Assembly (NCBI GenBank): GCA_945881965.1 | Contig: CAMCVS010000008.1 | Coordinates: 62,001-126,000 of the forward strand | Source of the DNA: Paracoccus haematequi | Lineage (GTDB): Bacteria > Pseudomonadota > Alphaproteobacteria > Rhodobacterales > Rhodobacteraceae | Direction of reading: 5' to 3' | DNA length: 64,000 nucleotides | The notes under the pieces: generated by a model | Database searches by the model: none | The model's input: only the letters and a program-made list of their open reading frames with translations | Told to the model about the DNA's origin: nothing | Program-made: the position numbers and the translations under genes | In this document: in pieces, positions 1-64,000 of the stretch | How the letters are laid out: every line of letters starts with the position of its first letter | Numbering within the stretch: position 1 is the stretch's first letter

Positions 1-1219
1 TATGCGTGGCAAACTGCGGATAAATCCGGTCGGTCATCGCCAACAGCCGCCCCGCCTGCACCATGTAACTCACATCGGTCGCGGGCTTGGCGGTGAACAC
101 CGGGAACGTCTGCAACCCATCGACCTGCGCGCGTTTCACCTCTGAATCCCAATAGGCGCCCTTGACCAGCCGCACCATGATGCGCCGGTCCAGCCCTGCG
201 GCCAGCGCCGCCAGCCAGTCGATGACCGCCCCCGCCCGCTTGCCATAGGCCTGCACAACCACGCCGAACCCGTCCCAGCCCGCCAACTGGGGATCAGCCA
301 GCACGGCGGCGATCACGTCCAGCGACAGGTCCAGCCGGTCGGCCTCTTCGGCGTCGATGTTCAGCCCCATCCGGGCATCCCGCGCCAGCCGCGCCAAGGC
401 AATTGTCGCAGGCACCAGTTCCGCCATCACGCGGTCACGTTGCGCCACCTCGTAACGCGGATGCAGTGCCGACAGCTTGATCGAAATGCCGGGATTGGCG
501 CGGATATCCGCACCGTTCGCGCTGGCCCCCAAGCGCCGGATCGCCGCCGCATAGGCCGCGTGATAGCGCGCGGCATCATCCGCCGTCATCGCCGCCTCGC
601 CCAGCATGTCATAGGAATAGGTATATCCCTTGGCCGCCCGGTCGCGCCCGCGCCGCACGGCAGCGTCAATCGTCTCGCCCAGCACAAACTGCCCGCCCAG
701 CTCCTTCATCGCGCGCGCCACGGCGGTGCGGATCACGGGTTCACCCAGCCGCTTGACCGCGCCCTGCAACACGGCGGCCAGCCCCGGCCCATCGCCCTCG
801 CGCAACACCCGCCCCGTCAGCATCAAAGCCCAGGTGGAGGCGTTGACAAGGCTGGACGCCGACCGCCCCAGATGCGCGCCCCAGGCGGCGGGGGCGATCT
901 TGTCCTCGATCAGCGCGTCGATGGTATCGCGATCCGGCACCCGCAGCAGCGCCTCGGCCAGACACATCAGCGCGACGCCTTCCTGCGTGGACAGGCCATA
1001 TTCGGCTAGGAACACCTCCATCAGGCCGGGATTGGCCGCGCCACGCACCGCGCGCACCAAATCGGCCCCGCGCGCCGCCGCCCGCGCCCGCGTGGCGGGA
1101 TCAGGGGCCTGCGCCAGCAAATCGGCCAACATGGCCGCTTCGGGCGTGTGGCGGGCGGTGCGGATTGTGTCGCGAAGCGCAGTCAGGGTCATGGCGGCCT
1201 CTGGATTGGGATGGCTCAT
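1..1219 (-). CDS. putA: Bifunctional proline dehydrogenase / delta-1-pyrroline-5-carboxylate dehydrogenase PutA, N-terminal part
   Basis: The reverse strand is open from the ATG at 1219 to the window edge (about 406 codons), so only the N-terminal third is present. The visible protein holds the helical arm and the start of the FAD-binding proline dehydrogenase barrel, with PutA-typical stretches KGYTYSYDMLGEAAMT, NPGISIKLSALHPRYE and RLVKGAYWDSEVKRAQ. PutA oxidises proline to glutamate in two steps, passing electrons to the quinone pool and then to NAD. A second in-frame ATG lies at 1192. The gene is divergent from an Lrp-type regulator 88 bp away, the usual putA-putR pairing in alphaproteobacteria, so proline induction through that regulator is expected. 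The P5C dehydrogenase half lies outside the window. Confidence 0.96.
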   Translation of the reverse strand, partial: MSHPNPEAAMTLTALRDTIRTARHTPEAAMLADLLAQAPDPATRARAAARGADLVRAVRGAANPGLMEVFLAEYGLSTQEGVALMCLAEALLRVPDRDTIDALIEDKIAPAAWGAHLGRSASSLVNASTWALMLTGRVLREGDGPGLAAVLQGAVKRLGEPVIRTAVARAMKELGGQFVLGETIDAAVRRGRDRAAKGYTYSYDMLGEAAMTADDAARYHAAYAAAIRRLGASANGADIRANPGISIKLSALHPRYEVAQRDRVMAELVPATIALARLARDARMGLNIDAEEADRLDLSLDVIAAVLADPQLAGWDGFGVVVQAYGKRAGAVIDWLAALAAGLDRRIMVRLVKGAYWDSEVKRAQVDGLQTFPVFTAKPATDVSYMVQAGRLLAMTDRIYPQFATH

Positions 1220-1307
1220 CCTAGCAAACACCGCGCAGGCGTTTTTCCCGTAGATCGCCACGCAACAGGCCGATAGGCTGAAATCGCGCCCTACCACAGG
1301 TCATCCC

Positions 1308-1778
1308 ATGCCAATCCTCGATCATGACAGCCCGCTTGACCCTATCGACACCCGCATCCTGCGCACACTCGCCGCTGACGGCAGGCTGTCCGTCACCGAC
1401 CTGGCCCGCACTGTCGGTCTGTCGAAAAGCCCCACCCAGGTGCGCCTGAAACGGCTGGAGGACGCGGGCTATATCCACGGCTACCGCGCCGTGCTGAACC
1501 CCGCAGCACTTGGCCTGACCCATGTTGCCTTCGCCGAGGTCAAACTGACCGATACCACCGAAAAGGCGCTCGCCGCTTTCAACCGCGCGGTCATGGCGGT
1601 GCCCGAAATCGAAGAATGTCACATGATCGCGGGCTCTTTCGATTACCTGCTGAAGGTCCGCTCCCGCGATATCCAAAGCTATCGCCGCATCCTGGGCGAG
1701 GTGATATCAAGCCTGCCCCATGTCGGGTCCACCTCGACCCATGTCTCGATGGAGGCCGTCAAGGAAACCGGGCTCTGA
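1308..1778 (+). CDS. putR: Lrp/AsnC-family regulator, probable activator of putA (PutR)
   Basis: A 156-residue Lrp/AsnC protein. An N-terminal winged helix-turn-helix (about residues 12-60, LDPIDTRILRTLAADGRLSV onward) is followed by an effector-binding alpha/beta domain (about 75-150) with the family pattern of a conserved acidic segment (PEIEECHMIAGSFDYLLKVR). It is divergently transcribed from putA, the arrangement of PutR, which activates proline dehydrogenase in the presence of proline in Rhodobacter and Agrobacterium. The 88 bp between the two genes must contain both promoters and the regulator site. A repeat-type hairpin follows immediately. Family assignment is certain; the target rests on position. 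Confidence 0.9.
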   Translation: MPILDHDSPLDPIDTRILRTLAADGRLSVTDLARTVGLSKSPTQVRLKRLEDAGYIHGYRAVLNPAALGLTHVAFAEVKLTDTTEKALAAFNRAVMAVPEIEECHMIAGSFDYLLKVRSRDIQSYRRILGEVISSLPHVGSTSTHVSMEAVKETGL

Positions 1779-1786
1779 CGTTCCCA

Positions 1787-1845
1787 TTCATTTTGCCATA
1801 AATACCTCCGGGGGGAGCGTAGCGGGGGGCTGCCCCCCCCTCTGC
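1787..1845 (+). repeat. Gene-end repeat with GGGGGGC/GCCCCCC hairpin (copy 1)
   Basis: Just after the Lrp stop codon the sequence reads TTCATTTTGCC, AAATAC, CTCCGGGGGG, then a stem GGGGGGC (1824-1830), one T, GCCCCCC (1832-1838). A clearly related copy lies at 27187-27245 in reverse orientation. The C/G stem has no following T-run, so if it stops transcription it is not a classic intrinsic terminator. Confidence 0.7.
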
Positions 1846-1850
1846 CTGCA

Positions 1851-2930
1851 TCACAGGCGCAGGTCGCGCAAGATCGACTCGGTATCCGCCCCCGGCGCGC
1901 GGGGGGCCGATGGTGCGGCGGCGGGGGTGGCGGAAAAACGCGGTGCGGGGGCGGCCTGCAACACGCCGTCCACCCGCAGGAAGGTGCCGCGCGCGGCCAT
2001 ATGGGGGTGATGTTCCGCCTCGGCCAATGTCAGCACCGGTGCGACGCAGGCATCGCTGCCATCAAAGATCGCCTCCCATTCCGCGCGGGTCTTTTGCGCG
2101 AATACGGCGGCATAATCCGCCCGCCGCTGGCCCCAGGTGGCCGGGTCGTTCTGATCGGCGCGATGGGTGTCGGGCAGACCTGCACGCGCGACAAGCTCGG
2201 CAAAGAATTGCGGCTCCAGCGGGCCGACCGCGATATGCTGTCCGTCGGCGGTGGCATAACAGCGATAGAACGGCGCGCCGCCGTCCAAGAGGTTCGCTTC
2301 GCGCGCCTCGGCCCACTGCCCGCGCGCGTGGAAGGTGTGCAGCAGCCCCATCAGCGCAGGCACGCCATCGACCATCGCGGCATCGACGACCTGCCCCTGC
2401 CCGGTGCGACTGCGGGAAAACAGCGCGGCAAGGATGCCGAACACCAGAAACATCGTGCCGCCGCCGTAATCTGCCACCAGATTCAAGGGCGGCACCGGGT
2501 GATCCCCAGGCCCGATCATCGCCAAGGCCCCGGTCAGCGCCAGATAATTGATGTCATGCCCCGCCGTTTGCGCCAGCGGGCCGTCCTGCCCCCAGCCGGT
2601 CATGCGCGCGAACACCAGACCGGGATTGGCGGCCAGACAGGCCTCCGGCCCCAGCCCCAGCTTTTCCATCACGCCGGGGCGGAAGCCTTCGATCACCACA
2701 TCCGCCCCCGCGATCAGCGCGCGCGCCGCCGCCAGCCCCTCGGGCGATTTCAGGTTCAGCACCACCGACCGCTTGCCGCGCCGGTTGATATCGGTCGTAT
2801 CCGCAGGCCCCGCCGCGCGGTCGATCACAATGACGTCGGCGCCCTGATCCGCCAGCAACTGCCCCGCCAGTGGCGCAGGCCCCAGCCCCGCCATCTCGAT
2901 GATGCGCAATCCGTGCAATGGTCCCGGCAT
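1851..2930 (-). CDS. CaiB/BaiF-family CoA-transferase (alpha-methylacyl-CoA racemase-like)
   Basis: A family III CoA-transferase of 359 residues. The start was set at the ATG at 2930 (MPGPLHGLRIIEMAGLGPAP) because a GGAGGAC ribosome site precedes it and the family always begins at this point; the frame is open 69 bp further upstream. Family signatures are the opening LxGLRIIEMA, LLADQGADVIVID, NRRGKRSVVLNLKSPEG, VVIEGFRPGVMEKLGLGPE and the C-terminal AEAEHHPHMAARGTF. LVFARMTGWGQDGP and TAGHDINYLALTGAL resemble alpha-methylacyl-CoA racemase (Amacr) more than formyl-CoA transferase. Likely role: epimerising or transferring CoA on branched acyl groups for beta-oxidation. Substrate cannot be read from the sequence. 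Confidence 0.9.
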   Translation of the reverse strand: MPGPLHGLRIIEMAGLGPAPLAGQLLADQGADVIVIDRAAGPADTTDINRRGKRSVVLNLKSPEGLAAARALIAGADVVIEGFRPGVMEKLGLGPEACLAANPGLVFARMTGWGQDGPLAQTAGHDINYLALTGALAMIGPGDHPVPPLNLVADYGGGTMFLVFGILAALFSRSRTGQGQVVDAAMVDGVPALMGLLHTFHARGQWAEAREANLLDGGAPFYRCYATADGQHIAVGPLEPQFFAELVARAGLPDTHRADQNDPATWGQRRADYAAVFAQKTRAEWEAIFDGSDACVAPVLTLAEAEHHPHMAARGTFLRVDGVLQAAPAPRFSATPAAAPSAPRAPGADTESILRDLRL

Positions 2931-2985
2931 GCTGTCCTCCGCTTTGCAGGCAGCATGGCGGGGGACGCGCAACGGGTAAAGGGCT

Positions 2986-3008
2986 GGCGGGTTAATCACC
3001 CGCCCTAC
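2986..3008. repeat. Palindromic repeat ending CCGCCCTAC
   Basis: Stem GGCGGGT (2986-2992), loop TAATC, stem ACCCGCC (2998-3004), then CTAC. Read on the other strand it begins GTAGGGCGGGTG, matching the two elements at 56982-57043 that begin GTAGGGCGGATG. It sits between the CoA-transferase start and tRNA-Thr. Confidence 0.6.
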
Positions 3009-3029
3009 GAACCGCGCGAAAATGATGAA

Positions 3030-3105
3030 TGGTGCCCCCAGACGGACTCGAACCGCCGACCCGCTGATTACAAATCAGCCGCTCTACCAGCTGAGCTATA
3101 GAGGC
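3030..3105 (-). tRNA. tRNA-Thr (anticodon TGT)
   Basis: Reading the reverse strand from 3105, the acceptor GCCTCTA pairs with the 3' end GGGGGC region, the D arm carries AGCTCAGCTGGTAGAGC, the anticodon stem CTGAT/ATCAG encloses the loop TTTGTAA with anticodon TGT, and the T arm carries GGTTCGAGTCC. The discriminator A and an encoded CCA (3030-3032) complete a 76-nt tRNA. Confidence 0.97.
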
Positions 3106-3117
3106 ATGGTCCCCCGT

Positions 3118-4824
3118 TTACGCGGGTGGGCGGGGCTGTGCAAGGGTTTCGCGATTGGCGCGCGCCAGCAGCAGCACAGCGATCAGCCCGACGGCGATCA
3201 CCAGCACGGCGGCAGGGGCGGCGGTGCCGAGGTTCTCGAGGCTTGCCTCGTCATGCACCCGTGTGGCCAGCGTGTTGAAGTTGAACGGGCGCAGCAACAG
3301 CGTCGCGGGCAGTTCCTTGACGCAATCGACGAAGACCAGCAGCAGCGCCGAGGCGAGTGATCCCCGGATCAGCGGTGCATAGACGTCGCGCAGCACAGCC
3401 CCACCAGAGCGCCCCAAGGATCGCGCCGCCATCGGCAGCGACGGCGACACCCGGCCCATCGCGGCATCGGCCGCCCCTTGGGCGATGGCAAAGAACCGCA
3501 CACTATAGGCGATCACCAAAGCGCTGGCCGACCCGGTCAGGATCAGGCCGATGTCGCGGCCTGTCGCTGCCTCGACCGCATCGGCAATCACATGATCCAG
3601 CCCCGCTAGCGGGATCAACAGCCCCACGCCCAGCACCGCCCCCGGCGCGGCATAGCCGATGGTGGTGACCGGCAATAGCAGGCGCGGCAGGCGGCGGCCC
3701 GACAGGCGCACGCCGTAGACCATGAACGTGCCCGCCAGCACGGTCAGCACGGCGGCGATCCCGCCCACGGTGACGGTGTTCAGCGCAGCCCGGTAAAGCG
3801 CGGGATCAAGCCAGCGGTCCGCCTTGGCCAGCGCATGGCCCAGAATGACGCCCGTGGGCAACACAAAGCCCACCAGAAACGGCAGCAGGCACAGCGCCAT
3901 AGCGGCCCACCCTGCCCATCCCGTCAGCACGGCGCGGTCCACCGGGCGATGCCGCGCCGACAGGTTGAAGAACTGTTGCCGCGCGCGGCTGGCGCGTTCC
4001 AGCGCCACCAAGAGGATCACCACCGCCAGCACCACGCAGGCGATCTGCGCCGCGCCGCCCGCGTTCGACCCGTCCAGCCAGACGCTGAAGATGCCCGTGG
4101 TCAGGGTTTGCACTGCGAAATAATCCACCGTGCCGAAATCATTGACGGTTTCCATCATCACGATGGCCACCCCCGCCGCAATCGCCGGACGCGCCAACGG
4201 CAGGCCGATCCTGCGGAACCGCGCCCAAGCGCCTGCACCCAAGGATGTGGCGACCTCTTCGGCCGAGGCCGATTGTTCGCGGAACGCGGCGCGGGCCAAG
4301 AGGTAGACATAGGGGTAAAGCGCCGCCGCCAGCACGATCACCGCCGCCCCCATCGACCGCACCGGCGGGAACCAGTAATCGCGCGACGTCTGCCAGCCTG
4401 TCACCTCGCGGAGCGCCGTCTGGACGGGGCCGGCAAATTCCAGAAAATCCACCAGCGCATAGGCCCCCACATAGGCCGGGATCGCCAGCGGCAAGAGCAG
4501 TGCCCATTCCAGCACGCCCGCCAGCGGAAACCGATAGCGCGCCACCAGCCACGCCGCCCCCGTGCCCATCACCCCCGCCAGCGCACCGACCGACAGCATC
4601 AGAACACCCGTGTTCCACAGGTAGCGCGGCAGGGTGGTGGCGATCAGATGCGGCCAGATATTGTCGCGCGGAAACAGCGCGATCCACACCACCGCAAGGA
4701 TGGGCAGCAACACGGCGGCGGCGATCACGATGGCCCCCGTGCTCCAGAATGACGGCCAGGAAAGGCGCAAGGTCGGGCGCATGATCGGGCTCGGAGCGCG
4801 GCGGTGGATCGGATAATCTGTCAT
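3118..4824 (-). CDS. Ferric iron ABC transporter permease (FbpB/AfuB type, two fused permease units)
   Basis: A 568-residue inner-membrane protein with about twelve hydrophobic segments in two homologous halves, the architecture of FbpB/SfuB/AfuB permeases that move Fe(III) delivered by a periplasmic binding protein. Each half carries a cytoplasmic coupling loop of the EAA type: around EQSASAEEVATSLGAGAWARFRRI in the first and AAMGRVSPSLPMAARSLG in the second. The ATG at 4824 (MTDYPIHRRAPSP) was chosen over the longer open frame to 4920 because the extra 32 residues are not membrane-protein-like. The binding protein and ATPase genes are not in this window. No clear Fur, Irr or RirA site was recognised in the 124-bp divergent upstream region. 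Confidence 0.9.
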   Translation of the reverse strand: MTDYPIHRRAPSPIMRPTLRLSWPSFWSTGAIVIAAAVLLPILAVVWIALFPRDNIWPHLIATTLPRYLWNTGVLMLSVGALAGVMGTGAAWLVARYRFPLAGVLEWALLLPLAIPAYVGAYALVDFLEFAGPVQTALREVTGWQTSRDYWFPPVRSMGAAVIVLAAALYPYVYLLARAAFREQSASAEEVATSLGAGAWARFRRIGLPLARPAIAAGVAIVMMETVNDFGTVDYFAVQTLTTGIFSVWLDGSNAGGAAQIACVVLAVVILLVALERASRARQQFFNLSARHRPVDRAVLTGWAGWAAMALCLLPFLVGFVLPTGVILGHALAKADRWLDPALYRAALNTVTVGGIAAVLTVLAGTFMVYGVRLSGRRLPRLLLPVTTIGYAAPGAVLGVGLLIPLAGLDHVIADAVEAATGRDIGLILTGSASALVIAYSVRFFAIAQGAADAAMGRVSPSLPMAARSLGRSGGAVLRDVYAPLIRGSLASALLLVFVDCVKELPATLLLRPFNFNTLATRVHDEASLENLGTAAPAAVLVIAVGLIAVLLLARANRETLAQPRPPA

Positions 4825-4948
4825 CGCCGCCCCCGTCCCTGTTCCTGTCGCCTGCTCTTGTCGACCGCTGCTGTTGCAAAGCGGTTTGACTGTGCGAAAG
4901 CGCCCGCATATCTGACCCACAGATAACTGTCAGGACGGACAGCGCAAG

Positions 4949-5833
4949 ATGCAGATCGTGCTTCACGTGGGCGCGCATGTCACGGACGAAGGCCGCCTTC
5001 TGAAGGGCCTCATGCGCAATGCTGCACCCTTTGCCGCGCGCGGCATCGCGGTGCCGCCGCCGTCGCGCTATCGCACTTTGCTGCGCGATGCGATGACGGC
5101 ACTGGGGCCGGGGGCGACGCCGCATCCCGACGCCCGCGCGATGGTGCTGGCGCAATTGCTGGACGCGGGCCAACCCGAACCGGAACGCCTGATCCTGTCG
5201 CAGGAAAACCTGTTCGCCTTTCCATCGCATGTGATCGAAGGCGGGGTGCTGTATCGCCGCGCGGCGGAACGGCTTGCGGCGCTGGCGCGGCTGTTTCCGG
5301 GCGACAGCATCGAAGTGTTCCTCGGGCTGCGCAACCCGGCCAGCTTTCTGCCCGCGCTGGCCGCCCAAGCCGACCGGGTGAAATTCGACGCCCAGCTGGC
5401 GCGCACCGATGTCTATGAATTATCGTGGTCGCGCATGATCATGGACCTGCGCAGCGCCTTGCCGCAGATCGACATCACCGTCTGGGCCAACGAGGATACG
5501 CCGCTGATCTGGGGCAGCCTCTTGCGCGAGATGGCGGGCATCGAACCCAATGTGAAAATCAGCGGTGCCTTTGACCTGTTGTCGGAAATCATGACCAAAG
5601 AAGGCATGATCCGCTTCCGCGCCTATCTGAAAACCCAGACCGTGATGACGGAAATGCAAAAACGCCGGGTGATTTCGGCGTTTCTGGACAAGTTCGCCCG
5701 CCCCGACCAGATCGAACAGGTCGTCGATCTGCCCGGCTGGACCGATGATCTGGTGGCCGATGTGACCGAGAGTTACGAGGAAGACCTCTATCAGATCGCG
5801 CGCATCCCAGGTGTCACGCTGATCGCGCCGTAG
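4949..5833 (+). CDS. Conserved hypothetical protein, possible divergent sulfotransferase fold
   Basis: A 294-residue soluble protein that I do not recognise by name. It starts MQIVLHVGAHVTDEG, which resembles the strand-loop-helix start of sulfotransferases (typically LHIGxxKTGTT), but the Lys-Thr phosphosulfate-binding residues are replaced. A second feature, SIEVFLGLRNPASFLPALAAQ (about 115-135), resembles the RdPlxxxxS segment that binds the 3'-phosphate in that family. The rest is mixed alpha/beta with a charged C-terminal helix region. No signal peptide. It is divergent from the iron permease and convergent with gapR. Sulfotransferase-like ancestry is inference; enzymatic activity is doubtful. 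Confidence 0.7.
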   Translation: MQIVLHVGAHVTDEGRLLKGLMRNAAPFAARGIAVPPPSRYRTLLRDAMTALGPGATPHPDARAMVLAQLLDAGQPEPERLILSQENLFAFPSHVIEGGVLYRRAAERLAALARLFPGDSIEVFLGLRNPASFLPALAAQADRVKFDAQLARTDVYELSWSRMIMDLRSALPQIDITVWANEDTPLIWGSLLREMAGIEPNVKISGAFDLLSEIMTKEGMIRFRAYLKTQTVMTEMQKRRVISAFLDKFARPDQIEQVVDLPGWTDDLVADVTESYEEDLYQIARIPGVTLIAP

Positions 5834-5846
5834 CCTCGCCCGCGCG

Positions 5847-6107
5847 TCAGATCATGCCCAAGGCGTTCAGATACAGCTCCATCACCGCTTCTTCCTCGGC
5901 CAGATCGTCGCGGTCGCGTTTCCGGCGCGCGATGATCTTGCGCAACACCTTGGTGTCGTATCCGCGGCCCTTGGCCTCGGCCATGACCTCTTTCAACTGA
6001 TCGGCGATGTCCTTTTTCTCGGCCTCCAGCCGCTCGTAGCGTTCGATGAAGGCGCGCAGTTCATCGGCGGCGACAGACGAGGCAACATCGAGCACGGGAT
6101 CGGTCAT
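5847..6107 (-). CDS. gapR: GapR nucleoid-associated protein (DUF2312)
   Basis: An 86-residue, highly charged all-helical protein. From residue 13 it matches the DUF2312/GapR family: [39 protein letters not shown], then an acidic segment and [11 protein letters not shown] at the C-terminus. In Caulobacter GapR is an essential protein that clamps overtwisted AT-rich DNA ahead of replication and transcription and stimulates topoisomerases. The start at 6107 (MTDPVL) follows GAAAGGACCCCGCG, which supplies a plausible ribosome site; the longer open frame to 6389 runs into non-coding-like sequence. It is a single-gene unit divergent from a small membrane protein. Confidence 0.93.
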
Positions 6108-6257
6108 CGCGGGGTCCTTTCGGGGCCAATTGATCTGATCGGCTGTGACTAGCGCCCACCCGCAAAGGCCGCAAGGGGGACTGACGGAGGGCCGCCAGCG
6201 TTGCCGCGCGGCCAAGCCCATGCTAGGCGCGGCGCGTATGAAGCGGGAGAGCGGCGC

Positions 6258-6473
6258 ATGGGCTGGCTGATCTGGACGGGGGCGGCGATTTCCGCAGCGG
6301 GGCTGTGCGGCCTGATGTGGACCATCGTCGTGGTGGCGCGCGCGCGGGGACGCGGGATGGATGACACCGCCATGCGCGCCGTGGTGCAAAAGATGATCCC
6401 GGTCAACATGGGGGCGCTCATGCTGTCGGTGATGGGGCTGATGGCGGTGATTGTAGGTATCTCGCTGGGATAA
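6258..6473 (+). CDS. Small two-helix membrane protein
   Basis: A 71-residue protein with two hydrophobic segments (about 3-24, [20 protein letters not shown], and 49-70, [20 protein letters not shown]) joined by a basic, polar loop. The start was placed at the ATG at 6258 because the frame upstream is Arg-rich and GC-rich without membrane character, and GGAGAG lies 7 bases before it. Small proteins of this layout are common in Rhodobacterales genomes without known function. It lies between divergent gapR and the convergent fatty-acid oxidation gene. Confidence 0.65.
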
Positions 6474-6480
6474 GGCGCGC

Positions 6481-8673
6481 TTAGTCCGGGATGCGGCGGC
6501 GGTGGCGGCCCAGCTTGTTCAGGGCATCGAACGTCTCGCCATTCTTGGCCAGCGCGGCAAATCCCGGATCGGGGTCATACAACACCGGGTCCGTCTCGGC
6601 CAGACGGCGCAACAGGCGGCTGATCTCGAACATGCCCACCATGTCGGCGGCCTTCATCGGGCCGCCCCGCCCACGCGGAAATCCGTATCCCAGCACCATG
6701 ATCATGTCGATGTCGGACGGGCGCAGCGCGATTTCGGCGCGCAACAACCGCGCGCCTTCGTTGGCCAGCGCCGCCAGCGCGCGCAGCACGATCTCGGCCG
6801 GGTCCAGCCCTGGATCGGACTGCGCGGTGGCGGGCAACAACCCGCGCAGGCGCGGATCATGATGCGCCACCTCGCCGTGCCAGCGGTAGAAACCCAGTTC
6901 GACGGCGCGGCCCTTGCGGCCATCCTCGACCAGACGGCGCAGCAGCATCAGATGGGCCTGTGGCACCCGGACGCCATCACGCGCCAGCAACCCGCCGCGC
7001 GACAGTGCCAGGTCCAGCCCGATCCGGTCCAACCCGGCCAGCGGCGCATGGGCAAAGCCGTAATCCAGCAGGGCGGCGTCAATCGCGGCGGGGGAAACGC
7101 CGATCTGGATCATCCCGGCCAACGCATCGCGCAGGGCCGCCTGCATCCGTTCGCCAATGCCGCCCGCGCCGCCCGCGCTGCGCACCGGATGCTTGCCCAG
7201 CGCCTGCGCCAGACCCACCGCGCGCGCCAGCGCGGCAGGCGAGGTTGCGCGCGAAATCACGATTTCCGCGAGCGGGTTCGTCTGCGCCGGCCCGTGGAAA
7301 TGCAGCGCCAGCACATCGACCGGGCGGCGCGAGGCCTGTGCCATGGGCGCAATCGCCTGTAGCAGCGAGTTCGTCGCCAGCACCGTCCCCGGCCGGGTGG
7401 CCTCTGCCAGCGCGGCAAAGACCTGTGCCTTGGTCTGGGGCGCTTCGGCCACCGCCTCGATCACCAGCCCGGCATTGGCCAGCAAACGCAGATCGCTGGT
7501 CGGCAGCAGCCGCAGCCGCGCCGCCCCGCTGGGCGGATCGGGCAGCGCGGCCAGCCGTGCGGCGGCGTCGGCCAGGGCTTCGGCGTTGCGTTCAAACTGG
7601 ATCACCTGCAATCCAGCCGCCAGCGCCGCCGCGACAATCCCCGCCGCCGCCGGTCCGCCCCCCACCACGCCGATGGTATCGGGGGCCTGAATTTTCTGGC
7701 CGACCAATTCGGGCATGTTCACCGCGCGGCGTTCGGCGAAATGCGCATGCAAAAGCCCGTGCAGGTCGTCGGACGCCAGACAATCCTCATGCGCCACGCG
7801 TTCAAACGCGCGCCCCTGCGCGGGCGGCAACAGCAGCGCCGCCTCGACGCAATCGACAATGCGCGTGGCGGGGGCAACGGATGCGATGGTGGCAGGCGCG
7901 TTGCGCGCAGCCGTCACGGCCGCGATATAGTCTGTCGGATCGGCGAACCCGTCGCTGCGGTCATCGGGGCGGGTGAAAGACGGTGTCGCGCGCAGCAGCG
8001 CGATGGCGGCAGGCACCGGATGCGGGGTGATGGCGTGAAACAGCCCCGCCATCTCGGGCGCGTTTGCTGGATATTGACGCGGGGTCACCAACAGCGCCAG
8101 CGCGCGCGCCGCCCCGATCAGGCGCGGCAGCCGCTGTGTGCCCCCCGCGCCGGGGATCAGCCCGAACACCAGTTCCGGAAACCCCATCCGCGCCTCGGGG
8201 GCCGCGATCCGGGCATGACAGGACAGCGCCAGTTCCAGCCCCGACCCCAACGCCGCGCCTTCGATGGCGGCCACCACGGGTTTCGGGCTGGCCGCGATCA
8301 GATTGCAGACGGCGTCCATCTGCGGCGCATCGCCAGAGGGATGGTCCAATGTGCGGATATCCAGCCCCAGCGAAAACGCCTTTGGCCCGCCGGTCAGCAC
8401 GATTCCTGTCACCGTGTCATCCGCGATCAGCCGCGTCATCTGCGTCATGATTTCCGTGCGCAGCACTGGCGACAACGCATTCCCCGGCGGCGCATGCAGC
8501 GTCAGCACCGCCACCCCGTCCAGGTTATCCACCCGCGTCACGGTCAGCGCGTCAGTCGAAGCCACGTCCGGGGCCATATCCTTGGCCATATCCGGGGCCA
8601 AATTCGGCGCCTGTGCTGTCGCGGACTGCTTTGACGCCTCTGGCCCTTGCGCGGTCACGGGATACTCGCCCAC
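6481..8673 (-). CDS. Bifunctional enoyl-CoA hydratase / 3-hydroxyacyl-CoA dehydrogenase (FadJ/peroxisomal multifunctional-enzyme type)
   Basis: A 730-residue beta-oxidation enzyme. Residues about 45-230 are the crotonase domain, with the oxyanion-hole region [20 protein letters not shown] and the catalytic-Glu segment [20 protein letters not shown]. About 310-490 is the NAD-binding dehydrogenase domain with the glycine-rich [11 protein letters not shown] (a GxGxxA version) and the catalytic His segment [15 protein letters not shown], followed by GGIGERM. The last 200 residues are two helical dehydrogenase domains. Both active sites look intact. The start is unsure: the listed GTG at 8673 gives a 40-residue Ala/Pro/Asp-rich N-terminus containing a short tandem repeat, and ATG codons downstream at about 8590-8575 would remove it. 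No thiolase partner gene is adjacent. Confidence 0.93.
8567..8600. repeat. 12-bp tandem repeat inside the N-terminus of the hydratase/dehydrogenase gene
   Basis: GGCCATATCC occurs at 8572-8581 and again at 8584-8593, with a decayed third unit (GGGGCCAAATTC) following, a 12-bp period. In protein it reads [13 protein letters not shown]. One of several short tandem duplications in the window. Confidence 0.75.
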
Positions 8674-8761
8674 CTGTCAATAAACCCGGTGGCATTGTGC
8701 AAAGCGTGACGCGACTTGGCAACCCCGTGGCCACGGATCACACCACGAAACCCCGATAAAT

Positions 8762-8778
8762 CAGGCGTTTCCGCCTGT
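8762..8778 (-). terminator. Possible terminator of the 8801-9022 gene
   Basis: On the reverse strand, after the stop codon at 8801, the stem CAGGCG, loop GAAA, CGCCTG is followed by ATTTATC. The stem is short (6 bp) and the T-run weak. Confidence 0.45.
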
Positions 8779-8800
8779 CTGGCCCGATGTGACCGGCCCC

Positions 8801-9022
8801 TTACACCGGCAGATTGTCGAAACCGTCTTCGCAGGCGGCCTCGGACCGTCCGCGCGCCGCGTCGCGTGCAAGACCTGGCTGCGCCGCATTGCCACTGTCG
8901 TGACGCGCGACCAGCGCCTCCAGATCGGCCTGCAACGCCGCGCGCGTGGCGGTACAACCGGCATCAAACCGGGTTTCAAGCGCGCCAATCAGGTCTTTGA
9001 GAACAGTGTCATGGGGTAGCAT
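8801..9022 (-). CDS. Small hypothetical protein downstream of the DksA-like gene
   Basis: A 73-residue open frame, MLPHDTVLKDLIGALETRFD at the start, predicted mostly helical with an acidic C-terminus. Support for it being real: a clear ribosome site AAAAGGAAAGCCC directly before the ATG, the same strand as the DksA-like gene 60 bp upstream, codon third positions rich in G/C, and a small hairpin after its stop. I do not recognise a family. It could be co-transcribed with the DksA-like protein. Confidence 0.55.
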   Translation of the reverse strand: MLPHDTVLKDLIGALETRFDAGCTATRAALQADLEALVARHDSGNAAQPGLARDAARGRSEAACEDGFDNLPV

Positions 9023-9082
9023 GGGCTTTCCTTTTCAGCAGGTTGGCGAAGAACAGAAGCGGCGCGGTCAGTGTCCCACGCG

Positions 9083-9406
9083 TCAGTGACCTTGGGCGCA
9101 GGTCTTGCAAAAGGGCGTGTCGGGCAGCAGGTCCAGCCGCGCCGCGGCGATTTCCGCGCCACATTCGACACATTCGCCATAAGTGCCCGTGCGCAGCCGT
9201 TCCAGCGCGGCGCGGATGCGGCGGATTTCCGCCTCGCTTTGCAGGCCGAGGCTCTCCAGCACCTCGTCGCCCTCGCTCTCGATGGCGGCATCTTCCCAGT
9301 CTTTGGGGCGGGGATCGTCAAGTTGATCCTCGATGCTGTGAATCCGGCGGTCCAGTTCGCCCAACCGGGTCATCAACTGGGCGCGGCGGGCTGTCAGATC
9401 GGTCAT
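9083..9406 (-). CDS. Short TraR/DksA-family zinc-finger protein
   Basis: A 107-residue protein with an N-terminal helical hairpin (about 1-75) and a C-terminal four-Cys zinc finger, CVECG ... FCKTC. It is shorter than E. coli DksA (151 residues) and lacks an obvious paired Asp tip motif for polymerase secondary-channel action, so its effect on RNA polymerase may differ. The start at 9406 follows CAGGAGGACAGGCC, a strong ribosome site; the long open frame upstream (to 10462) is antisense to the neighbouring gene and was ignored. It is divergent from the persulfide dioxygenase operon with 162 bp between, so the two may share a regulatory region. Confidence 0.88.
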   Translation of the reverse strand: MTDLTARRAQLMTRLGELDRRIHSIEDQLDDPRPKDWEDAAIESEGDEVLESLGLQSEAEIRRIRAALERLRTGTYGECVECGAEIAAARLDLLPDTPFCKTCAQGH

Positions 9407-9524
9407 GGCCTGTCCTCCTGTGTTGCGGACATGTTGAACCAGCGCAGCGGCGGGCGCATTGATGCATGTCAACGAAGTTGCGCGGCCTATCTGTGTGACC
9501 ATGGATTTGCGGGGCTTGAAACAC

Positions 9525-9540
9525 ATTCCATTTAGGTTAT
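9525..9540. promoter_or_regulatory. Possible degenerate SqrR/SoxR/BigR-type site upstream of the persulfide dioxygenase operon
   Basis: An AT-rich patch in an otherwise GC-rich region, 29 bp before the start codon. It reads ATTC, eight bases, TTAT; the SqrR consensus is ATTC-N8-GAAT, so one half fits and the other does not. Position just upstream of a sulfide-detoxification operon is what makes it worth noting. Confidence 0.35.
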
Positions 9541-9568
9541 ATGTTTTCCCGTAACGGAGGATTTCCCC

Positions 9569-10453
9569 ATGACGCAACCGACCCAGACCATCATCCCGAC
9601 TGTCAAGGCGTTCTTTGACGATGCCACCAACACCATTTCCTATGTCGTGCGTGACCCGAACGGGTCGGCCTGCGCGATTGTCGATTCCGTGCTGGATTTC
9701 GATTATGCCTCGGGACGGACCGACACCAAATCCGCCGATGCGGTCATCGCTTATGTGCAGGCCGAAGGGCTGACGGTGGAATGGCTGTTGGAAACCCATG
9801 TCCATGCCGACCACCTGTCCGCAGCGCCCTATTTGCAGGAACGTGTCGGCGGCAAGATCGGCATCGGCGACCGCATCACCGTGGTGCAGAACACCTTCGG
9901 CAAGATTTTCAACGAAGGCACCGAGTTCCAGCGTGACGGCTCGCAGTTCGACCGTCTGTTCGTCGAAGGGGACGTGTTCCACATCGGCCAGATGCGGGGC
10001 GATGTGCTGCATACGCCGGGGCACACGCCCGCCTGCCTGACCTATGTCATCGGGGACGCGGCCTTTGTCGGGGACACCATGTTCATGCCGGATTTCGGCA
10101 CCGCGCGCTGCGATTTCCCCGGCGGGTCGGCCGAGGTGCTGTATGCCTCGATCCAGAAGGTGCTGTCCCTGCCGGACGCCACACGCATCTTCGTGGGCCA
10201 CGACTACAAGGCGCCGGGCCGCGATGATTTCGCCTGGGAAACCACGGTGGCCGCGCAAAAGGCGCAGAATATCCACGTGGGCGGTGCCAAGGACCGCGAC
10301 GCCTTTGTGGCGATGCGCACCGCGCGCGATGCAACGCTGGCGATGCCCAAGCTGATCATTCCGTCGTTGCAGGTGAACATGCGCGCGGGCCAGATGCCGC
10401 CCGCCGACGATCAGGGCAACGTCTATCTGAAAGTTCCGGTCAACAAGATCTGA
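9569..10453 (+). CDS. blh: Metallo-beta-lactamase-fold persulfide dioxygenase-like hydrolase (Blh type)
   Basis: A 294-residue metallo-hydrolase of the glyoxalase II/ETHE1 superfamily. Metal ligands are visible: THVHADHL (about 75-82), TPGHTPACLTY, FVGDTMF, and IFVGHDY. The long C-terminal part after the last His is typical of Blh, the enzyme of the bigR operon in Agrobacterium and Xylella. These enzymes oxidise glutathione persulfide to sulfite, detoxifying sulfide in the cytoplasm. The gene leads an operon with two YeeE/YedE sulfur-transport genes (75 bp and 1 bp gaps), as in bigR loci, but there is no bigR gene beside it; the only ArsR-type persulfide sensor in the window is SoxR at 38276. 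Confidence 0.9.
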   Translation: MTQPTQTIIPTVKAFFDDATNTISYVVRDPNGSACAIVDSVLDFDYASGRTDTKSADAVIAYVQAEGLTVEWLLETHVHADHLSAAPYLQERVGGKIGIGDRITVVQNTFGKIFNEGTEFQRDGSQFDRLFVEGDVFHIGQMRGDVLHTPGHTPACLTYVIGDAAFVGDTMFMPDFGTARCDFPGGSAEVLYASIQKVLSLPDATRIFVGHDYKAPGRDDFAWETTVAAQKAQNIHVGGAKDRDAFVAMRTARDATLAMPKLIIPSLQVNMRAGQMPPADDQGNVYLKVPVNKI

Positions 10454-10527
10454 CCGACACACTCCCGCGCGGCAGACGCGAACGCTGTGGCGCGGGTTTC
10501 TGACATCAGGACAACAGGAAACGAAAC

Positions 10528-10956
10528 ATGCAGATGGAATGGATCTGGGGGCTGATCGGCGGCTTGCTGATCGGGACGGGGGGCGCGGTGTATCTTCTGG
10601 CCAACGGCCGGATCATGGGCGCCAGCGGAATTATCGGCGGGCTGGTCGATGGCACGGCGTGGAACGCCTGGGCTGAACGGGTGACGTTTCTGGCGGGGGT
10701 GTTCCTGCTGCCGGTGGCGCTGTATCCGCTTTATCCGAACGGCGTGGATACCCATGTCACCGACAACTGGGCGGTGCTGATCGCAGCGGGCCTGTTGGTC
10801 GGCGTGGGCACCCGGATGGCGAATGGCTGCACGTCCGGGCACGGCGTCTGCGGCATCCCGCGGCTGTCGATGCGCGGCCTCGTGGCCACCATGACCTATA
10901 TTGTGGCAGGCGGGATCGGTGTGGTCATTTTCCGTCATTGGCTGGGAGTAATCTGA
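10528..10956 (+). CDS. pmpA: YeeE/YedE-family sulfur transporter half, PmpA type
   Basis: A 142-residue membrane protein with four hydrophobic segments. The family signature NGCTSGHGVCGIPRLS (about 104-119) carries the conserved Cys of YeeE/YedE proteins, which move thiosulfate or related sulfur species in characterised members. Half-size proteins of this kind work as PmpA/PmpB pairs. It is preceded by GGAAAC 8 bases before the ATG, follows the persulfide dioxygenase, and its stop is one base before the partner gene. Likely substrate: sulfite, sulfide or another product of persulfide oxidation (inference). Confidence 0.88.
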   Translation: MQMEWIWGLIGGLLIGTGGAVYLLANGRIMGASGIIGGLVDGTAWNAWAERVTFLAGVFLLPVALYPLYPNGVDTHVTDNWAVLIAAGLLVGVGTRMANGCTSGHGVCGIPRLSMRGLVATMTYIVAGGIGVVIFRHWLGVI

Positions 10957-10957
10957 G

Positions 10958-11398
10958 ATGATCCGCAATATCTATGCCTTCATCGCCGGCGGGTTCTTTG
11001 GTGCCGGCCTGTTCGTGTCGGGCATGACCGACACCGCCAAGGTGCAGGGCTGGCTTGACGTGTTCGGCACCTGGGATCCGACGCTGGCCTTTGTGATGGG
11101 CGGCGCGATGATCCCGATGTTCATCGCCTGGCGGCTGCGCGAGCGGCGGTCCACCCCGGTGCTGGGCGGCACATTCCCCCCGGCCCCGCCGCAAAAGATC
11201 GACCACAAGCTGGTGGTCGGATCGTTGATGTTCGGCGCGGGCTGGGGTCTGGCGGGGCTGTGCCCCGGTCCCTCGGTCGCGTCGCTGAGTTATGGCGGGG
11301 TCGGCCATTGGGTGTTCTTTGCCGCGATGATTACGGGCATGGCCATCGCGCCGTTCGTGATCGGGCGCTATACCCGGCTGACGACCGCAGCGGCGTGA
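10958..11398 (+). CDS. pmpB: YeeE/YedE-family sulfur transporter half, PmpB type (DUF6691)
   Basis: A 146-residue membrane protein with four hydrophobic segments and the partner-type signature GAGWGLAGLCPGPSVASLSYG (about 91-110), including one conserved Cys. The first half carries AGLFVSGMTDTAKVQGWLD, the typical start of this subfamily. It starts one base after pmpA, so the two are translationally coupled and probably assemble as one pseudo-symmetric channel in the inner membrane. It ends the operon; the next gene is convergent. Confidence 0.88.
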   Translation: MIRNIYAFIAGGFFGAGLFVSGMTDTAKVQGWLDVFGTWDPTLAFVMGGAMIPMFIAWRLRERRSTPVLGGTFPPAPPQKIDHKLVVGSLMFGAGWGLAGLCPGPSVASLSYGGVGHWVFFAAMITGMAIAPFVIGRYTRLTTAAA

Positions 11399-11436
11399 TT
11401 GCGATGAGGCACGCGCCGCTGTAAGGGCGGCGCGGT

Positions 11437-12522
11437 TTATTCCGGGAACGGGCGGTCTTCGAAATCCTGCATCAGATCGGCAGGCAGGTCATACTCGGTC
11501 GGGTCCGCAACGGGTTCTGTCGTGCCCGCTGACGGTGCAAGCGGGGCCGCGGGCGAAGGCGGGGCCGAGGGCGGGGTGACAACAGCCGCAGCCGCCACAC
11601 GCGCGGCAGGGTCCGGCACCGTCCCGCCGGGGGCATGCAACCGCAGGGCACGGCGGCCGTTCATCTGGCCCAATTGCGCCGTGGCGATCACGCGTTTCGG
11701 TCCCACCTCCAACGTGGCGGATCGCACGGCATCGGCTGGCATGGCCAGCACATCGCCCGCCACAAAGCCGCGCACCTGCGCCAAGGGCAGCGTCACGCGG
11801 CACAGCACCGCCTCTAGCGCAGTGGGCACATCCAAAAGCCGCGCGCGTAACCGGGCCGCCAGATCGGGTGACGACGCGATACCCTGGCCCAAGTCAGGCG
11901 GTGGCGGCGGGCGCGTGACCGCAGGCAGCGCCAGCACCAGCCGCCCCGCGCGCAAGCCGCGCGCGATATCCACCGGCACACGCAGCAGTTGATAATCCGG
12001 TAGCCCCAAGGCAAGCCCCAGCGTGCGCAAATCCACACAGCGCGCCCCGAACCGATAGCCACTGGCCCAGAACCCGTCGTCGTCGGCCGCAAGATCAGCG
12101 GCAAAGCGTGTCAGGATGTCATCCACCAACGGGGCGACGATCGCGGCATCGGTGCGCGTCGTGGGGCGCGGGTCCGGATCGCGTGGCAGGACACGCCCGA
12201 TGGTCTGCATTTCCACCAGCGCCGACAGCAGCGGAAAATCGAAATACAGCGCGCCCACCCGCCCATCGGGCCCGTCCAGCAGCACCAGCAGCCCGTCTTC
12301 GGACATGGCGTCCAGCACCTCGGCCGGATCAGACGGGCCGCGCGACCCGCCGGTGACCATCAAGGCCAGACCCATGCGGGTATCTGCCGCCTTTTCGACG
12401 GCCAGCCGCAGCGCCTTGGCCGGGGTCATCGCGCGCGCCTCGTGCGAGGCGCGGCCCACGGACGCCTTATGGCGCAACACGTCCCTGCCAAGCGTTGCCG
12501 TCATGACCACATCGCCATCCAT
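11437..12522 (-). CDS. FliM/FliN-like protein with SpoA domain, outside any flagellar cluster
   Basis: A 361-residue protein. The middle (about 40-200) resembles the FliM core (LVEMQTIGRVL, TRTDAAIVAPLVDDILTRFA). Residues about 230-300 are a SpoA (surface presentation of antigens) domain: LLDVPTALEAVLCRVTLPLA, FVAGDVLAMP, ATLEVGPKRVIATAQLGQ, ALRLH. The C-terminus is a Pro/Ala-rich linker ending in an acidic tail. FliM and FliN form the switch ring of the flagellar motor; no other flagellar or secretion genes are in the window. Start MDGDVV at 12522; an internal ATG (MTATLG) six codons later is equally possible. It could be a second, specialised switch protein or a remnant. Confidence 0.8.
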   Translation of the reverse strand: MDGDVVMTATLGRDVLRHKASVGRASHEARAMTPAKALRLAVEKAADTRMGLALMVTGGSRGPSDPAEVLDAMSEDGLLVLLDGPDGRVGALYFDFPLLSALVEMQTIGRVLPRDPDPRPTTRTDAAIVAPLVDDILTRFAADLAADDDGFWASGYRFGARCVDLRTLGLALGLPDYQLLRVPVDIARGLRAGRLVLALPAVTRPPPPPDLGQGIASSPDLAARLRARLLDVPTALEAVLCRVTLPLAQVRGFVAGDVLAMPADAVRSATLEVGPKRVIATAQLGQMNGRRALRLHAPGGTVPDPAARVAAAAVVTPPSAPPSPAAPLAPSAGTTEPVADPTEYDLPADLMQDFEDRPFPE

Positions 12523-12585
12523 TCGTCCCCGGTTCCTGCCCCAGACCTAGCGGATCGAGGTTACCAAGCGCTGAACAACAACAGG

Positions 12586-15348
12586 TCAAACCAGGGGTTC
12601 GGCGGGCAAATCCACGGCATGATCTGGTCCCCGATCTGGCCTCCGATCTGGGCCCGTATCCGCTGCGCGCAACGGCAGCGTCACCCGAAACGCCCCGCCG
12701 CCCTGCCCCGGCAGATAGGCGATGGTGCCCCCTAGCCGCGCCATGATCTCGCGGCAGATCGCCAGACCCAGCCCCGCACCGCCTGCCTTCATGTCGCTGA
12801 CGCGGGCGAATTTCTGGAAAATCATCTCTTGCTGCGCGCGTGGCACGCCCTTGCCGTTATCGACAAAGTCGATGATCGCGCGCCCGCGCCGCACACTGAC
12901 CGCGATGGTCAGTTCCGGGCGCGGCGCGTCGCAATATTTCTGCGCATTGGCAATCAGGTTGATGAACACCTGCACCAGCCGGTCCAGATCAGTGCAAAGC
13001 GTGATCGCGGCGGCCAGCGGGTTGCGCCGGATCGCCAAAGGCGTGCCCGCCGCAGTTGCCGCCGCAATCGCCTGATCAATCACGTCGGACAGGCGGCCCT
13101 CGCGCAGGTTCAGGCTCACCTGACCGTTTTCCAGCACCGACAGGTCCAACAGATCATCCAACAGGCGCGTCAGGCGGATCGCCTCGGAATGGATGATGCC
13201 CGCATATTTCTGTCGTGCCGCCTCGTCCATGCCGCCGCTGTCACGCAGGATTTCCGAAAACGCGCGGATCGAGGTCATCGGCGTGCGCAGTTCATGGCTG
13301 ATCTGCGACAGGAACGCATCCTTTTGCACCGAAATCTGCGTCAGCGATTCGTTTGCCGCGCGTAATTGCCGCGCGGTGCGGGCCAGTTCGGTGGATTTCA
13401 CCTCAAGCTGGCCCTGATATTCGATCATCTGCTGGGTTTCATCCGCCACCCGCATCAGGTCATCCACGGACACCATCGCGCGGCCCATGGATTGCGCCAC
13501 CATGGTATGCGCCGTCGCCGCCCCCATCGAGCCTGCCAGTTCGCGTTCCAGCCGTTGCAGGAATTCGGGCGTGGGTTCGGGAAGATAGCCCTTCAGACCC
13601 TGCCGCGCCGCCTCGGCCTGAAAGAAATCCTGCGCCGAGGCCGGACCCAGGATGCGCTGCGCCATCACCATCAGATCCTCGGTCTGCGCAAGCCCGCCAG
13701 ACCAGCCCTGCGCGGTCTGGGAATGTTGGAACACATTGACGAATTGCGCGCCTTGCAGCCGTTCCAGCGGGGTCGGGAAACTGGCCAGCGACACGATGAC
13801 AAAGCCCAGGGTGTTCAACCCCAGCGACCACAGGATGGCATGCACCAAGGGGTCCAGCCCCGCGATGCCGAACAACGCCTCCGGCCGCAGCCATGTCAGC
13901 CCGAACAGCCCGTTTTCCAGCACGGCCTGTGGCAGGATGCCAGCCCCGAACGACGGCAGCAGCAGGCAATACAGCCAGATCACGAACCCCGCGCACAGCC
14001 CGGTCAGCGCGCCGGTCCGTGTCGCGCCGCGCCAGAAGATGCCACCCAAAAGTGCGGGCAAAAACTGCGCCACCGCGACAAACGAGATTAACCCGATAGC
14101 CGCCAGCGCCGCACCGCCACCCGACAGCCGGAAATACAGGTATCCTAGCGCCAGCACGCCCGCGATGGACAGCCGCCGCGCCAGCAGCACCAACTGGCGC
14201 AGATCGCCGCCCGCGCCCGGAGCCCCCAGCGCGCCTTGTTCCTGATCGCCGCGCAGCCACAGCCACAGCGGCACCACGATATGGTTCGACACCATGGTGG
14301 ACAGCGCAATCGACGCCACGATCACCATCGAGGTGGCGGATGAAAACCCGCCGATGAACGACAGCATCGCCAACCCCTCGCGCCCCTGCGACAACGGCAG
14401 GGTCAGGACGAACAGATCGGGGTTCGACCCGGCGGGCATCAATTCCAGCCCCGTGACCGCGATGGGCACCACAAACAGGCTCATCGCCATCAGATAGGCC
14501 GGAAACGCCCAGGACGCTGTGCGCAGGTGGCGCTCGTCCGCGTTTTCCACCACCAGCACCTGAAACATGCGCGGAAGGGTCAGAAACGCCGCCGCCGACA
14601 CAAAGGTCAGCGCCACCCAGCGCCCGCCATCCGGCTGGAATGCGGTCAGCGCCGAGGCGTCGATGCGCGCCAGCATCTGCGGCACCCCGCCCGCCAGCCC
14701 CCAGACCACGAACACCCCCACCGCCAGCAGCGCACAGAGTTTGACCACCGCCTCCAGCGCAATGGCGATGACCACGCCGGGATGCCGTTCGTTGACGTCC
14801 AGATTGCGGGTGCCGAACAGGATGGTGAACAGCGCCAGCCCCACTGCAACCCAGAACGCGGTGGCATTGCGGTCGCCAAAGGGCGGGGTCAGCGAGTCTT
14901 CGCCCGCGAATGCGGCAAAGGACAGCGTGACCGATTGCAGTTGCAGCGCGATATAGGGCGTGGACCCAAGGATCGCCAGCAAAGTGACCACCACCGCCAG
15001 CGCGCCCGATTTGCCATAGCGCGACGAAATCAGGTCCGCGACGGACGTGATGCGCTGCGTGCGCCCGATCCGGACCAGCTTGCGCAGGCCCCACCACCAG
15101 CCGACCATCACCAACGTCGGCCCCAGATAGATCGTCAGATATTCCAGCCCCGACCGCGCGGCATAGCCAACCGCGCCGTAAAACGTCCAGGCCGTGCAAT
15201 AGATCGACAGCGACAGCGTATAGACCACGGGGGACGACAACCACCCGCCCCGCCCGTTGCGCGCCGCGCGCTCGGCCAGAAACGCCACGCCGAACAACAG
15301 CGCGACATAGGCCAGACAGACCGCCACCAGAATGTTCATCGTGGCCAT
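12586..15348 (-). CDS. Sodium:solute-symporter-type sensor histidine kinase (CbrA-like)
   Basis: A 920-residue inner-membrane kinase. The first 520 residues contain about thirteen hydrophobic segments of the SSS transporter family; about 620-690 is a helical linker; then comes the phosphoacceptor FLSQISHELRTPMTSIRAFSE and the ATPase domain with N box FINLIANAQKYC, G1 box FVDNGKGVP, F box FQKFARV and G2 box GGAGLGLAI. The N-terminal half probably senses or carries a small organic acid or amino acid, as in CbrA. The C-terminal tail is a 4-residue repeat (PDRR PDRG PDHA). The start at 15348 was chosen because it lies 1 base after the stop of the preceding gene. No receiver domain is attached; the lone receiver two genes upstream is the likely partner. 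Confidence 0.92.
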   Translation of the reverse strand: MATMNILVAVCLAYVALLFGVAFLAERAARNGRGGWLSSPVVYTLSLSIYCTAWTFYGAVGYAARSGLEYLTIYLGPTLVMVGWWWGLRKLVRIGRTQRITSVADLISSRYGKSGALAVVVTLLAILGSTPYIALQLQSVTLSFAAFAGEDSLTPPFGDRNATAFWVAVGLALFTILFGTRNLDVNERHPGVVIAIALEAVVKLCALLAVGVFVVWGLAGGVPQMLARIDASALTAFQPDGGRWVALTFVSAAAFLTLPRMFQVLVVENADERHLRTASWAFPAYLMAMSLFVVPIAVTGLELMPAGSNPDLFVLTLPLSQGREGLAMLSFIGGFSSATSMVIVASIALSTMVSNHIVVPLWLWLRGDQEQGALGAPGAGGDLRQLVLLARRLSIAGVLALGYLYFRLSGGGAALAAIGLISFVAVAQFLPALLGGIFWRGATRTGALTGLCAGFVIWLYCLLLPSFGAGILPQAVLENGLFGLTWLRPEALFGIAGLDPLVHAILWSLGLNTLGFVIVSLASFPTPLERLQGAQFVNVFQHSQTAQGWSGGLAQTEDLMVMAQRILGPASAQDFFQAEAARQGLKGYLPEPTPEFLQRLERELAGSMGAATAHTMVAQSMGRAMVSVDDLMRVADETQQMIEYQGQLEVKSTELARTARQLRAANESLTQISVQKDAFLSQISHELRTPMTSIRAFSEILRDSGGMDEAARQKYAGIIHSEAIRLTRLLDDLLDLSVLENGQVSLNLREGRLSDVIDQAIAAATAAGTPLAIRRNPLAAAITLCTDLDRLVQVFINLIANAQKYCDAPRPELTIAVSVRRGRAIIDFVDNGKGVPRAQQEMIFQKFARVSDMKAGGAGLGLAICREIMARLGGTIAYLPGQGGGAFRVTLPLRAADTGPDRRPDRGPDHAVDLPAEPLV
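12621..12651. repeat. Three 12-bp tandem units at the 3' end of the kinase gene
   Basis: GATCTGG recurs at 12621, 12633 and 12645, exactly 12 bp apart, coding PDRR-PDRG-PDHA in the kinase tail beyond the conserved domains. Confidence 0.8.
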
Positions 15349-15349
15349 G

Positions 15350-15643
15350 TCAATCCGGTCTGTCAGCGGTGGTCTCTGGCGTATCTGCGGGCTGGGCCGA
15401 GTCATCCGTGGCGGGATCAAGCCCCAGCGTCAGCGCCGCCGCCGCCGCAATCAGTCCCAGCCAGACGCCAAAGATATAGATCATCGCGCGCGAGGTGGGC
15501 GCGGGATCCCCATCCGCCGCAAACATCAGCGGCATCAGCCACAACACTACCCCCAAGAGCGGCAACAGCCGCGCCGCGTCGCGCACCCGGCGTTGCCGGT
15601 AGCTGCGGCGTTCCAGAAACAAGGGCGGCGCGGGCGGGCGCAT
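15350..15643 (-). CDS. Small membrane protein between receiver and kinase genes
   Basis: A 97-residue protein with two hydrophobic segments (about 24-44, ARLLPLLGVVLWLMPLMF, and 54-76, MIYIFGVWLGLIAAAAALTL) and an acidic C-terminus. Its ATG (15643) overlaps the TGA stop of the receiver gene by one base and its own stop lies one base before the kinase start, so the three genes are tightly coupled. Small two-helix proteins occur next to SSS-type kinases and transporters and may be accessory subunits. I do not recognise a named family. Confidence 0.8.
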   Translation of the reverse strand: MRPPAPPLFLERRSYRQRRVRDAARLLPLLGVVLWLMPLMFAADGDPAPTSRAMIYIFGVWLGLIAAAAALTLGLDPATDDSAQPADTPETTADRPD

Positions 15644-16011
15644 CAATCCGGCATCAACTGCCGCAGCGCGTCCAGCACCTCGGCGTTCGAGAACGGCTTG
15701 GTCATGAACCGCGACACACCCATGCGTTCGGCCAGATCGCGGTCGCGCGCCTGCCCGCGCGCCGTCAGCATCAAGACCGGCAGCGCCACGGTGGCCGGAT
15801 CGGCGCGCAGATCGGCGAGGATATCCATCCCCGACCGCCCCGGCAGCATCACGTCCAGGATGACCAGATCGGGGGCCTGTGCCCGGATCGCCTCCAGCGC
15901 GTCATCGCCCGTGCCATGCGACGCCACCTGCCACCCGTCGCGGATCAGGAAGAAACGGATCGCCTCGACGATATTGGGCTCGTCCTCGATGATCAGGACC
16001 GATTTCGTCAT
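15643..16011 (-). CDS. Single-domain response regulator receiver
   Basis: A 122-residue stand-alone REC domain: acidic pocket IIEDEP, phosphoacceptor Asp in LVILDVMLPG, conserved Thr in LMLTARG and Lys in RFMTKPF. No output domain is present. The start at 16011 (MTKSVLIIEDEP) is preceded by GGGGGATG. It is transcribed with the small membrane protein and the histidine kinase, and probably takes its phosphate from that kinase; where the signal goes next is not visible. Confidence 0.93.
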   Translation of the reverse strand: MTKSVLIIEDEPNIVEAIRFFLIRDGWQVASHGTGDDALEAIRAQAPDLVILDVMLPGRSGMDILADLRADPATVALPVLMLTARGQARDRDLAERMGVSRFMTKPFSNAEVLDALRQLMPD

Positions 16012-16085
16012 CGGGTCATCCCCCCTGCCCGCGCCCTGCCCGCGCCGCAAATGCGGCCAATTCCCGTTATCGGCGGAAAACCCCG

Positions 16086-16113
16086 GCCTGTCAAAACCCC
16101 TGCCTGTCAAAAC
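16086..16113. repeat. Tandem repeat of GCCTGTCAAAAC between regulator and receiver genes
   Basis: The 12-mer GCCTGTCAAAAC occurs at 16086-16097 and 16102-16113 (16-bp period), in the 110-bp gap between the ScfR-type gene and the receiver gene. Confidence 0.75.
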
Positions 16114-16121
16114 GCGAGTTG

Positions 16122-17429
16122 TCAGACCACCTGTTGCGCGGGCGAGGCATCAAGGATGGACGGCTCGCGCCGCCCCGGACAGGGGTCTTGGGGGCAGATG
16201 CGGCAGGCTACGCCCACGGGACGCGGCGGGGTCTGCGGGGTCGTGGGCGACAGGAACATATGCGCCTCGATCAGGGGCAGGTCGGGCGCGTTGCCATCTT
16301 CGACCGGCAGCGCGATGGCAAAGGCCGCAACCGCCGCCACCCCGCGTCCGGCCTGCACCAGATCGGCGCGCAACGGCGTCAGCGGGCGCGACAGCGCGGC
16401 AAAAAGCGGCCAGAGCGGACAGGCCGCGCCATGGCGAGGCAGCGGGAAATCCGCCAAGGCGCGGCGAAAGGTGAAACTGCCCGCCGCATCGCAACTGACC
16501 AGCCCGACCGGGACGGGCAAAAGACCCGGTGGCAGACAGGCCAACCGCCGCATCGCCACCGGCAGGCTGACACCCGTTGCCCGCGCCAAGGCCACCGGAT
16601 CGGCGCCCGTGCGCGGCAAGGCAGCCGTGATCCGCGCCAGCGGCAGCGCTGCGATATCGCGGGCGTGACGCTGCAACCACCCCTGCGCCAGCCCGCGCGC
16701 GGGGTCCGAACGCAGCCCTTCTGCGTCAGCCAGCACAGTGTCGGGCGTCGCCGTGCCATCCTCCAGCCCCGGAAAATGCCAGTCCTGCGCGGAAAGCCAG
16801 GCGTCCAGTTCATCCTGTGGCGCAGCGCCTGCGGCCCCAGCCTGCGCGGATTGTTCCAGATACCCCGCCAGCGCGCGCGCCGACGCCGCCAGACGGTGCG
16901 CGTCGCCATCCAGATTGCCCAGAAACCGGTCGCGCCATTCGGGTTCCAGATCGCGGTTTTCCGCCAGAATCGTCGCAGTCGCGCGTATCGCCGTCGCCGT
17001 AGACAGCATGTCATGCAAGGACGCCGCCAAGGTCGGGTCCTGGTTCAGCCGGTCCGTCAGGGTATCGACCATGCGCGCCAGATCGCCGCTGCGCCGGTGC
17101 GTGTCGGCCAGCAGACCGGCCCAACCGGGAAAGCGGCGGGCGAAATCCTCGGCGGGTTCGGTGGACACGGCCGTTGATGGCGCGGCAGCCGCCTCGCGCA
17201 GGGTGGCGACCAGATCGACTTCTGCCCCTTCGCCCAAGGCCCCCGGATCAACCCCCAACGGCGCGGCCAGCCGCGCCACCAGATCATCGCCGATCCGGCG
17301 GCGGTTATGTTCGATCAGGTTCAGATAGCTGCCGGAAATCCCCGCCGCCACGGCCAGTTCGGCCTGCCGCATCCCCATCGCCAGACGGCGTTCGCGGATA
17401 CGGGTGCCGGTAAGTTGCCGCTGGACCAT
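16122..17429 (-). CDS. XRE-family regulator with short-chain fatty acyl sensing domain (ScfR type)
   Basis: A 435-residue protein. Residues about 5-60 are a Cro/C1 helix-turn-helix (TRIRERRLAMGMRQAELAVA, GSYLNLIEHNRRRIGDDLV). The C-terminal part carries the DUF2083-type domain of short-chain fatty acyl regulators with Cys motifs near the end (VACRICPQDPCPGRREPS), a pattern also seen in the propionate/acetate regulators RamB and PccR. The start at 17429 follows GGGGAAAACC; the frame is open to 17489 but without a better start. It lies directly upstream of the receiver-membrane protein-kinase genes on the same strand, suggesting that all four respond to acetate, propionate or related acids (inference). 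Confidence 0.88.
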   Translation of the reverse strand: MVQRQLTGTRIRERRLAMGMRQAELAVAAGISGSYLNLIEHNRRRIGDDLVARLAAPLGVDPGALGEGAEVDLVATLREAAAAPSTAVSTEPAEDFARRFPGWAGLLADTHRRSGDLARMVDTLTDRLNQDPTLAASLHDMLSTATAIRATATILAENRDLEPEWRDRFLGNLDGDAHRLAASARALAGYLEQSAQAGAAGAAPQDELDAWLSAQDWHFPGLEDGTATPDTVLADAEGLRSDPARGLAQGWLQRHARDIAALPLARITAALPRTGADPVALARATGVSLPVAMRRLACLPPGLLPVPVGLVSCDAAGSFTFRRALADFPLPRHGAACPLWPLFAALSRPLTPLRADLVQAGRGVAAVAAFAIALPVEDGNAPDLPLIEAHMFLSPTTPQTPPRPVGVACRICPQDPCPGRREPSILDASPAQQVV

Positions 17430-17603
17430 CGGTTTTCCCCTGTGCTGGGCAAAGTCTAGCCAGTTTTGCCCCCCGGACAATGGCCACACGAAGCCAGCAC
17501 AGTATTAAGCGCGGATTTACCATGCGTTGCGAATGGCTTAGGTCCGACGCGCCAGTTGGCGTAAAGTGTCCGCAGGGCGGGGGCGCCTGTCATGGAGACA
17601 CCC

Positions 17604-17882
17604 ATGTCCCTTTTGCCGCCTCTCAGTCTGCCTCTTGGTGTTTCGCCGGGTCAATCCAGCGCATCCCCGCCCGCATCGTCTGCATCTGGCACCACCTCGC
17701 CGTCGGGCCGGGTGACGGGTCCGGATATCGTGACACAGGTCGAACCCGTGACGCCGTCGCGCATCATGCTGGATCTGCGGCAGACCCGCGCGGAATTGCT
17801 GACATCACCGGACCTTGTCACGCTGCGCGCGCAAGAGGCCGCCCGCCGCTATGTCGCCGCGCGCAAAGTGGGGCCGACCTAA
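17604..17882 (+). CDS. Small hypothetical protein
   Basis: A 92-residue open frame with a Pro/Ser-rich N-terminal half and a helical, Arg-rich C-terminus (SRIMLDLRQTRAELLTSPDL, AQEAARRYVAARK). The ATG at 17604 is preceded by GGAG 5 bases away; the upstream ATG at 17592 has no ribosome site. It overlaps the stop of the convergent acyl-CoA synthetase by 4 bases. I know no function. Support is ribosome site, good codon use and the exact fit between neighbours. Confidence 0.55.
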   Translation: MSLLPPLSLPLGVSPGQSSASPPASSASGTTSPSGRVTGPDIVTQVEPVTPSRIMLDLRQTRAELLTSPDLVTLRAQEAARRYVAARKVGPT

Positions 17883-19399
17883 TCCACCCCTTCCGCCAGC
17901 CGCGCCCGCAGATCGGTTTTCAGCACCTTGCCATAGTTGTTCTTTGGCAAGGCGGGCAGCGTGACATAGCGCTTGGGCCGCTTGAACCGGGCGATCCGGT
18001 CCAGACAATGCGCGTCCAGCGCGGCGGGGTCGATGACCGCCCCCGGTGAGGCCACAACAAAAGCCACCACCACCTCACCCCATTCGGCGTCCGGCGCGCC
18101 GACCACGGCGGCCTCGTGGACCGACGGATGATCCAGCAGCGCCTCTTCGACCTCGCGCGGATAGATGTTGGTGCCGCCCGAGATGATCAGATCCTTGGAC
18201 CGGTCCTGCAAGGTGACATAGCCGTCCGCATCCATGAACCCCATGTCGCCGGTCCACAGCCAGCCACCGCGCAGCGCGTCAAGGCTGGCCTGCGGGTTCT
18301 GCCAGTAACCGGGCATCACCACATCGCCGCGCACACAAATCTCGCCCACCTGACCGCGTGGCAATTCCGCGCCATCCGCGCCCGCGATCATCACCTGCAC
18401 CCCCGCCTGTGCGCGCCCGACCGAGGCCAGCCGGTCACGCCAGCGCGGGTGCGCGCGGTCGGTCACATCATGGCGCGACAGCGCGGTGATCCCCATCGGA
18501 CATTCGCCCTGCCCGTAAATCTGCACGAACACCGGCCCGAACCAATCCACCGCGTCGATGATATCCGCCAGATACATCGGCCCGCCGGCATAGATCACGC
18601 TGCGCAGGCCCGCGCCGCGATCGCCTGCCGCGCGCGCATGGGTGGTCAGGCGTTTGACCATCGTGGGGGCCGCGAACATGTGCACCCGGCCATGCGCGCG
18701 GGACAGCGCCAGAATCTCGGCCGCATCAAACCCGCCTGAGACCGGGCAGACATGCCGCGCCCCCATCAGCACATGCATCACGCAATACAGCCCCGCCCCG
18801 TGGCTGAGCGGCGCGGCATACAGCGCTGCATCGGCTTCGGTGACCTGATCGACATCGGCAAAGTAACTCAGCGCCATCACCGTCATCATCCGGTGCGTGA
18901 TCATCACGCCCTTGGGCCGCCCGGTGGTGCCCGAGGTATAAAACAGCCAGGCCAGATCATCAGGTCCGCGCTGCGCCATCGCAACGGGCGCGTGGCTGAT
19001 GGCGTCCCGCCAGTCATCTGCGCCCAGCGTGATCTGCGGCAGCGCGCAGGCCACAGCCAGATCCGCGCCGGTGTCCGAGGAAACAACCGCCAGCACAGCC
19101 CCCGCGTTTTCAAGGGTCCATGCCGCCTCGCGCCCATGCAGCTTGGCGTTGAGGGGAACTGCGACCGCGCCCGCCCACCAGATGCCCCAGAGCGCCACCA
19201 GATAATCCGGCGTGTTGCGCGCAAAAATCGCGACAGGCGCGCCGGGTTGCACCCCCTGCGCGCGCAACCACCCGGCAAATCCCGCCGCCTGCGCCGCGAA
19301 CGCGGCATAATCCGCCACGCAATCGGTGCCTGCAAACAGCGCCGGACGCGCGCCCCCCGCGCCCTCTGCCGCGCGCGCCAGCCAGCTTGCGATGGTCAT
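17879..19399 (-). CDS. AMP-forming acyl-CoA synthetase
   Basis: A 506-residue member of the adenylate-forming (ANL) family. The phosphate-binding loop is LFYTSGTTGRPKGVMITH, followed by YGQGECPMG (variant of the YGxTE motif), the adenosine-binding WLWTGDMGFMDADGYV, the hinge DRSKDLIISGGTNIYPREVE and the C-terminal catalytic Lys in LPKNNYGKVLK. It activates a carboxylic acid to its CoA thioester; a medium-chain fatty acid or small aromatic acid is possible but cannot be resolved. It is divergent from accB, convergent with a small hypothetical gene, and near the ScfR-type regulator, which would fit a role in fatty acid use. Confidence 0.92.
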   Translation of the reverse strand: MTIASWLARAAEGAGGARPALFAGTDCVADYAAFAAQAAGFAGWLRAQGVQPGAPVAIFARNTPDYLVALWGIWWAGAVAVPLNAKLHGREAAWTLENAGAVLAVVSSDTGADLAVACALPQITLGADDWRDAISHAPVAMAQRGPDDLAWLFYTSGTTGRPKGVMITHRMMTVMALSYFADVDQVTEADAALYAAPLSHGAGLYCVMHVLMGARHVCPVSGGFDAAEILALSRAHGRVHMFAAPTMVKRLTTHARAAGDRGAGLRSVIYAGGPMYLADIIDAVDWFGPVFVQIYGQGECPMGITALSRHDVTDRAHPRWRDRLASVGRAQAGVQVMIAGADGAELPRGQVGEICVRGDVVMPGYWQNPQASLDALRGGWLWTGDMGFMDADGYVTLQDRSKDLIISGGTNIYPREVEEALLDHPSVHEAAVVGAPDAEWGEVVVAFVVASPGAVIDPAALDAHCLDRIARFKRPKRYVTLPALPKNNYGKVLKTDLRARLAEGVD

Positions 19400-19573
19400 G
19401 ATGCCCTCCTGTGCCCTCTATGTGCAGATTTTCACCGTTAGGGCGGCGGGGCAACCGGGCACGTCATGCTGCCATGCCGCAATCGCGCTTTCACCACGCC
19501 ACCGGATGCGATACAGGGGACAAATCGCAAAACGGGGCGGCACACGCCCACCACCACATGGGTTGGGACCGAC

Positions 19574-20050
19574 ATGACGCAAAACACCCACGACAGCGAC
19601 ACGGCCTTTATTGCGGCTCTCGCTGCGCTGCTGACCAGCAATGACCTGACAGAGATCGAAGTCACCCGCAGTTCCGGCGATGACAACATGCTGAATGTGC
19701 GTGTCAGCCGCCAGATGACCGCCGCCCCGGTGCAGGCCCCGGCCCCCGTGCAGCATGTCGTCGCCGCCCCCGCCGTTGCCGCGCCTGCCCCGGTGTCGTC
19801 CGACCCGTCCAGCCTGCCCGGCGTTGTGGCATCACCCATGGTCGGCACCGTGTATCTGCAAGCCGAACCCGGCACGCCCGCCTTTGTCACTGTCGGCGCG
19901 CAGGTGGCCGAAGGCCAGACGATCCTGATCATCGAAGCGATGAAAACCATGAACCAGATCCCCGCACCGCGCGCGGGCACCGTCAAGCGCATCCTTGTCG
20001 AGGATGGCCGCCCGGTGGAATACGGCGCGCCCCTGATGATCATCGAGTGA
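19574..20050 (+). CDS. accB: Biotin carboxyl carrier protein of acetyl-CoA carboxylase
   Basis: A 158-residue BCCP. The N-terminal region (about 1-50) is the dimerisation segment, followed by an Ala/Pro/Val-rich linker (about 55-85), and a biotinyl domain with the biotin-accepting Lys in [11 protein letters not shown]. The start at 19574 (MTQNTHDSD) was chosen because the 36 codons upstream in frame lack family similarity. AccC follows 10 bp later: together they catalyse the ATP-dependent carboxylation of biotin, the first step of fatty acid synthesis. Confidence 0.96.
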
Positions 20051-20060
20051 GGCGCGCCCC

Positions 20061-21410
20061 ATGTTCGACAAGATCCTGATCGCGAACCGGGGCGAGATTG
20101 CGCTGCGGGTCGTGCGCGCCTGCCGCGAAATGGGAATCCCCTGCGTCGCCGTCCATTCCACCGCCGACAGTGACGCGATGCATGTGCGCATGGCCGATGA
20201 GGCGGTGTGCATCGGGCCGCCGTCCTCCACCGACAGCTACCTGTCCGTGCCCGCCATCATCGCCGCCTGCGAAATCACCGGCGCACAGGCGATCCACCCC
20301 GGCTATGGCTTTCTGTCGGAAAACGCCAGCTTCGTGCAAGTGCTGGAAGATCACGGCCTGATCTTCATCGGGCCGTCTGCCGCGCATATCCGCATGATGG
20401 GCGACAAGATCACCGCCAAGGAAACCGCCGCGCGGCTGGGCATCCCGGTGGTGCCGGGGTCTGCGGGCGGGGTGCCTGATCTGGAAACCGCGCGCCGCGT
20501 CGCCGCCGAGATCGGCTATCCGGTGATCATCAAGGCCACCGCAGGCGGTGGCGGGCGCGGCATGAAGGTGGCGCGTGACGCCTCCGAAATCGACACCGCC
20601 TTTGGCACCGCGCGCAGCGAATCCAAGGCCGCCTTCGGCAATGACGAAGTCTATATCGAGAAATACCTGCAACGCCCGCGCCACATCGAAATTCAGGTGT
20701 TCGGCGACGGCAAGGGCGGCGCGGTGCATCTGGGCGAACGCGACTGTTCGCTGCAACGCCGCCACCAGAAGGTGTTCGAAGAAGCGCCGGGGCCTGTGAT
20801 CACCCCCGAGGAACGCGCCCGTATCGGCAAGGTCTGCGCCGATGCCGTGGCCGAAATCCAATACAGCGGCGCGGGCACGATCGAATTCCTGTACGAAGAC
20901 GGCGAATTTTACTTCATCGAGATGAACACCCGCCTGCAAGTCGAACACCCGGTGACCGAGGCGATTTTCGGCGTGGATCTGGTGCGCGAACAGATCCGCG
21001 TCGCTGCCGGTCTGCCGATGTCGTTCACGCAAGACACGCTGCGCATCAACGGCCATGCCATCGAAGTGCGGATCAACGCGGAAAAGCTGCCGAATTTCGC
21101 GCCCTCGCCGGGACGGATCACGCAATATCACGCGCCGGGGGGCCTTGGCGTGCGGATGGATTCTGCGCTTTATGATGGCTACCGCATCCCGCCCTATTAC
21201 GACAGCCTGATCGGCAAGCTGATCGTGCATGGCCGCGACCGGCCCGAAGCGCTGGCGCGGTTGAACCGCGCTTTGGGCGAATTGATCGTCGATGGCGTCG
21301 ATACCACGATTCCGCTGTTCCGCGATCTGCTGCGCGACCCGGATATCCACGCGGGTGACTATTCGATCCACTGGCTGGAAAAATGGCTGGCCCGCACCTA
21401 CGGCGGCTAA
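20061..21410 (+). CDS. accC: Biotin carboxylase of acetyl-CoA carboxylase
   Basis: A 449-residue protein of standard AccC length. Visible features: [20 protein letters not shown] at the start, the bicarbonate/ATP region [11 protein letters not shown], the substrate loop [30 protein letters not shown], and the metal-binding [16 protein letters not shown]. It carboxylates the biotin of AccB in the cytoplasm. Tight spacing to accB indicates one transcript, with aat possibly read through 27 bp downstream. Confidence 0.98.
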
Positions 21411-21437
21411 CGCGATCTTCACGCCAAAGGGTGGTTC

Positions 21438-22121
21438 ATGGACAGCGCCACGCCCGATGACCCGGCCGCCCCGCAGGTTCTGAGCCCCGCGTTGATGCTG
21501 GCGGCGTATCGGGCGGGCGTGTTCCCGATGGCCGAAAGCCGCGCGGCGAGCGATCTGTTCTGGGTCGATCCGCAATGGCGCGGGGTGTTCCCGCTGAACG
21601 GGTTCCACATCTCGGCCAGCCTCGGGCGGCGGATGCGGCGCGGCGGCTACAGCATATGCCTGAACCATGACTTCCCCGAAGTCGTCGATGCCTGCGCCGA
21701 CCGCCCGGAAACCTGGATCAATACGGACCTGCGCCGGGTCTATCTGGGGTTAGCAAGCCTTGGGGCCGCGCATAGCTGGGAAATCCGTGGACCGGATGGG
21801 GCGCTGTGGGGCGGCGTGTTCGGCGTCACGCTGGGGCGCGCGTTCTTTGGCGAAAGCATGGTCAGCCGTGCCACCGACGGGTCAAAACTGGCGCTGGCGC
21901 ATCTGGTCGATCATCTGCGGCGCTGCGGGTTCCTGCTGTTTGACACGCAGTTCCTGACCCCGCATCTGGAAAGCCTGGGCGCGGTGGAAATCGCGCGGGC
22001 TGATTACCGCGCACAACTGGCCGTGGCGCTGGAAGGGACGGCGCGGATCACCGCCCTGCCGCCCGATCCCGACCCGGTTCAGGTCTGGCAGCGGATGACC
22101 CAGACATCAAAGCGCGGATGA
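21438..22121 (+). CDS. aat: Leucyl/phenylalanyl-tRNA--protein transferase
   Basis: A 227-residue Aat protein. Family blocks are YRAGVFPMAES with FWVDPQWRGVFPL, ETWINTDLRRVYLGL, GAAHSWEIRG, GVTLGRAFFGESMVSRATDGSKLAL and LLFDTQFLTPHLESLGAVEI. The enzyme adds Leu or Phe to N-terminal Arg or Lys of proteins, making them N-degron substrates for ClpS-ClpAP. The gene follows accBC, and its last 43 bp overlap the convergent DUF2155 gene. Confidence 0.96.
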   Translation: MDSATPDDPAAPQVLSPALMLAAYRAGVFPMAESRAASDLFWVDPQWRGVFPLNGFHISASLGRRMRRGGYSICLNHDFPEVVDACADRPETWINTDLRRVYLGLASLGAAHSWEIRGPDGALWGGVFGVTLGRAFFGESMVSRATDGSKLALAHLVDHLRRCGFLLFDTQFLTPHLESLGAVEIARADYRAQLAVALEGTARITALPPDPDPVQVWQRMTQTSKRG

Positions 22122-22468
22122 TCCAGCGCGTTCAGCGCTGGCGATGACGCGATCATCCAGCCGTCGAACAGCGGAACACCTGCGCCATCCGCGCGGATGG
22201 TGATCCAGGCATAGGCATCGCCCGCCGGGTTGCCGGTCGGATAGCGACAATCGCGCAGCTCGACGGACAATCGCCCGAATTGAGCAACGCCACCGCGCCC
22301 GACCTCGAAATCGGTGGTTTGCCCGTTGACCTTGTCCAGCCCGCGCAAGACCGCGCCAGCCCCATGTTCCACCGCATCGGGGGCGGGGTCCTGCACAGGG
22401 TCCGGCACCGTCTGCTGCGCGCTGGCAGGCAGCGCCAGCAGCATCGCCAGCACGGCAATGCGGATCAT
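22079..22468 (-). CDS. Periplasmic DUF2155 protein
   Basis: A 129-residue exported protein. A signal peptide (about 1-18, [18 protein letters not shown]) precedes the DUF2155 domain, with LRGLDKVNGQTTDFEVG, VELRDCRYP, AYAWITI and LFDGWMIASSPALNALDHP. The two Cys residues (one mid-domain, one near the end) could form a disulfide. It overlaps the end of mlaD by 4 bases and is the last gene of the ndufA12-mlaD-DUF2155 operon found across Rhodobacterales. Function is not established. Confidence 0.9.
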   Translation of the reverse strand: MIRIAVLAMLLALPASAQQTVPDPVQDPAPDAVEHGAGAVLRGLDKVNGQTTDFEVGRGGVAQFGRLSVELRDCRYPTGNPAGDAYAWITIRADGAGVPLFDGWMIASSPALNALDHPRFDVWVIRCQT

Positions 22469-22920
22469 TTCCCGCTGTCCCCGGCCACAAATTTCATCAA
22501 CAGCGACACCAGACTGACCGCGCCTTGGGTATCCTCGATCTCGGCCCCCGGCGCGAAGAAGAACGGCGAGGCCCCCGGCACCAGTTCGACGAAATTGCCA
22601 CCCAGCAGGCCCTCGGACGCGATCACCACCGCGCTGTCATCGGGCACCTTGACGGTGGCATTGACGGTCAAGACCGTTTCGGCGCGATAGGTTTCCGGGT
22701 CCAGCCGGATATCGGACACCGACCCCACCTTGACGCCCGCCAGCCGCACATCGGTGCCGACAGTCACGCCTTCCAGCGACCGGAACGAGGCGGTCAGGTC
22801 ATAGCCGCGCGGCGCGGCCCCGATGCCTGTCACCTGACCGGCATAGACCACAAATCCGATGGCGGCGGCCAAAACGACCGCCCCCGCGACAACCTCGGCC
22901 CGATTTTCCGCTCCGCTCAT
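22465..22920 (-). CDS. mlaD: MlaD-like outer-membrane lipid asymmetry protein (MCE domain)
   Basis: A 151-residue protein with one N-terminal membrane anchor (about 9-29) and a single MCE domain ([47 protein letters not shown]). It matches MlaD, the hexameric periplasmic ring of the ABC system that returns phospholipids from the outer to the inner membrane. The ATG at 22920 (MSGAENRAE) overlaps the end of the NDUFA12 gene; the open frame upstream to 23037 is antisense-type sequence. The other mla genes are not nearby. Confidence 0.92.
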
Positions 22921-23300
22921 TCGGGGGTCCACGCGTCGTAATCGCGCTTTGCCGCCGGTTCGCCGCGCCGGATCGAGCCGGGCGGGGCATAGGACAACGG
23001 CGTCCCGGTCAGGTTTTCCTGATGCGGCTGTTCCCACGCCTTGTGTTTCAGCGGCGCTTTGGTCGGCGGCGCGTCATAGGTGTGGTGCAGCCAGCCATGC
23101 CAATCGGGCGGCACGCGGCTGGCCTCGGCCTCGCCATTATAGATCACCCAACGGCGTTTCGCGTCGCGGGTCTGGAAATAGGTGTTGCCCTCGGCATCCT
23201 CGCCGACCTTCTGGCCACGCCGCCAGGTGTAAAGCTGGGTGTTCAGCGTCTGGCCGTTCCACCAAGTCACGGAACGCAAAAGCGTGGTCATCAGGCCCAT
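22917..23300 (-). CDS. NADH:ubiquinone oxidoreductase accessory subunit, NDUFA12/B17.2 family
   Basis: A 127-residue protein with the NDUFA12 signature: [63 protein letters not shown] and the C-terminal [11 protein letters not shown]. This accessory subunit of complex I is found in mitochondria and alphaproteobacteria such as Paracoccus, where it binds at the junction of the matrix and membrane arms. A ribosome site AAAGGGAA precedes the ATG at 23300. It leads the operon with mlaD and the DUF2155 gene; all junctions overlap by 4 bases. Confidence 0.95.
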
Positions 23301-23365
23301 GTCGGATTCCCTTTATGTGCGGGTCCGATATGGACCAATTCCGCTGGCGCGTCCAGTCGGGGCAG

Positions 23366-23728
23366 CTAGGCCGCCTGCGGGGCCAGCGCGGTCAGTTCGA
23401 TCTCTATCCGGTATTTCGGGTCGATCAGGCCACATTCGATCATGGTCGCGGCGGGCGGATTTGCGCCGAAGGTGGCAGACAGGATGGGCCAGCACGGTTC
23501 GAATTCCCGCGCATCGGGCAGGTAATAGGTGACGCGGACGGCATCGGCAAAGGTCGCGCCCGCCTCGGCAAGTGCTTTTTCGATGATTGAAAGCGCGGAC
23601 ACGCATTGTTCAGTGACGGTATCGCCCTGCCCCACGGTGCCCGCGACATGCACGAAACCGCCTGCGACAACCGCGCGGGCATAGCCGATCTTTGCCTCGT
23701 AGGGACCACCGGAAAAAATACGCCGCAT
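23366..23728 (-). CDS. RidA-family (YjgF/YER057c) protein
   Basis: A 120-residue RidA-superfamily protein. FVHVAGTVGQ, IEKALAEAGATFADAVRVTYYL and the C-terminal MIECGLIDPKYRIEIELTALAP match the fold. Classical RidA uses an Arg in the segment after PAR/VEV to hydrolyse reactive enamine intermediates; here the equivalent region reads AATMIECG, so deaminase activity is uncertain and this may be one of the Rid1-7 subgroups. The ATG at 23728 was taken over an overlapping GTG. It lies 52 bp after clpX on the same strand. Confidence 0.88.
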   Translation of the reverse strand: MRRIFSGGPYEAKIGYARAVVAGGFVHVAGTVGQGDTVTEQCVSALSIIEKALAEAGATFADAVRVTYYLPDAREFEPCWPILSATFGANPPAATMIECGLIDPKYRIEIELTALAPQAA

Positions 23729-23780
23729 CACGCCCCCAAAATGAAAGAGAGCGGAGGTTGCCCCCCGCCCTGTGATCCTG

Positions 23781-25046
<1,266 letters not shown>

Positions 25047-25189
25047 GTCGTTTCCTTCCTGCCCGTCCCGACCGAAAAAGGCCGGGGGCCGGTCCGTCCT
25101 GTCATCATCCCGTCAAGATTAGGACAGGCCCGGTCCGGCCACAATGTCAAAAAGCACGCGCCCCGGACGGGGCACGGTCACGTTTTCCG

Positions 25190-25819
25190 TCACGCTTTCG
25201 GTTCGGCCTTGCCACGGCTTTCAACGATTTCGTCGATCAGACCCCAGGTCTTGGCCTCTTCGGCGGTCATGAAATTGTCGCGTTCCAGCGCCGCGACGAC
25301 GGTGTCGTAATCGCGCCCGGTGTGTTTCACATAGATTTCGTTCAGCCGCTGCTTCAGCCGTTCGGTTTCGCGCGCGTGGATCAGGATATCGGTCGCCTGC
25401 CCCTGATAGCCGCCCGAAGGCTGGTGGACCATGATGCGGCTGTTGGGCAGCGAGAACCGCATCCCCTTTTCGCCCGCCGTCAGCAACAGCGATCCCATCG
25501 AGGCCGCCTGCCCAATGACCAGCGTGGACACGCGGGGGCGGATATACTGCATCGTGTCATAGATCGACAGGCCCGATGTGACAACGCCACCGGGGCTGTT
25601 GATATACATGCTGATTTCCTTGGACGGGTTTTCCGCCTCAAGGTGCAGCAACTGTGCCACGATCAGCGTCGCCATCATGTCATGCACGGGGCCCGCGATG
25701 AAAATGATCCGCTCCTTCAACAGGCGCGAATAGATGTCATAGGCGCGTTCGCCCCGGCTGGTCTGTTCGACGACCATCGGGACCAGGGTGTTCATGTAAA
25801 AATCGACGGGATCATGCAT
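25190..25819 (-). CDS. clpP: ATP-dependent Clp protease proteolytic subunit ClpP
   Basis: A 209-residue serine protease. The catalytic Ser lies in [12 protein letters not shown], the His in [10 protein letters not shown] and the Asp in [11 protein letters not shown] context. [13 protein letters not shown] and [12 protein letters not shown] are further family blocks. It forms the tetradecameric chamber that works with ClpX encoded just downstream. The 156-bp upstream gap with the divergent photolyase-like gene should hold its promoter; I see no unambiguous heat-shock sigma site. Confidence 0.98.
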
Positions 25820-25924
25820 CTGCGCGCGCCTTTTGTCTGTGACGGGGTCTAGTCTCTATCTGTGAATGGAGTCTTAGTTTGCCGCCCCGCCCCCTGCAAG
25901 GGGCCGGGGGATCATGGGTTGTCG

Positions 25925-25947
25925 GGCTTGATCCGTCAGGCTTGATC
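25925..25947. repeat. Tandem repeat of GGCTTGATC upstream of the photolyase-like gene
   Basis: GGCTTGATC at 25925-25933 and 25939-25947 (14-bp period), in the clpP/photolyase-like intergenic region. Confidence 0.65.
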
Positions 25948-25975
25948 ACGGGCGCGGGCGGCTTAGCTGCGCCAG

Positions 25976-27178
25976 ATGGATCAGATCATCTTTACCCCCA
26001 CCCGCGCCGCCGGTCTGGAACGGCTGGCAGATTTCACGCCCCGCGCCGGGGCTGCCTATACGGCCGGGCGCAACACCGACCCCGGCCCCGCTCAAAACGG
26101 CGCAGTGTCGCGGCTGTCGCCGTGGATACGCCACCGTCTGGTCACCGAGGAAGAGGTGCTGCGCACGGTTCTGGGTCGTCATACACCACAGGCGGCAGCC
26201 AAGTTCATCGACGAGGTGTTCTGGCGCGCCTATTGGAAGGGCTGGCTGGAAATGCGGCCCTCGGTCTGGACCGGCTATCGCGCCGGGGTTGCGCGCGCAC
26301 TGGACCGGGTGGCGACCGAAGCCGGATTGCGCCGCGACTGGGAAGCCGCCTGCAAGGGCGAAACCGGCATCGACGGCTTTGACGACTGGGCGCGCGAATT
26401 GGTGGCGACCGGCTGGATGCACAATCACGCGCGGATGTGGTTCGCGTCGATCTGGATTTTCACGCTGCGGCTGCCGTGGGAATTGGGCGCGGATTTCTTT
26501 GCCCGCCATCTGATGGATGCGGATCCGGCGTCAAACACGCTGGGCTGGCGTTGGGTCGCGGGGCTGCATACACCCGGCAAAACCTATCTGGCCACCACCG
26601 ACAATATCCGCCGCTACACGGACGGGCGGTTTGCCCCCACGGGCCTGTCGCGCGAGGCGCACCCCATTGCGGGTGCGCCCAACCCGCCCGCGATGGCGCT
26701 GGACCTGCCGCGCTTGGGCGACTTGCCTGCGGGCAAGGTCGGGCTGATCCTGCATGACGAAGACCTTGCCCCGTGGTTTCTCGGCGCGCCGGGGGCCGAG
26801 GCGACGCTGTTTATATCCGCCCGCGCCGGGTTCAGCCCCTTGGCGATGGGGGCGGCAGGGGCGGCGTTCGCGGCGGGTGCCGCAACTGATGCCGTCGCGC
26901 GCTGGCAGGGGCGGTTGGGCCGGGTCACGCAGGGCGCGGCACACGCCGATGCAATCGCCGACTGGGCCGCGACCGAGGGGCTTTCGGTGGTGCGCGCGGC
27001 CTATGCGCCTGTGGGGCCGACGGCGGATTTGCTGGCGAACGCCGCGCGGCGGCTGGCAGAGGCGGGCTGTGTTCTGGAGCCTGTGGTGCGGCCCTATGAT
27101 GCGCGGGCCTGGCCCCATGCCACGCACGGGTTTTTCAAGTTCCGCGAGGCGATAGCTCGGTTACTGTCCGCGCTGTAA
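25976..27178 (+). CDS. Photolyase/cryptochrome-like FAD protein with apparently permuted domain order
   Basis: A 400-residue protein. Residues about 35-215 match the helical FAD-binding domain of photolyases: SRLSPWIRHRLVTEEEV, FIDEVFWRAYWKGWLEM, GFDDWARELVATGWMHNHARMW, FTLRLPWELGADFFARHLMD and DPASNTLGWRWVAGL. The usual N-terminal alpha/beta antenna domain is missing from the front. The C-terminal 150 residues instead look like that domain: GKVGLILHDEDLAPWFL, AIADWAATEGLSVVRAAYAP, LLANAARRLAEAG and HATHGFFKFREAI, which resembles the end of the photolyase alpha/beta domain (FTPF-type segment). The motif normally contacting the adenine of FAD (NPxxQ) is altered to TTDNIRR. The role may be light sensing or an electron-transfer function rather than repair. 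Confidence 0.82.
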   Translation: MDQIIFTPTRAAGLERLADFTPRAGAAYTAGRNTDPGPAQNGAVSRLSPWIRHRLVTEEEVLRTVLGRHTPQAAAKFIDEVFWRAYWKGWLEMRPSVWTGYRAGVARALDRVATEAGLRRDWEAACKGETGIDGFDDWARELVATGWMHNHARMWFASIWIFTLRLPWELGADFFARHLMDADPASNTLGWRWVAGLHTPGKTYLATTDNIRRYTDGRFAPTGLSREAHPIAGAPNPPAMALDLPRLGDLPAGKVGLILHDEDLAPWFLGAPGAEATLFISARAGFSPLAMGAAGAAFAAGAATDAVARWQGRLGRVTQGAAHADAIADWAATEGLSVVRAAYAPVGPTADLLANAARRLAEAGCVLEPVVRPYDARAWPHATHGFFKFREAIARLLSAL

Positions 27179-27186
27179 CAGCGGTC

Positions 27187-27245
27187 GCAGGGGGGCGCTG
27201 CCCCCCGCGCTGCGCGCCCCCCGGAGTATTTTCGGCAAAATGAAA
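27187..27245 (-). repeat. Gene-end repeat with GGGGGGC/GCCCCCC hairpin (copy 2)
   Basis: Reverse complement of the element type at 1787-1845: on the minus strand it reads TTTCATTTTGCC, GAAAATACTCCGGGGGG, then a GC-rich stem. The perfect stem is GGGGGGC (27190-27196), GCT, GCCCCCC (27200-27206). It lies between the convergent ends of the photolyase-like gene and soxF. Confidence 0.7.
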
Positions 27246-27280
27246 GGGGGCAGGCCGCGCCCGCCCCCCGTCGCAAAGGT

Positions 27281-28543
27281 TCAGCCGAACATGTCGGACG
27301 TGATGCCAGCATACCAGCCGATGCTTTCCTCGTAGGTCTGTTTGCGCAGGGCCGCATCCTCGCCGGGTTTCGAGATGAAATTGCTGGTCGAGGCGATCTT
27401 TTCCGGTGTCGGCTCATAGGCTGCGCCGACCTTGACACCGTCATCCGGCGCGATCAGGGACCAGCAGGTGTTGGAATACTTGGCCGGGAACACCTTGGAC
27501 CCGGTCAATTCGCCCCGGATCGCCATCACGGCAACCTTGGCCTGGCTGTTGGCGGAATAGCCCGATTTCGGCATGTCGCCCTGCGCGGACGCATCGCCAA
27601 GGATGAACACATTCGCGTCCATCTTGGATTTCATGCTGTCGGCATGGACCGGCGCCCAGCCCTTGTCATCGGTCACACCGGCGATGCCTGCGATCTTGCC
27701 CGCCATCTGGCCGGGGATGACGTTGCAGACGTCAACCTTTTGCACGGTGCCATCGACGACGATTTCCATCGTGGCTGGCCGCACCTCGACCTTGTCGCCG
27801 CCAAATTCAGGGCCGACGCGTTCGATCATGCCCGGATAATGCCGTTCCCAGCCCTCTTCGAACAGGGCCTGCTTGGAATACTTGTCCTTGGGGTCGATCA
27901 GCAGGATCTTGGCGGTGGGGTTCGACGTTTTCAGAACATGGGCCACCATGCTGATCCGCTCATAGGGGCCGGGCGGGCAGCGATAGGGGTTCGGCGGCGC
28001 GATCATCGCGAATGTGCCCCCCTGCGGCATCGCGGCAATCTGCGCCTTCAGCAATTGGGTCTGTGGGCCGGCCTTGTAGGCATGCGGCATGATCTCGGCG
28101 GCGTCCGCCGACCAGCCGGGCACCGATCCGTCCTTGAAATCAATGCCGGGCGACAGCACGAGGCGGTCATAGGCCAGCACTTCGCCCCCTGCCAGCGTCA
28201 CCGTGCGGGCCGCGCGGTCAACGCCGGTGGCCATGGCGTTGATGACGGTCACGCCGCCTGCGGCGATGCCGTCATAGCCGTGTTGCAGGCTTTCAAACGC
28301 GCGGAACCCGCCCAGATAGAGGTTGGAAAAGAAGCAGGTGGTATAGATCGGGTTCGCCTCGACCAAGGTCACGTCCAGCGCGCCCTTGCTGTCTTTTGCC
28401 AGATAGCGCGCCGCCGTCGCACCACCGGCCCCGCCGCCGATCACCACCACGCGGGGTTTCGCCTGCGCCCAGACCGTCGGGGCCGCCAACAAGGCCGATG
28501 TGGCCAATCCTGCGCCGATAAAGGCGCGTCTGTTCAGTGTCAT
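27281..28543 (-). CDS. soxF: SoxF flavoprotein (FccB-like sulfide dehydrogenase flavin subunit)
   Basis: A 420-residue exported flavoprotein. A Tat signal (MTLNRRAFIGAGLATSALLA) is followed by the FAD-binding VVVIGGGAGGATAARYLA, redox-active Cys segments (NPIYTTCFFSNLYLGG and PYRCPPGPYER) and DANVFILGDAS. Together with the diheme SoxE it forms a flavocytochrome c-type sulfide dehydrogenase in the periplasm; in Paracoccus SoxF stimulates thiosulfate oxidation by reactivating SoxYZ. It starts 54 bp after soxE and is the last gene of the minus-strand cluster. Confidence 0.95.
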   Translation of the reverse strand: MTLNRRAFIGAGLATSALLAAPTVWAQAKPRVVVIGGGAGGATAARYLAKDSKGALDVTLVEANPIYTTCFFSNLYLGGFRAFESLQHGYDGIAAGGVTVINAMATGVDRAARTVTLAGGEVLAYDRLVLSPGIDFKDGSVPGWSADAAEIMPHAYKAGPQTQLLKAQIAAMPQGGTFAMIAPPNPYRCPPGPYERISMVAHVLKTSNPTAKILLIDPKDKYSKQALFEEGWERHYPGMIERVGPEFGGDKVEVRPATMEIVVDGTVQKVDVCNVIPGQMAGKIAGIAGVTDDKGWAPVHADSMKSKMDANVFILGDASAQGDMPKSGYSANSQAKVAVMAIRGELTGSKVFPAKYSNTCWSLIAPDDGVKVGAAYEPTPEKIASTSNFISKPGEDAALRKQTYEESIGWYAGITSDMFG

Positions 28544-28597
28544 CGTCTCTCTCCCTGGTTCGGGCGCGGGTTCGTCCCGGCCCTTCGATCTGCCCCG

Positions 28598-29308
28598 CTA
28601 TTGCAGCGTGGCGAAATAGGCGGCCACGGCGGCGATTTCCTCGTCCGACAGCCGGGTGGCCATCATCTGCATCACCGGATGCGGGCGAATTTGGCGTTTG
28701 TAGGCGTGCATGGCGATCACGAAATCCTCGGTCGGCCAGCCGATGATGGCGGGGATGCCGTCATTGTCGCCGTCCGTCTGGTGGCAGGTCAGACATTCAG
28801 ACGCGAGGTATTCGCCGTAATCGCGGTCACCGACGATGGCCAGCACCTCGGGCGGCAGCGTCACCTCGGGGGCAAAGGCGGTCGGGCTGCTTTCGGGGAT
28901 GTTCTGCGGCATGTCCGAGAAACTGCGCAAATAGGCCAGCACATCGGCGCGGTCCTGCGGGTTTTTCAGGCCGGGAAAGTTCATCCGCGTGCCCGACACC
29001 AGCGCCTTGGGATTTTCGATATAGGCGTCCAGCGTGGCAAATTCCCAGATCAGACCGTCCGCGCCCATGCGCTTGAGGCCCTTGGAATAGGCATAGCCGT
29101 GCTTTTCCGATGCAGCCGCGCGCCCGAAAATGCCGTTCAGTTCCGGGCCGATGCCGTTGTCTGCGCCCGCGCCCACCTCGTGACATCCGGAACAGCGGCG
29201 ATAGATGACCTCGCCCTTTTCGGCGTCACCGATCAGGTCGGCGGCCATCAGCGCTTGCGGCAGCAACAATCCGAGGATCACCCCGGCAAGGACCAGTCGT
29301 CGTGTCAT
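28598..29308 (-). CDS. soxE: SoxE diheme cytochrome c
   Basis: A 236-residue periplasmic protein with a Sec signal (MTRRLVLAGVILGLLLPQAL) and two cytochrome c domains, each with one CXXCH: CSGCH near residue 39 and CLTCH near 176. Methionine ligands are available in TRMNFPGL and HPVMQMMATRL. It accepts electrons from SoxF. The start at 29308 was chosen because the signal peptide begins there; 29 further codons upstream are open but Pro-rich. A strong hairpin separates it from soxD, so it may have its own promoter in the 217-bp gap. Confidence 0.93.
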   Translation of the reverse strand: MTRRLVLAGVILGLLLPQALMAADLIGDAEKGEVIYRRCSGCHEVGAGADNGIGPELNGIFGRAAASEKHGYAYSKGLKRMGADGLIWEFATLDAYIENPKALVSGTRMNFPGLKNPQDRADVLAYLRSFSDMPQNIPESSPTAFAPEVTLPPEVLAIVGDRDYGEYLASECLTCHQTDGDNDGIPAIIGWPTEDFVIAMHAYKRQIRPHPVMQMMATRLSDEEIAAVAAYFATLQ

Positions 29309-29489
29309 GCGCGTTCCCTGTCTTGTCCCATCTGGTGTGGGCATTGGTCCGATCCGCAGGCGGTCGGGACAGGGATAGATTGCCGCAGGAGACAACCGTG
29401 GGTCAACATCCCGGAGACAGTCGGGCGCATGTCACGGGGGACGCCTCCTCTGGCCGATCCCGCCCTGTCCCGCGCCTTAGCGCGGCGGC

Positions 29490-29519
29490 GTGCCGGGGCG
29501 GTTCGCGGCGCCCCGGCAC
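29490..29519 (-). terminator. Strong hairpin immediately after soxD
   Basis: Arms GTGCCGGGGCG (29490-29500) and CGCCCCGGCAC (29509-29519) pair perfectly over 11 bp with an 8-base loop, starting 6 bases beyond the soxD stop. There is no T-run, so it may stabilise the upstream mRNA or attenuate transcription into soxEF rather than end it. Confidence 0.55.
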
Positions 29520-29525
29520 GTCGTC

Positions 29526-30650
29526 TTACTTTGTCAGGCTGGCCAGATAGGCGGTGACCGCCGTGATGTCGGCTTCTTTCTTCAGACCTGCAAAAGACAT
29601 CTTGGTGCCTTTGACAAAATCCTTGGGCTTGGTCAGCAGTTCCGCCAGCAGCGCGGCGTCCCAGACCTTGCCCTCTTCGCCCAAGGCCACGAAGCCCTTG
29701 GAATACTTGAAGCCTTCGACCGAGGCGACCTTTTGGCCGATGATGCCGTTCAGCACTGGACCGGTCTTGTTCTTGGCCCCTTCACCGACCTGGTGGCAGG
29801 CGGCGCATTGCTTGAACACCTTTTCGCCGGCGGCGATCAGGTCAGCATCGCCAGCAGCAGGCGCAGCAGTAGCAGGCGCTGCGGCGGGCGCAGGATCGAC
29901 TGCAGCCACCACGACGGGGGCCGGGGCAGTAGAGGGGGCCGGGGCTTCGGCGGCTTTCACCGGTTCCACGACAGCGGCGGGGGCCGCAGCGGGTTCCATC
30001 TTGGCCGCGTCATCCGTGGTGTCGTTGGGCGTCACGTCCAGCACGGTGGCGCGCATCGTGATCTCGACCGCGTCCTTGCAATTGGCCATGCAGGGCTCTG
30101 CCTTCCAGAAGTGCTTTTCCGAAGCCTCGCGGTCATCCAGAATGAAACCCTCGGCATTCGGCAGCTTGACCTCCAGGAAATTCTCCTTGGACAGCACAAA
30201 GTCGTCATCCACCAGATCGTTGGAATAGAGGATATAGGCGACGATGGCATAGGTGTCGTCCGCTGACAGCGTCTGTGCGCCGCCATAGGGCATCGAGCGG
30301 TGGATGTAATCCCAGGCCGTGGACAGGTTCGGCCAATAGCTGCCCACGGTTTTCAGCGGGTCATTGTGATCCAGCGTATCGGCTCCACCGGCAAGTTTCG
30401 GCCAGTTATCCACGCCTTCGGCAAATTCGCCGTGGCAGACGGCACAGTTGGCGGAAAACACCTCTTCGCCATCCGCGACAGACCCCGCGCCTTCGGGCAG
30501 ACCTTCGCCATTCGGGGATACGTCCTTGTTCCAGGCCGCAACCTCTTCGGGCAGGGCGACGCGGCCAAGGCCCAGTTTTTCGGCGGTGGCGGGGCTGGCA
30601 AGCAGCCCCGCTACGGTGACCGCCAGCAACAGGTTAGGATACTTCGACAT
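29526..30650 (-). CDS. soxD: SoxD cytochrome c subunit of sulfane dehydrogenase
   Basis: A 374-residue periplasmic diheme cytochrome c. A Sec signal (about 1-23) is followed by a first domain with CAVCHGEF, an intermediate region ending MANCKDAVEITMRATVLDVTP typical of SoxD, a long Ala/Pro/Val-rich linker (about 215-275), and a second mitochondrial-type domain with CAACHQVG and GTKMSFAGLKK for the Met ligand. SoxCD oxidises the sulfane sulfur on SoxY by six electrons. Its start overlaps the end of soxC by 17 bases. Confidence 0.95.
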   Translation of the reverse strand: MSKYPNLLLAVTVAGLLASPATAEKLGLGRVALPEEVAAWNKDVSPNGEGLPEGAGSVADGEEVFSANCAVCHGEFAEGVDNWPKLAGGADTLDHNDPLKTVGSYWPNLSTAWDYIHRSMPYGGAQTLSADDTYAIVAYILYSNDLVDDDFVLSKENFLEVKLPNAEGFILDDREASEKHFWKAEPCMANCKDAVEITMRATVLDVTPNDTTDDAAKMEPAAAPAAVVEPVKAAEAPAPSTAPAPVVVAAVDPAPAAAPATAAPAAGDADLIAAGEKVFKQCAACHQVGEGAKNKTGPVLNGIIGQKVASVEGFKYSKGFVALGEEGKVWDAALLAELLTKPKDFVKGTKMSFAGLKKEADITAVTAYLASLTK

Positions 30651-31914
30651 TTTCGGCCTCCCCGGTCGGATAGACATGCCAGGTCTGGATGCAGTTGTTG
30701 TGATAGACCGAATTCAGCCCGCGCACCGCGCGCAACTCGGCCTTGGTGGGCTGGACGTAACCGGTGCTGTCCATCGCGCGCGATTGCAGCAGCATGTCGG
30801 TGCCGTCCCAATTGATGTCCAGATAGAACCGCGTCAGCGCCTTGTCCGTGCCGGGGGCGGCCAGCCGCGCGGTCTGCCAGTTCTTGCCGCCATCCGTGGA
30901 CACATCGACGCGGGTGATCGCGCCCCGGCCCGACCAGGCCAGACCGGTGATCACCAGCGGCCCCTTGCCATGCGTGATCGGCGCCTGCGGCGAGGGCGAG
31001 GTGACGACGGATTTCGCATCCATCACCCAGGTCCATTTCCGCGACACGCCATTGTCCAGCGTGTCGGTGTATTTCGAGGTTTCTTCACGGGATTCAATCG
31101 CCTGCCCGGTCACTTCGATCCGGCGCAGCCACTTGACCCACATGTTGCCTTCCCAGCCCGGCACGATCAGGCGCACAGGGTATCCGTGTTCCTTGCGCAG
31201 CGCCTCGCCATTGGCCTTGAAGGCGATCATGCAATCGTCCAGCGCCTTTTCCATCGGGATGGACCGGCCATTCGACGACGCATCCGCGCCTTCGACAAAC
31301 ACCCACTTGTCTTTCAGGTCACCCGCCGCCGTCAGACCCGCCTCTTCCAGCAGGGTGCGCAGGGTGACGCCGGTGTATTCCATATTGTGGATCATGCCAT
31401 GGGTGAATTGCGCGCCATTCAGTTGCGCCCCTGCCCATTCCATGCCGGTATTCGCTGCACATTCGCAGAAGAACGTCCGCGTCACGCGCGGAAAACGCTC
31501 CAGATCGGCATAGCTGAACACCAAGGGCGTATCGACCAGCCCATTGATCATCAGGCGGTAATCGGATTTCGACAATTCGATCGCGCCGGAATGGTGACGT
31601 TCGAACGCGCAGCCCTGCGGCGTGATCGTGCCGTCCAGCGCGTGAATGGGCGTAAAGTTGATCGACGACGTGGTATCCGCTGTCAGCCATTCCACATTGC
31701 GCCGCACCACGTCGGATTCAAACTTGATCGGCATCCCGTAGGGCGTGGCGTCCACACCATCCCCAAAGGCCGAGGCCCAGGGTTGCACTTCGGTAATCAG
31801 CGGATCGGGGGTGGATGCCCCCGCCATGCTGGCCCCTGCAATCGCGCCACCTGCGGCAATCGTGCCTTTCAGGAATGCGCGGCGCGAGGAGATGTCGTCT
31901 GAACGGTCGGTCAT
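30634..31914 (-). CDS. soxC: SoxC molybdenum cofactor subunit of sulfane dehydrogenase
   Basis: A 426-residue protein of the sulfite oxidase family. A Tat signal with SRRAFLKG is followed by the molybdopterin domain, with the Mo-ligand Cys in FFCECAANTG, and a C-terminal dimerisation domain (ITRVDVSTDGGKNWQTA). ERHHSGAIE and the C-terminal HNNCIQTWHVYPTGEAENV are SoxC features. It works with SoxD in the periplasm. The start at 31914 follows AAGGAAACGAC. An operator-like palindrome lies 29 bp upstream of the start, so soxCDEF may have separate control. Confidence 0.96.
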   Translation of the reverse strand: MTDRSDDISSRRAFLKGTIAAGGAIAGASMAGASTPDPLITEVQPWASAFGDGVDATPYGMPIKFESDVVRRNVEWLTADTTSSINFTPIHALDGTITPQGCAFERHHSGAIELSKSDYRLMINGLVDTPLVFSYADLERFPRVTRTFFCECAANTGMEWAGAQLNGAQFTHGMIHNMEYTGVTLRTLLEEAGLTAAGDLKDKWVFVEGADASSNGRSIPMEKALDDCMIAFKANGEALRKEHGYPVRLIVPGWEGNMWVKWLRRIEVTGQAIESREETSKYTDTLDNGVSRKWTWVMDAKSVVTSPSPQAPITHGKGPLVITGLAWSGRGAITRVDVSTDGGKNWQTARLAAPGTDKALTRFYLDINWDGTDMLLQSRAMDSTGYVQPTKAELRAVRGLNSVYHNNCIQTWHVYPTGEAENVEVS

Positions 31915-31942
31915 GTCGTTCCTTTCCTCCTTATGCATCATC

Positions 31943-31962
31943 AAATCCAGTTATATGAATTT
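31943..31962. promoter_or_regulatory. Putative SoxR/SqrR-type operator between soxB and soxC
   Basis: AAATCCAG, TTAT, ATGAATTT: an 8+4+8 inverted repeat with two mismatched positions, whose right arm is identical to that of the perfect palindrome before soxX. Within it ATCC-N8-GAAT differs by one base from the SqrR consensus ATTC-N8-GAAT. It lies in the 82-bp soxB-soxC gap. Confidence 0.6.
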
Positions 31963-31996
31963 GATTGTCGTGAGATTACATAGCGTTGCGGGCGCA

Positions 31997-33700
31997 TCAG
32001 ACGCCCGTCACCTTGACGTTTGAATTCGGTTTCACCGAAACGGTGCCCAATTTCTTGATATGGCTTTCCACCACGTCCCAGATCTGCGGCCCTTCGGTGC
32101 CTTCGTTCACGGACGCCCAGCCTGCCACCACATAGGTCTTGGCCGGGTCGATCTTTTCGCCGGTTTTCAGCAGCACCATGTCGGTGATGCGGCTGCCCAT
32201 CGGCTGGCCGATGTCGATGCCGTATCCCATGCCGCCGATGCGCACCATGTCGCCGCCCTGCTGGTAATAGGGGTCGGGGTTGAACAGGTTGTCGGCCACG
32301 TCTTCGAGGATGGTATGGATGAATTCACCCGTCATTTCCGTGCGATAGCATTTGCCATAAGTCATGGACGTCGTGGTCCACATGTCCTCGCGGGTGATGT
32401 CGCTGTCGGGCAGGATCGACGCGCCCCAGCGCACGCCGGGCGACATGGCGATATCGGCCTCGCGTTCGGACATCAGCGCGTCGCAGATCAGGTCATCCCA
32501 TGACCCGTTGAAATTGCCGCGCCGGAACAGCGTGGTATCCGCCGCAGTGCGACCGATCACCTCTTCCATCTGAGACTTGAACGGCGCGCGCTCGGCCTCG
32601 ATCACGGCGGCGACGGCGGGGTCGGGCGCGATCACATCGGCAAACAGCGGGATCAGCTTGTGCCGGAACCCCATCATGCGGCCATCGCGCACGTCCAGAT
32701 CGACGCGGGACACGAATTTGCCGTGGCTGCCCGACGCAATCAGGATCGTCTCGCCGACCAGAAAGGGTTCGGGCAATGCGTCATGGGTGTGCCCGGTCAG
32801 GATCACGTCGATGCCCTTGACACGGGACGCCATCTTCTTGTCGACGTCAAAGCCGTTGTGCGACAGGCAGACGACCAATTGCGCACCCGCCGCGCGCACC
32901 TCGTCAACCACTTCCTGCATCCGTTCATCGCGGATGCCGAAACTGAAATCAGGAAACATCCAGCCCGGATTGGCAATCGGCATATAGGGGAAAGCCTGCC
33001 CGATCACGGCGATCTTGACGCCGCCACGTTCGAACATTTCATAGGCCTTGAATTCCTCGGCCGGCTCGTTCCATTCGTTGTTGAAGATGTTCTGCCCCAG
33101 CATCGCGAAAGGCGACGCGGCGACCAATTCGCGGACGCGGTCCTGACCCAGGGTGAATTCCCAATGGAATGTCATCGCATCGGGTTTCAGCGCCGCCATG
33201 ATATTGACCACGTCCTGTCCGGCGGTGTGATAGCAGCTATAGGACCCGTGCCAAGTATCGCCGCCATCCAGAAGCAACGCATCAGGGCGCGCGGCACGAA
33301 TGGAATTGATGACCGTCGCGGCACGGTCCATGCCGCCAATGCGGCCATAGGTTTTGCCCAGCGCGGCGAAATCGTCATAGGTCAGTGCATAAGCCGTTGG
33401 GCTGCCATCCGCGATGCCATACATCTTGCGATAGTCGGCCCCGGTGATATGCGGCACAAACCCCTTGTTGTCACCGACACCGATATTTACCTCGGGTTCG
33501 CGGAAATAGACCGGGGTCATCTGGGCGTGAATGTCGGTCATATGGATCAGCGTAACATTGCCGAAATCATCGAATTGCAGCAATTCATCCTGCGTCAGCG
33601 CCTGTTGCGCCGCCAGCCGGGACCAATTGCCAAAACCCGACGCGCCGTACAGCGCAGATGTGGCCATGGCCACCTGAAGAAAGTCGCGGCGAGAGATCAT
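31997..33700 (-). CDS. soxB: SoxB thiosulfohydrolase
   Basis: A 567-residue exported dimanganese hydrolase of the 5'-nucleotidase superfamily. A Tat signal (MISRRDFLQVAMATSALYG) is followed by metal-ligand motifs TDIHAQ, LLDGGDTWHGSYSCYHTAGQD, LSHNGFDVD and TGHTHDALPEP. It removes the terminal sulfonate of SoxY-bound S-thiosulfonate as sulfate. The gene follows soxA after 132 bp that contain two stable hairpins, and precedes soxC after an operator-like site. Confidence 0.97.
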   Translation of the reverse strand: MISRRDFLQVAMATSALYGASGFGNWSRLAAQQALTQDELLQFDDFGNVTLIHMTDIHAQMTPVYFREPEVNIGVGDNKGFVPHITGADYRKMYGIADGSPTAYALTYDDFAALGKTYGRIGGMDRAATVINSIRAARPDALLLDGGDTWHGSYSCYHTAGQDVVNIMAALKPDAMTFHWEFTLGQDRVRELVAASPFAMLGQNIFNNEWNEPAEEFKAYEMFERGGVKIAVIGQAFPYMPIANPGWMFPDFSFGIRDERMQEVVDEVRAAGAQLVVCLSHNGFDVDKKMASRVKGIDVILTGHTHDALPEPFLVGETILIASGSHGKFVSRVDLDVRDGRMMGFRHKLIPLFADVIAPDPAVAAVIEAERAPFKSQMEEVIGRTAADTTLFRRGNFNGSWDDLICDALMSEREADIAMSPGVRWGASILPDSDITREDMWTTTSMTYGKCYRTEMTGEFIHTILEDVADNLFNPDPYYQQGGDMVRIGGMGYGIDIGQPMGSRITDMVLLKTGEKIDPAKTYVVAGWASVNEGTEGPQIWDVVESHIKKLGTVSVKPNSNVKVTGV

Positions 33701-33735
33701 GCGCCAGTGCTCCGAATTTCCAAAACTTCATCACG

Positions 33736-33827
33736 CCGGTGCCGTGGCACCGGTTGGCCCTTGCGGACCGCATATCCCTGTTCGCGGCTTTTTGGTGGTC
33801 CGGGGGCAGGTCCACCCGCCCCCGGAC
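33736..33827 (-). other. Two stable hairpins in the soxA-soxB gap
   Basis: CCGGTGCC/GGCACCGG with a 2-base loop (33736-33753) and GTCCGGGGGC/GCCCCCGGAC with a 10-base loop (33798-33827). The second starts 5 bases beyond the soxA stop. Neither is followed by a T-run on the minus strand. They probably stabilise the soxXYZA message or lower expression of soxB and later genes. Confidence 0.55.
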
Positions 33828-33832
33828 AAGGA

Positions 33833-34699
33833 TCAGTTACGCACCGATGCGCCTTCGACCGACAAACCGTTGCCGCGCGAGGCGACATAGAGTTCCAGCG
33901 CGGTGAACTCCGGGCTGCCACGGTCATAGGGTTCGCCGCGCACGTCGCGGATGCAACCCCAGAAGCGGTCCTGCACCTGGTGCAGGCGCGCGTCTTTCAG
34001 GCGATAGGCCGGAAAGCCGTTGATCTGGCCCTGGCTCAGGTGGTCGGCGCGGATGTAGTTGCCATAGTTCTGCTCGTGGCAGGACGCGCAGGACAGGTCC
34101 AGAACACCAGTGCGGGTGTAATAGATTTCCTTGCCCTGTTCCCACGCCGCTTTCACGGGGCCGTCAATGGCCACATTCACCGGCATGCCGCGCGATTGCA
34201 CCGCAATCATCGCCACCATATTCGCCATGTCGCCCGACACGTACTTATACGGCTCGGCCCCCATGTTCTTGGTGCGGCAATGGTTGACCTGACCTTCGAC
34301 CGTGCGCAATTCGCCTGCCGCTTCGTTCCATTTCGGATAGGTGGCGCGGACGCCCTTCATCGATTCGGCCGGATCATTGTGGCAAGAGGCGCAGGATTTG
34401 TTTTCCGTGCCTTCCACCTTATTCCAGGCATCCATGCCCAGATCGACAAACACCATGCCGGGATTGTCGAAATCGTCCATCTGCATGGCTTGGGTATCGG
34501 TTTCGCGGTAAACCCAGCCGGAATAGATCTCGTCCAGGCTGTCTTTCAGATGGTCAGGCGCGGCGGTTTTCGTGACCAGCGCCAATTCGCCATTGATCAC
34601 CAATTCCGCGTTTTCGTCTGCCGTTACAGCGCCGCCCAATGCGATGCTGCCTGCAAAGGCCAGCGCCGCAATCGTGCGGATACTTGTCAGCTTGGTCAT
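33833..34699 (-). CDS. soxA: SoxA diheme cytochrome c, sulfur-oxidising L-cysteine S-sulfotransferase subunit
   Basis: A 288-residue periplasmic cytochrome with a Sec signal (about 1-28). Two CXXCH motifs are present (CASCHNDP near residue 108 and CASCHEQN near 206), making this the diheme type, and the Cys that ligates the active heme as a persulfide is in WGCIRDVRGEPY. DHLSQGQINGFPAYRL is a SoxA block. SoxXA attaches thiosulfate to the SoxY cysteine. It follows soxZ by 42 bp. Confidence 0.96.
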   Translation of the reverse strand: MTKLTSIRTIAALAFAGSIALGGAVTADENAELVINGELALVTKTAAPDHLKDSLDEIYSGWVYRETDTQAMQMDDFDNPGMVFVDLGMDAWNKVEGTENKSCASCHNDPAESMKGVRATYPKWNEAAGELRTVEGQVNHCRTKNMGAEPYKYVSGDMANMVAMIAVQSRGMPVNVAIDGPVKAAWEQGKEIYYTRTGVLDLSCASCHEQNYGNYIRADHLSQGQINGFPAYRLKDARLHQVQDRFWGCIRDVRGEPYDRGSPEFTALELYVASRGNGLSVEGASVRN

Positions 34700-34741
34700 G
34701 TTGGTTCCCCTCCCTCGCTTTTTATGCGCGATGTGTGACGG

Positions 34742-35071
34742 TCAACCGACCGTCACCATCTTGGCGTCATTATAGACCGAGCCGTCATCATCGTACCAAG
34801 TGAATTTCAGTTCACCGGTGGCCGGGATCACGGCTTCGAATTCGAAATAGGGGTTGGTCGAGATTGCAGGGTGCATTTCCACATCCACGACCATCGTGCC
34901 GTTGAATTCGCAGGTAAAGCGGTTGATGATCGAACGCGGGATCAGCGAACCGTCCTTGTTCTTGCGCTGGCCCGATTCCATCACGTGGGAAATCAGGGTT
35001 TTCAGCACAACTGCTTCGCCGGCGGCGGCCTTTGCGGGGGCCTTCACGCGGGGTTTGACGCCATCTGCCAT
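34742..35071 (-). CDS. soxZ: SoxZ, partner of the SoxY sulfur carrier
   Basis: A 109-residue immunoglobulin-fold protein without its own signal, exported bound to SoxY. Blocks include VVLKTLISHVMESGQRKNKDG, IPRSIINRFTCEFNG and the C-terminal FTWYDDDGSVYNDAKMVTV. It starts 25 bp after soxY. Confidence 0.96.
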   Translation of the reverse strand: MADGVKPRVKAPAKAAAGEAVVLKTLISHVMESGQRKNKDGSLIPRSIINRFTCEFNGTMVVDVEMHPAISTNPYFEFEAVIPATGELKFTWYDDDGSVYNDAKMVTVG

Positions 35072-35096
35072 GATAATTCTCCTATAATCCTGAGGA

Positions 35097-35519
35097 TCAG
35101 CCGCCGCAGCCGCCGATGGTGACTTTCACGGTCGCTGCCGCGCGGGCGAACGATCCATCGGCCATCTTGGCAATCGCCACGACGTCCTGCGTGCCGGCCA
35201 GGCGCATGCGGGTCGAGGCCGAATGGGCACCTGCGCCCTCGCCGAAGTTGAAGGTGGCGACGCCGGGGGTCGGGTTGCCCATGGCCAGAACCATGATCGA
35301 CACGGCGTTTTCCGACGCGACGGCGACCGGCACCGTGTTGCCGTTTTCCGCGATTTCCGGCGCGGTGATGGTCACGCCACCCTCGGCCACAGCGGCACCA
35401 CCCGTGAAGGCGGCAATCATTTCATCGCCCGTGGCGGCGGCAGCAAAGCGCACCGGCAGGGCCACAATCGCGGCGGCCCCAAGGCCAAGCGCGAGCGTTT
35501 CACGTCTGTTCAGTTCCAT
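35097..35519 (-). CDS. soxY: SoxY sulfur carrier protein
   Basis: A 140-residue protein with a Tat signal (MELNRRETLALGLGAAAIVA) and the swinging-arm C-terminus TIGGCGG, whose Cys carries sulfur intermediates between SoxXA, SoxB and SoxCD. The ribosome site AAGGAGAGAGAC precedes the ATG. SoxZ, which lacks a signal, travels with it through the Tat system. Confidence 0.97.
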   Translation of the reverse strand: MELNRRETLALGLGAAAIVALPVRFAAAATGDEMIAAFTGGAAVAEGGVTITAPEIAENGNTVPVAVASENAVSIMVLAMGNPTPGVATFNFGEGAGAHSASTRMRLAGTQDVVAIAKMADGSFARAAATVKVTIGGCGG

Positions 35520-35547
35520 GTCTCTCTCCTTTGACTCGGGCTCCTCG

Positions 35548-36012
35548 TCACTCTTTCAGAGCGGCGAGGAAGGCGACAACGTCTTCGATCTGTTGAGCGG
35601 TCAGCACCGGGGTGATTTCCGTCGCGGCTTTGCCGGTATAGCCGTCACCGGGGCGCGTATAGCCGTCCACCTTGTAGAAGGCCGGCATCACCGTGCCTTC
35701 GAATGTCATCTTGGGGTTCACCAGCATCCCGCGCAGTTGCGCCTCAGACCAGCGGCTGCCCGCGCCGTCAAGCGACGGGCCGACATTGCCCTGAAACGCC
35801 GCCTTCAGCGACGACACTTCGTGGCAGGCCACGCAGTTGCCCTGCGCGCGATTCGCCATGACCTTGCCGCCCTCGGCTGCGTTTCCGGCCACGCCGGTCA
35901 GCGATGCTTCGACAGCGCCTTCGGTCATCACGACGTCTTTCGGCGCGATTTCCCCGGCAAATGCCGCGCCTGCTGTGACGAACGCCGCTGCGGTGATCAA
36001 TGCAAGTTTCAT
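35548..36012 (-). CDS. soxX: SoxX cytochrome c
   Basis: A 154-residue monoheme cytochrome. A Sec signal (MKLALITAAAFVTAGAAFAG) precedes the heme motif CVACHEV near residue 60; a Met ligand is available in GTVMPAFYKV. It forms the SoxXA heterodimer. It is the first gene of soxXYZABCDEF; a GGAGGAAC ribosome site precedes the ATG, and the 213-bp upstream region carries a perfect operator-like palindrome about 125 bp from the start. Confidence 0.95.
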   Translation of the reverse strand: MKLALITAAAFVTAGAAFAGEIAPKDVVMTEGAVEASLTGVAGNAAEGGKVMANRAQGNCVACHEVSSLKAAFQGNVGPSLDGAGSRWSEAQLRGMLVNPKMTFEGTVMPAFYKVDGYTRPGDGYTGKAATEITPVLTAQQIEDVVAFLAALKE

Positions 36013-36135
36013 AGTTCCTCCCTCGTCTGCCAGTTTCGCATCCGCAGGTTCGCCCCCGCCGATGCCGCCGTCGCCATTTTCAGCCTTGGCTCCCTTCGTA
36101 CACCGTAGTCTACAGTGACGGTTTGACGCAACAAC

Positions 36136-36155
36136 AAATTCATGAAAATGAATTT
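36136..36155. promoter_or_regulatory. Putative SoxR/SqrR operator upstream of soxX (perfect palindrome)
   Basis: AAATTCAT GAAA ATGAATTT is a perfect 8-bp inverted repeat around a 4-base spacer. Its core, 36138-36153, is ATTC-N8-GAAT, exactly the consensus described for the persulfide-responsive repressor SqrR, the close homologue of SoxR encoded at 38276. A second palindrome, ACATATATGT (36156-36165), adjoins it and could include a -10 region. Confidence 0.75.
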
Positions 36156-36225
36156 ACATATATGTTGCATTGCGGCATGATTTACGCTGCGCTGCGGCAT
36201 AAAGCCCCGCGTCAATCTGCGCGCG

Positions 36226-36786
36226 TCACTCGCCCGCATTCACCCGCGCCGCGACGTATTTCTGGAACGGCTCGTCGGTCAGATAGACCTTGTCGCGCAC
36301 CCAGGTCAGGATCGCCAGCGTGGTGCCGCGGCCAAAGGCACCGGGCATCGCGGCCACGGCCGCCTGTGCCGCCGATCTGTCCGCAGGCACCTCTTCCGGC
36401 AGGAACATCATCGTGGGCGTGAACAACAGCCCCCATTTGCGCACCATATCCTTTTCCGCCAACACCTCGCCGTCGAAATCCGTCACCTCGACATCACCGA
36501 ACATGTTGATCTGGATAAAGAAATAATTCTCGCGGATATAGGCGTCGATCTTTGGGTCGGGGAACACCTCTTCGTGCATCTTCTTGCAATAGATGCAGCC
36601 GCGCTGTTCGACGATCACCGCCAGCCGCTTGCCCTCGGCATTGGCCTCGGCCAGATCCTCGCGCAAGTCCTTGAACGTGTCGCGCAGCCAATCGGTCTTG
36701 TGCAGGCCGTCATCGCCCAGTTCCGCCGCCATCACGGGTGCCGCCAAAAACGCCAGCACCGCAACCATTGCCTTCAGCCCCCGCAT
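36226..36786 (-). CDS. soxW: SoxW periplasmic thioredoxin
   Basis: A 186-residue thioredoxin-fold protein with a signal peptide (about 1-20) and the active site RGCIYCKKMHEEVF. FTPTMMFLPEE supplies the cis-Pro of the fold. It receives electrons from SoxV and reduces Sox components. It starts 21 bp after soxV and ends 213 bp before the soxX start. Confidence 0.93.
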   Translation of the reverse strand: MRGLKAMVAVLAFLAAPVMAAELGDDGLHKTDWLRDTFKDLREDLAEANAEGKRLAVIVEQRGCIYCKKMHEEVFPDPKIDAYIRENYFFIQINMFGDVEVTDFDGEVLAEKDMVRKWGLLFTPTMMFLPEEVPADRSAAQAAVAAMPGAFGRGTTLAILTWVRDKVYLTDEPFQKYVAARVNAGE

Positions 36787-36807
36787 CGCATCCTCCCGGT
36801 TCAGGTT

Positions 36808-37545
36808 TCACCCCAGTGTCATGAACACCGGGAACGTATCGATCAGCCATTGCGCGATCAGGTTGACCCCGTTCGTCGCGATCAGGATCGCAAAGACGAT
36901 CAGCATCGCGCCCATCACCTTTTCAACATGGCCCATGTACTGCCGGTTGCGCGCCATCCAGCCCAGGAATGGCTTGGCAAACAGCGCCGCCACCACGAAG
37001 GGTGCGGTCATGCCGAAACCATAGACCATCAGCAGCGCCCCGCCCTGCCAGATATTGCCCATGCCCGATGCCACCATCAGAATCGATGCCAGCGCCGGCC
37101 CGACACAGGGCGTCCAGCCAAACCCGAACGCCAGCCCCATGACATAGGCCCCCGCCAGGGTAGAGGGTTCCGCCTTGGATTCGATCCGCGCCTCGCGGTA
37201 AAGGAACCCGATTCGGATCACGCCCAGAAAATGCAGGCCGAACACGAACAGGATCGCGGCGGCGACATAGCTCAGCGGCTGTTTCCACTGCGCAAACGCC
37301 GCCCCCAGCGCGGTCGCCCCCATCCCCAGCAGCACGAAAATCGTTGTGACTCCAAGGGCAAAGGCCACCGCCGACCCGATCAGCCGCCGCTGCGCGCCGG
37401 GGGCAATCGCCCCGTCACCCTTGAGTTCGGCCATCGAAATGCCAGCCATGTAGGACAGATAGAACGGCACCATCGGCAGGATACAGGGCGTGAAAAACGA
37501 CAGCACCCCCGCCAGCGCCGCTCCCCAGAAGGATATGTCCAGCAT
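36808..37545 (-). CDS. soxV: SoxV, CcdA-type thiol-electron transporter
   Basis: A 245-residue inner-membrane protein with six predicted segments. The two membrane Cys of the CcdA/DsbD family are in FFTPCILPMVPFYLS and GFGWTPCVGPALAS. It passes electrons from cytoplasmic thioredoxin to SoxW and SoxS outside. The ATG at 37545 is preceded by AAGGACAAG; a TTG six codons upstream is a weaker alternative. It is divergent from soxS. Confidence 0.95.
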   Translation of the reverse strand: MLDISFWGAALAGVLSFFTPCILPMVPFYLSYMAGISMAELKGDGAIAPGAQRRLIGSAVAFALGVTTIFVLLGMGATALGAAFAQWKQPLSYVAAAILFVFGLHFLGVIRIGFLYREARIESKAEPSTLAGAYVMGLAFGFGWTPCVGPALASILMVASGMGNIWQGGALLMVYGFGMTAPFVVAALFAKPFLGWMARNRQYMGHVEKVMGAMLIVFAILIATNGVNLIAQWLIDTFPVFMTLG

Positions 37546-37562
37546 CGGCTTGTCCTTGATCA

Positions 37563-37586
37563 ATTCACATATTCAGATTACGTTGT
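37563..37586. promoter_or_regulatory. Divergent soxV-soxS control region with half-sites resembling the SoxR operator
   Basis: The 71-bp gap is AT-rich for this genome. Two overlapping partial matches to ATTC-N8-GAAT occur: ATTC-N8-AGAT from 37563 and ATTC-N8-TTGT from 37571. They are weaker than the soxX site. Confidence 0.4.
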
Positions 37587-37616
37587 GTATACCGTCGTCG
37601 TCAATCGGGTGCGCAC

Positions 37617-37979
37617 ATGATCCGCCGTCTTGCCGTTGCCTTGTGCCTGCTGGCCCCGTTGCAGGGCCACGCCGCCGATCTGGTCATGGTGGAACGCACG
37701 GGCTGCGCCTATTGCATCCAGTGGAAGAAAGACGTGGGCGCGGATGAATATGCCGCCACCCCTGAGGGCGCGTTTGCGCCGCTTCAAATCATCGACATCC
37801 GCGACAAGCCCCCCGCCGGGATGACATTCGCCCGCCCTGTGGTGTTTACGCCGACTTTTGTTCTGATCGAGAACGGCGCCGAGGTGGACCGGATCGAAGG
37901 CTATCCGGGCGAGGATTTCTTCTGGGGCCTGTTGGGCATGAAGCTGAAAGCCAAAACCGCCTTTACGGGGGGCAGTTGA
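37617..37979 (+). CDS. soxS: SoxS periplasmic thioredoxin
   Basis: A 120-residue exported thioredoxin-like protein. A signal (MIRRLAVALCLLAPLQGHAA) precedes the active site RTGCAYCIQWKKDV and the cis-Pro segment FTPTFVLIENG. In Paracoccus SoxS keeps SoxY reduced and is needed for full expression of sox function. It leads the plus-strand soxS-soxR-soxT group, divergent from soxVW. Confidence 0.95.
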   Translation: MIRRLAVALCLLAPLQGHAADLVMVERTGCAYCIQWKKDVGADEYAATPEGAFAPLQIIDIRDKPPAGMTFARPVVFTPTFVLIENGAEVDRIEGYPGEDFFWGLLGMKLKAKTAFTGGS

Positions 37980-38275
37980 CGCCGCTCTGGTTCCGCGCCA
38001 CCGCCGCAACGGGCGACGCGGCGGTCCTTGATGCGCCCGCAAGAAAAACCGCCGACAGGAACGATCTGCCTGCAAATGCACCAGATCCGCACCCGTACCC
38101 CGATCAGACACCCCCTGTGTCGCGGCACCTGTTTGATCTGGCCTTTGATCCCGCATCGGCCCGTGCTAACACAGACCCGCGTTGTTCGCCGTTTGTGCAG
38201 GAACGGGCGGACGTTTGCCCCGACGCGGCACCCGACGCGGCACCGAGCTGCGACCCGAACAAGGGAACACGGCGC
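37980..38275 (+). other. Gap between soxS and soxR with a 12-bp tandem duplication
   Basis: These 296 bases are in frame and open ahead of soxR but encode Pro/Asp/Ala-rich sequence with no family match, so I treat them as a leader or promoter region. They contain a perfect 12-bp tandem duplication of CCGACGCGGCAC at 38220-38243, about 30 bp before the soxR start. No operator-like palindrome was found here. Confidence 0.5.
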
Positions 38276-38620
38276 GTGGCTTTGCCGCAATTTCACCAAG
38301 GCATCTCGGACGCCGAGATGGACGCCATTGTGGACAAGGCGACAACGGCGTCGAATTTCCTCAAGGCGGTCAGCCATGAGGGCCGCCTGCTGATTCTGTG
38401 CCATCTGGTATCGGGCGAGAAATCGGTGACCGAACTCGAAGACCTGCTATCCGCCCGCCAAGCCGCCGTCAGCCAGCAACTCTCGCGCCTGCGCCTTGAA
38501 GGGCTGGTGGTGCCCCGCCGTGACGGCAAGGCGATCTATTACCGGTTGGCCGATGACCGCCCCGCGCGTATCATCGAACTGGTCTATGAATTGTTCTGCA
38601 ATGACGGCACCACAGCCTGA
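38276..38620 (+). CDS. soxR: SoxR, ArsR-family persulfide-sensing repressor (SqrR/BigR type)
   Basis: A 114-residue winged-helix repressor. The recognition helix is in ARQAAVSQQLSRLRLEGLV and the wing in RRDGKAIYY. Two cysteines, C42 (LLILCHLV) and C108 (YELFCND), are 66 residues apart, the same spacing as the reactive Cys41/Cys107 of SqrR, which form a polysulfide bridge and release DNA. The GTG at 38276 was chosen because AAGGGA precedes it and the alignment begins there. Expected to repress the sox genes until thiosulfate or sulfide generates persulfides. Confidence 0.95.
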   Translation: MALPQFHQGISDAEMDAIVDKATTASNFLKAVSHEGRLLILCHLVSGEKSVTELEDLLSARQAAVSQQLSRLRLEGLVVPRRDGKAIYYRLADDRPARIIELVYELFCNDGTTA

Positions 38621-38653
38621 GACGCCGCATCGCAGCCTGGCGGGAGAAATGAG

Positions 38654-39733
38654 ATGACCGCGTTCCTTGAAACCCTCGTCGACCGATTGGGCGATGATCT
38701 GGCCGTGACCCTTGTGGGGCTTCTGGGCGGCGTGATGCTGGGACTGGCCGCGCGATTGGGGCGGTTCTGCACTATGGGCGCAATCGAAGACCTGCTGTAT
38801 GGCGGGTCCGATCTGCGCATGCGGATGTGGGTTCTGGCCATCGGCGTGGCCATCACCGGCAGTTTCGCGCTGGATGCCGCCGGAGTGTTCGCGGTCGAGC
38901 GCAGCTATTACCTGTCGATCCGCTGGATGCCGTTGGCCTCGATCCTTGGCGGGTTGACCTTTGGCTATGGCATGGCGCTGGCGGGGAACTGCGGGTTCGG
39001 GTCGATCGCGCGGCTGGGCGGCGGCGACATGCGCGCCTTTGTCATCGTGCTGGTCATGGGGGTGTCGGCCTTTGTGGTGCTGTCGGGGCCGCTGGCGGGG
39101 CTGCGGGTCTGGGCCTTTCCGCAATCCGAAGTGGTCATCGACATGCCCCCCGGTCTGGCGCATCTGCTGTCGCACCTGACGGGCATGGCGGTTCCGACGG
39201 TGGGCATACTGGTCGGGCTGTGCGTGACGGCAGCGGCGCTGGCGTCCCGCGCGTTCCTGGCCCGCCCCGCGATGCTGTTCTGGGGCACCTGCGTCGGCGC
39301 GGCCATCGTGATCGGCTGGGCGGGCAGCTATGCCGTGGCGCAGCATGGGTTTACCGCCATGCCCATCGTGTCACACAGCTTTTCCGCGCCCGTGGGCGAA
39401 TCGCTGTTGTGGTGGATGACCGGATCGGCCCGCGCGCCGTCCTTTGCCGTGGGGTCCGTCACCGGCGTCATTCTGGGGGCCTTTGCCGGATCGCTGGTCA
39501 AAGGCCATTTCCGCTGGGAAGCCTGCGAAGACCCGCGCGAGTTGCGCCGCCAGATCACCGGCGCGGCCCTGATGGGCGCGGGCGCCGTGGTGGCGCTGGG
39601 ATGCACGATCGGTCAGGGCCTTTCCGCCATGTCGATGCTGGCCTTTTCCGCTCCCGTCACCTTCGCCGCGATCTTTGCCGGGGCGGCCTTTGGCCTGCGC
39701 CAGTTGATCGAGGGGTTCCAGCCGGCGGAATGA
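38654..39733 (+). CDS. soxT: SoxT, YeeE/YedE-family sulfur-compound transporter
   Basis: A 359-residue membrane protein with about nine or ten hydrophobic segments. The paired YeeE/YedE signatures are GRFCTMGAIEDLLYGG, ALAGNCGFGSIARLGGGD and VALGCTIGQGLSAMS, with conserved Cys at each. Homologues in this position (SoxT) are needed for thiosulfate-dependent induction and probably bring thiosulfate or another sulfur species to the cytoplasm where SoxR senses it. It follows soxR by 33 bp with GGGAGAAATGAG before the ATG. Confidence 0.93.
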   Translation: MTAFLETLVDRLGDDLAVTLVGLLGGVMLGLAARLGRFCTMGAIEDLLYGGSDLRMRMWVLAIGVAITGSFALDAAGVFAVERSYYLSIRWMPLASILGGLTFGYGMALAGNCGFGSIARLGGGDMRAFVIVLVMGVSAFVVLSGPLAGLRVWAFPQSEVVIDMPPGLAHLLSHLTGMAVPTVGILVGLCVTAAALASRAFLARPAMLFWGTCVGAAIVIGWAGSYAVAQHGFTAMPIVSHSFSAPVGESLLWWMTGSARAPSFAVGSVTGVILGAFAGSLVKGHFRWEACEDPRELRRQITGAALMGAGAVVALGCTIGQGLSAMSMLAFSAPVTFAAIFAGAAFGLRQLIEGFQPAE

Positions 39734-39942
39734 TGATCGGCAATGCATCGGGAACAGCGCTCGCCACCATCGGGCTTGCACCGATTGCCCGCCGTGGACA
39801 CGTGTAAGCCGAGGAAGCAGGGGCGCTGCGTCCGCATCTTCTCTGGTTCACAAATATCCAAAATCGCCGAGGAGACGGGCGCAGCCCGCGACGAGACATA
39901 AACGTGCGGCGCAGCCGCTCCGCTTGAACCGCGGGGCGCGCG

Positions 39943-41172
39943 TTAGATCTTCATCTGGGTGTATTTCTTCAACTCGGCCCGTGCGATCTGGCGGCGGTGG
40001 ACGGCGTCGGGGCCGTCAGCCAGCCGCAGCGTGCGGACATGCGTCCATTTCGACGCCAGCGGCGTGTCCTGACTGATGCCTTGGCCGCCGAACATCTGCA
40101 CCGCCTCGTCGATCACCTTCAACGCCATGCGCGGGGCCACGGTCTTGATCATCGAAATCCACGGTGCCGCAGCGCGGGCATCCCCCTGATCCATGAACCA
40201 TGCCGCTTTCAGGCACAGCAGGCGCGCCTGTTCGATCTCCATCCGGCATTCCGCGATGATGTCAAAATTCGCCCCCAACAGCGCCAGCGGCTTGCCGAAC
40301 GCCTCGCGTTCCAGCGACCGCTTGCACATCAGTTCCAGCGCCGATTCGGCCTGGCCTATGGCACGCATGCAATGGTGGATGCGGCCCGGCCCAAGGCGGC
40401 CCTGGCTGATCTCGAACCCGCGCCCCTCGCCCAACAGCAGGTTTTCCGCTGGCACCCGCACATCGGTAAAGCGAATATGCATATGCCCATGCGGCGCATC
40501 ATCGGCGCCGTAGACCTGCATCGGGCGCAGGATCTGCACCCCCGGCGTGCCAGCGGGCACCACGATCTGGGAATGGCGCGCGTGTTTTGGCGCATCCGCG
40601 CCGCCGGTGCGTACCATCACGATATAGACCTTGCAGCGCGGATCGCCGGCACCAGACGCCCACCATTTCTCGCCGTTCAGGACGTAATGATCGCCGTCGC
40701 GCACACAGGACATGGAAATGTTGGTGGCATCCGACGACGCGACATTGGGTTCGGTCATCAGGTAGGCCGACCGGATTTCACCCTTCAACAGCGGTTCCAG
40801 CCAGTCCTGCTTCATCTTGGCGGTGCCGTAGCGTTCGAACACTTCCATGTTGCCGGTATCCGGCGCGGAACAGTTGAACACCTCGGCGCCCAGCGGTGTG
40901 CGGCCCATTTCCTCGGCGAAATGCGCGTATTCGACGGTGGACAGGCCAAACCCCTTGTCGCTGTCGGTCAGCCAGAAATTCCAAAGCCCCGCCGCGCGCG
41001 CGCGGGCCTTCAGCCCCTCAAGGATTTCCGCCTGCCGCGCGGTATATTTCCAGCGGTCGCCGGTGTTGACCTCGCGCTCGTATTCGTCTTCCAGCGGCAT
41101 GATCTCGTCGCGGATCATCGCGCGCACGCGGTCCAGCAGTTTGCGGTTTTCTTCGCGGATGCCGAAATCCAT
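39943..41172 (-). CDS. Acyl-CoA dehydrogenase (ACAD10/11-like)
   Basis: A 409-residue flavoenzyme. AYLMTEPNVASSDATNI and YVLNGEKWWASGAGDPRCKVYIVM are the FAD/substrate blocks; RLGPGRIHHCMRAIGQAE and QMFGGQGISQDTPLA mark the C-terminal helical domain. The GRIHHCMR form places it with ACAD10/11-type dehydrogenases that take long or branched acyl-CoAs, including 4-hydroxy acids in animals. The start at 41172 (MDFGIREENRKLL) has GGGAGACACAG before it; the open frame running on to 41523 passes through the tRNA-Leu gene and is not coding. No partner genes adjoin. Confidence 0.94.
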   Translation of the reverse strand: MDFGIREENRKLLDRVRAMIRDEIMPLEDEYEREVNTGDRWKYTARQAEILEGLKARARAAGLWNFWLTDSDKGFGLSTVEYAHFAEEMGRTPLGAEVFNCSAPDTGNMEVFERYGTAKMKQDWLEPLLKGEIRSAYLMTEPNVASSDATNISMSCVRDGDHYVLNGEKWWASGAGDPRCKVYIVMVRTGGADAPKHARHSQIVVPAGTPGVQILRPMQVYGADDAPHGHMHIRFTDVRVPAENLLLGEGRGFEISQGRLGPGRIHHCMRAIGQAESALELMCKRSLEREAFGKPLALLGANFDIIAECRMEIEQARLLCLKAAWFMDQGDARAAAPWISMIKTVAPRMALKVIDEAVQMFGGQGISQDTPLASKWTHVRTLRLADGPDAVHRRQIARAELKKYTQMKI

Positions 41173-41358
41173 CTGTGTCTCCCTGTGATGGTCTGGTGCG
41201 GTCAGAATTGTGCCTAGGTTTCCTGACGTTTTCCCCGCCAGATCACCACGCGGCGGACGGAAAGAAAAGCCTTCGTCCGGCGTCACACCCCGCCGATCCG
41301 GTATGGCGGGGCGGCATGACGCAAGGTTCTGCGCGCCAAACACAAACGGCCCGAATGC

Positions 41359-41388
41359 AAAAGGCCCAGGGTTGCCCCCGGGCCTTTT
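41359..41388 (-). terminator. Intrinsic terminator of tRNA-Leu
   Basis: AAAAGGCCCGGG, loop GGCAA, CCCTGGGCCTTTT on the minus strand, six bases beyond the encoded CCA. The stem is at least 10 bp and ends in a T-run, and the same symmetric element could act in either direction. Confidence 0.85.
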
Positions 41389-41393
41389 GATGC

Positions 41394-41479
41394 TGGTGCG
41401 GTCGAAAAGACTCGAACTTTCACTCCGGTTAAGGAACAGCGACCTCAACGCTGCGCGTCTACCATTCCGCCACGACCGC
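41394..41479 (-). tRNA. tRNA-Leu (anticodon GAG)
   Basis: On the minus strand from 41479: acceptor GCGGTCG pairs with CGACCGC, D arm GGCGGAATGGTAGACGC, anticodon stem CAGCG/CGCTG with loop TTGAGGT (anticodon GAG), a long variable arm typical of tRNA-Leu, T arm with GTTCGAGTC, discriminator A and encoded CCA at 41394-41396. Length 86 nt. Confidence 0.96.
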
Positions 41480-41526
41480 ACGAATGGTGCAGGTGGCTTA
41501 GCGAAGGAGCCGCCGAAAGCCAATCA

Positions 41527-41570
41527 CAAAAATCAGAGCCCCAAAAATCCGGGCCCCCAGAATCCGGGCC
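41527..41570. repeat. Three tandem 15-bp units and a nearby 13-bp duplication
   Basis: CAAAAATCAGAGCCC (41527-41541), CAAAAATCCGGGCCC (41542-41556) and CCAGAATCCGGGCC (41557-41570) are consecutive near-copies in the tRNA-Leu to hydrolase gap. Further on, CCGCAAATACTGG (41644-41656) is directly followed by CCGCAAACACTGG (41657-41669). Confidence 0.8.
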
Positions 41571-41681
41571 GAGGCCATGGCCCACGCGCGCGGCCATGAC
41601 CCCTGCGCGCAATTGACAGGATGTCGCACCCATCGCAGATTGACCGCAAATACTGGCCGCAAACACTGGCAAGGGATGGCG

Positions 41682-42527
41682 ATGATGGCGGGATTTGTTC
41701 TGGTCCACGGGGCCTGGCACAACAGCGAAACCTGGGATGCGGTTGCCGCGCGCCTGCGCGCCGCCGGACACGTGGTGCAGGCGGTTGACCTGCCCGGCGC
41801 CGGGCCACTTGCCGCATACCCTGCCGCGTTTCGCCAGCGCCCGCTGGATGCGGCGGCCTTTGCCACCGAAGTCTCGCCCAATGCCGGCGTCACGCAGGAC
41901 GAGCGCACCGCCGCCACCATCGCCGCCATCCATGCCGTCAACGCGCAAACCGGCGGCAAGGCGGTGCTGGTGGGTCATTCGCTGGGCGGCATCACCCTGT
42001 CCCCGGTCGCCGAATCCGTGCCCGATGCGCTGGCAGCAGTAGTCTATCTGACGGCCTTTATGCTTCCCCCCGGAATGCCCGCGATTGCCATGATCCAGCA
42101 CCCGCTGATGGCCGAGGCGCTGGTGCCGTCCCTGCTGCTGGCCGATCCGGAACAGGTGGGTGCCCTGCGGCTGGACACCCAAAGCACCGATCCCGCCTAT
42201 CGTGCGCGGCTCAAGGACTGTTTCTATGGCGATGTCGATCAGGCCACCTTTGACCGGCTGGCGGTGAACTTCCATTGCGACGAGCCGGTGGGCGTCTGCA
42301 TCGCGCCCTCGGCCATCACCGCGCAGAATTTCGGCCGGGTGCCGCGCCATTACATCACCTGTGCACAAGACCGCGCCATCACGCTGGCGGGGCAGCAGGC
42401 GATGGTCGAGATGGTCGATGCGGCGATGGGCGGGGCGACGGTTATGCACAGCCTGGATAGCAGCCATTCGCCATTCTACGCCATGCCGGATGATCTGGCC
42501 CGGATGCTGATCGCGATCGCTGCCTGA
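41682..42527 (+). CDS. Alpha/beta hydrolase, esterase type
   Basis: A 281-residue hydrolase. FVLVHGAWHNSETWDAV opens the fold with the oxyanion-hole HG, the nucleophile Ser is in LVGHSLGGITL, and the catalytic His is in LDSSHSPFYAMPDDLARML near the C-terminus. The fold and motifs resemble plant-type methyl-salicylate esterases and the EstC group. Of three close ATG codons (41676, 41682, 41685) the second has the best spacing to AAGGG. Natural substrate unknown; the gene stands alone. Confidence 0.88.
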   Translation: MMAGFVLVHGAWHNSETWDAVAARLRAAGHVVQAVDLPGAGPLAAYPAAFRQRPLDAAAFATEVSPNAGVTQDERTAATIAAIHAVNAQTGGKAVLVGHSLGGITLSPVAESVPDALAAVVYLTAFMLPPGMPAIAMIQHPLMAEALVPSLLLADPEQVGALRLDTQSTDPAYRARLKDCFYGDVDQATFDRLAVNFHCDEPVGVCIAPSAITAQNFGRVPRHYITCAQDRAITLAGQQAMVEMVDAAMGGATVMHSLDSSHSPFYAMPDDLARMLIAIAA

Positions 42528-42560
42528 TCCGCGTCACATGTGCAGAACGGCCTGCGGCGC

Positions 42561-43067
42561 TTAGCGCAGCGGCGCGCGTGCCAATGCGTTGGCGCGCCAA
42601 GCCACCCACAGCGCCGCAACCACCGCAACCATTGTGCCGAACCCCGCCCAACTGTCATCGCCGAACAGCACCGCATTCAGGGTGCGCCCCGGCAGCAGCG
42701 TGAACAGTCCAGTAACGCAAAGCGCCCAGAAGGCCAGGTTTTCCATGATTTTGCGGTGAAGCGCGATGTCGCGGCGGACAGCGGCGCGCAGGCCCGCCGC
42801 CAAGGACACGAGGGTCAGCACCGACAGCAGGTGGATCGGCGACCACGCCCCCCACAGCCGGATATCCTGCACGCAGAACGACGACAACGCGGTGGCTGCC
42901 ATGGCCAGCACCCACAGCCGTCCCAGCCAACGATGCGCCGCCCCACCTTTCCGGCGCAGCAGGATTACCGGGGCCAGCACTAAAGCGATCATTGCGGTGG
43001 CGACATGGGCCTGCACCAATGGGGCGGCGGCAAGAAGCGGGGCCAGAAAGTGGCTTTGCGTTGGCAT
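42561..43067 (-). CDS. DUF2306 membrane protein
   Basis: A 168-residue membrane protein with four to five hydrophobic segments. HVATAMIALVLAPVILLRRKG, AHRWLGRLWVLAMAATALSSF, WSPIHLLSVLTLVSL and RDIALHRKIMENLAFWAL are DUF2306 blocks, with several conserved His residues that could bind heme or metal (inference). It is divergent from the LytTR regulator at 43141 and could be its target. Confidence 0.87.
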   Translation of the reverse strand: MPTQSHFLAPLLAAAPLVQAHVATAMIALVLAPVILLRRKGGAAHRWLGRLWVLAMAATALSSFCVQDIRLWGAWSPIHLLSVLTLVSLAAGLRAAVRRDIALHRKIMENLAFWALCVTGLFTLLPGRTLNAVLFGDDSWAGFGTMVAVVAALWVAWRANALARAPLR

Positions 43068-43140
43068 TGGGGTCTCGGGCTGTTACGTCTACCCCATGCG
43101 CGACACCTGCGCCCTGTTCCATCTGCAATACGTGAACTCC

Positions 43141-43965
43141 ATGATAACTGACGTTGATACACGCCATCTGCAGGTCACGCTGCGCGAAATGCAGGCGCTG
43201 TTGCGCGACCGGCGGTTTTGGATCGGGCTGGCCGCGTTGGGGATTGTGCTGGGTCTGTTCGGCCCGTTTGACACCGCAGGCCTGTTGCGCACCCTGCCGC
43301 GCATCGCCTATTGGCTGCCGGTCACGCTGATGACCTTTGGCACAGGGACGGTTCTGTCCTGCCTTGCAGCCGCCTCGCTGCGTGACAGTGGTTGTCCGGA
43401 CATGCTGGCGATGGCCCTGGGCGGTGCCGCTGCCGGTGTGCCGGTGACTGCGATTGTGGTGTTGTTCAACATTGCCGCGCTGGACATGCCGCTTACGCAT
43501 CCGATGAATCCGACGATCCTGTTCAGCACAATGGTGATCTCTGCAATCGTGGCCGTGACCGCCGAGACGGTCTGGCCAAGCGCGATGCCCAATTCTGCAA
43601 ACAGCGCCGCGCAAGACCCCACACCCGACTCCCTATCCGCGCCCCGGTCCCCGGCGATCCTGACGCGCCTGCCTGTTGCCGTGCGCGGCCCGCTGGTGTC
43701 GCTGTGTGCCACAGACCATTACACCGAAATAACCACCGCCAAGGGCCGCACCCTCGTCCTGATCCGGCTGGCCGATGCCATCGCCGAAACCGCGCCCACA
43801 CCGGGCCTGCGCATCCACCGGTCGCATTGGGTGGCACTGGATCAGGTGACCGCCGTGCGCCGCCGCGATGCCCGCGCCGAGGTCACGCTGACAGACGGAC
43901 GAACCCTGCCGGTCTCGCGCGGCGCCATGCCAGAGATCAAGGAGGCGGGGCTGTTGCCCCGATAA
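43141..43965 (+). CDS. Membrane-anchored LytTR DNA-binding regulator
   Basis: A 274-residue protein (289 if the ATG at 43096 is used). The N-terminal half has four hydrophobic segments (about 28-150); residues about 180-270 are a LytTR domain: VSLCATDHYTEITTAKGRTLVLIRLADAI, LRIHRSHWVALDQVTAVRRR and the C-terminal LPVSRGAMPEIKEAGLL. Such proteins bind DNA while held in the membrane and are often paired with a DUF2306 or similar membrane partner, as here on the other strand. I took the ATG at 43141 since it leaves room for a promoter; neither start has a good ribosome site. Confidence 0.85.
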   Translation: MITDVDTRHLQVTLREMQALLRDRRFWIGLAALGIVLGLFGPFDTAGLLRTLPRIAYWLPVTLMTFGTGTVLSCLAAASLRDSGCPDMLAMALGGAAAGVPVTAIVVLFNIAALDMPLTHPMNPTILFSTMVISAIVAVTAETVWPSAMPNSANSAAQDPTPDSLSAPRSPAILTRLPVAVRGPLVSLCATDHYTEITTAKGRTLVLIRLADAIAETAPTPGLRIHRSHWVALDQVTAVRRRDARAEVTLTDGRTLPVSRGAMPEIKEAGLLPR

Positions 43966-43968
43966 GCC

Positions 43969-44637
43969 GTGCCCGAGTGGATCATCGCCCCCGGCCTGAC
44001 GCCCTATCCCGAGGCCGTGGCCTTCATGGAGGCCCGCGCGGACGCTATCGCGGCGGGCACGGTGCGCGAATGCATCTGGCTGGTGGAACATCCGGCGCTT
44101 TATACGGCGGGCACATCGGCGCGGGACGCTGATCTGATCGCGCCCGACCGCTTTCCGGTCTTTGCCACCAAGCGCGGCGGGCAATACACCTATCACGGGC
44201 CGGGTCAGCGCGTGGTCTATGTCATGCTGGACCTCAACACCCGCGGCCGCGACATCCGCCGCTTGGTCACCCTTCTGGAACAGTGGGTGATCGCCACATT
44301 GGGCGATTTCAACGTGACCGGCGAGATCAGGCCGGACCGCGTCGGTGTCTGGGTCGCGCGCCCCGAAAAGCCCGCGCTGCCGGACGGCACGCCCCGCGAG
44401 GATAAAATCGCCGCCATTGGCATCCGCCTGCGCAAATGGGTCAGCTTTCATGGCCTGTCGATCAACGTCGATCCTGACCTATCGCATTTCGACGGCATCG
44501 TGCCCTGCGGCATCACCGGGCACGGCGTCACCAGCCTTGTTGACCTTGGGCTTCCGGTCGCCATGCCGGACCTAGATCTTGCGCTGCGGGGCAGTTTCGC
44601 GCGCGTTTTCGGCGCGGCCCCCGTTACGGCAGGCTGA
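43969..44637 (+). CDS. lipB: Octanoyltransferase LipB
   Basis: A 222-residue LipB, with the GTG start at 43969 three bases after the LytTR stop. [57 protein letters not shown] (catalytic Lys region) and the acyl-Cys segment [15 protein letters not shown] are all present. It transfers octanoyl from acyl carrier protein to lipoyl domains. The stop codon falls in the first unit of a perfect 14-bp duplication, which also supplies the stop of the convergent gene. Confidence 0.96.
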
Positions 44638-44651
44638 TTACGGCAGGCTGA
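44624..44651. repeat. Perfect 14-bp tandem duplication at two convergent stop codons
   Basis: TTACGGCAGGCTGA occurs at 44624-44637 and again, with no gap, at 44638-44651. The first copy ends with the TGA of lipB; the second begins with TTA, the reverse-strand TAA of the DUF1428 gene. Confidence 0.95.
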
Positions 44652-45000
44652 CCAGCGACGCGAACCCGCCATAGATCATGCGTGACGCATCGAACGGCGC
44701 ATCGCGCATGTCGCCCATCACCGCCCAATCCGGGTCTGTCGCCATCCCGGCCCAGCAGGCATCGCGCGCGGCGCGGTCCGGCCATTCGATCCAGGAAAAC
44801 ACCACCACCTCGCCGGGTTGCAGCCTGACCGCCGTGGTCATCGAGGTGACCTGACCATCCCCCACATCCTCGCCCCAGTTTTCATGCAGCGCAAGCGCGC
44901 CATATTTGGCGAAAATCGGCCAGGCTTTGCGGGCGTGCGCGGCATAGGCCTCGCGGTTGGCGGCGGGCACAGCCGCCATGAAGCCATCAATAAAAGACAT
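44638..45000 (-). CDS. DUF1428 family protein (YbaA-like)
   Basis: A 120-residue protein with the dimeric ferredoxin-like fold of DUF1428: MSFIDGFMAAVPAANREAYAAHA, ALHENWGEDV, VVVFSWIEWPDRAARDACWAGM and the C-terminal FDASRMIYGGFASLVSL. Function is unknown; the closest named member is E. coli YbaA. The ATG at 45000 is preceded by GAGGATTGTGGATATG. It ends against lipB at a shared 14-bp duplication. Confidence 0.88.
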   Translation of the reverse strand: MSFIDGFMAAVPAANREAYAAHARKAWPIFAKYGALALHENWGEDVGDGQVTSMTTAVRLQPGEVVVFSWIEWPDRAARDACWAGMATDPDWAVMGDMRDAPFDASRMIYGGFASLVSLP

Positions 45001-45180
45001 ATCCACAATCCTCTGCGTGACAAAACATATCCGGGGGGAAGGTGCCGCCACTGCACCCTGCCGCCGCGATTCTGTCAACGCACCGCCACGACAACCCGGC
45101 CCGACGTATACCTTTTGGTGAGAAAATGCTGCGATGGCTATGTCAAGCACAGCCTGCGGCAGCAGGTGCGACATATTGAT

Positions 45181-45194
45181 TTGATCTGCGTCAA
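45181..45194 (+). promoter_or_regulatory. FNR/FnrL-type box upstream of ctaD
   Basis: TTGATCTGCGTCAA fits the FNR consensus TTGAT-N4-ATCAA with one difference (GTCAA). It lies 108 bp before the ctaD start, in the 302-bp gap after the divergent DUF1428 gene. The rest of the gap shows no other feature I can support. Confidence 0.75.
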
Positions 45195-45302
45195 ATTCTC
45201 GGATGGACGGGGCAAGCTGTCCATTCTAAAACGAAAAAGAACGCGGTGGGGCGGAATCCCTTCATCCGCCGACCCACGTCAACATCAACCGGAGGCACCA
45301 GC

Positions 45303-46976
45303 ATGGCCGACGCAGCCATCCACGGGCACGAACACCACGACGAGCGCGGATTTTTCACGCGCTGGTTCATGTCCACCAATCACAAGGACATCGGGCTCCT
45401 GTATCTGATCACCTCGGCGGTGGTCGGCCTGATATCGGTGGCCTTTACCGTTTACATGCGCATGGAGCTGATGGAGCCAGGCGTGCAGTACATGTGCGCC
45501 GAAGGAGCGCGGTTCATCCCGGCGGCGACGTCGGAATGCACCCCGAACGGCCATCTGTGGAACGTGATGATCACCTACCACGGCATCCTGATGATGTTCT
45601 TCGTGGTCATTCCTGCCCTGTTCGGCGGTTTCGGCAACTATTTCATGCCGTTGCAGATCGGCGCGCCGGACATGGCGTTCCCGCGCATGAACAACCTGTC
45701 CTACTGGCTGTATGTCGCGGGCACCGCACTTGGCATCGCGTCGCTGTTGTCGCCGGGTGGCAACGGGCAACTTGGCTCTGGCGTTGGCTGGGTCATGTAT
45801 CCGCCGCTGTCCACGACAGAGGCGGGCATGTCGATGGATCTGGCGATTTTCGCCGTCCACGTCTCGGGCGCGTCGTCGATCCTGGGCGCGATCAACATGA
45901 TCACCACCTTCCTGAACATGCGCGCACCGGGGATGACCCTGTTCAAGGTGCCGCTGTTCGCCTGGTCGATCTTCGTGACCGCCTGGCTGATCCTGTTGTC
46001 GCTGCCGGTTCTGGCGGGTGCGATCACCATGCTGCTGACCGACCGCAATTTCGGCACCACCTTCTTTGATCCCTCGGGCGGCGGCGACCCGGTGCTGTAT
46101 CAGCACATCCTGTGGTTCTTCGGCCACCCGGAAGTGTACATCATCATCCTGCCCGGCTTTGGCATCATCAGCCATGTCATCTCGACCTTCTCGCGCAAGC
46201 CGATCTTTGGCTACCTGCCGATGGTCTGGGCGATCATCGCCATCGGGGTGCTGGGCTTTGTCGTCTGGGCGCACCACATGTACACCTCGGGCCTGTCGCT
46301 GACCCAGCAGAGCTATTTCATGCTGGCCACGATGGTCATCGCGGTGCCAACGGGCGTCAAGGTGTTCTCGTGGATTGCCACCATGTGGGGCGGGTCGATC
46401 GAGTTCAAGACGCCGATGCTTTGGGCGTTCGGCTTCCTGTTCCTGTTCACCGTCGGCGGCGTGACCGGCGTTGTGCTGTCACAGGCCGCCGTGGACCGCG
46501 CCTATCACGACACCTATTACGTCGTGGCGCACTTCCACTATGTGATGAGCCTTGGCGCCGTGTTCTGCATCTTTGCCGGGATCTATTTCTACTTCGGCAA
46601 GATGACCGGGCGGCAGTATCCGGAATGGGCAGGCAAGCTGCACTTCTGGGCGATGTTCATCGGGTCGAACCTGACCTTCTTCCCGCAGCACTTCCTGGGC
46701 CGTCAGGGCATGCCGCGCCGTTACATCGACTATCCCGAGGCGTTCGCCTACTGGAACTGGTGGTCGTCGGTCGGGGCGTTCATTTCCTTCGCATCTTTCG
46801 TGTTCTTCTTTGGTGTGATGATCTGGTCGCTGACCCGTGGCGCGCGGGTTACCGCGAACAACTACTGGAACGAACACGCCGATACGCTGGAATGGACCCT
46901 GCCCAGCCCGCCGCCCGAACATACCTTCGAGCAGCTGCCGAAGCAGTCCGATTGGGATCGCAGCCACGCGCACTAA
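45303..46976 (+). CDS. ctaD: Cytochrome c oxidase subunit I (aa3 type)
   Basis: A 557-residue subunit I with twelve transmembrane segments. Heme a/a3 and CuB ligands are visible: [11 protein letters not shown] (heme a His), [14 protein letters not shown] (CuB His and cross-linked Tyr), [10 protein letters not shown] (two CuB His) and [14 protein letters not shown] (heme a3 and heme a His). The start at 45303 ([17 protein letters not shown]) is preceded by CCGGAGGCACC. No subunit II or III gene adjoins, as in Paracoccus and Rhodobacter, where ctaD genes stand apart. The FNR-type box upstream suggests oxygen-dependent control. Confidence 0.97.
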
Positions 46977-47018
46977 GGCCTTGCGCCTGCGGGACAATGC
47001 CGCACAGGACCAAAGAAG

Positions 47019-47044
47019 GGCCCCGGAGAAATCCGGGGCCTTTG
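47019..47044 (+). terminator. Intrinsic terminator of ctaD
   Basis: GGCCCCGGA, loop GAAA, TCCGGGGCC, then TTT, 42 bp beyond the ctaD stop. Confidence 0.85.
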
Positions 47045-47103
47045 CTTTGACATGCCGCGCCTGCGGCGTATGTTTTGCCGACAAGCTGGAAAGACACTGC
47101 CCT

Positions 47104-47589
47104 ATGCCCTATCGCTGGACCACCACCCCCAAGCAACGCAACCTGACGCTTTGGCCGCACCGATCCCTGCCGCGCCGGGGCTTTGCCGCAATGATTATGG
47201 CCACTTTTGCGCTGCTCACCGTGCCGCTTTATCCGCTTTTGGGCACAGTTGTGCTGTGGGGGCTGTTGCCGTTCCTGTTGCTGGCAGTCGCCGCACTGTG
47301 GTGGGCGCTGGAACGCAGCTATCGCGACGGCGACATCCTCGAAGAACTGACATTGTCGCCCGACACCATCCACCTGACCCGCCGCAACCCAAAGGGCGAC
47401 CGGCAGGACTGGGATTGCAACACCCATTGGGCGCGCGCCGAGATGCACCAAAAAGGCGGGCCGGTGCCGTTTTATGTCACGCTGACCGGCAATGGCCGCC
47501 GGGTCGAAATCGGCGCCTTCCTGTCGGAACCCGAACGGCAGAACCTGTATGGTGAACTGGCCGAAGCGTTAAGGGCCGCGCGGTCCTAA
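47104..47589 (+). CDS. DUF2244 membrane protein
   Basis: A 161-residue protein with two hydrophobic segments (about 28-66), then a soluble domain with LEELTLSPDTIHLTRRNPKG, WDCNTHWARAEMH and the C-terminal RVEIGAFLSEPERQNLYGELAEAL. These are DUF2244 features. In Rhodobacterales and rickettsias this family often lies near cytochrome oxidase genes, as it does here, but its role is unknown. The ATG at 47104 begins the hydrophilic N-terminus MPYRWTTTPKQRNLTLWPHR. Confidence 0.87.
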   Translation: MPYRWTTTPKQRNLTLWPHRSLPRRGFAAMIMATFALLTVPLYPLLGTVVLWGLLPFLLLAVAALWWALERSYRDGDILEELTLSPDTIHLTRRNPKGDRQDWDCNTHWARAEMHQKGGPVPFYVTLTGNGRRVEIGAFLSEPERQNLYGELAEALRAARS

Positions 47590-48050
47590 ACCCCGCTCAA
47601 CCGGTCCTTGACCATCGGACCCACCGCGCCGAAATCCATCTGCCCGGTAAAGCGGCCTTTCAACTCGGCCATCACGCGGCCCATATCGCGGATTGACGTG
47701 GCACTAATTGCCGCGACAGCCGCATCAATCGCCGCCGTCACTTCGGTGGGCGTCAACTGCCGGGGCAGAAATTCTTCGATCACCACGATTTCGGCGCGCT
47801 CGCGTTCTGACAGGTCCAGCCGCCCGCCCTCTTCATAGGCGCGCGCGCTTTCCTGCCGCTGTTTGACCATCTTGCCGAGGATCGCAAGGATATCGCCCTC
47901 GCCCACGCCGTCCTCTGCCCCCTCGCCACGCGCCGCGATGTCACGATCCTTGATCGCCGCCGTAATCAGGCGCAGCGTCGACAGCCGGTCCGCCGCCTTG
48001 TCCCGCATCGCCTGTTTCAGGCCCGCATTGATGCGTTCGCGCATGTCCAT
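47586..48050 (-). CDS. GatB/YqeY domain protein
   Basis: A 154-residue protein matching YqeY: MRERINAGLKQAMRDKAADRL, LRLITAAIKDRDIAARG, VKQRQESARAYEEGGRLDL, IEEFLPRQLTPTEV and DMGRVMAELKGRFTGQMDFG. It corresponds to the tRNA-binding tail of GatB and may have a role in tRNA handling. An AAGGA site precedes the ATG at 48050. The last 4 bases overlap the convergent DUF2244 gene; it is divergent from carA. Confidence 0.93.
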   Translation of the reverse strand: MDMRERINAGLKQAMRDKAADRLSTLRLITAAIKDRDIAARGEGAEDGVGEGDILAILGKMVKQRQESARAYEEGGRLDLSERERAEIVVIEEFLPRQLTPTEVTAAIDAAVAAISATSIRDMGRVMAELKGRFTGQMDFGAVGPMVKDRLSGV

Positions 48051-48194
48051 CCGTGGTGATCCTTGTCATGTTGCAGAACCGTAACATTATCCGATCTGCA
48101 CCTGACTGACAACCGCCGCACCCCTGCGTCACCAAGGCTTGACCCCTTCCCCACAGCCCCTTACGACACCGCGAACCAGCCGGAGATCACGCCG

Positions 48195-49382
48195 ATGTCG
48201 CACCCCTCCACCTCATCCGCATTGCAGGCCACGCGCCCCCGCCCCACCGCATGTCTGGCGCTGGCGGATGGCACGGTTTTCTTTGGGCAGGGGTTCGGGG
48301 CCACGGGCACCGCGCAGGCGGAACTGGTGTTCAACACCGCGATGACCGGCTATCAGGAAATCATGACCGACCCCAGCTATGCCGGGCAGGTGGTCACCTT
48401 TACCTTTCCGCATATCGGCAACACCGGCGTCACCGCCGAGGATGACGAAACCGCAGACCCCGTCGCGGCCGGCATGGTGGTGAAATGGGATCCGACCGCG
48501 CCGTCCAACTGGCGCGCGCAGGAAACGCTTGGCGCATGGCTGACGCGGCGTGGGCGCATCGCCATCGGCGGCGTCGATACCCGCCGCCTGACCCGCGCGA
48601 TCCGCCAGCAGGGCGCGCCGCATGTCGCGCTGTCGCATGATCCGGCGGGCAATTTCGACATCGCCGCGCTGGTCGCGCGCGCGCGGGCCTTTCCGGGGCT
48701 GGTGGGGCTGGACCTGGCAAAGGACGTCACCTGCGCGCAATCCTACCGCTGGGACGAACAACGTTGGGCCTGGCCCGCGGGATATACCCGGCTGAGCGAC
48801 CCGAAATTCCGCGTTGTGGCGGTGGATTACGGCGCGAAACGCAACATCCTGCGCTGTCTGGCGTCGGTCGGCTGCGATGTGACTGTGCTGCCCGCCACGG
48901 CCACTGCGGATGACGTGCTGGCCCATGCGCCGGACGGGGTGTTCCTGTCGAACGGGCCGGGTGATCCGGCCGCCACCGGAGCCTATGCCGTGCCGATGAT
49001 CCGGGGCGTGCTGGACCGGTCCGACGTGCCGCTGTTCGGCATCTGTCTGGGGCATCAGATGCTAGCGCTCGCACTTGGTGCGCAGACGATCAAGATGAAC
49101 CACGGCCATCACGGCGCGAACCACCCGGTCAAGGATCTGGACAGCGGCAAGGTCGAGATTACCTCGATGAATCATGGCTTTGCTGTCGATAGCCAGACCC
49201 TGCCGGCGGGTGTGGTGGAAACCCATGTATCGCTGTTTGACGGGTCGAACTGCGGCATCCGCATGGCCGACCGCCCGGTGTTTTCGGTGCAGTATCACCC
49301 CGAGGCAAGCCCCGGCCCGCAGGACAGTTTTTATCTGTTCGAGCGTTTCGCGGCCCAGATGGCGGCGCGTGCGGCGCGTTAA
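48195..49382 (+). CDS. carA: Carbamoyl-phosphate synthase small subunit
   Basis: A 395-residue CarA. The N-terminal domain shows LVFNTAMTGYQEIMTDPSYAGQ and FTFPHIGNTGV; the glutaminase domain has FLSNGPGDPA, the catalytic Cys in FGICLGHQMLA, and the His/Glu pair in VQYHPEASPGP. It hydrolyses glutamine and channels ammonia to CarB for arginine and pyrimidine synthesis. The ATG at 48195 (MSHPSTSSALQ) follows GGAGATCACGCCG. The large subunit is not in this window. Confidence 0.98.
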   Translation: MSHPSTSSALQATRPRPTACLALADGTVFFGQGFGATGTAQAELVFNTAMTGYQEIMTDPSYAGQVVTFTFPHIGNTGVTAEDDETADPVAAGMVVKWDPTAPSNWRAQETLGAWLTRRGRIAIGGVDTRRLTRAIRQQGAPHVALSHDPAGNFDIAALVARARAFPGLVGLDLAKDVTCAQSYRWDEQRWAWPAGYTRLSDPKFRVVAVDYGAKRNILRCLASVGCDVTVLPATATADDVLAHAPDGVFLSNGPGDPAATGAYAVPMIRGVLDRSDVPLFGICLGHQMLALALGAQTIKMNHGHHGANHPVKDLDSGKVEITSMNHGFAVDSQTLPAGVVETHVSLFDGSNCGIRMADRPVFSVQYHPEASPGPQDSFYLFERFAAQMAARAAR

Positions 49383-49447
49383 CCCCCGCTTAATCGGACA
49401 TTAACCAGCCTTGCCCTATGATCCCTGTGATCTGACGGAGCAGGCGC

Positions 49448-51385
49448 ATGGCGGCCGACGGCCCGACCTACGGAACCAACAGCGGGTTTCACGACTGGCA
49501 AGCGCCGTTCGTCGCCGCGCCTGTTGCCGTTGTCGCCGATTTCGGCGCGTTCCTGCAACGCTGCGGGTTGTTGTCGGTCGGTCAGGTCATGCGATATGCC
49601 GCCGAGACGCGCCGCAACAACGTGACGCTGGCGCAGGTCATCCACGCGCATGGCGCGCTTGACCCGCTAATTCTGGCAGAGGCGCAGGCGGCGCATCTGG
49701 GCCTTCCCCGCGCCGATCTGGTGCTTGATCCGCCCGATCCGGCATTGATGCTGGACAGCGATCCGCGGTTCTGGCTGGCGCAGGCGGCGGTGCCCTGGCG
49801 GCGCTGCGGCGGTGTGACCTGCATCGCCACCGCCCGGCCCGAGGATTTCGCGGCGCTTCTCGCGCTTTTGCCATCCGCTGCGGGCAACGCCACCGCCGCC
49901 GTGGTCACAGAGGCCGAGGTGCAGGAACACCTCGCCACCACCTATCGCGCGCGCCTGACCCAAGTCGCGTCCGCCCGCGTCCCCGCGCATGAAAGCTGTC
50001 GTGGCTGGGGCACCCGCCCGCGCCGCCGCGCGATCCTGTTGATGTTGGCGGCGCTGGCACTCTTGGTGGTGCTGGCGCTGGCCCCGACCCTGATCCTGAC
50101 CGCGCTGGTGGGGTGGGCGACGCTGACGCTGGCCGTCACCGCGTTGCACCGCGTGGCGGCGATGGTCGCGCAGCTGACCCGGCCCGATCCGCCGCCCGAC
50201 CCGCCGCCGGTGCTGTTCCGCCGTCCGGCGATTTCCGTGCTGGTGCCGCTGTACCGCGAACCCGAGGTGGCCGCGCATCTTGTCGCCCGCCTTTTGCGGC
50301 TAAGCTATCCCAAACCGCTGCTGGATGTGGTGCTGGTGCTGGAAGAAACCGATCATGTGACCCGCAATGCCCTTGCGCGCGCGGTGCTGCCGCCGTGGCT
50401 GCGGATGGTGATCGTGCCCGATGGCCAGCCGCGCACCAAACCGCGCGCGATGAATTATGCGCTGGATTTCTGCCGGGGCGACATCATCGGCATTTGGGAC
50501 GCCGAGGATGCGCCCGACCCCAATCAGCTTGACCGCGTGGCCGAGGGGTTTCGCACCGCGCCGCCCGATGTGGTCTGCCTGCAAGGCGCGCTGGATTACT
50601 ACAATCCACAGCAAAACTGGCTGGCGCGGTGTTTTTCGGTCGAATATGCGACGTGGTTCCGGCTGATGCTGCCGGGGATGGCGCGGCTGGGGATGGCCAT
50701 CCCGCTGGGCGGCACCACGCTGTTTTTCCGCCGCGACGCGCTGGAACTCTTAGGCGGCTGGGACGCGCATAACGTGACCGAGGATGCCGATCTGGGCTTC
50801 CGCATGGCGCGTCACGGCATGCGCACCGCCATGCTGGACACCACCACCGGCGAAGAGGCGAATTGCCGCCCCTGGCCCTGGGTCAAGCAACGCTCGCGTT
50901 GGTTGAAAGGCTATATGGTGACGTGGCTCGTGCACATGCGCGCGCCGGGGCGGCTGTGGCGTGAACTGGGGCCGTGGAAGTTTATCGGCATGCAGACGCA
51001 TTTTGTGGCCGCGCTGTCGCAATTCCTGCTGGCGCCGCTGCTGTGGTCGCTCTGGTTGGTGCTGCTGGGGCTGCCGCACCCGCTGGACAGCGTGGTGGAT
51101 CGCGGGCTGATGCAGGCGGCGGGCGCGATGTTCATCGGGATCGAGGCGCTGACGGTCGCCGCCGGCGTCATTGCCGTGTCCGGCCCCGCGCATCGCCACC
51201 TCATCCCTTGGGTGCCGACACTGCATCTGTATTGGCCGCTAGGCACGCTGGCGGCCTTCAAGGCGCTATGGGAACTGGTGCATGACCCGTTCTATTGGGA
51301 CAAGACGGCGCATGGCGCGGCCGCGTCACTCCACCCGCTTCAGCGATCCGGAATCCAGCTTGAGCCGGGTCACGAACGCCTTTGA
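49448..51385 (+). CDS. Family 2 glycosyltransferase with N-terminal MshEN-like domain (NfrB-like)
   Basis: A 645-residue membrane glycosyltransferase. Residues about 38-150 resemble the MshEN/GspE N-terminal domain (GLLSVGQVMRYAAET, LAQVIHAHGALDPLILAEAQ, then a segment ending VTCIATARPEDFAALLALL). Two membrane helices follow (about 195-235), then the catalytic domain with ISVLVPLYREPEVAAHLV, IWDAEDAPDPNQLD, TTLFFRRDALELLGGWD, VTEDADLGFR and the processive QRSRWLKGYMVTW, and finally three or four more helices. This resembles E. coli NfrB, whose MshEN domain binds cyclic di-GMP, but the order differs and the Arg of the binding motif is absent. Likely product: an envelope polysaccharide. Confidence 0.88.
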   Translation: MAADGPTYGTNSGFHDWQAPFVAAPVAVVADFGAFLQRCGLLSVGQVMRYAAETRRNNVTLAQVIHAHGALDPLILAEAQAAHLGLPRADLVLDPPDPALMLDSDPRFWLAQAAVPWRRCGGVTCIATARPEDFAALLALLPSAAGNATAAVVTEAEVQEHLATTYRARLTQVASARVPAHESCRGWGTRPRRRAILLMLAALALLVVLALAPTLILTALVGWATLTLAVTALHRVAAMVAQLTRPDPPPDPPPVLFRRPAISVLVPLYREPEVAAHLVARLLRLSYPKPLLDVVLVLEETDHVTRNALARAVLPPWLRMVIVPDGQPRTKPRAMNYALDFCRGDIIGIWDAEDAPDPNQLDRVAEGFRTAPPDVVCLQGALDYYNPQQNWLARCFSVEYATWFRLMLPGMARLGMAIPLGGTTLFFRRDALELLGGWDAHNVTEDADLGFRMARHGMRTAMLDTTTGEEANCRPWPWVKQRSRWLKGYMVTWLVHMRAPGRLWRELGPWKFIGMQTHFVAALSQFLLAPLLWSLWLVLLGLPHPLDSVVDRGLMQAAGAMFIGIEALTVAAGVIAVSGPAHRHLIPWVPTLHLYWPLGTLAAFKALWELVHDPFYWDKTAHGAAASLHPLQRSGIQLEPGHERL

Positions 51386-51979
51386 GATGTGCAATTTCAA
51401 TGCCTCGTCGGCGGCATCCTCGGCCCGTGCCTCGATCGCCGTCACAATCGCGGCATGTTCGGCCAGCGCGTCTTCGCCCCGCCCCTGCGCCGCCAGTGAT
51501 GTCGTCGCCATCAAGGCCATCGACCGATGCACCAGATCCAGTTGCTGCACCAGATAGCGGTTATGGCTGGCCAGATGGATTTGCTTGTGAAACCGGCGGT
51601 TTGCGCGGCTCAGCGCCTTGGGATTGCTCAACAGCGCGCGATCCTCGTCTACCATTTCGCGCAGCACGCGCATTTCCTCGGGCGTGGCATGGCGCGCGGC
51701 CAATCGCGCCGCCAGCCCTTCCAGTTCGGCGCGCACCACATAAAGCTCCGCCAACTGGTTGTGGTCCAGCGACGCCACGATCAGGCTACGGCCATCGCGG
51801 GTCAGCAGGCTTTGGGTTTCCAGCCGTTGCAACGCCTCGCGGACAGGGGTGCGCGACACGCCCAACCGCTCGGCCAATTCGCTTTCCACAAGGCGGTCGC
51901 CCGGACGATACAGCCCGGTATCAATCGCTTCGAGGATCAGCCCATAGGCATCGGTCTGTCCGTTGCGGGTTTCGGTCAT
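51326..51979 (-). CDS. GntR-family regulator with FCD domain
   Basis: A 217-residue regulator. The winged helix (about 10-75) has LYRPGDRLVESELAERLGVSRTPVREALQRLE; the FCD effector domain carries the metal-type residues in RANRRFHKQIHLASHNRYLVQQ and ALAEHAAIVTAIEA. It probably responds to an organic acid. The start at 51979 follows AAAAGGGCCGCAG. Its last 60 bases overlap the 3' end of the convergent glycosyltransferase gene. Confidence 0.93.
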   Translation of the reverse strand: MTETRNGQTDAYGLILEAIDTGLYRPGDRLVESELAERLGVSRTPVREALQRLETQSLLTRDGRSLIVASLDHNQLAELYVVRAELEGLAARLAARHATPEEMRVLREMVDEDRALLSNPKALSRANRRFHKQIHLASHNRYLVQQLDLVHRSMALMATTSLAAQGRGEDALAEHAAIVTAIEARAEDAADEALKLHISKAFVTRLKLDSGSLKRVE

Positions 51980-52192
51980 GCTGCGGCCCTTTTGCTGCAA
52001 ATTGCGCGCAAGATTAGGCAGGCTTGGTGCAGGGGGCAAGCCGCCTGTTGCCATCGCAAAAGTCGCGCAAAATCGGGCAAATCCGGCGATGCACGACATT
52101 CTCGGGAAAAACCCGCCGCGCCCTGCGACGAAATGCACCGTGCATTCAGAACTTCGCATGTTAATGAGCGCCGCAGAACCGAGGAGACCGCG

Positions 52193-52432
52193 ATGACCGA
52201 CACCACCCATACCGCCGACCATGCCCACCCCGTTACCGAAACCGTTACCGAAAATGGTACCGACAAGGCCGCCGAGCGCAGCCTTGAGGCGCGCATCTTG
52301 ATCACCGTTCTGGTCGCGCTGGTCGGCTGGGGCCTGTCGATCTGGACCTGGGGTGTGCCGGGCTTGTATATCCCCGCGCTGGCGCTGGTGCCGGTCTGCT
52401 ATGTGCTGCTGATCCTGATCAGCCGCGGCTGA
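52193..52432 (+). CDS. Small membrane protein with repeated polar N-terminus
   Basis: A 79-residue protein with a His/Thr/Glu-rich N-terminus and two hydrophobic segments (about 35-54 and 57-77, ILITVLVALVGWGLSIWTWG and LYIPALALVPVCYVLLILIS). The strong ribosome site GAGGAGACC supports the ATG at 52193. Codons for TETVTENGT arise from a 12-bp tandem duplication. No function known; it lies between a divergent GntR gene and the UbiH-family gene. Confidence 0.75.
   Translation: MTDTTHTADHAHPVTETVTENGTDKAAERSLEARILITVLVALVGWGLSIWTWGVPGLYIPALALVPVCYVLLILISRG
52230..52253. repeat. 12-bp tandem duplication in the small membrane protein gene
   Basis: CCGTTACCGAAA at 52230-52241 and again at 52242-52253; a decayed third unit (ATGGTACCGAC) follows. 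Confidence 0.85.
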
Positions 52433-52502
52433 TATCCGGACAGAATGACGCTTGGACCTGCGGCCCCCGGCATCCTATCTATGGGATCAGGAGGACGCGG
52501 CC

Positions 52503-53702
52503 ATGCCATTTGACCATGATATCGTGATTTCAGGCGGCGGTGTTGCCGGGCTGACGGCGGCCGCTGCCTTTGGCACGGCGGGGTTCAGCGTGCTGTGTGT
52601 CGACCCCGCGCCGCCGGTGACGGAACGCGATGCCGACGGGTCCGACCTGCGCAGCACGGCGATCTTGCAACCCGGACAGGCGCTGCTGGACCGCGCGGGC
52701 ATCTGGTCCCGGCTGGCAGCCCATGCCGCGCCCTTGCAAGTGATGCGGATCGTCGATGCGGGCGGGGTGGACAACACCCCGCGCCTGACCAAGGACTTCA
52801 ACGCGTCCGACATTTCCGACAAACCGTTCGGTTGGAACCTGCCCAATTGGCTGTTGCGGCGCGAAATGGTGGCGCGGCTGGCGGACCTGCCCAATGTCAC
52901 CTTCCGCACCGGGATCGGTACCCGCAGCCTGTTCACCCGCACGGCAAGCGCGCGGGTCGGCCTGACGGACGGCACGTCTGCCACCTGCCGTCTGGTGATC
53001 GCCGCCGATGGCCGCGACAGCGCGATGCGGCAGGCGGCGGGCATCCCGGCGCGGCGCGTCGCCTATGGGCAAAAGGCGCTGGCCTTTGCCGTCACGCATC
53101 CGATCCCGCATGACAATGTGTCCACCGAAATCCACCGCTCGGGCGGGCCGTTCACCCTGGTGCCGCTGCCCGATTGGCAGGGCAAGCCGTCATCCGCCAT
53201 CGTCTGGATGGAAACCAGTGCCGAGGTCGACCGCCTGTTCGCCCTGCCGGACCCAGACTTCAACGCCGCGATCAGCGAACGGTCCTGCCACCTCTTTGGG
53301 CCGCTGACATTGGCGTCGCGGCGCACGATCTGGCCGATCATCAGCCAGCAGGCGGCGCGGATGACCGGCGAACGGCTGGCGCTGATGGCCGAGGCCGCGC
53401 ATGTGCTGCCCCCCATCGGCGCGCAGGGCCTGAACATGAGCCTTGGCGATCTGGCAAAACTGCTGGACCTGGCCCTGGCCGCGCCCGACCGGCTGGGCGA
53501 TGCGGCCATGCTCGACAGCTATCACCGCGCGCGCCACTGGGAGGTCATGGCACGGATCACCGGCGTGGACGTGCTGAACCGCGCGTCGATGATGTCGGCA
53601 CAGCCCCTGCGCGATCTGCGTGCGATGGGGCTGGACGCCATCTATGCGGCGTCCCCGGTGCGCCGCACGATGATGCAATTGGGGCTGGGCGCGCGGGGCT
53701 GA
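52503..53702 (+). CDS. UbiH/UbiF/COQ6-family FAD-dependent hydroxylase
   Basis: A 399-residue aromatic hydroxylase. The FAD-binding GGGVAGLTAAAAFG, the mid motif LVIAADGRDSAMRQAAGI and the C-terminal LALMAEAAHVLPPIGAQGLNMSLGDL, the alphaproteobacterial form of the GD motif, mark it as a ubiquinone-ring hydroxylase (UbiH or UbiL type). It probably hydroxylates C5, C1 or C6 of the ubiquinone precursor. A GGAGG site is placed correctly before the ATG at 52503; the frame is open 17 codons upstream. Convergent with the aminotransferase gene, with 2 bp between. Confidence 0.92.
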   Translation: MPFDHDIVISGGGVAGLTAAAAFGTAGFSVLCVDPAPPVTERDADGSDLRSTAILQPGQALLDRAGIWSRLAAHAAPLQVMRIVDAGGVDNTPRLTKDFNASDISDKPFGWNLPNWLLRREMVARLADLPNVTFRTGIGTRSLFTRTASARVGLTDGTSATCRLVIAADGRDSAMRQAAGIPARRVAYGQKALAFAVTHPIPHDNVSTEIHRSGGPFTLVPLPDWQGKPSSAIVWMETSAEVDRLFALPDPDFNAAISERSCHLFGPLTLASRRTIWPIISQQAARMTGERLALMAEAAHVLPPIGAQGLNMSLGDLAKLLDLALAAPDRLGDAAMLDSYHRARHWEVMARITGVDVLNRASMMSAQPLRDLRAMGLDAIYAASPVRRTMMQLGLGARG

Positions 53703-53704
53703 TT

Positions 53705-54832
53705 TTACAGCACCCGGTCCACCACACGGGCCAGCCGCGCCAGCGTGGCGGGGACATCATATAGCTTGTCCAACCCGAACAGCCCAAGGCGGAATGTGCG
53801 GAACCCCTCGGGTTCGTCGCATTGCAGCGGCACACCGGCGGCGATTTGCAGACCTTCGGCCATGAATTTCTTGCCGTTCTGGATTTCGGGATCGGCGGTA
53901 TAGCTGACCACCACCCCCGGCGCGCCGTAACCGTCGGCAGCAACCGACACCACGCCCTTGGCGGCCAACATGGCGCGCACGCCATTGCCCAAGTCCCATT
54001 GCGCGTCTTTCAGCCGGTCAAACCCATAGGCGCGGGTTTCCAGCATGGTATCGCGGAACGCGGTCAGCGCATCGGTGGGCATGGTGGCGTGATAGGCATG
54101 CCCGCCATCCTCATAGGTTTTCATGATCGCGCGCCATTTCTTCAGGTCGATGGCAAAACTGTCGGACGTCGTCTGATCCAGCCGGGCCAAAGCGCGCTCG
54201 GACAGCATCACCAGACCGGCAGAGGGCGAGGCCGACCAGCCCTTCTGCGGGGCCGAGATCAGCACATCGACCCCCGTTGCCTTCATGTCGACCCAGGCAC
54301 AGCCCGACGCGATGCAATCAAGGATCATCAGCGCGCCCACGTCATGCGCGGCATCCGACAGCGCGCGGATGTAATCGTCGGGCAGGATCATCCCCGCCGA
54401 TGTTTCGACATGCGGCGCGAACACGGCATCGGGGCGCGCGGCGTGGATCGCGGCCACCACATCGGCAATCGGCGCGGGGGCAAAGGGCGAGGTCACGCCA
54501 TTGCCGGTCTGGCGCGCCTTGATCACCGTCGTCTCGGCGGTGAACTTGCCCGCGTCGAAAATCTGGCTCCAGCGGAAAGAAAACCAGCCGTTGCGTACCA
54601 CCAGCGCGCGCCGCCCGCCCGCGAATTGCCGCGCCACCGCCTCCATCGCATAGGTGCCGCCGCCGGGGATCACCGCCACCGCATCGGCGTTATACACCTC
54701 TTTCAGCATGGCCGAGATGTCGCGCATGACGCCCTGAAACTTCTGCGACATCGAATTGAGCGAGCGGTCGGTAAAGACGACCGAAAATTCCAACAGGCCA
54801 TCGGGATCGACGGTATTCAGCAATGCGGGCAT
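53705..54832 (-). CDS. Class V PLP-dependent aminotransferase (alanine/serine--glyoxylate type)
   Basis: A 375-residue fold-type I enzyme. VIPGGGTYAMEAVARQF is the phosphate loop, LILDCIASGCAWVDMKATGVDVL carries the Asp that pairs with the pyridine nitrogen, and the PLP Lys is in LISAPQKGWSASPSAGLVMLS. The sequence is close to alanine-glyoxylate and serine-glyoxylate aminotransferases, but the amino donor cannot be told. The start at 54832 follows GAAGAGGAGACGCCC. Two Lrp/AsnC genes lie directly upstream on the same strand and may regulate it. Confidence 0.9.
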   Translation of the reverse strand: MPALLNTVDPDGLLEFSVVFTDRSLNSMSQKFQGVMRDISAMLKEVYNADAVAVIPGGGTYAMEAVARQFAGGRRALVVRNGWFSFRWSQIFDAGKFTAETTVIKARQTGNGVTSPFAPAPIADVVAAIHAARPDAVFAPHVETSAGMILPDDYIRALSDAAHDVGALMILDCIASGCAWVDMKATGVDVLISAPQKGWSASPSAGLVMLSERALARLDQTTSDSFAIDLKKWRAIMKTYEDGGHAYHATMPTDALTAFRDTMLETRAYGFDRLKDAQWDLGNGVRAMLAAKGVVSVAADGYGAPGVVVSYTADPEIQNGKKFMAEGLQIAAGVPLQCDEPEGFRTFRLGLFGLDKLYDVPATLARLARVVDRVL

Positions 54833-54905
54833 GGGCGTCTCCTCTTCCTCTGAGACAGACCTAGACCGGCGGGGGGCAGAAATCAAAGCCTACCGTGGCA
54901 TACCG

Positions 54906-55361
54906 TCATAGTGGTCCGGGGCGGCGTTCCTCGGATAACAGCACATTCGCCTCGACCGCGCCGACACCGGGCAGCGTCATGATCCGCCGCCGCAGCACAC
55001 GTTCGAAATCCGCAATATCGCGGGCGACGACCCGCAGGCGGTAATCGTAGAGGCCCAGGATATGTTCCACCGTCTGCACCTCGGGGATAGCGGTCACCGC
55101 GCGCTCGAAATCCGTCAGGCTGACGCGGCCTTTGGCCGCCAGTTTCACGCCCAGAAACACCGTCACACCGAACCCCAGCCGCGTGGCATCCAGCACCACG
55201 CGCCGCCCCGCGATCACCCCCGCCTGTTCCAGCCGCCGGATGCGCCGCCAGCAGGCCGGTTGCGAAAGGCCTAGCGCGCGGCCCAGTGCGCCTGCGCTTT
55301 GGCTTGCGTCCAGTTGCAGCGCCCGCAGGATCGCGCGGTCGGTGTCGTCGATGTCGGTCAT
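54906..55361 (-). CDS. Lrp/AsnC-family regulator (second of an overlapping pair)
   Basis: A 151-residue Lrp-type protein: winged helix (about 5-55, DDTDRAILRALQLDASQSAG, LGLSQPACWRRIRRLEQAGVI) and effector domain (about 70-145, FERAVTAIPEVQTVEHILGLYDYRL). Its ATG overlaps the stop of the preceding Lrp gene as ATGA, so the two are translated together and could form mixed oligomers. It lies upstream of the class V aminotransferase on the same strand, a plausible target. Confidence 0.93.
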   Translation of the reverse strand: MTDIDDTDRAILRALQLDASQSAGALGRALGLSQPACWRRIRRLEQAGVIAGRRVVLDATRLGFGVTVFLGVKLAAKGRVSLTDFERAVTAIPEVQTVEHILGLYDYRLRVVARDIADFERVLRRRIMTLPGVGAVEANVLLSEERRPGPL

Positions 55362-55813
55362 AGCGGCAACCGAAGTTCGTCCTTGATCCGCGCGACATGC
55401 ATCAGCGCCTCAATGTCGGCAATATGCGGCAGGGTCAGGATGCGCCCCCGCCAGATATGCTGGTAATGCGCCAGATCGCGCGCGATCACCGACAGGCGCA
55501 CATCGACCTGCCCCAGAAAGGTCTGGATTTCCAGCACCTCGGGAATCTCCCGCGCAGCGGCAATGAACTCGTCAAAGGCGCGCGGGTTGGTCTTGTCCAG
55601 CGTGACGCGCAAGCTGACCTCGACCGAAAACCCCAGTGCGCGCCAGTCGATCACCGCCTCTTGGCCCCGCAGGATGCCCGCATCCGCCAGCCGCGCCAGC
55701 CTGCGCGACAGCACCGCAGGCGTGGTCCCCGCCGCGTCGGCCAGGTCTGCCGCCGCGCGCGCCGGGTCGGCTTGCAAATAGCGCAAAATGCGGCGGTCCA
55801 GATCGTCGAGCAT
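55358..55813 (-). CDS. Lrp/AsnC-family regulator (first of an overlapping pair)
   Basis: A 151-residue Lrp-type protein, about 30% identical by eye to its downstream neighbour. Winged helix (about 1-52, LDDLDRRILRYLQADPARAA, TTPAVLSRRLARLADAGIL) and effector domain (AAREIPEVLEIQTFLGQVDVRLSVIARDL). The ATG at 55813 was used; 14 more codons are open upstream. Divergent from ilvC with 134 bp between, so branched-chain amino acid control is possible. Confidence 0.92.
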   Translation of the reverse strand: MLDDLDRRILRYLQADPARAAADLADAAGTTPAVLSRRLARLADAGILRGQEAVIDWRALGFSVEVSLRVTLDKTNPRAFDEFIAAAREIPEVLEIQTFLGQVDVRLSVIARDLAHYQHIWRGRILTLPHIADIEALMHVARIKDELRLPL

Positions 55814-55875
55814 TGTTGACAGCGTTTCACCTTGCTTCGTGCATGATCCTTGCACGTTCTAGCGAGAAACCGTGA

Positions 55876-56970
<1,095 letters not shown>

Positions 56971-56981
56971 GGGCGCTTCTG

Positions 56982-57043
56982 GTAGGGCGGATGCTTGCAT
57001 CCGCCCCTTATTCCGCGAAGGCGGATGCGAGCATCCGCCCTAC
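56982..57043. repeat. Pair of GTAGGGCGG palindromic repeats facing each other
   Basis: Left unit 56982-57005 begins GTAGGGCGGATGCTTGCATC; right unit 57020-57043 is its reverse complement with one mismatch over 24 bases. Each unit is itself palindromic (GGCGGATG-NNNN-CATCCGCC), so the region can form one long hairpin or two short ones. The right unit contains the TAG stop of folP. It lies between the convergent ends of ilvC and folP and may terminate both. Confidence 0.9.
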
Positions 57044-58038
57044 GCGATGGCATGAACCGCCCGCCACAAGGCCAGCCCGGATGCCGTGGCGAACACGTCA
57101 TGCACGCGCAATACCTGCACGCCCTGCCCCGCTGCGGCCTGTGCAAGCGCCACGGACCCATGCACCCTGTCCTGCGGATCGGGCGCTGCACCCAAAGTGC
57201 CGATGAACCGCTTGCGTGATACCCCCAGCAACAGCGGCACCCCCAGCCCGTGAAACAGGGACACCCGACGCAGCAGCGCGAGGTTCTGCGCCTCGGATTT
57301 GGCAAAACCGATGCCGGGGTCGGCGATGATCTGCGTGGGCGAAATGCCAGCGGCGATGGCCGCCGCGATCCGGGCTGCCAGCGCGTCAAACACATCCAGC
57401 AGGACATCGTCATACGTGGTCATCCCGGTCATCGTCGCCGGGTCGCCGCGCATGTGCATGATACAGACCGCCGCCCCGCGCGCGGCACACAGCGCGGCCA
57501 TGGCGGGGTCGTGAGTCAGGCCGGACACGTCGTTGACAAGGCGTGCGCCTGCGTCAAGCGCGGCGGCGGCGACGGCGGCCTTGCGAGTGTCGATCGACAC
57601 GGACGCGCCGTGCAAAGCGGCAATGACTGGTGCGGTGCGGGCGATTTCCACGCTGATGCTGACGTCCGCCGCGCCGGGGCGGGTGGATTCGCCCCCGATA
57701 TCAAGGATACCCGCGCCCTCTGCGATCAGGCGCGCCGCGTGGGCGCGGGCGGCCTCGGGGGCGTCATGTTTCCCGCCATCGGAAAAGCTGTCGGGCGTGA
57801 CGTTCAGGATGCCCATGATTCGGGGTCGGTCGAAATGCAGACCTGCGATCGCGGCACGCGGTGCAGTGAGCGGCGCAAGGATCGTGTCGGGCAGGTCAGA
57901 GGCCGCCACGATCCGGGGCGCTGCATGGCGCGACAGCACCTCGACATGGGTGAACCACGCCCACCCCCCCGCCAGCGGCCGCGCATCCGGGGGCCGCGCG
58001 ACATCTGTCTGCGGGATCGGGCGGTAGTAGTCTGTCAC
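57040..58038 (-). CDS. folP: Dihydropteroate synthase
   Basis: A 332-residue protein with an N-terminal extension of about 75 residues ahead of the TIM barrel. Barrel motifs: IMGILNVTPDSFSDGG, ILDIGGESTRPGA, VNDVSGLTHDP, CIMHMRGDPATM, IADPGIGFAKS and LLGVSRKRFIGTL. It joins p-aminobenzoate to the pterin pyrophosphate. The start is a GTG at 58038 overlapping the folB stop (GTGA), so the two genes are coupled. The TAG stop falls inside a palindromic repeat. Confidence 0.95.
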   Translation of the reverse strand: MTDYYRPIPQTDVARPPDARPLAGGWAWFTHVEVLSRHAAPRIVAASDLPDTILAPLTAPRAAIAGLHFDRPRIMGILNVTPDSFSDGGKHDAPEAARAHAARLIAEGAGILDIGGESTRPGAADVSISVEIARTAPVIAALHGASVSIDTRKAAVAAAALDAGARLVNDVSGLTHDPAMAALCAARGAAVCIMHMRGDPATMTGMTTYDDVLLDVFDALAARIAAAIAAGISPTQIIADPGIGFAKSEAQNLALLRRVSLFHGLGVPLLLGVSRKRFIGTLGAAPDPQDRVHGSVALAQAAAGQGVQVLRVHDVFATASGLALWRAVHAIA

Positions 58039-58967
58039 AGCGGCAGCAGCGGCGCATCGGCATCGGCGCGCGTGATGTGCAAATCCGCAGCCTCGGGGGC
58101 GTCGGCTCCGATCACGGTGAACCGCGCCGCCTGCATTGCCCGCGCGAACCACAGGGCGAGCGCTACTGCGTCGCGCGGGCTGGCCGAGGGGCCATCGACG
58201 GCATCCAGCACGATCTTGGACGGGGCCCAGACCGACAGCCGCCCATGCCGCAGCGCCCAATCCAGTTCGGTGCGGGTGTTGACAACGACGCAGCGGCGGT
58301 CGCGCGCGGCCAGCACCCAGGCGTTCTGTTCGATGGCCAACAGGTCTATCCGGCGTTGCGCCATGCGGTGCGGCACGTGCGGCGCAAACTCTGCCGCGCC
58401 GACACACAGGATGGCGGGGCGGCCAGTGCTTTCGATCTGGTCCAGCCAGCCCGGCAGGTGGTCGGAGGCAATTGCAGTTTGGCCAAGGAAGATCACCTGC
58501 GGATGTGGGCGATCATCCGACATTGGCAGTGCCGCAGGTTTGCGCGCGCGCACGATTTCCACGCCAAGAGCACCCGGACCACGATCCAGCTTTTCGATCC
58601 GGATGAACACCCGCATCGCAAGGGGTTCCAGCAGGATGCGATCGGCCACGCGATCTGCCAGCGTTTCCAACAGGTTCAGCCGTTCCGCAGCCAGCGCGGC
58701 AGCAATCGCTTCGGTGACCTTGTCATAGGACAGGATGCGGTCGACGTCGTCATCAAGGTCCGCGCCATGCGGGCGCACCTCGACGACGACGTTAAAGCTG
58801 ATCCGTTGGCGGGTGCCGCGTTCCTGCTGAAACGCACCGATTTCAACCTCGACAATATGGTCGCGCAGCGAAATGCGGTCACGCGGGCCGTCAGCCGTGG
58901 CCATCGCGCGCGTTTCGGGATGGGCAAAGGCCGATGCGGCCTCTTGCAGGTCTTCGGGTGTCATCAT
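58035..58967 (-). CDS. folB: Dihydroneopterin aldolase fused to an amino-acid-kinase-like domain
   Basis: A 310-residue protein, over twice the usual FolB length. Residues about 30-150 are FolB: LRDHIVEVEIGAFQQERGTRQRISFNVVV, LSYDKVTEAIAAALA, NLLETLADRVADRILLEP and VRIRIEKLD-type FIRIEKLDRG. The C-terminal 150 residues (from VIFLGQTAIASDHLPGWLDQ) resemble the amino-acid kinase family of the MfnE/COG2054 type: PAILCVGAAEFAPHV, HRMAQRRIDLLAIEQNAWVLA, and GRLSVWAPSKIVLDA. The glycine-rich phosphate loop (PGGG in kinases) is VGAA here, so kinase activity is probably lost. Coupled with folP through a GTGA overlap. Confidence 0.85.
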   Translation of the reverse strand: MMTPEDLQEAASAFAHPETRAMATADGPRDRISLRDHIVEVEIGAFQQERGTRQRISFNVVVEVRPHGADLDDDVDRILSYDKVTEAIAAALAAERLNLLETLADRVADRILLEPLAMRVFIRIEKLDRGPGALGVEIVRARKPAALPMSDDRPHPQVIFLGQTAIASDHLPGWLDQIESTGRPAILCVGAAEFAPHVPHRMAQRRIDLLAIEQNAWVLAARDRRCVVVNTRTELDWALRHGRLSVWAPSKIVLDAVDGPSASPRDAVALALWFARAMQAARFTVIGADAPEAADLHITRADADAPLLPL

Positions 58968-59064
58968 CGCCTCGCATCAATGCGCCAGCAATAGGGTGTA
59001 AGGCGCAGAAACCCAAGATGCCAAGCGGCATTGCCGCGACGGTTTGCGGCAGCAGACCCGCCAA

Positions 59065-59712
59065 TCAGCCACGCCCGCGGTAAAAATGATGATCGCCAAT
59101 CGTGGCGGTGCGGGGATAGATGCGCGACCACGCGGGGCGGACCGCTGCGGTGTGATAATGCGTGGCACCCTTGGTCAGGGTGCGGGGCGCGCCGTTCAGC
59201 ATCACCTGCGCCACCCGCGCGACCCGATTCCATGCGGCGGGTTCAGTGATCGCCTCGGCCCGACCATCGCAGGTGTAGGTGAATTGGCAGCCATGTTTGC
59301 GCCCGGTGCCCTGATTGATCACGCTGCAGACACTGTCGGGAAAACGCGGGCTGTCAACGCGGTTCAGGATCACCTCGGCCACCGCGAATTGCCCCTTCAG
59401 GGTTTCGCCGCGCGCCTCGAAATACAGCGCCTCGGCCAGGCAGCGCCATTCAGCGCCACCTTTGGGCGCAGGCATCCGCGCCAGATCGGCGTCCGACAGA
59501 GCGGCAAGTTCGATCGTTGCATCCCCCTGTGGGCGATTGCGGCCATCGCGCAGCCAGGACAGCCGCCCCTCGGGCATCGCGGCCAGCGCCCGCCCCTCGG
59601 TGGTCAGCAGCCGCGCCAAAGAGGCATCCGCCGCCACCGGGGCACTCCCTGCCACCAACAAAAACGCGCCCAGAATCAGGGCCAGACCAAAACACGCGAC
59701 ATGGCGCACCAT
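59065..59712 (-). CDS. Exported SleB/CwlJ-type cell wall hydrolase
   Basis: A 215-residue protein. A signal peptide (about 1-27, VACFGLALILGAFLLVAGSA) is followed by a linker and the hydrolase-2 domain from about 90: CLAEALYFEARGETLKGQFAVAEVILNRV with the catalytic Glu, CSVINQG, CQFTYTCDG and the C-terminal GATHYHTAAVRPAW. Such enzymes cut peptidoglycan; in non-sporulating alphaproteobacteria they serve in growth or division. AAGGAGAACTGC precedes the ATG at 59712. Confidence 0.9.
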   Translation of the reverse strand: MVRHVACFGLALILGAFLLVAGSAPVAADASLARLLTTEGRALAAMPEGRLSWLRDGRNRPQGDATIELAALSDADLARMPAPKGGAEWRCLAEALYFEARGETLKGQFAVAEVILNRVDSPRFPDSVCSVINQGTGRKHGCQFTYTCDGRAEAITEPAAWNRVARVAQVMLNGAPRTLTKGATHYHTAAVRPAWSRIYPRTATIGDHHFYRGRG

Positions 59713-59903
59713 GCAGTTCTCCTTCAACCAGACGGCCCGGAACGACCAAGGAAGTCCCCCGGTGACCGCGTCGCCAGAACGAAGCGCGGTGATAGACGTC
59801 TAAATCGAAGTGGTAAAGAAATAGTCACTGTGGCTGGTTTGCATCGCCCCTCGCCTATGGGGTAAACCGCCAATCACCAGCAACATCTTGTGGTTTGATC
59901 CGC

Positions 59904-62456
59904 CTAGCTGCGCGGAAACTTGCCAATCCGGTCGCGCACAGCCAGTTGTGCGGCGGCCAATCGCGCCACCGGAACGCGAAACGGCGAACATGACACATAG
60001 GTAAAACCCGCCGCGCGGCAGAACGCGATTGATTCGGGATTGCCGCCGTGTTCGCCGCAGATCGACAGGGTCAGACCGTCCTGCGCCGCGCGTCCGCGCG
60101 TGGCGGCAATCGTCAGCAACTCGCCCACACCGTCGATATCCAGCCGGTGAAACGGATCCTCGGGGAACACGCCCTGTTGCACATAGGTCGACATGAACCG
60201 CCCGGCATCATCGCGCGACAGACCATAGGTCATCTGGGTCAGGTCATTGGTGCCAAATGACAAAAACGCCACATGCGGCGCGATTTCGCCGGCCCGCAGC
60301 GCCGCGCGCGGCGTTTCCACCATGACGCCCAGCCGATAGGTAAACGCGCGGCCCGTCTCATGGCGCACCGCGTTTGCGACGGCGTCGATGCGCGCCTTGA
60401 CCAGTTCCACCTCGCGTTTCGCCGATACCAGCGGGATCATCACCTCGGGCACGACGGCGTCCCCATCGCGGCTGGCCTCCAGCGTCGCCTCAAAGATCGC
60501 GCGCGCCTGCATGTCATAGATTTCCGGCATGGTGATACCCAGCCGCACCCCGCGCATCCCCAGCATGGGGTTGTATTCTGCCAACTCGTCCACCCGCCGG
60601 ATCACATCGGACAAGGGCAGCGACAGCGCCTCGGCCAGCTCGCGCATCCCCTCGCGGTCATGCGGCAAAAATTCGTGCAAGGGCGGGTCAAACAGCCGGA
60701 TACAGACCGGCAGCCCGGTCATGATGCGGAAAAGATCCGTGAAATCAGCGCGTTGCATCGGCAACAGCCGATCCAGCGCGGCGCGGCGATCCTGCGGCGT
60801 TTCGGCGAATATCATCTCGCGCATCACGGTCAGGCGGTCGGATTCAAAGAACATGTGTTCAGTGCGGCACAGCCCGATGCCCTCGGCCTTGAAATTCCGC
60901 GCGGTCAGCGCGTCGGCGGGCGTATCGGCATTGGCGCGCACCCCGATATCGCGCGCGTCATCGGCCCAATCCATCAGGGTGCGGAAAGCATCGTCCTGCC
61001 CGCCCTCGATCATGGCCGCCGCACCGGCCAGAACCTCGCCGTTGGTGCCGTCGACGGTGATCACGTCGCCCGCCTTGAACACGCGCCCATCGGGGGCGAC
61101 CAGCCCGCCCTTGCGCGCGTCGAACCGGATGTCGGACGCGCCCACCACACAGGGCAGGCCCATGCCGCGCCCGATCACCGCCGCATGGCTGGTCATGCCG
61201 CCACGTTCCGTCAGCACGGCAACCGAGGAATGCATGCCGCGAATATCCTCGGGGCTGGTTTCCCGGCGCACGAGGATACAAGGCTCGCCGCGCGCCGCAC
61301 TGGCCTGCGCGTCAGCGGCAGAGAACACGATCCGGCCCGACGCGGCGCCGGGGCTGGCGGCGATGCCACGCGCAATGCGGTCGCGCGCCGCGTCCGGGTC
61401 CACCTGCCGGTGCAGCAACTCATTGATCGCGCGCGGTTCCACCCGCAGCAGCGCCTCGTCGCGCGGGATGATGCCATCCTCGGCCAGCCTGACCGCCATG
61501 CACACCGCCGCCCGCGCCGTCCGCGCCACGCGCACCCCGTCGAGGATACGGACCTGACCGGATTCGATGGTAAATTCCGCCTGCATTTCCTCGCGCAGGC
61601 GCGCCCGCATCAGCCGGGTATGCGCGATCAGGTCGGCATATGCCTCGGGCGCGACATCTTCCAGCGACAGCCCGCGCGGATCGCGCGACAGGTAAATCGC
61701 GCCCTCGCCTTGCAGCGCATCGCGGCCTTGGCTTTGCGACAGGTAGCGCCCGGTGATCTGCGCCGCGCCGGTCTGCGAATTGACCAGCTGGATCACGCCC
61801 GACCCGCTGATCCCGTCGCCCAGCCCCAGCGCCATCTCCTGCACCACCAATCCCAGCCCCGCCTCGGCCGGCGCGCCCTTGGCCTGGCGCAACAGCCGCG
61901 CCGTGGTGCCTTCCCAGGCGCGCGCCATCGACCGCAACACCTCGGACAATTGCCGGGCCGGGTCTTGTGGGAACGGCGCGCCGGTTTCCGCCTCATAGGC
62001 GCGCAGCACCGCCGCCAACCCGTCCATCCCGTCAAGCGCCATATCGTCGAACACATCGGGGTCCAGCCGCGCCACATGCAGCGCATAGCTTTGCACGAAC
62101 CGCAGATAGGCCCGCGTCGCGGCATCGACGCCATGCGCGGCGCACATCTCGGCGTGGCGCGCGCTGTTCATGCCGATGTTCATGATCGCGCCGGGGCCGC
62201 CCCAATCGGGGTCCTCGGACGAGGGGCGCACACAGACCACCGGGGCGGGGCCGAACGGTTCCAACAGCCGCGCCATATCGGGCATCCCGCCTGCCGCGAT
62301 GCGATGGACAGCGTGAAAGGACAGCGCCACGGTCTTTGGCACCGGCAGCGCCAGCCGCACCAGCCGTTGCAGGCATTTCGCCCGCCCGCCATGGGTGGCG
62401 ATCTTTATCGCCGAAGTCGGGGTGATCAGGGTGATGTGGTCCGGGTCGTGCTGCAC
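59904..62456 (-). CDS. ppdK: Pyruvate, phosphate dikinase
   Basis: An 850-residue PPDK, near the usual size. The N-terminal ATP-grasp part has VCVRPSSEDPDWGGPGAIMNIGMN; the phospho-His is in LTERGGMTSHAAVIGRGMGLPCVVG; the C-terminal barrel has IGLCRTEHMFFE, FLSFGTNDLTQMTYGLSRDD and the catalytic Cys in LSICGEHGGNPESI. It interconverts pyruvate and phosphoenolpyruvate, using ATP and phosphate. The N-terminal domain looks shortened relative to canonical PPDKs near 870-900 residues. It follows glyS by 83 bp on the same strand. Confidence 0.96.
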   Translation of the reverse strand: MQHDPDHITLITPTSAIKIATHGGRAKCLQRLVRLALPVPKTVALSFHAVHRIAAGGMPDMARLLEPFGPAPVVCVRPSSEDPDWGGPGAIMNIGMNSARHAEMCAAHGVDAATRAYLRFVQSYALHVARLDPDVFDDMALDGMDGLAAVLRAYEAETGAPFPQDPARQLSEVLRSMARAWEGTTARLLRQAKGAPAEAGLGLVVQEMALGLGDGISGSGVIQLVNSQTGAAQITGRYLSQSQGRDALQGEGAIYLSRDPRGLSLEDVAPEAYADLIAHTRLMRARLREEMQAEFTIESGQVRILDGVRVARTARAAVCMAVRLAEDGIIPRDEALLRVEPRAINELLHRQVDPDAARDRIARGIAASPGAASGRIVFSAADAQASAARGEPCILVRRETSPEDIRGMHSSVAVLTERGGMTSHAAVIGRGMGLPCVVGASDIRFDARKGGLVAPDGRVFKAGDVITVDGTNGEVLAGAAAMIEGGQDDAFRTLMDWADDARDIGVRANADTPADALTARNFKAEGIGLCRTEHMFFESDRLTVMREMIFAETPQDRRAALDRLLPMQRADFTDLFRIMTGLPVCIRLFDPPLHEFLPHDREGMRELAEALSLPLSDVIRRVDELAEYNPMLGMRGVRLGITMPEIYDMQARAIFEATLEASRDGDAVVPEVMIPLVSAKREVELVKARIDAVANAVRHETGRAFTYRLGVMVETPRAALRAGEIAPHVAFLSFGTNDLTQMTYGLSRDDAGRFMSTYVQQGVFPEDPFHRLDIDGVGELLTIAATRGRAAQDGLTLSICGEHGGNPESIAFCRAAGFTYVSCSPFRVPVARLAAAQLAVRDRIGKFPRS

Positions 62457-62539
62457 TGCGGCGTCTTTCGTGGTTCATGTGCAGCATGGCCATGTGCACG
62501 CACCTTGGCAAGCACGGGTGTCAGATTTTTCTGACGCTT

Positions 62540-64000
62540 TTAACCGTCCAGTTTGGTCAGGTCAGCGACCGACAGACACAGTGTGCGGATACGGCTTAGC
62601 AGGTTCAGCCGGTTGCGGCGGACGATCTGGTTGTCAGCATTGACCTGCACGGCGGTAAAGAACGCATCCACCGGGCCACGCAGGGCGGCCATCGCGGCCA
62701 TCGCGGTGGTGAAATCCTCGGCGGCCATGGCGGGGGCGATTTTCGCGTCTGCGGCATCAAGCGCGGCGAACAGCGCACGTTCCGCGTCGGTTTCCGCGAA
62801 CTTGATGTCCGCGCCATAGGAATATTCCACGCCATCCTTCGCCTCGGCCTGCGTCAGGATATTGGCGGCCCGCTTGAAGCCTTGGACAAGGTTCGCGCCA
62901 TCCTCGGTTGCGAGGGTCGCGTTCAGGGCTTCGGCACGTTTGACCAGCAGGGTCAGGTCACAGTTTTCCGGCATGGCGAGGCAGGCGTCGATCACATCCT
63001 GGCGGATGGACTGGTCTTTGAGGTAGACCTTGAGGCGGTCGTGGAAGAAGGCGAGGAGGTCGGACGAACGTTGAAGCTCCCACTCTTGCGGCGGAACGCC
63101 TGAACTGAGCCCCTGACTCAGCGTCATAATAGCTGTGTCGATATCCTCGACCAAAGCCGTCATCTCTTCAATTCCTTTTACAGATAAAGACTGTGCCAGC
63201 CTGACTGCATCTATGCTGCTCATTGTCCCATGGCGACCATGGTGATCTTTGCCAGCTTGCATCATCGCTGCTTGGTTGCGACGAACTGCTGAAACAATGA
63301 ACGGGATTAGTTCACAACGGTTCTCATTCCCCAGCACCAACCGGATCACCCCCAGCGCAGCGCGGCGGAGCGCAAAGGGGTCTTTGCTCCCCGTCGGTTT
63401 CTCGTCGATCGCCCAAAACCCGGTCAGCGTGTCCAGCTTATCCGCAAGCGCCACGGCCACCGATACCGGGGCCACGGGCACGGCATCCGACGGCCCCAAC
63501 GGCGAATAATGGTCGCGCGCGGCATCGGCCACCGACGCAGGCATCCCGGCCTCCAGCGCGTAATAGCGGCCCATCACGCCCTGCAATTCCGGAAACTCGC
63601 CCACCATCGCCGACCGCAGATCGGCCTTGGCGATCCGCGCGGCCTGTTCGGCCTGATCCGGGTCGGCCCCCACAAACGGCGCGATCTCGCGGACCAGCGC
63701 CGCAATGCGCGCGATCCGGTCGGCTTGTGATCCCAGCTTGTTATGGAACGTCACCGACGCCAGCCCGTCCAGCCAGTCACCCATGCCCGCCCGCGCCACG
63801 CGTAGGTCGTTGTCCCAGAAGAACCGCGCATCCGACAGACGGGCCGACAGCACCTTGAGGTTGCCTTTCAGGATCGTGTCGCCGTGGTCCGTGGTTTCGC
63901 GGTTGGCGACTGTCACAAAGCCTTCGATCCGGCCCGTCGCCGGGTTGCGCAGCGAGAAAAACTTCTGATGTTCGCGCATGGATGTCTGCAGCACCTCGGG
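62540..64000 (-). CDS. glyS: Glycine--tRNA ligase beta subunit, C-terminal part
   Basis: Open from the stop at 62540 to the window edge (487 codons visible), so the N-terminal third is missing. Typical blocks are HQKFFSLRNPATGRIEGFVTVAN, RFFWDNDLRVA, LGSQADRIARIAALVREIA, ALRRAALGVIRLVLGNENRC, LLAFFHDRLKVYLKDQSIRQDVIDAC and RNRLNLLSRIRTLC. It supplies most tRNA contacts of the alpha2beta2 enzyme. Between about 63090 and 63340 the gene carries roughly 75 residues of unusual, hydrophilic sequence at about 48% GC, in frame, which I read as a lineage-specific insertion. Confidence 0.96.
   Translation of the reverse strand, partial: PEVLQTSMREHQKFFSLRNPATGRIEGFVTVANRETTDHGDTILKGNLKVLSARLSDARFFWDNDLRVARAGMGDWLDGLASVTFHNKLGSQADRIARIAALVREIAPFVGADPDQAEQAARIAKADLRSAMVGEFPELQGVMGRYYALEAGMPASVADAARDHYSPLGPSDAVPVAPVSVAVALADKLDTLTGFWAIDEKPTGSKDPFALRRAALGVIRLVLGNENRCELIPFIVSAVRRNQAAMMQAGKDHHGRHGTMSSIDAVRLAQSLSVKGIEEMTALVEDIDTAIMTLSQGLSSGVPPQEWELQRSSDLLAFFHDRLKVYLKDQSIRQDVIDACLAMPENCDLTLLVKRAEALNATLATEDGANLVQGFKRAANILTQAEAKDGVEYSYGADIKFAETDAERALFAALDAADAKIAPAMAAEDFTTAMAAMAALRGPVDAFFTAVQVNADNQIVRRNRLNLLSRIRTLCLSVADLTKLDG

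Follow-up and report, generated by a model that had tools for sequence, protein, structure and literature searches.

A NewPHL-like photolyase with inverted domain order beside clpP-clpX in Paracoccus haematequi, and its relatives encoded by two genes

Background

The NewPHL class of photolyases (Emmerich et al. 2020) is defined by an inverted domain order, and, as reported in PMC9426592 and PMC13274461, its known members include one from a rhodobacteral other than the species studied here. Under the name NewPHL/Phr7, PMC9426592 describes proteins with inverted domains and no Fe-S cysteines that repair CPDs in ssDNA, while PMC13274461 treats NewPHL and SPL as one group, cites the inverted topology and lists the D. 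shibae protein A8LJA9. A Trp dyad is reported for the D. shibae NewPHL (PMC8948257), and a conserved Asn near the flavin N5 for NewPHL (PMC12083526). In cyanobacteria inverted forms occur both split into two genes (Phr4/Phr5) and fused (Phr6) (PMC9426592). This paper places their FAD domains closest to that of Phr7 and proposes that the Fe-S-bearing Phr4/Phr5 are (6-4) photolyases. The short photolyase-like proteins, SPL (Xu et al. 2021), are described in PMC9649867 without an alpha/beta domain.

Here we describe a gene from a stretch of 64,000 nucleotides of the Paracoccus haematequi genome (contig CAMCVS010000008.1, positions 62,001 to 126,000; hereafter the window), which the original prediction, made from the letters alone, read as a permuted and possibly non-repair photolyase-like protein. 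The permuted order had been called unusual; it is instead the defining trait of NewPHL, to which the gene would add a further member of an already known class. Its product, matched to the characterised members by their published description, is very probably a NewPHL-class CPD photolyase of inverted topology.

Results and discussion

The gene and its surroundings

The features of the window considered here are as follows.

25976..27178, plus strand: NewPHL-like inverted-order photolyase, whole gene, 400 aa (the ORF); ATG start, 66 homologues aligned end to end
25976..26641, plus strand: N-terminal catalytic FAD-binding helical domain, residues 1-222 (PF03441 match, model, best PDB match 1dnp)
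26642..26734, plus strand: linker, residues 223-253; coil in the model, weak conservation
26735..27175, plus strand: C-terminal alpha/beta domain (antenna-type fold, "Z-domain" position), residues 254-400 (domain model, Foldseek, profile matches)
25190..25819, minus strand: clpP, divergent neighbour (context)
23781..25046, minus strand: clpX (context), conserved synteny
27281..28543, minus strand: gene similar to flavocytochrome c / sulfide dehydrogenase flavoprotein, start of the sox region (context; from sequence)

Upstream of the ATG the frame stays open for only 3 more codons (403 vs 400 aa) before an in-frame stop, and the start of clpP, at 25819 on the opposite strand, lies 157 bp from the ORF. 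A hidden N-terminal alpha/beta domain is thereby ruled out, and the real gene has none. At the other end, the protein terminates in HATHGFFKFREAI-ARLLSAL, and not as had been quoted.

The FAD-first order is kept across the 66 aligned homologues, most of them from Rhodobacterales; similarity within this family runs at 42-59%. Homologues also occur in Caulobacterales, Sphingomonadales, Rhizobiaceae and Azospirillaceae. Among the sampled genomes of the same bacterial family, the family of the ORF is the only FAD-first family seen. At 72 of 91 loci clpX lies upstream of the homologue on the other strand, and at 30 of the 91 the flavocytochrome-like gene of the sox region follows downstream. The neighbourhood of clpP and clpX, the first of which the original prediction had noted, is conserved synteny: the inverted photolyase gene holds a fixed place beside clpP-clpX in many Rhodobacterales, and database records label it only "FAD-binding domain-containing protein". 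This is a conserved chromosomal position and in itself no functional clue.

Several homologues are placed otherwise. Plasmid-borne copies away from clpP-clpX (L104, L106, L110, L111, L145) often stand beside an AarF/UbiB kinase or DUF3429 gene, and in the plasmid copy of Novosphingobium THN1 (L146:2709-3720) the frame is broken after the FAD domain, by a frameshift or a sequencing error. Near L102 and L153, an open frame of 135 aa (G010:C41:25958-26110) that PF00875 matches in part lies about 3.3 kb from the NewPHL gene and is possibly a photolyase remnant.

The FAD domain and its residues

The Pfam FAD-domain model PF03441 matches residues 77-205 of the ORF (E 9.6e-23, profile positions 1-127 of 203); alignments to PDB photolyases start at about residue 5, and the NCBIfam photolyase models likewise begin near the N-terminus and extend to about residue 205. 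The position of the Pfam match and the start of the PDB alignment together place the FAD domain first. The ORF itself has the coordinates and the motifs given in the original prediction. Compared with the canonical domain its C-terminal end is truncated. A full-length AlphaFold2 model based on 66 sequences (mean pLDDT 96.1, pTM 0.93) has photolyases as its best PDB matches, headed by E. coli photolyase 1dnp, over about 220 columns.

The functional roles of the E. coli residues are established for class I photolyases. We compared the ORF with the E. coli numbering and with the rows of the ORF family (E. coli residues in brackets). The flavin site is represented by Y28 (Y222), S45 (S235), S48 (S238), R84 (R278), R153 (R344), D181 (D372), D183 (D374) and N187 (N378), the last being the Asn at flavin N5, and the dimer pocket by E80 (E274), W83 (W277), N150 (N341), M154 (M345) and W193 (W384); N187 and all five pocket residues show no variation among the family rows compared. 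Of the electron chain W191 (W382) and W168 (W359) are kept and invariant, while the equivalent of W306 is D110, a non-Trp position across the family, so that the ORF has a predicted Trp dyad instead of the triad. Among the DNA-phosphate residues R32 (R226) is kept, and H151 (R342) and A206 (R397) are changed. The NPxxQ motif is replaced by DNIRRY, a change that had been correctly noted, though it is common to the FAD-first relatives compared, with N210 invariant. The only cysteines are C126 and C366, and the four-cysteine Fe-S motif is absent from the protein sequence. Taken together, these residues give the ORF the sequence marks of NewPHL.

Because the residues of the CPD pocket and the flavin site are nearly all invariant, the suggestion of a non-repair protein is not supported; moreover, the characterised NewPHLs repair CPDs. 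Under that suggestion the ORF would be a cryptochrome-like light sensor of NewPHL architecture that has lost repair. Such a sensor would fit with the changed equivalents of R342 and R397 and with two further photolyase-family proteins of conventional order already present in the same genome (477- and 504-aa open frames). However, the change of R342 to His is common to nearly all FAD-first relatives sampled, no output domain is fused to the ORF, and the CPD contacts and the N5 Asn are kept as described above; we regard loss of repair as very unlikely.

The pocket also bears on the type of lesion. Eukaryotic (6-4) photolyases carry histidines at the positions where the ORF has N150 and M154, and the Fe-S cysteines are missing from the whole ORF family, both of which argue against an inverted-topology (6-4) photolyase of the kind proposed for cyanobacterial Phr4/Phr5. 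That proposal concerns Fe-S-bearing inverted forms, whereas characterised Fe-S-free NewPHLs repair CPDs (PMC9426592), and for the ORF we hold (6-4) activity to be extremely improbable.

The reading as a CPD photolyase suggests the following mechanism, by analogy with characterised relatives. The ORF product is predicted to bind FAD, and its function is likely blue-light repair of CPDs, probably in single-stranded DNA. Blue light would excite FADH- in the helical domain; the CPD, flipped into the pocket that E80, W83, N150, M154 and W193 line, would take an electron from the excited FADH-, the dimer would split and the electron would go back. Photoreduction of FAD would proceed via the dyad W191 and W168. 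The C-terminal domain of NewPHL, in the abstract of the defining study, reportedly seals the FAD site from solvent; that of the ORF probably caps the FAD site as well, and it may, but need not, bind an antenna pigment.

The C-terminal alpha/beta domain

The C-terminal ~155 aa, modelled alone, adopt a five-stranded alpha/beta fold (mean pLDDT 92.9). In a Foldseek search of this model against the PDB the best matches are 2vtb and 3zxs (Arabidopsis cryptochrome 3 and Rhodobacter CryB, prob 1.00). Among the matches listed, photolyases and cryptochromes reach TMq up to 0.66 (2j4d) and other folds about 0.5; the E-values are modest, 0.004 and above. At the sequence level, the profile of the domain matches the canonical antenna domain only weakly when the two are compared directly, although in register (prob 7.8-12%; P 0.0045 at 7.8%), and a PDB sequence search with the same profile returned no photolyase. 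Searching each half by HMM, as had been recommended, bore out PF03441 in the N-terminal half, while PF00875 had no direct match in any of the 66 family members. Homology of the domain to the canonical antenna domain therefore rests on the fold and on intermediate sequences.

Such intermediates are found in Deinococcus, where plasmid proteins annotated as "FAD-binding domain-containing protein" are FAD-first too. PF00875 matches the C-terminal part of two of three fused Deinococcus proteins, short of Pfam's cut-off (E 7e-4 and 1e-3). Deinococcus sp. QL22 has the FAD and alpha/beta parts as separate genes with an ATGA overlap, and the second gene matches PF00875 with E 2.3e-4, again short of the cut-off. 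When aligned together with those of the alphaproteobacterial two-gene forms described below, the alpha/beta parts of these bridging proteins match the canonical antenna domain with E 1.1e-9 over 134 columns (5.9e-10 in a second comparison), and the top PDB sequence matches of their profile are the N-termini of photolyases and cryptochromes. The same profile aligns with the C-terminal domain of the ORF almost end to end, with E 1.7e-4 and, once further sequences were added, 2.8e-5; for response-regulator controls E was 0.04-0.4. Against a background of 700 ORFs, the top score of the free-standing alpha/beta profile belonged to a family member inadvertently included among them. Of 34 canonical antenna domains, 20 outscored all background ORFs.

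If the C-terminal domain were an unrelated Rossmann domain that binds nucleotides and has been joined to the FAD domain of a photolyase, this would account for the weak direct profile match and for the generic alpha/beta folds among the Foldseek matches. Such a fusion is at odds with the higher Foldseek scores of photolyases and cryptochromes, with the intermediate subunits that connect the domain to the canonical one and with the outcome of the background test, and we consider it highly improbable. The C-terminal half, which the original prediction had likened to the photolyase alpha/beta domain, is on the evidence of the model a domain of that type and not an unrelated fold.

Two-gene forms and their relation to the fused proteins

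The arrangement of a FAD gene followed by an alpha/beta gene occurs also in three alphaproteobacterial genomes (G078, G087, G089). In one order of small-genome alphaproteobacteria a FAD gene of the two-gene type is present in 14 of 28 genomes; an adjoining alpha/beta gene was detected at 14 of 15 loci of this order, mostly with a start/stop overlap of 1 to 8 bases. The gene order is conserved across the loci of this order (L166-L180). Individual examples of a FAD-domain gene followed by an overlapping free-standing alpha/beta gene are L148:4471-5597, L149:4461-5682, L150:4447-6239 and L143:2896-4187. On a Persicobacter plasmid (L144:2896-5527) the gene for a fused inverted photolyase runs into the beginning of another photolyase-family gene, whose domain order is conventional. 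A phage search gave weak matches only, none with 80% query coverage, and viral contigs queried with the FAD protein of the two-gene form gave no match.

In a tree of FAD domains the ORF family, the fused proteins of Deinococcus and Persicobacter and the two-gene forms split from the sampled conventional-order photolyases with 100/99 support, and the split was recovered with the same support without Persicobacter. Fused and split forms are intermixed on this tree, but the AU test does not reject a topology that unites the fused proteins in one clade (p 0.11). The two-gene form of small-genome alphaproteobacteria and Deinococcus extends the observation made for cyanobacterial phr4/phr5 and offers a way into the question of how the two domains of photolyases were joined. 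In the papers searched we found no mention of a coupled two-gene form in alphaproteobacteria or Deinococcus, nor of the clpP-clpX synteny, and we regard both as modest extensions of what is known. One may speculate that an early state of the photolyase superfamily was a FAD-first operon of two translationally coupled genes, which was fused more than once, and that SPLs carry the alpha/beta domain C-terminally or in trans, as two-subunit photolyases; we find this scenario rather doubtful.

Comparison with known systems

With class I CPD photolyase, exemplified by E. coli PhrB, the ORF shares the FAD-binding residues and most of the CPD pocket, but its domain order is reversed, the end of its FAD domain is shorter, and NPxxQ, W306, R342 and R397 are changed. 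The N-terminal PF00875 domain of conventional-order class I photolyases and cryptochromes is absent from it. Like the SPLs, the ORF lacks an N-terminal alpha/beta domain; unlike them, it has this domain at the C-terminus, and in its relatives the domain may be a separate downstream gene. The Fe-S subgroup of SPL differs further in its four Fe-S cysteines, of which the ORF has none. Phr4/Phr5 and Phr6 resemble the ORF in having the FAD domain ahead of the alpha/beta domain, and differ from it in the same four cysteines and, for Phr4/Phr5, in being encoded by separate ORFs. The closest likeness, by published description, is to NewPHL/Phr7 (D. shibae A8LJA9, M. mesophilicum M7YZC8), with an N-terminal FAD domain and a C-terminal short photolyase-like domain, no Fe-S cysteines, a Trp dyad, the N5 Asn and occurrence in Rhodobacterales.
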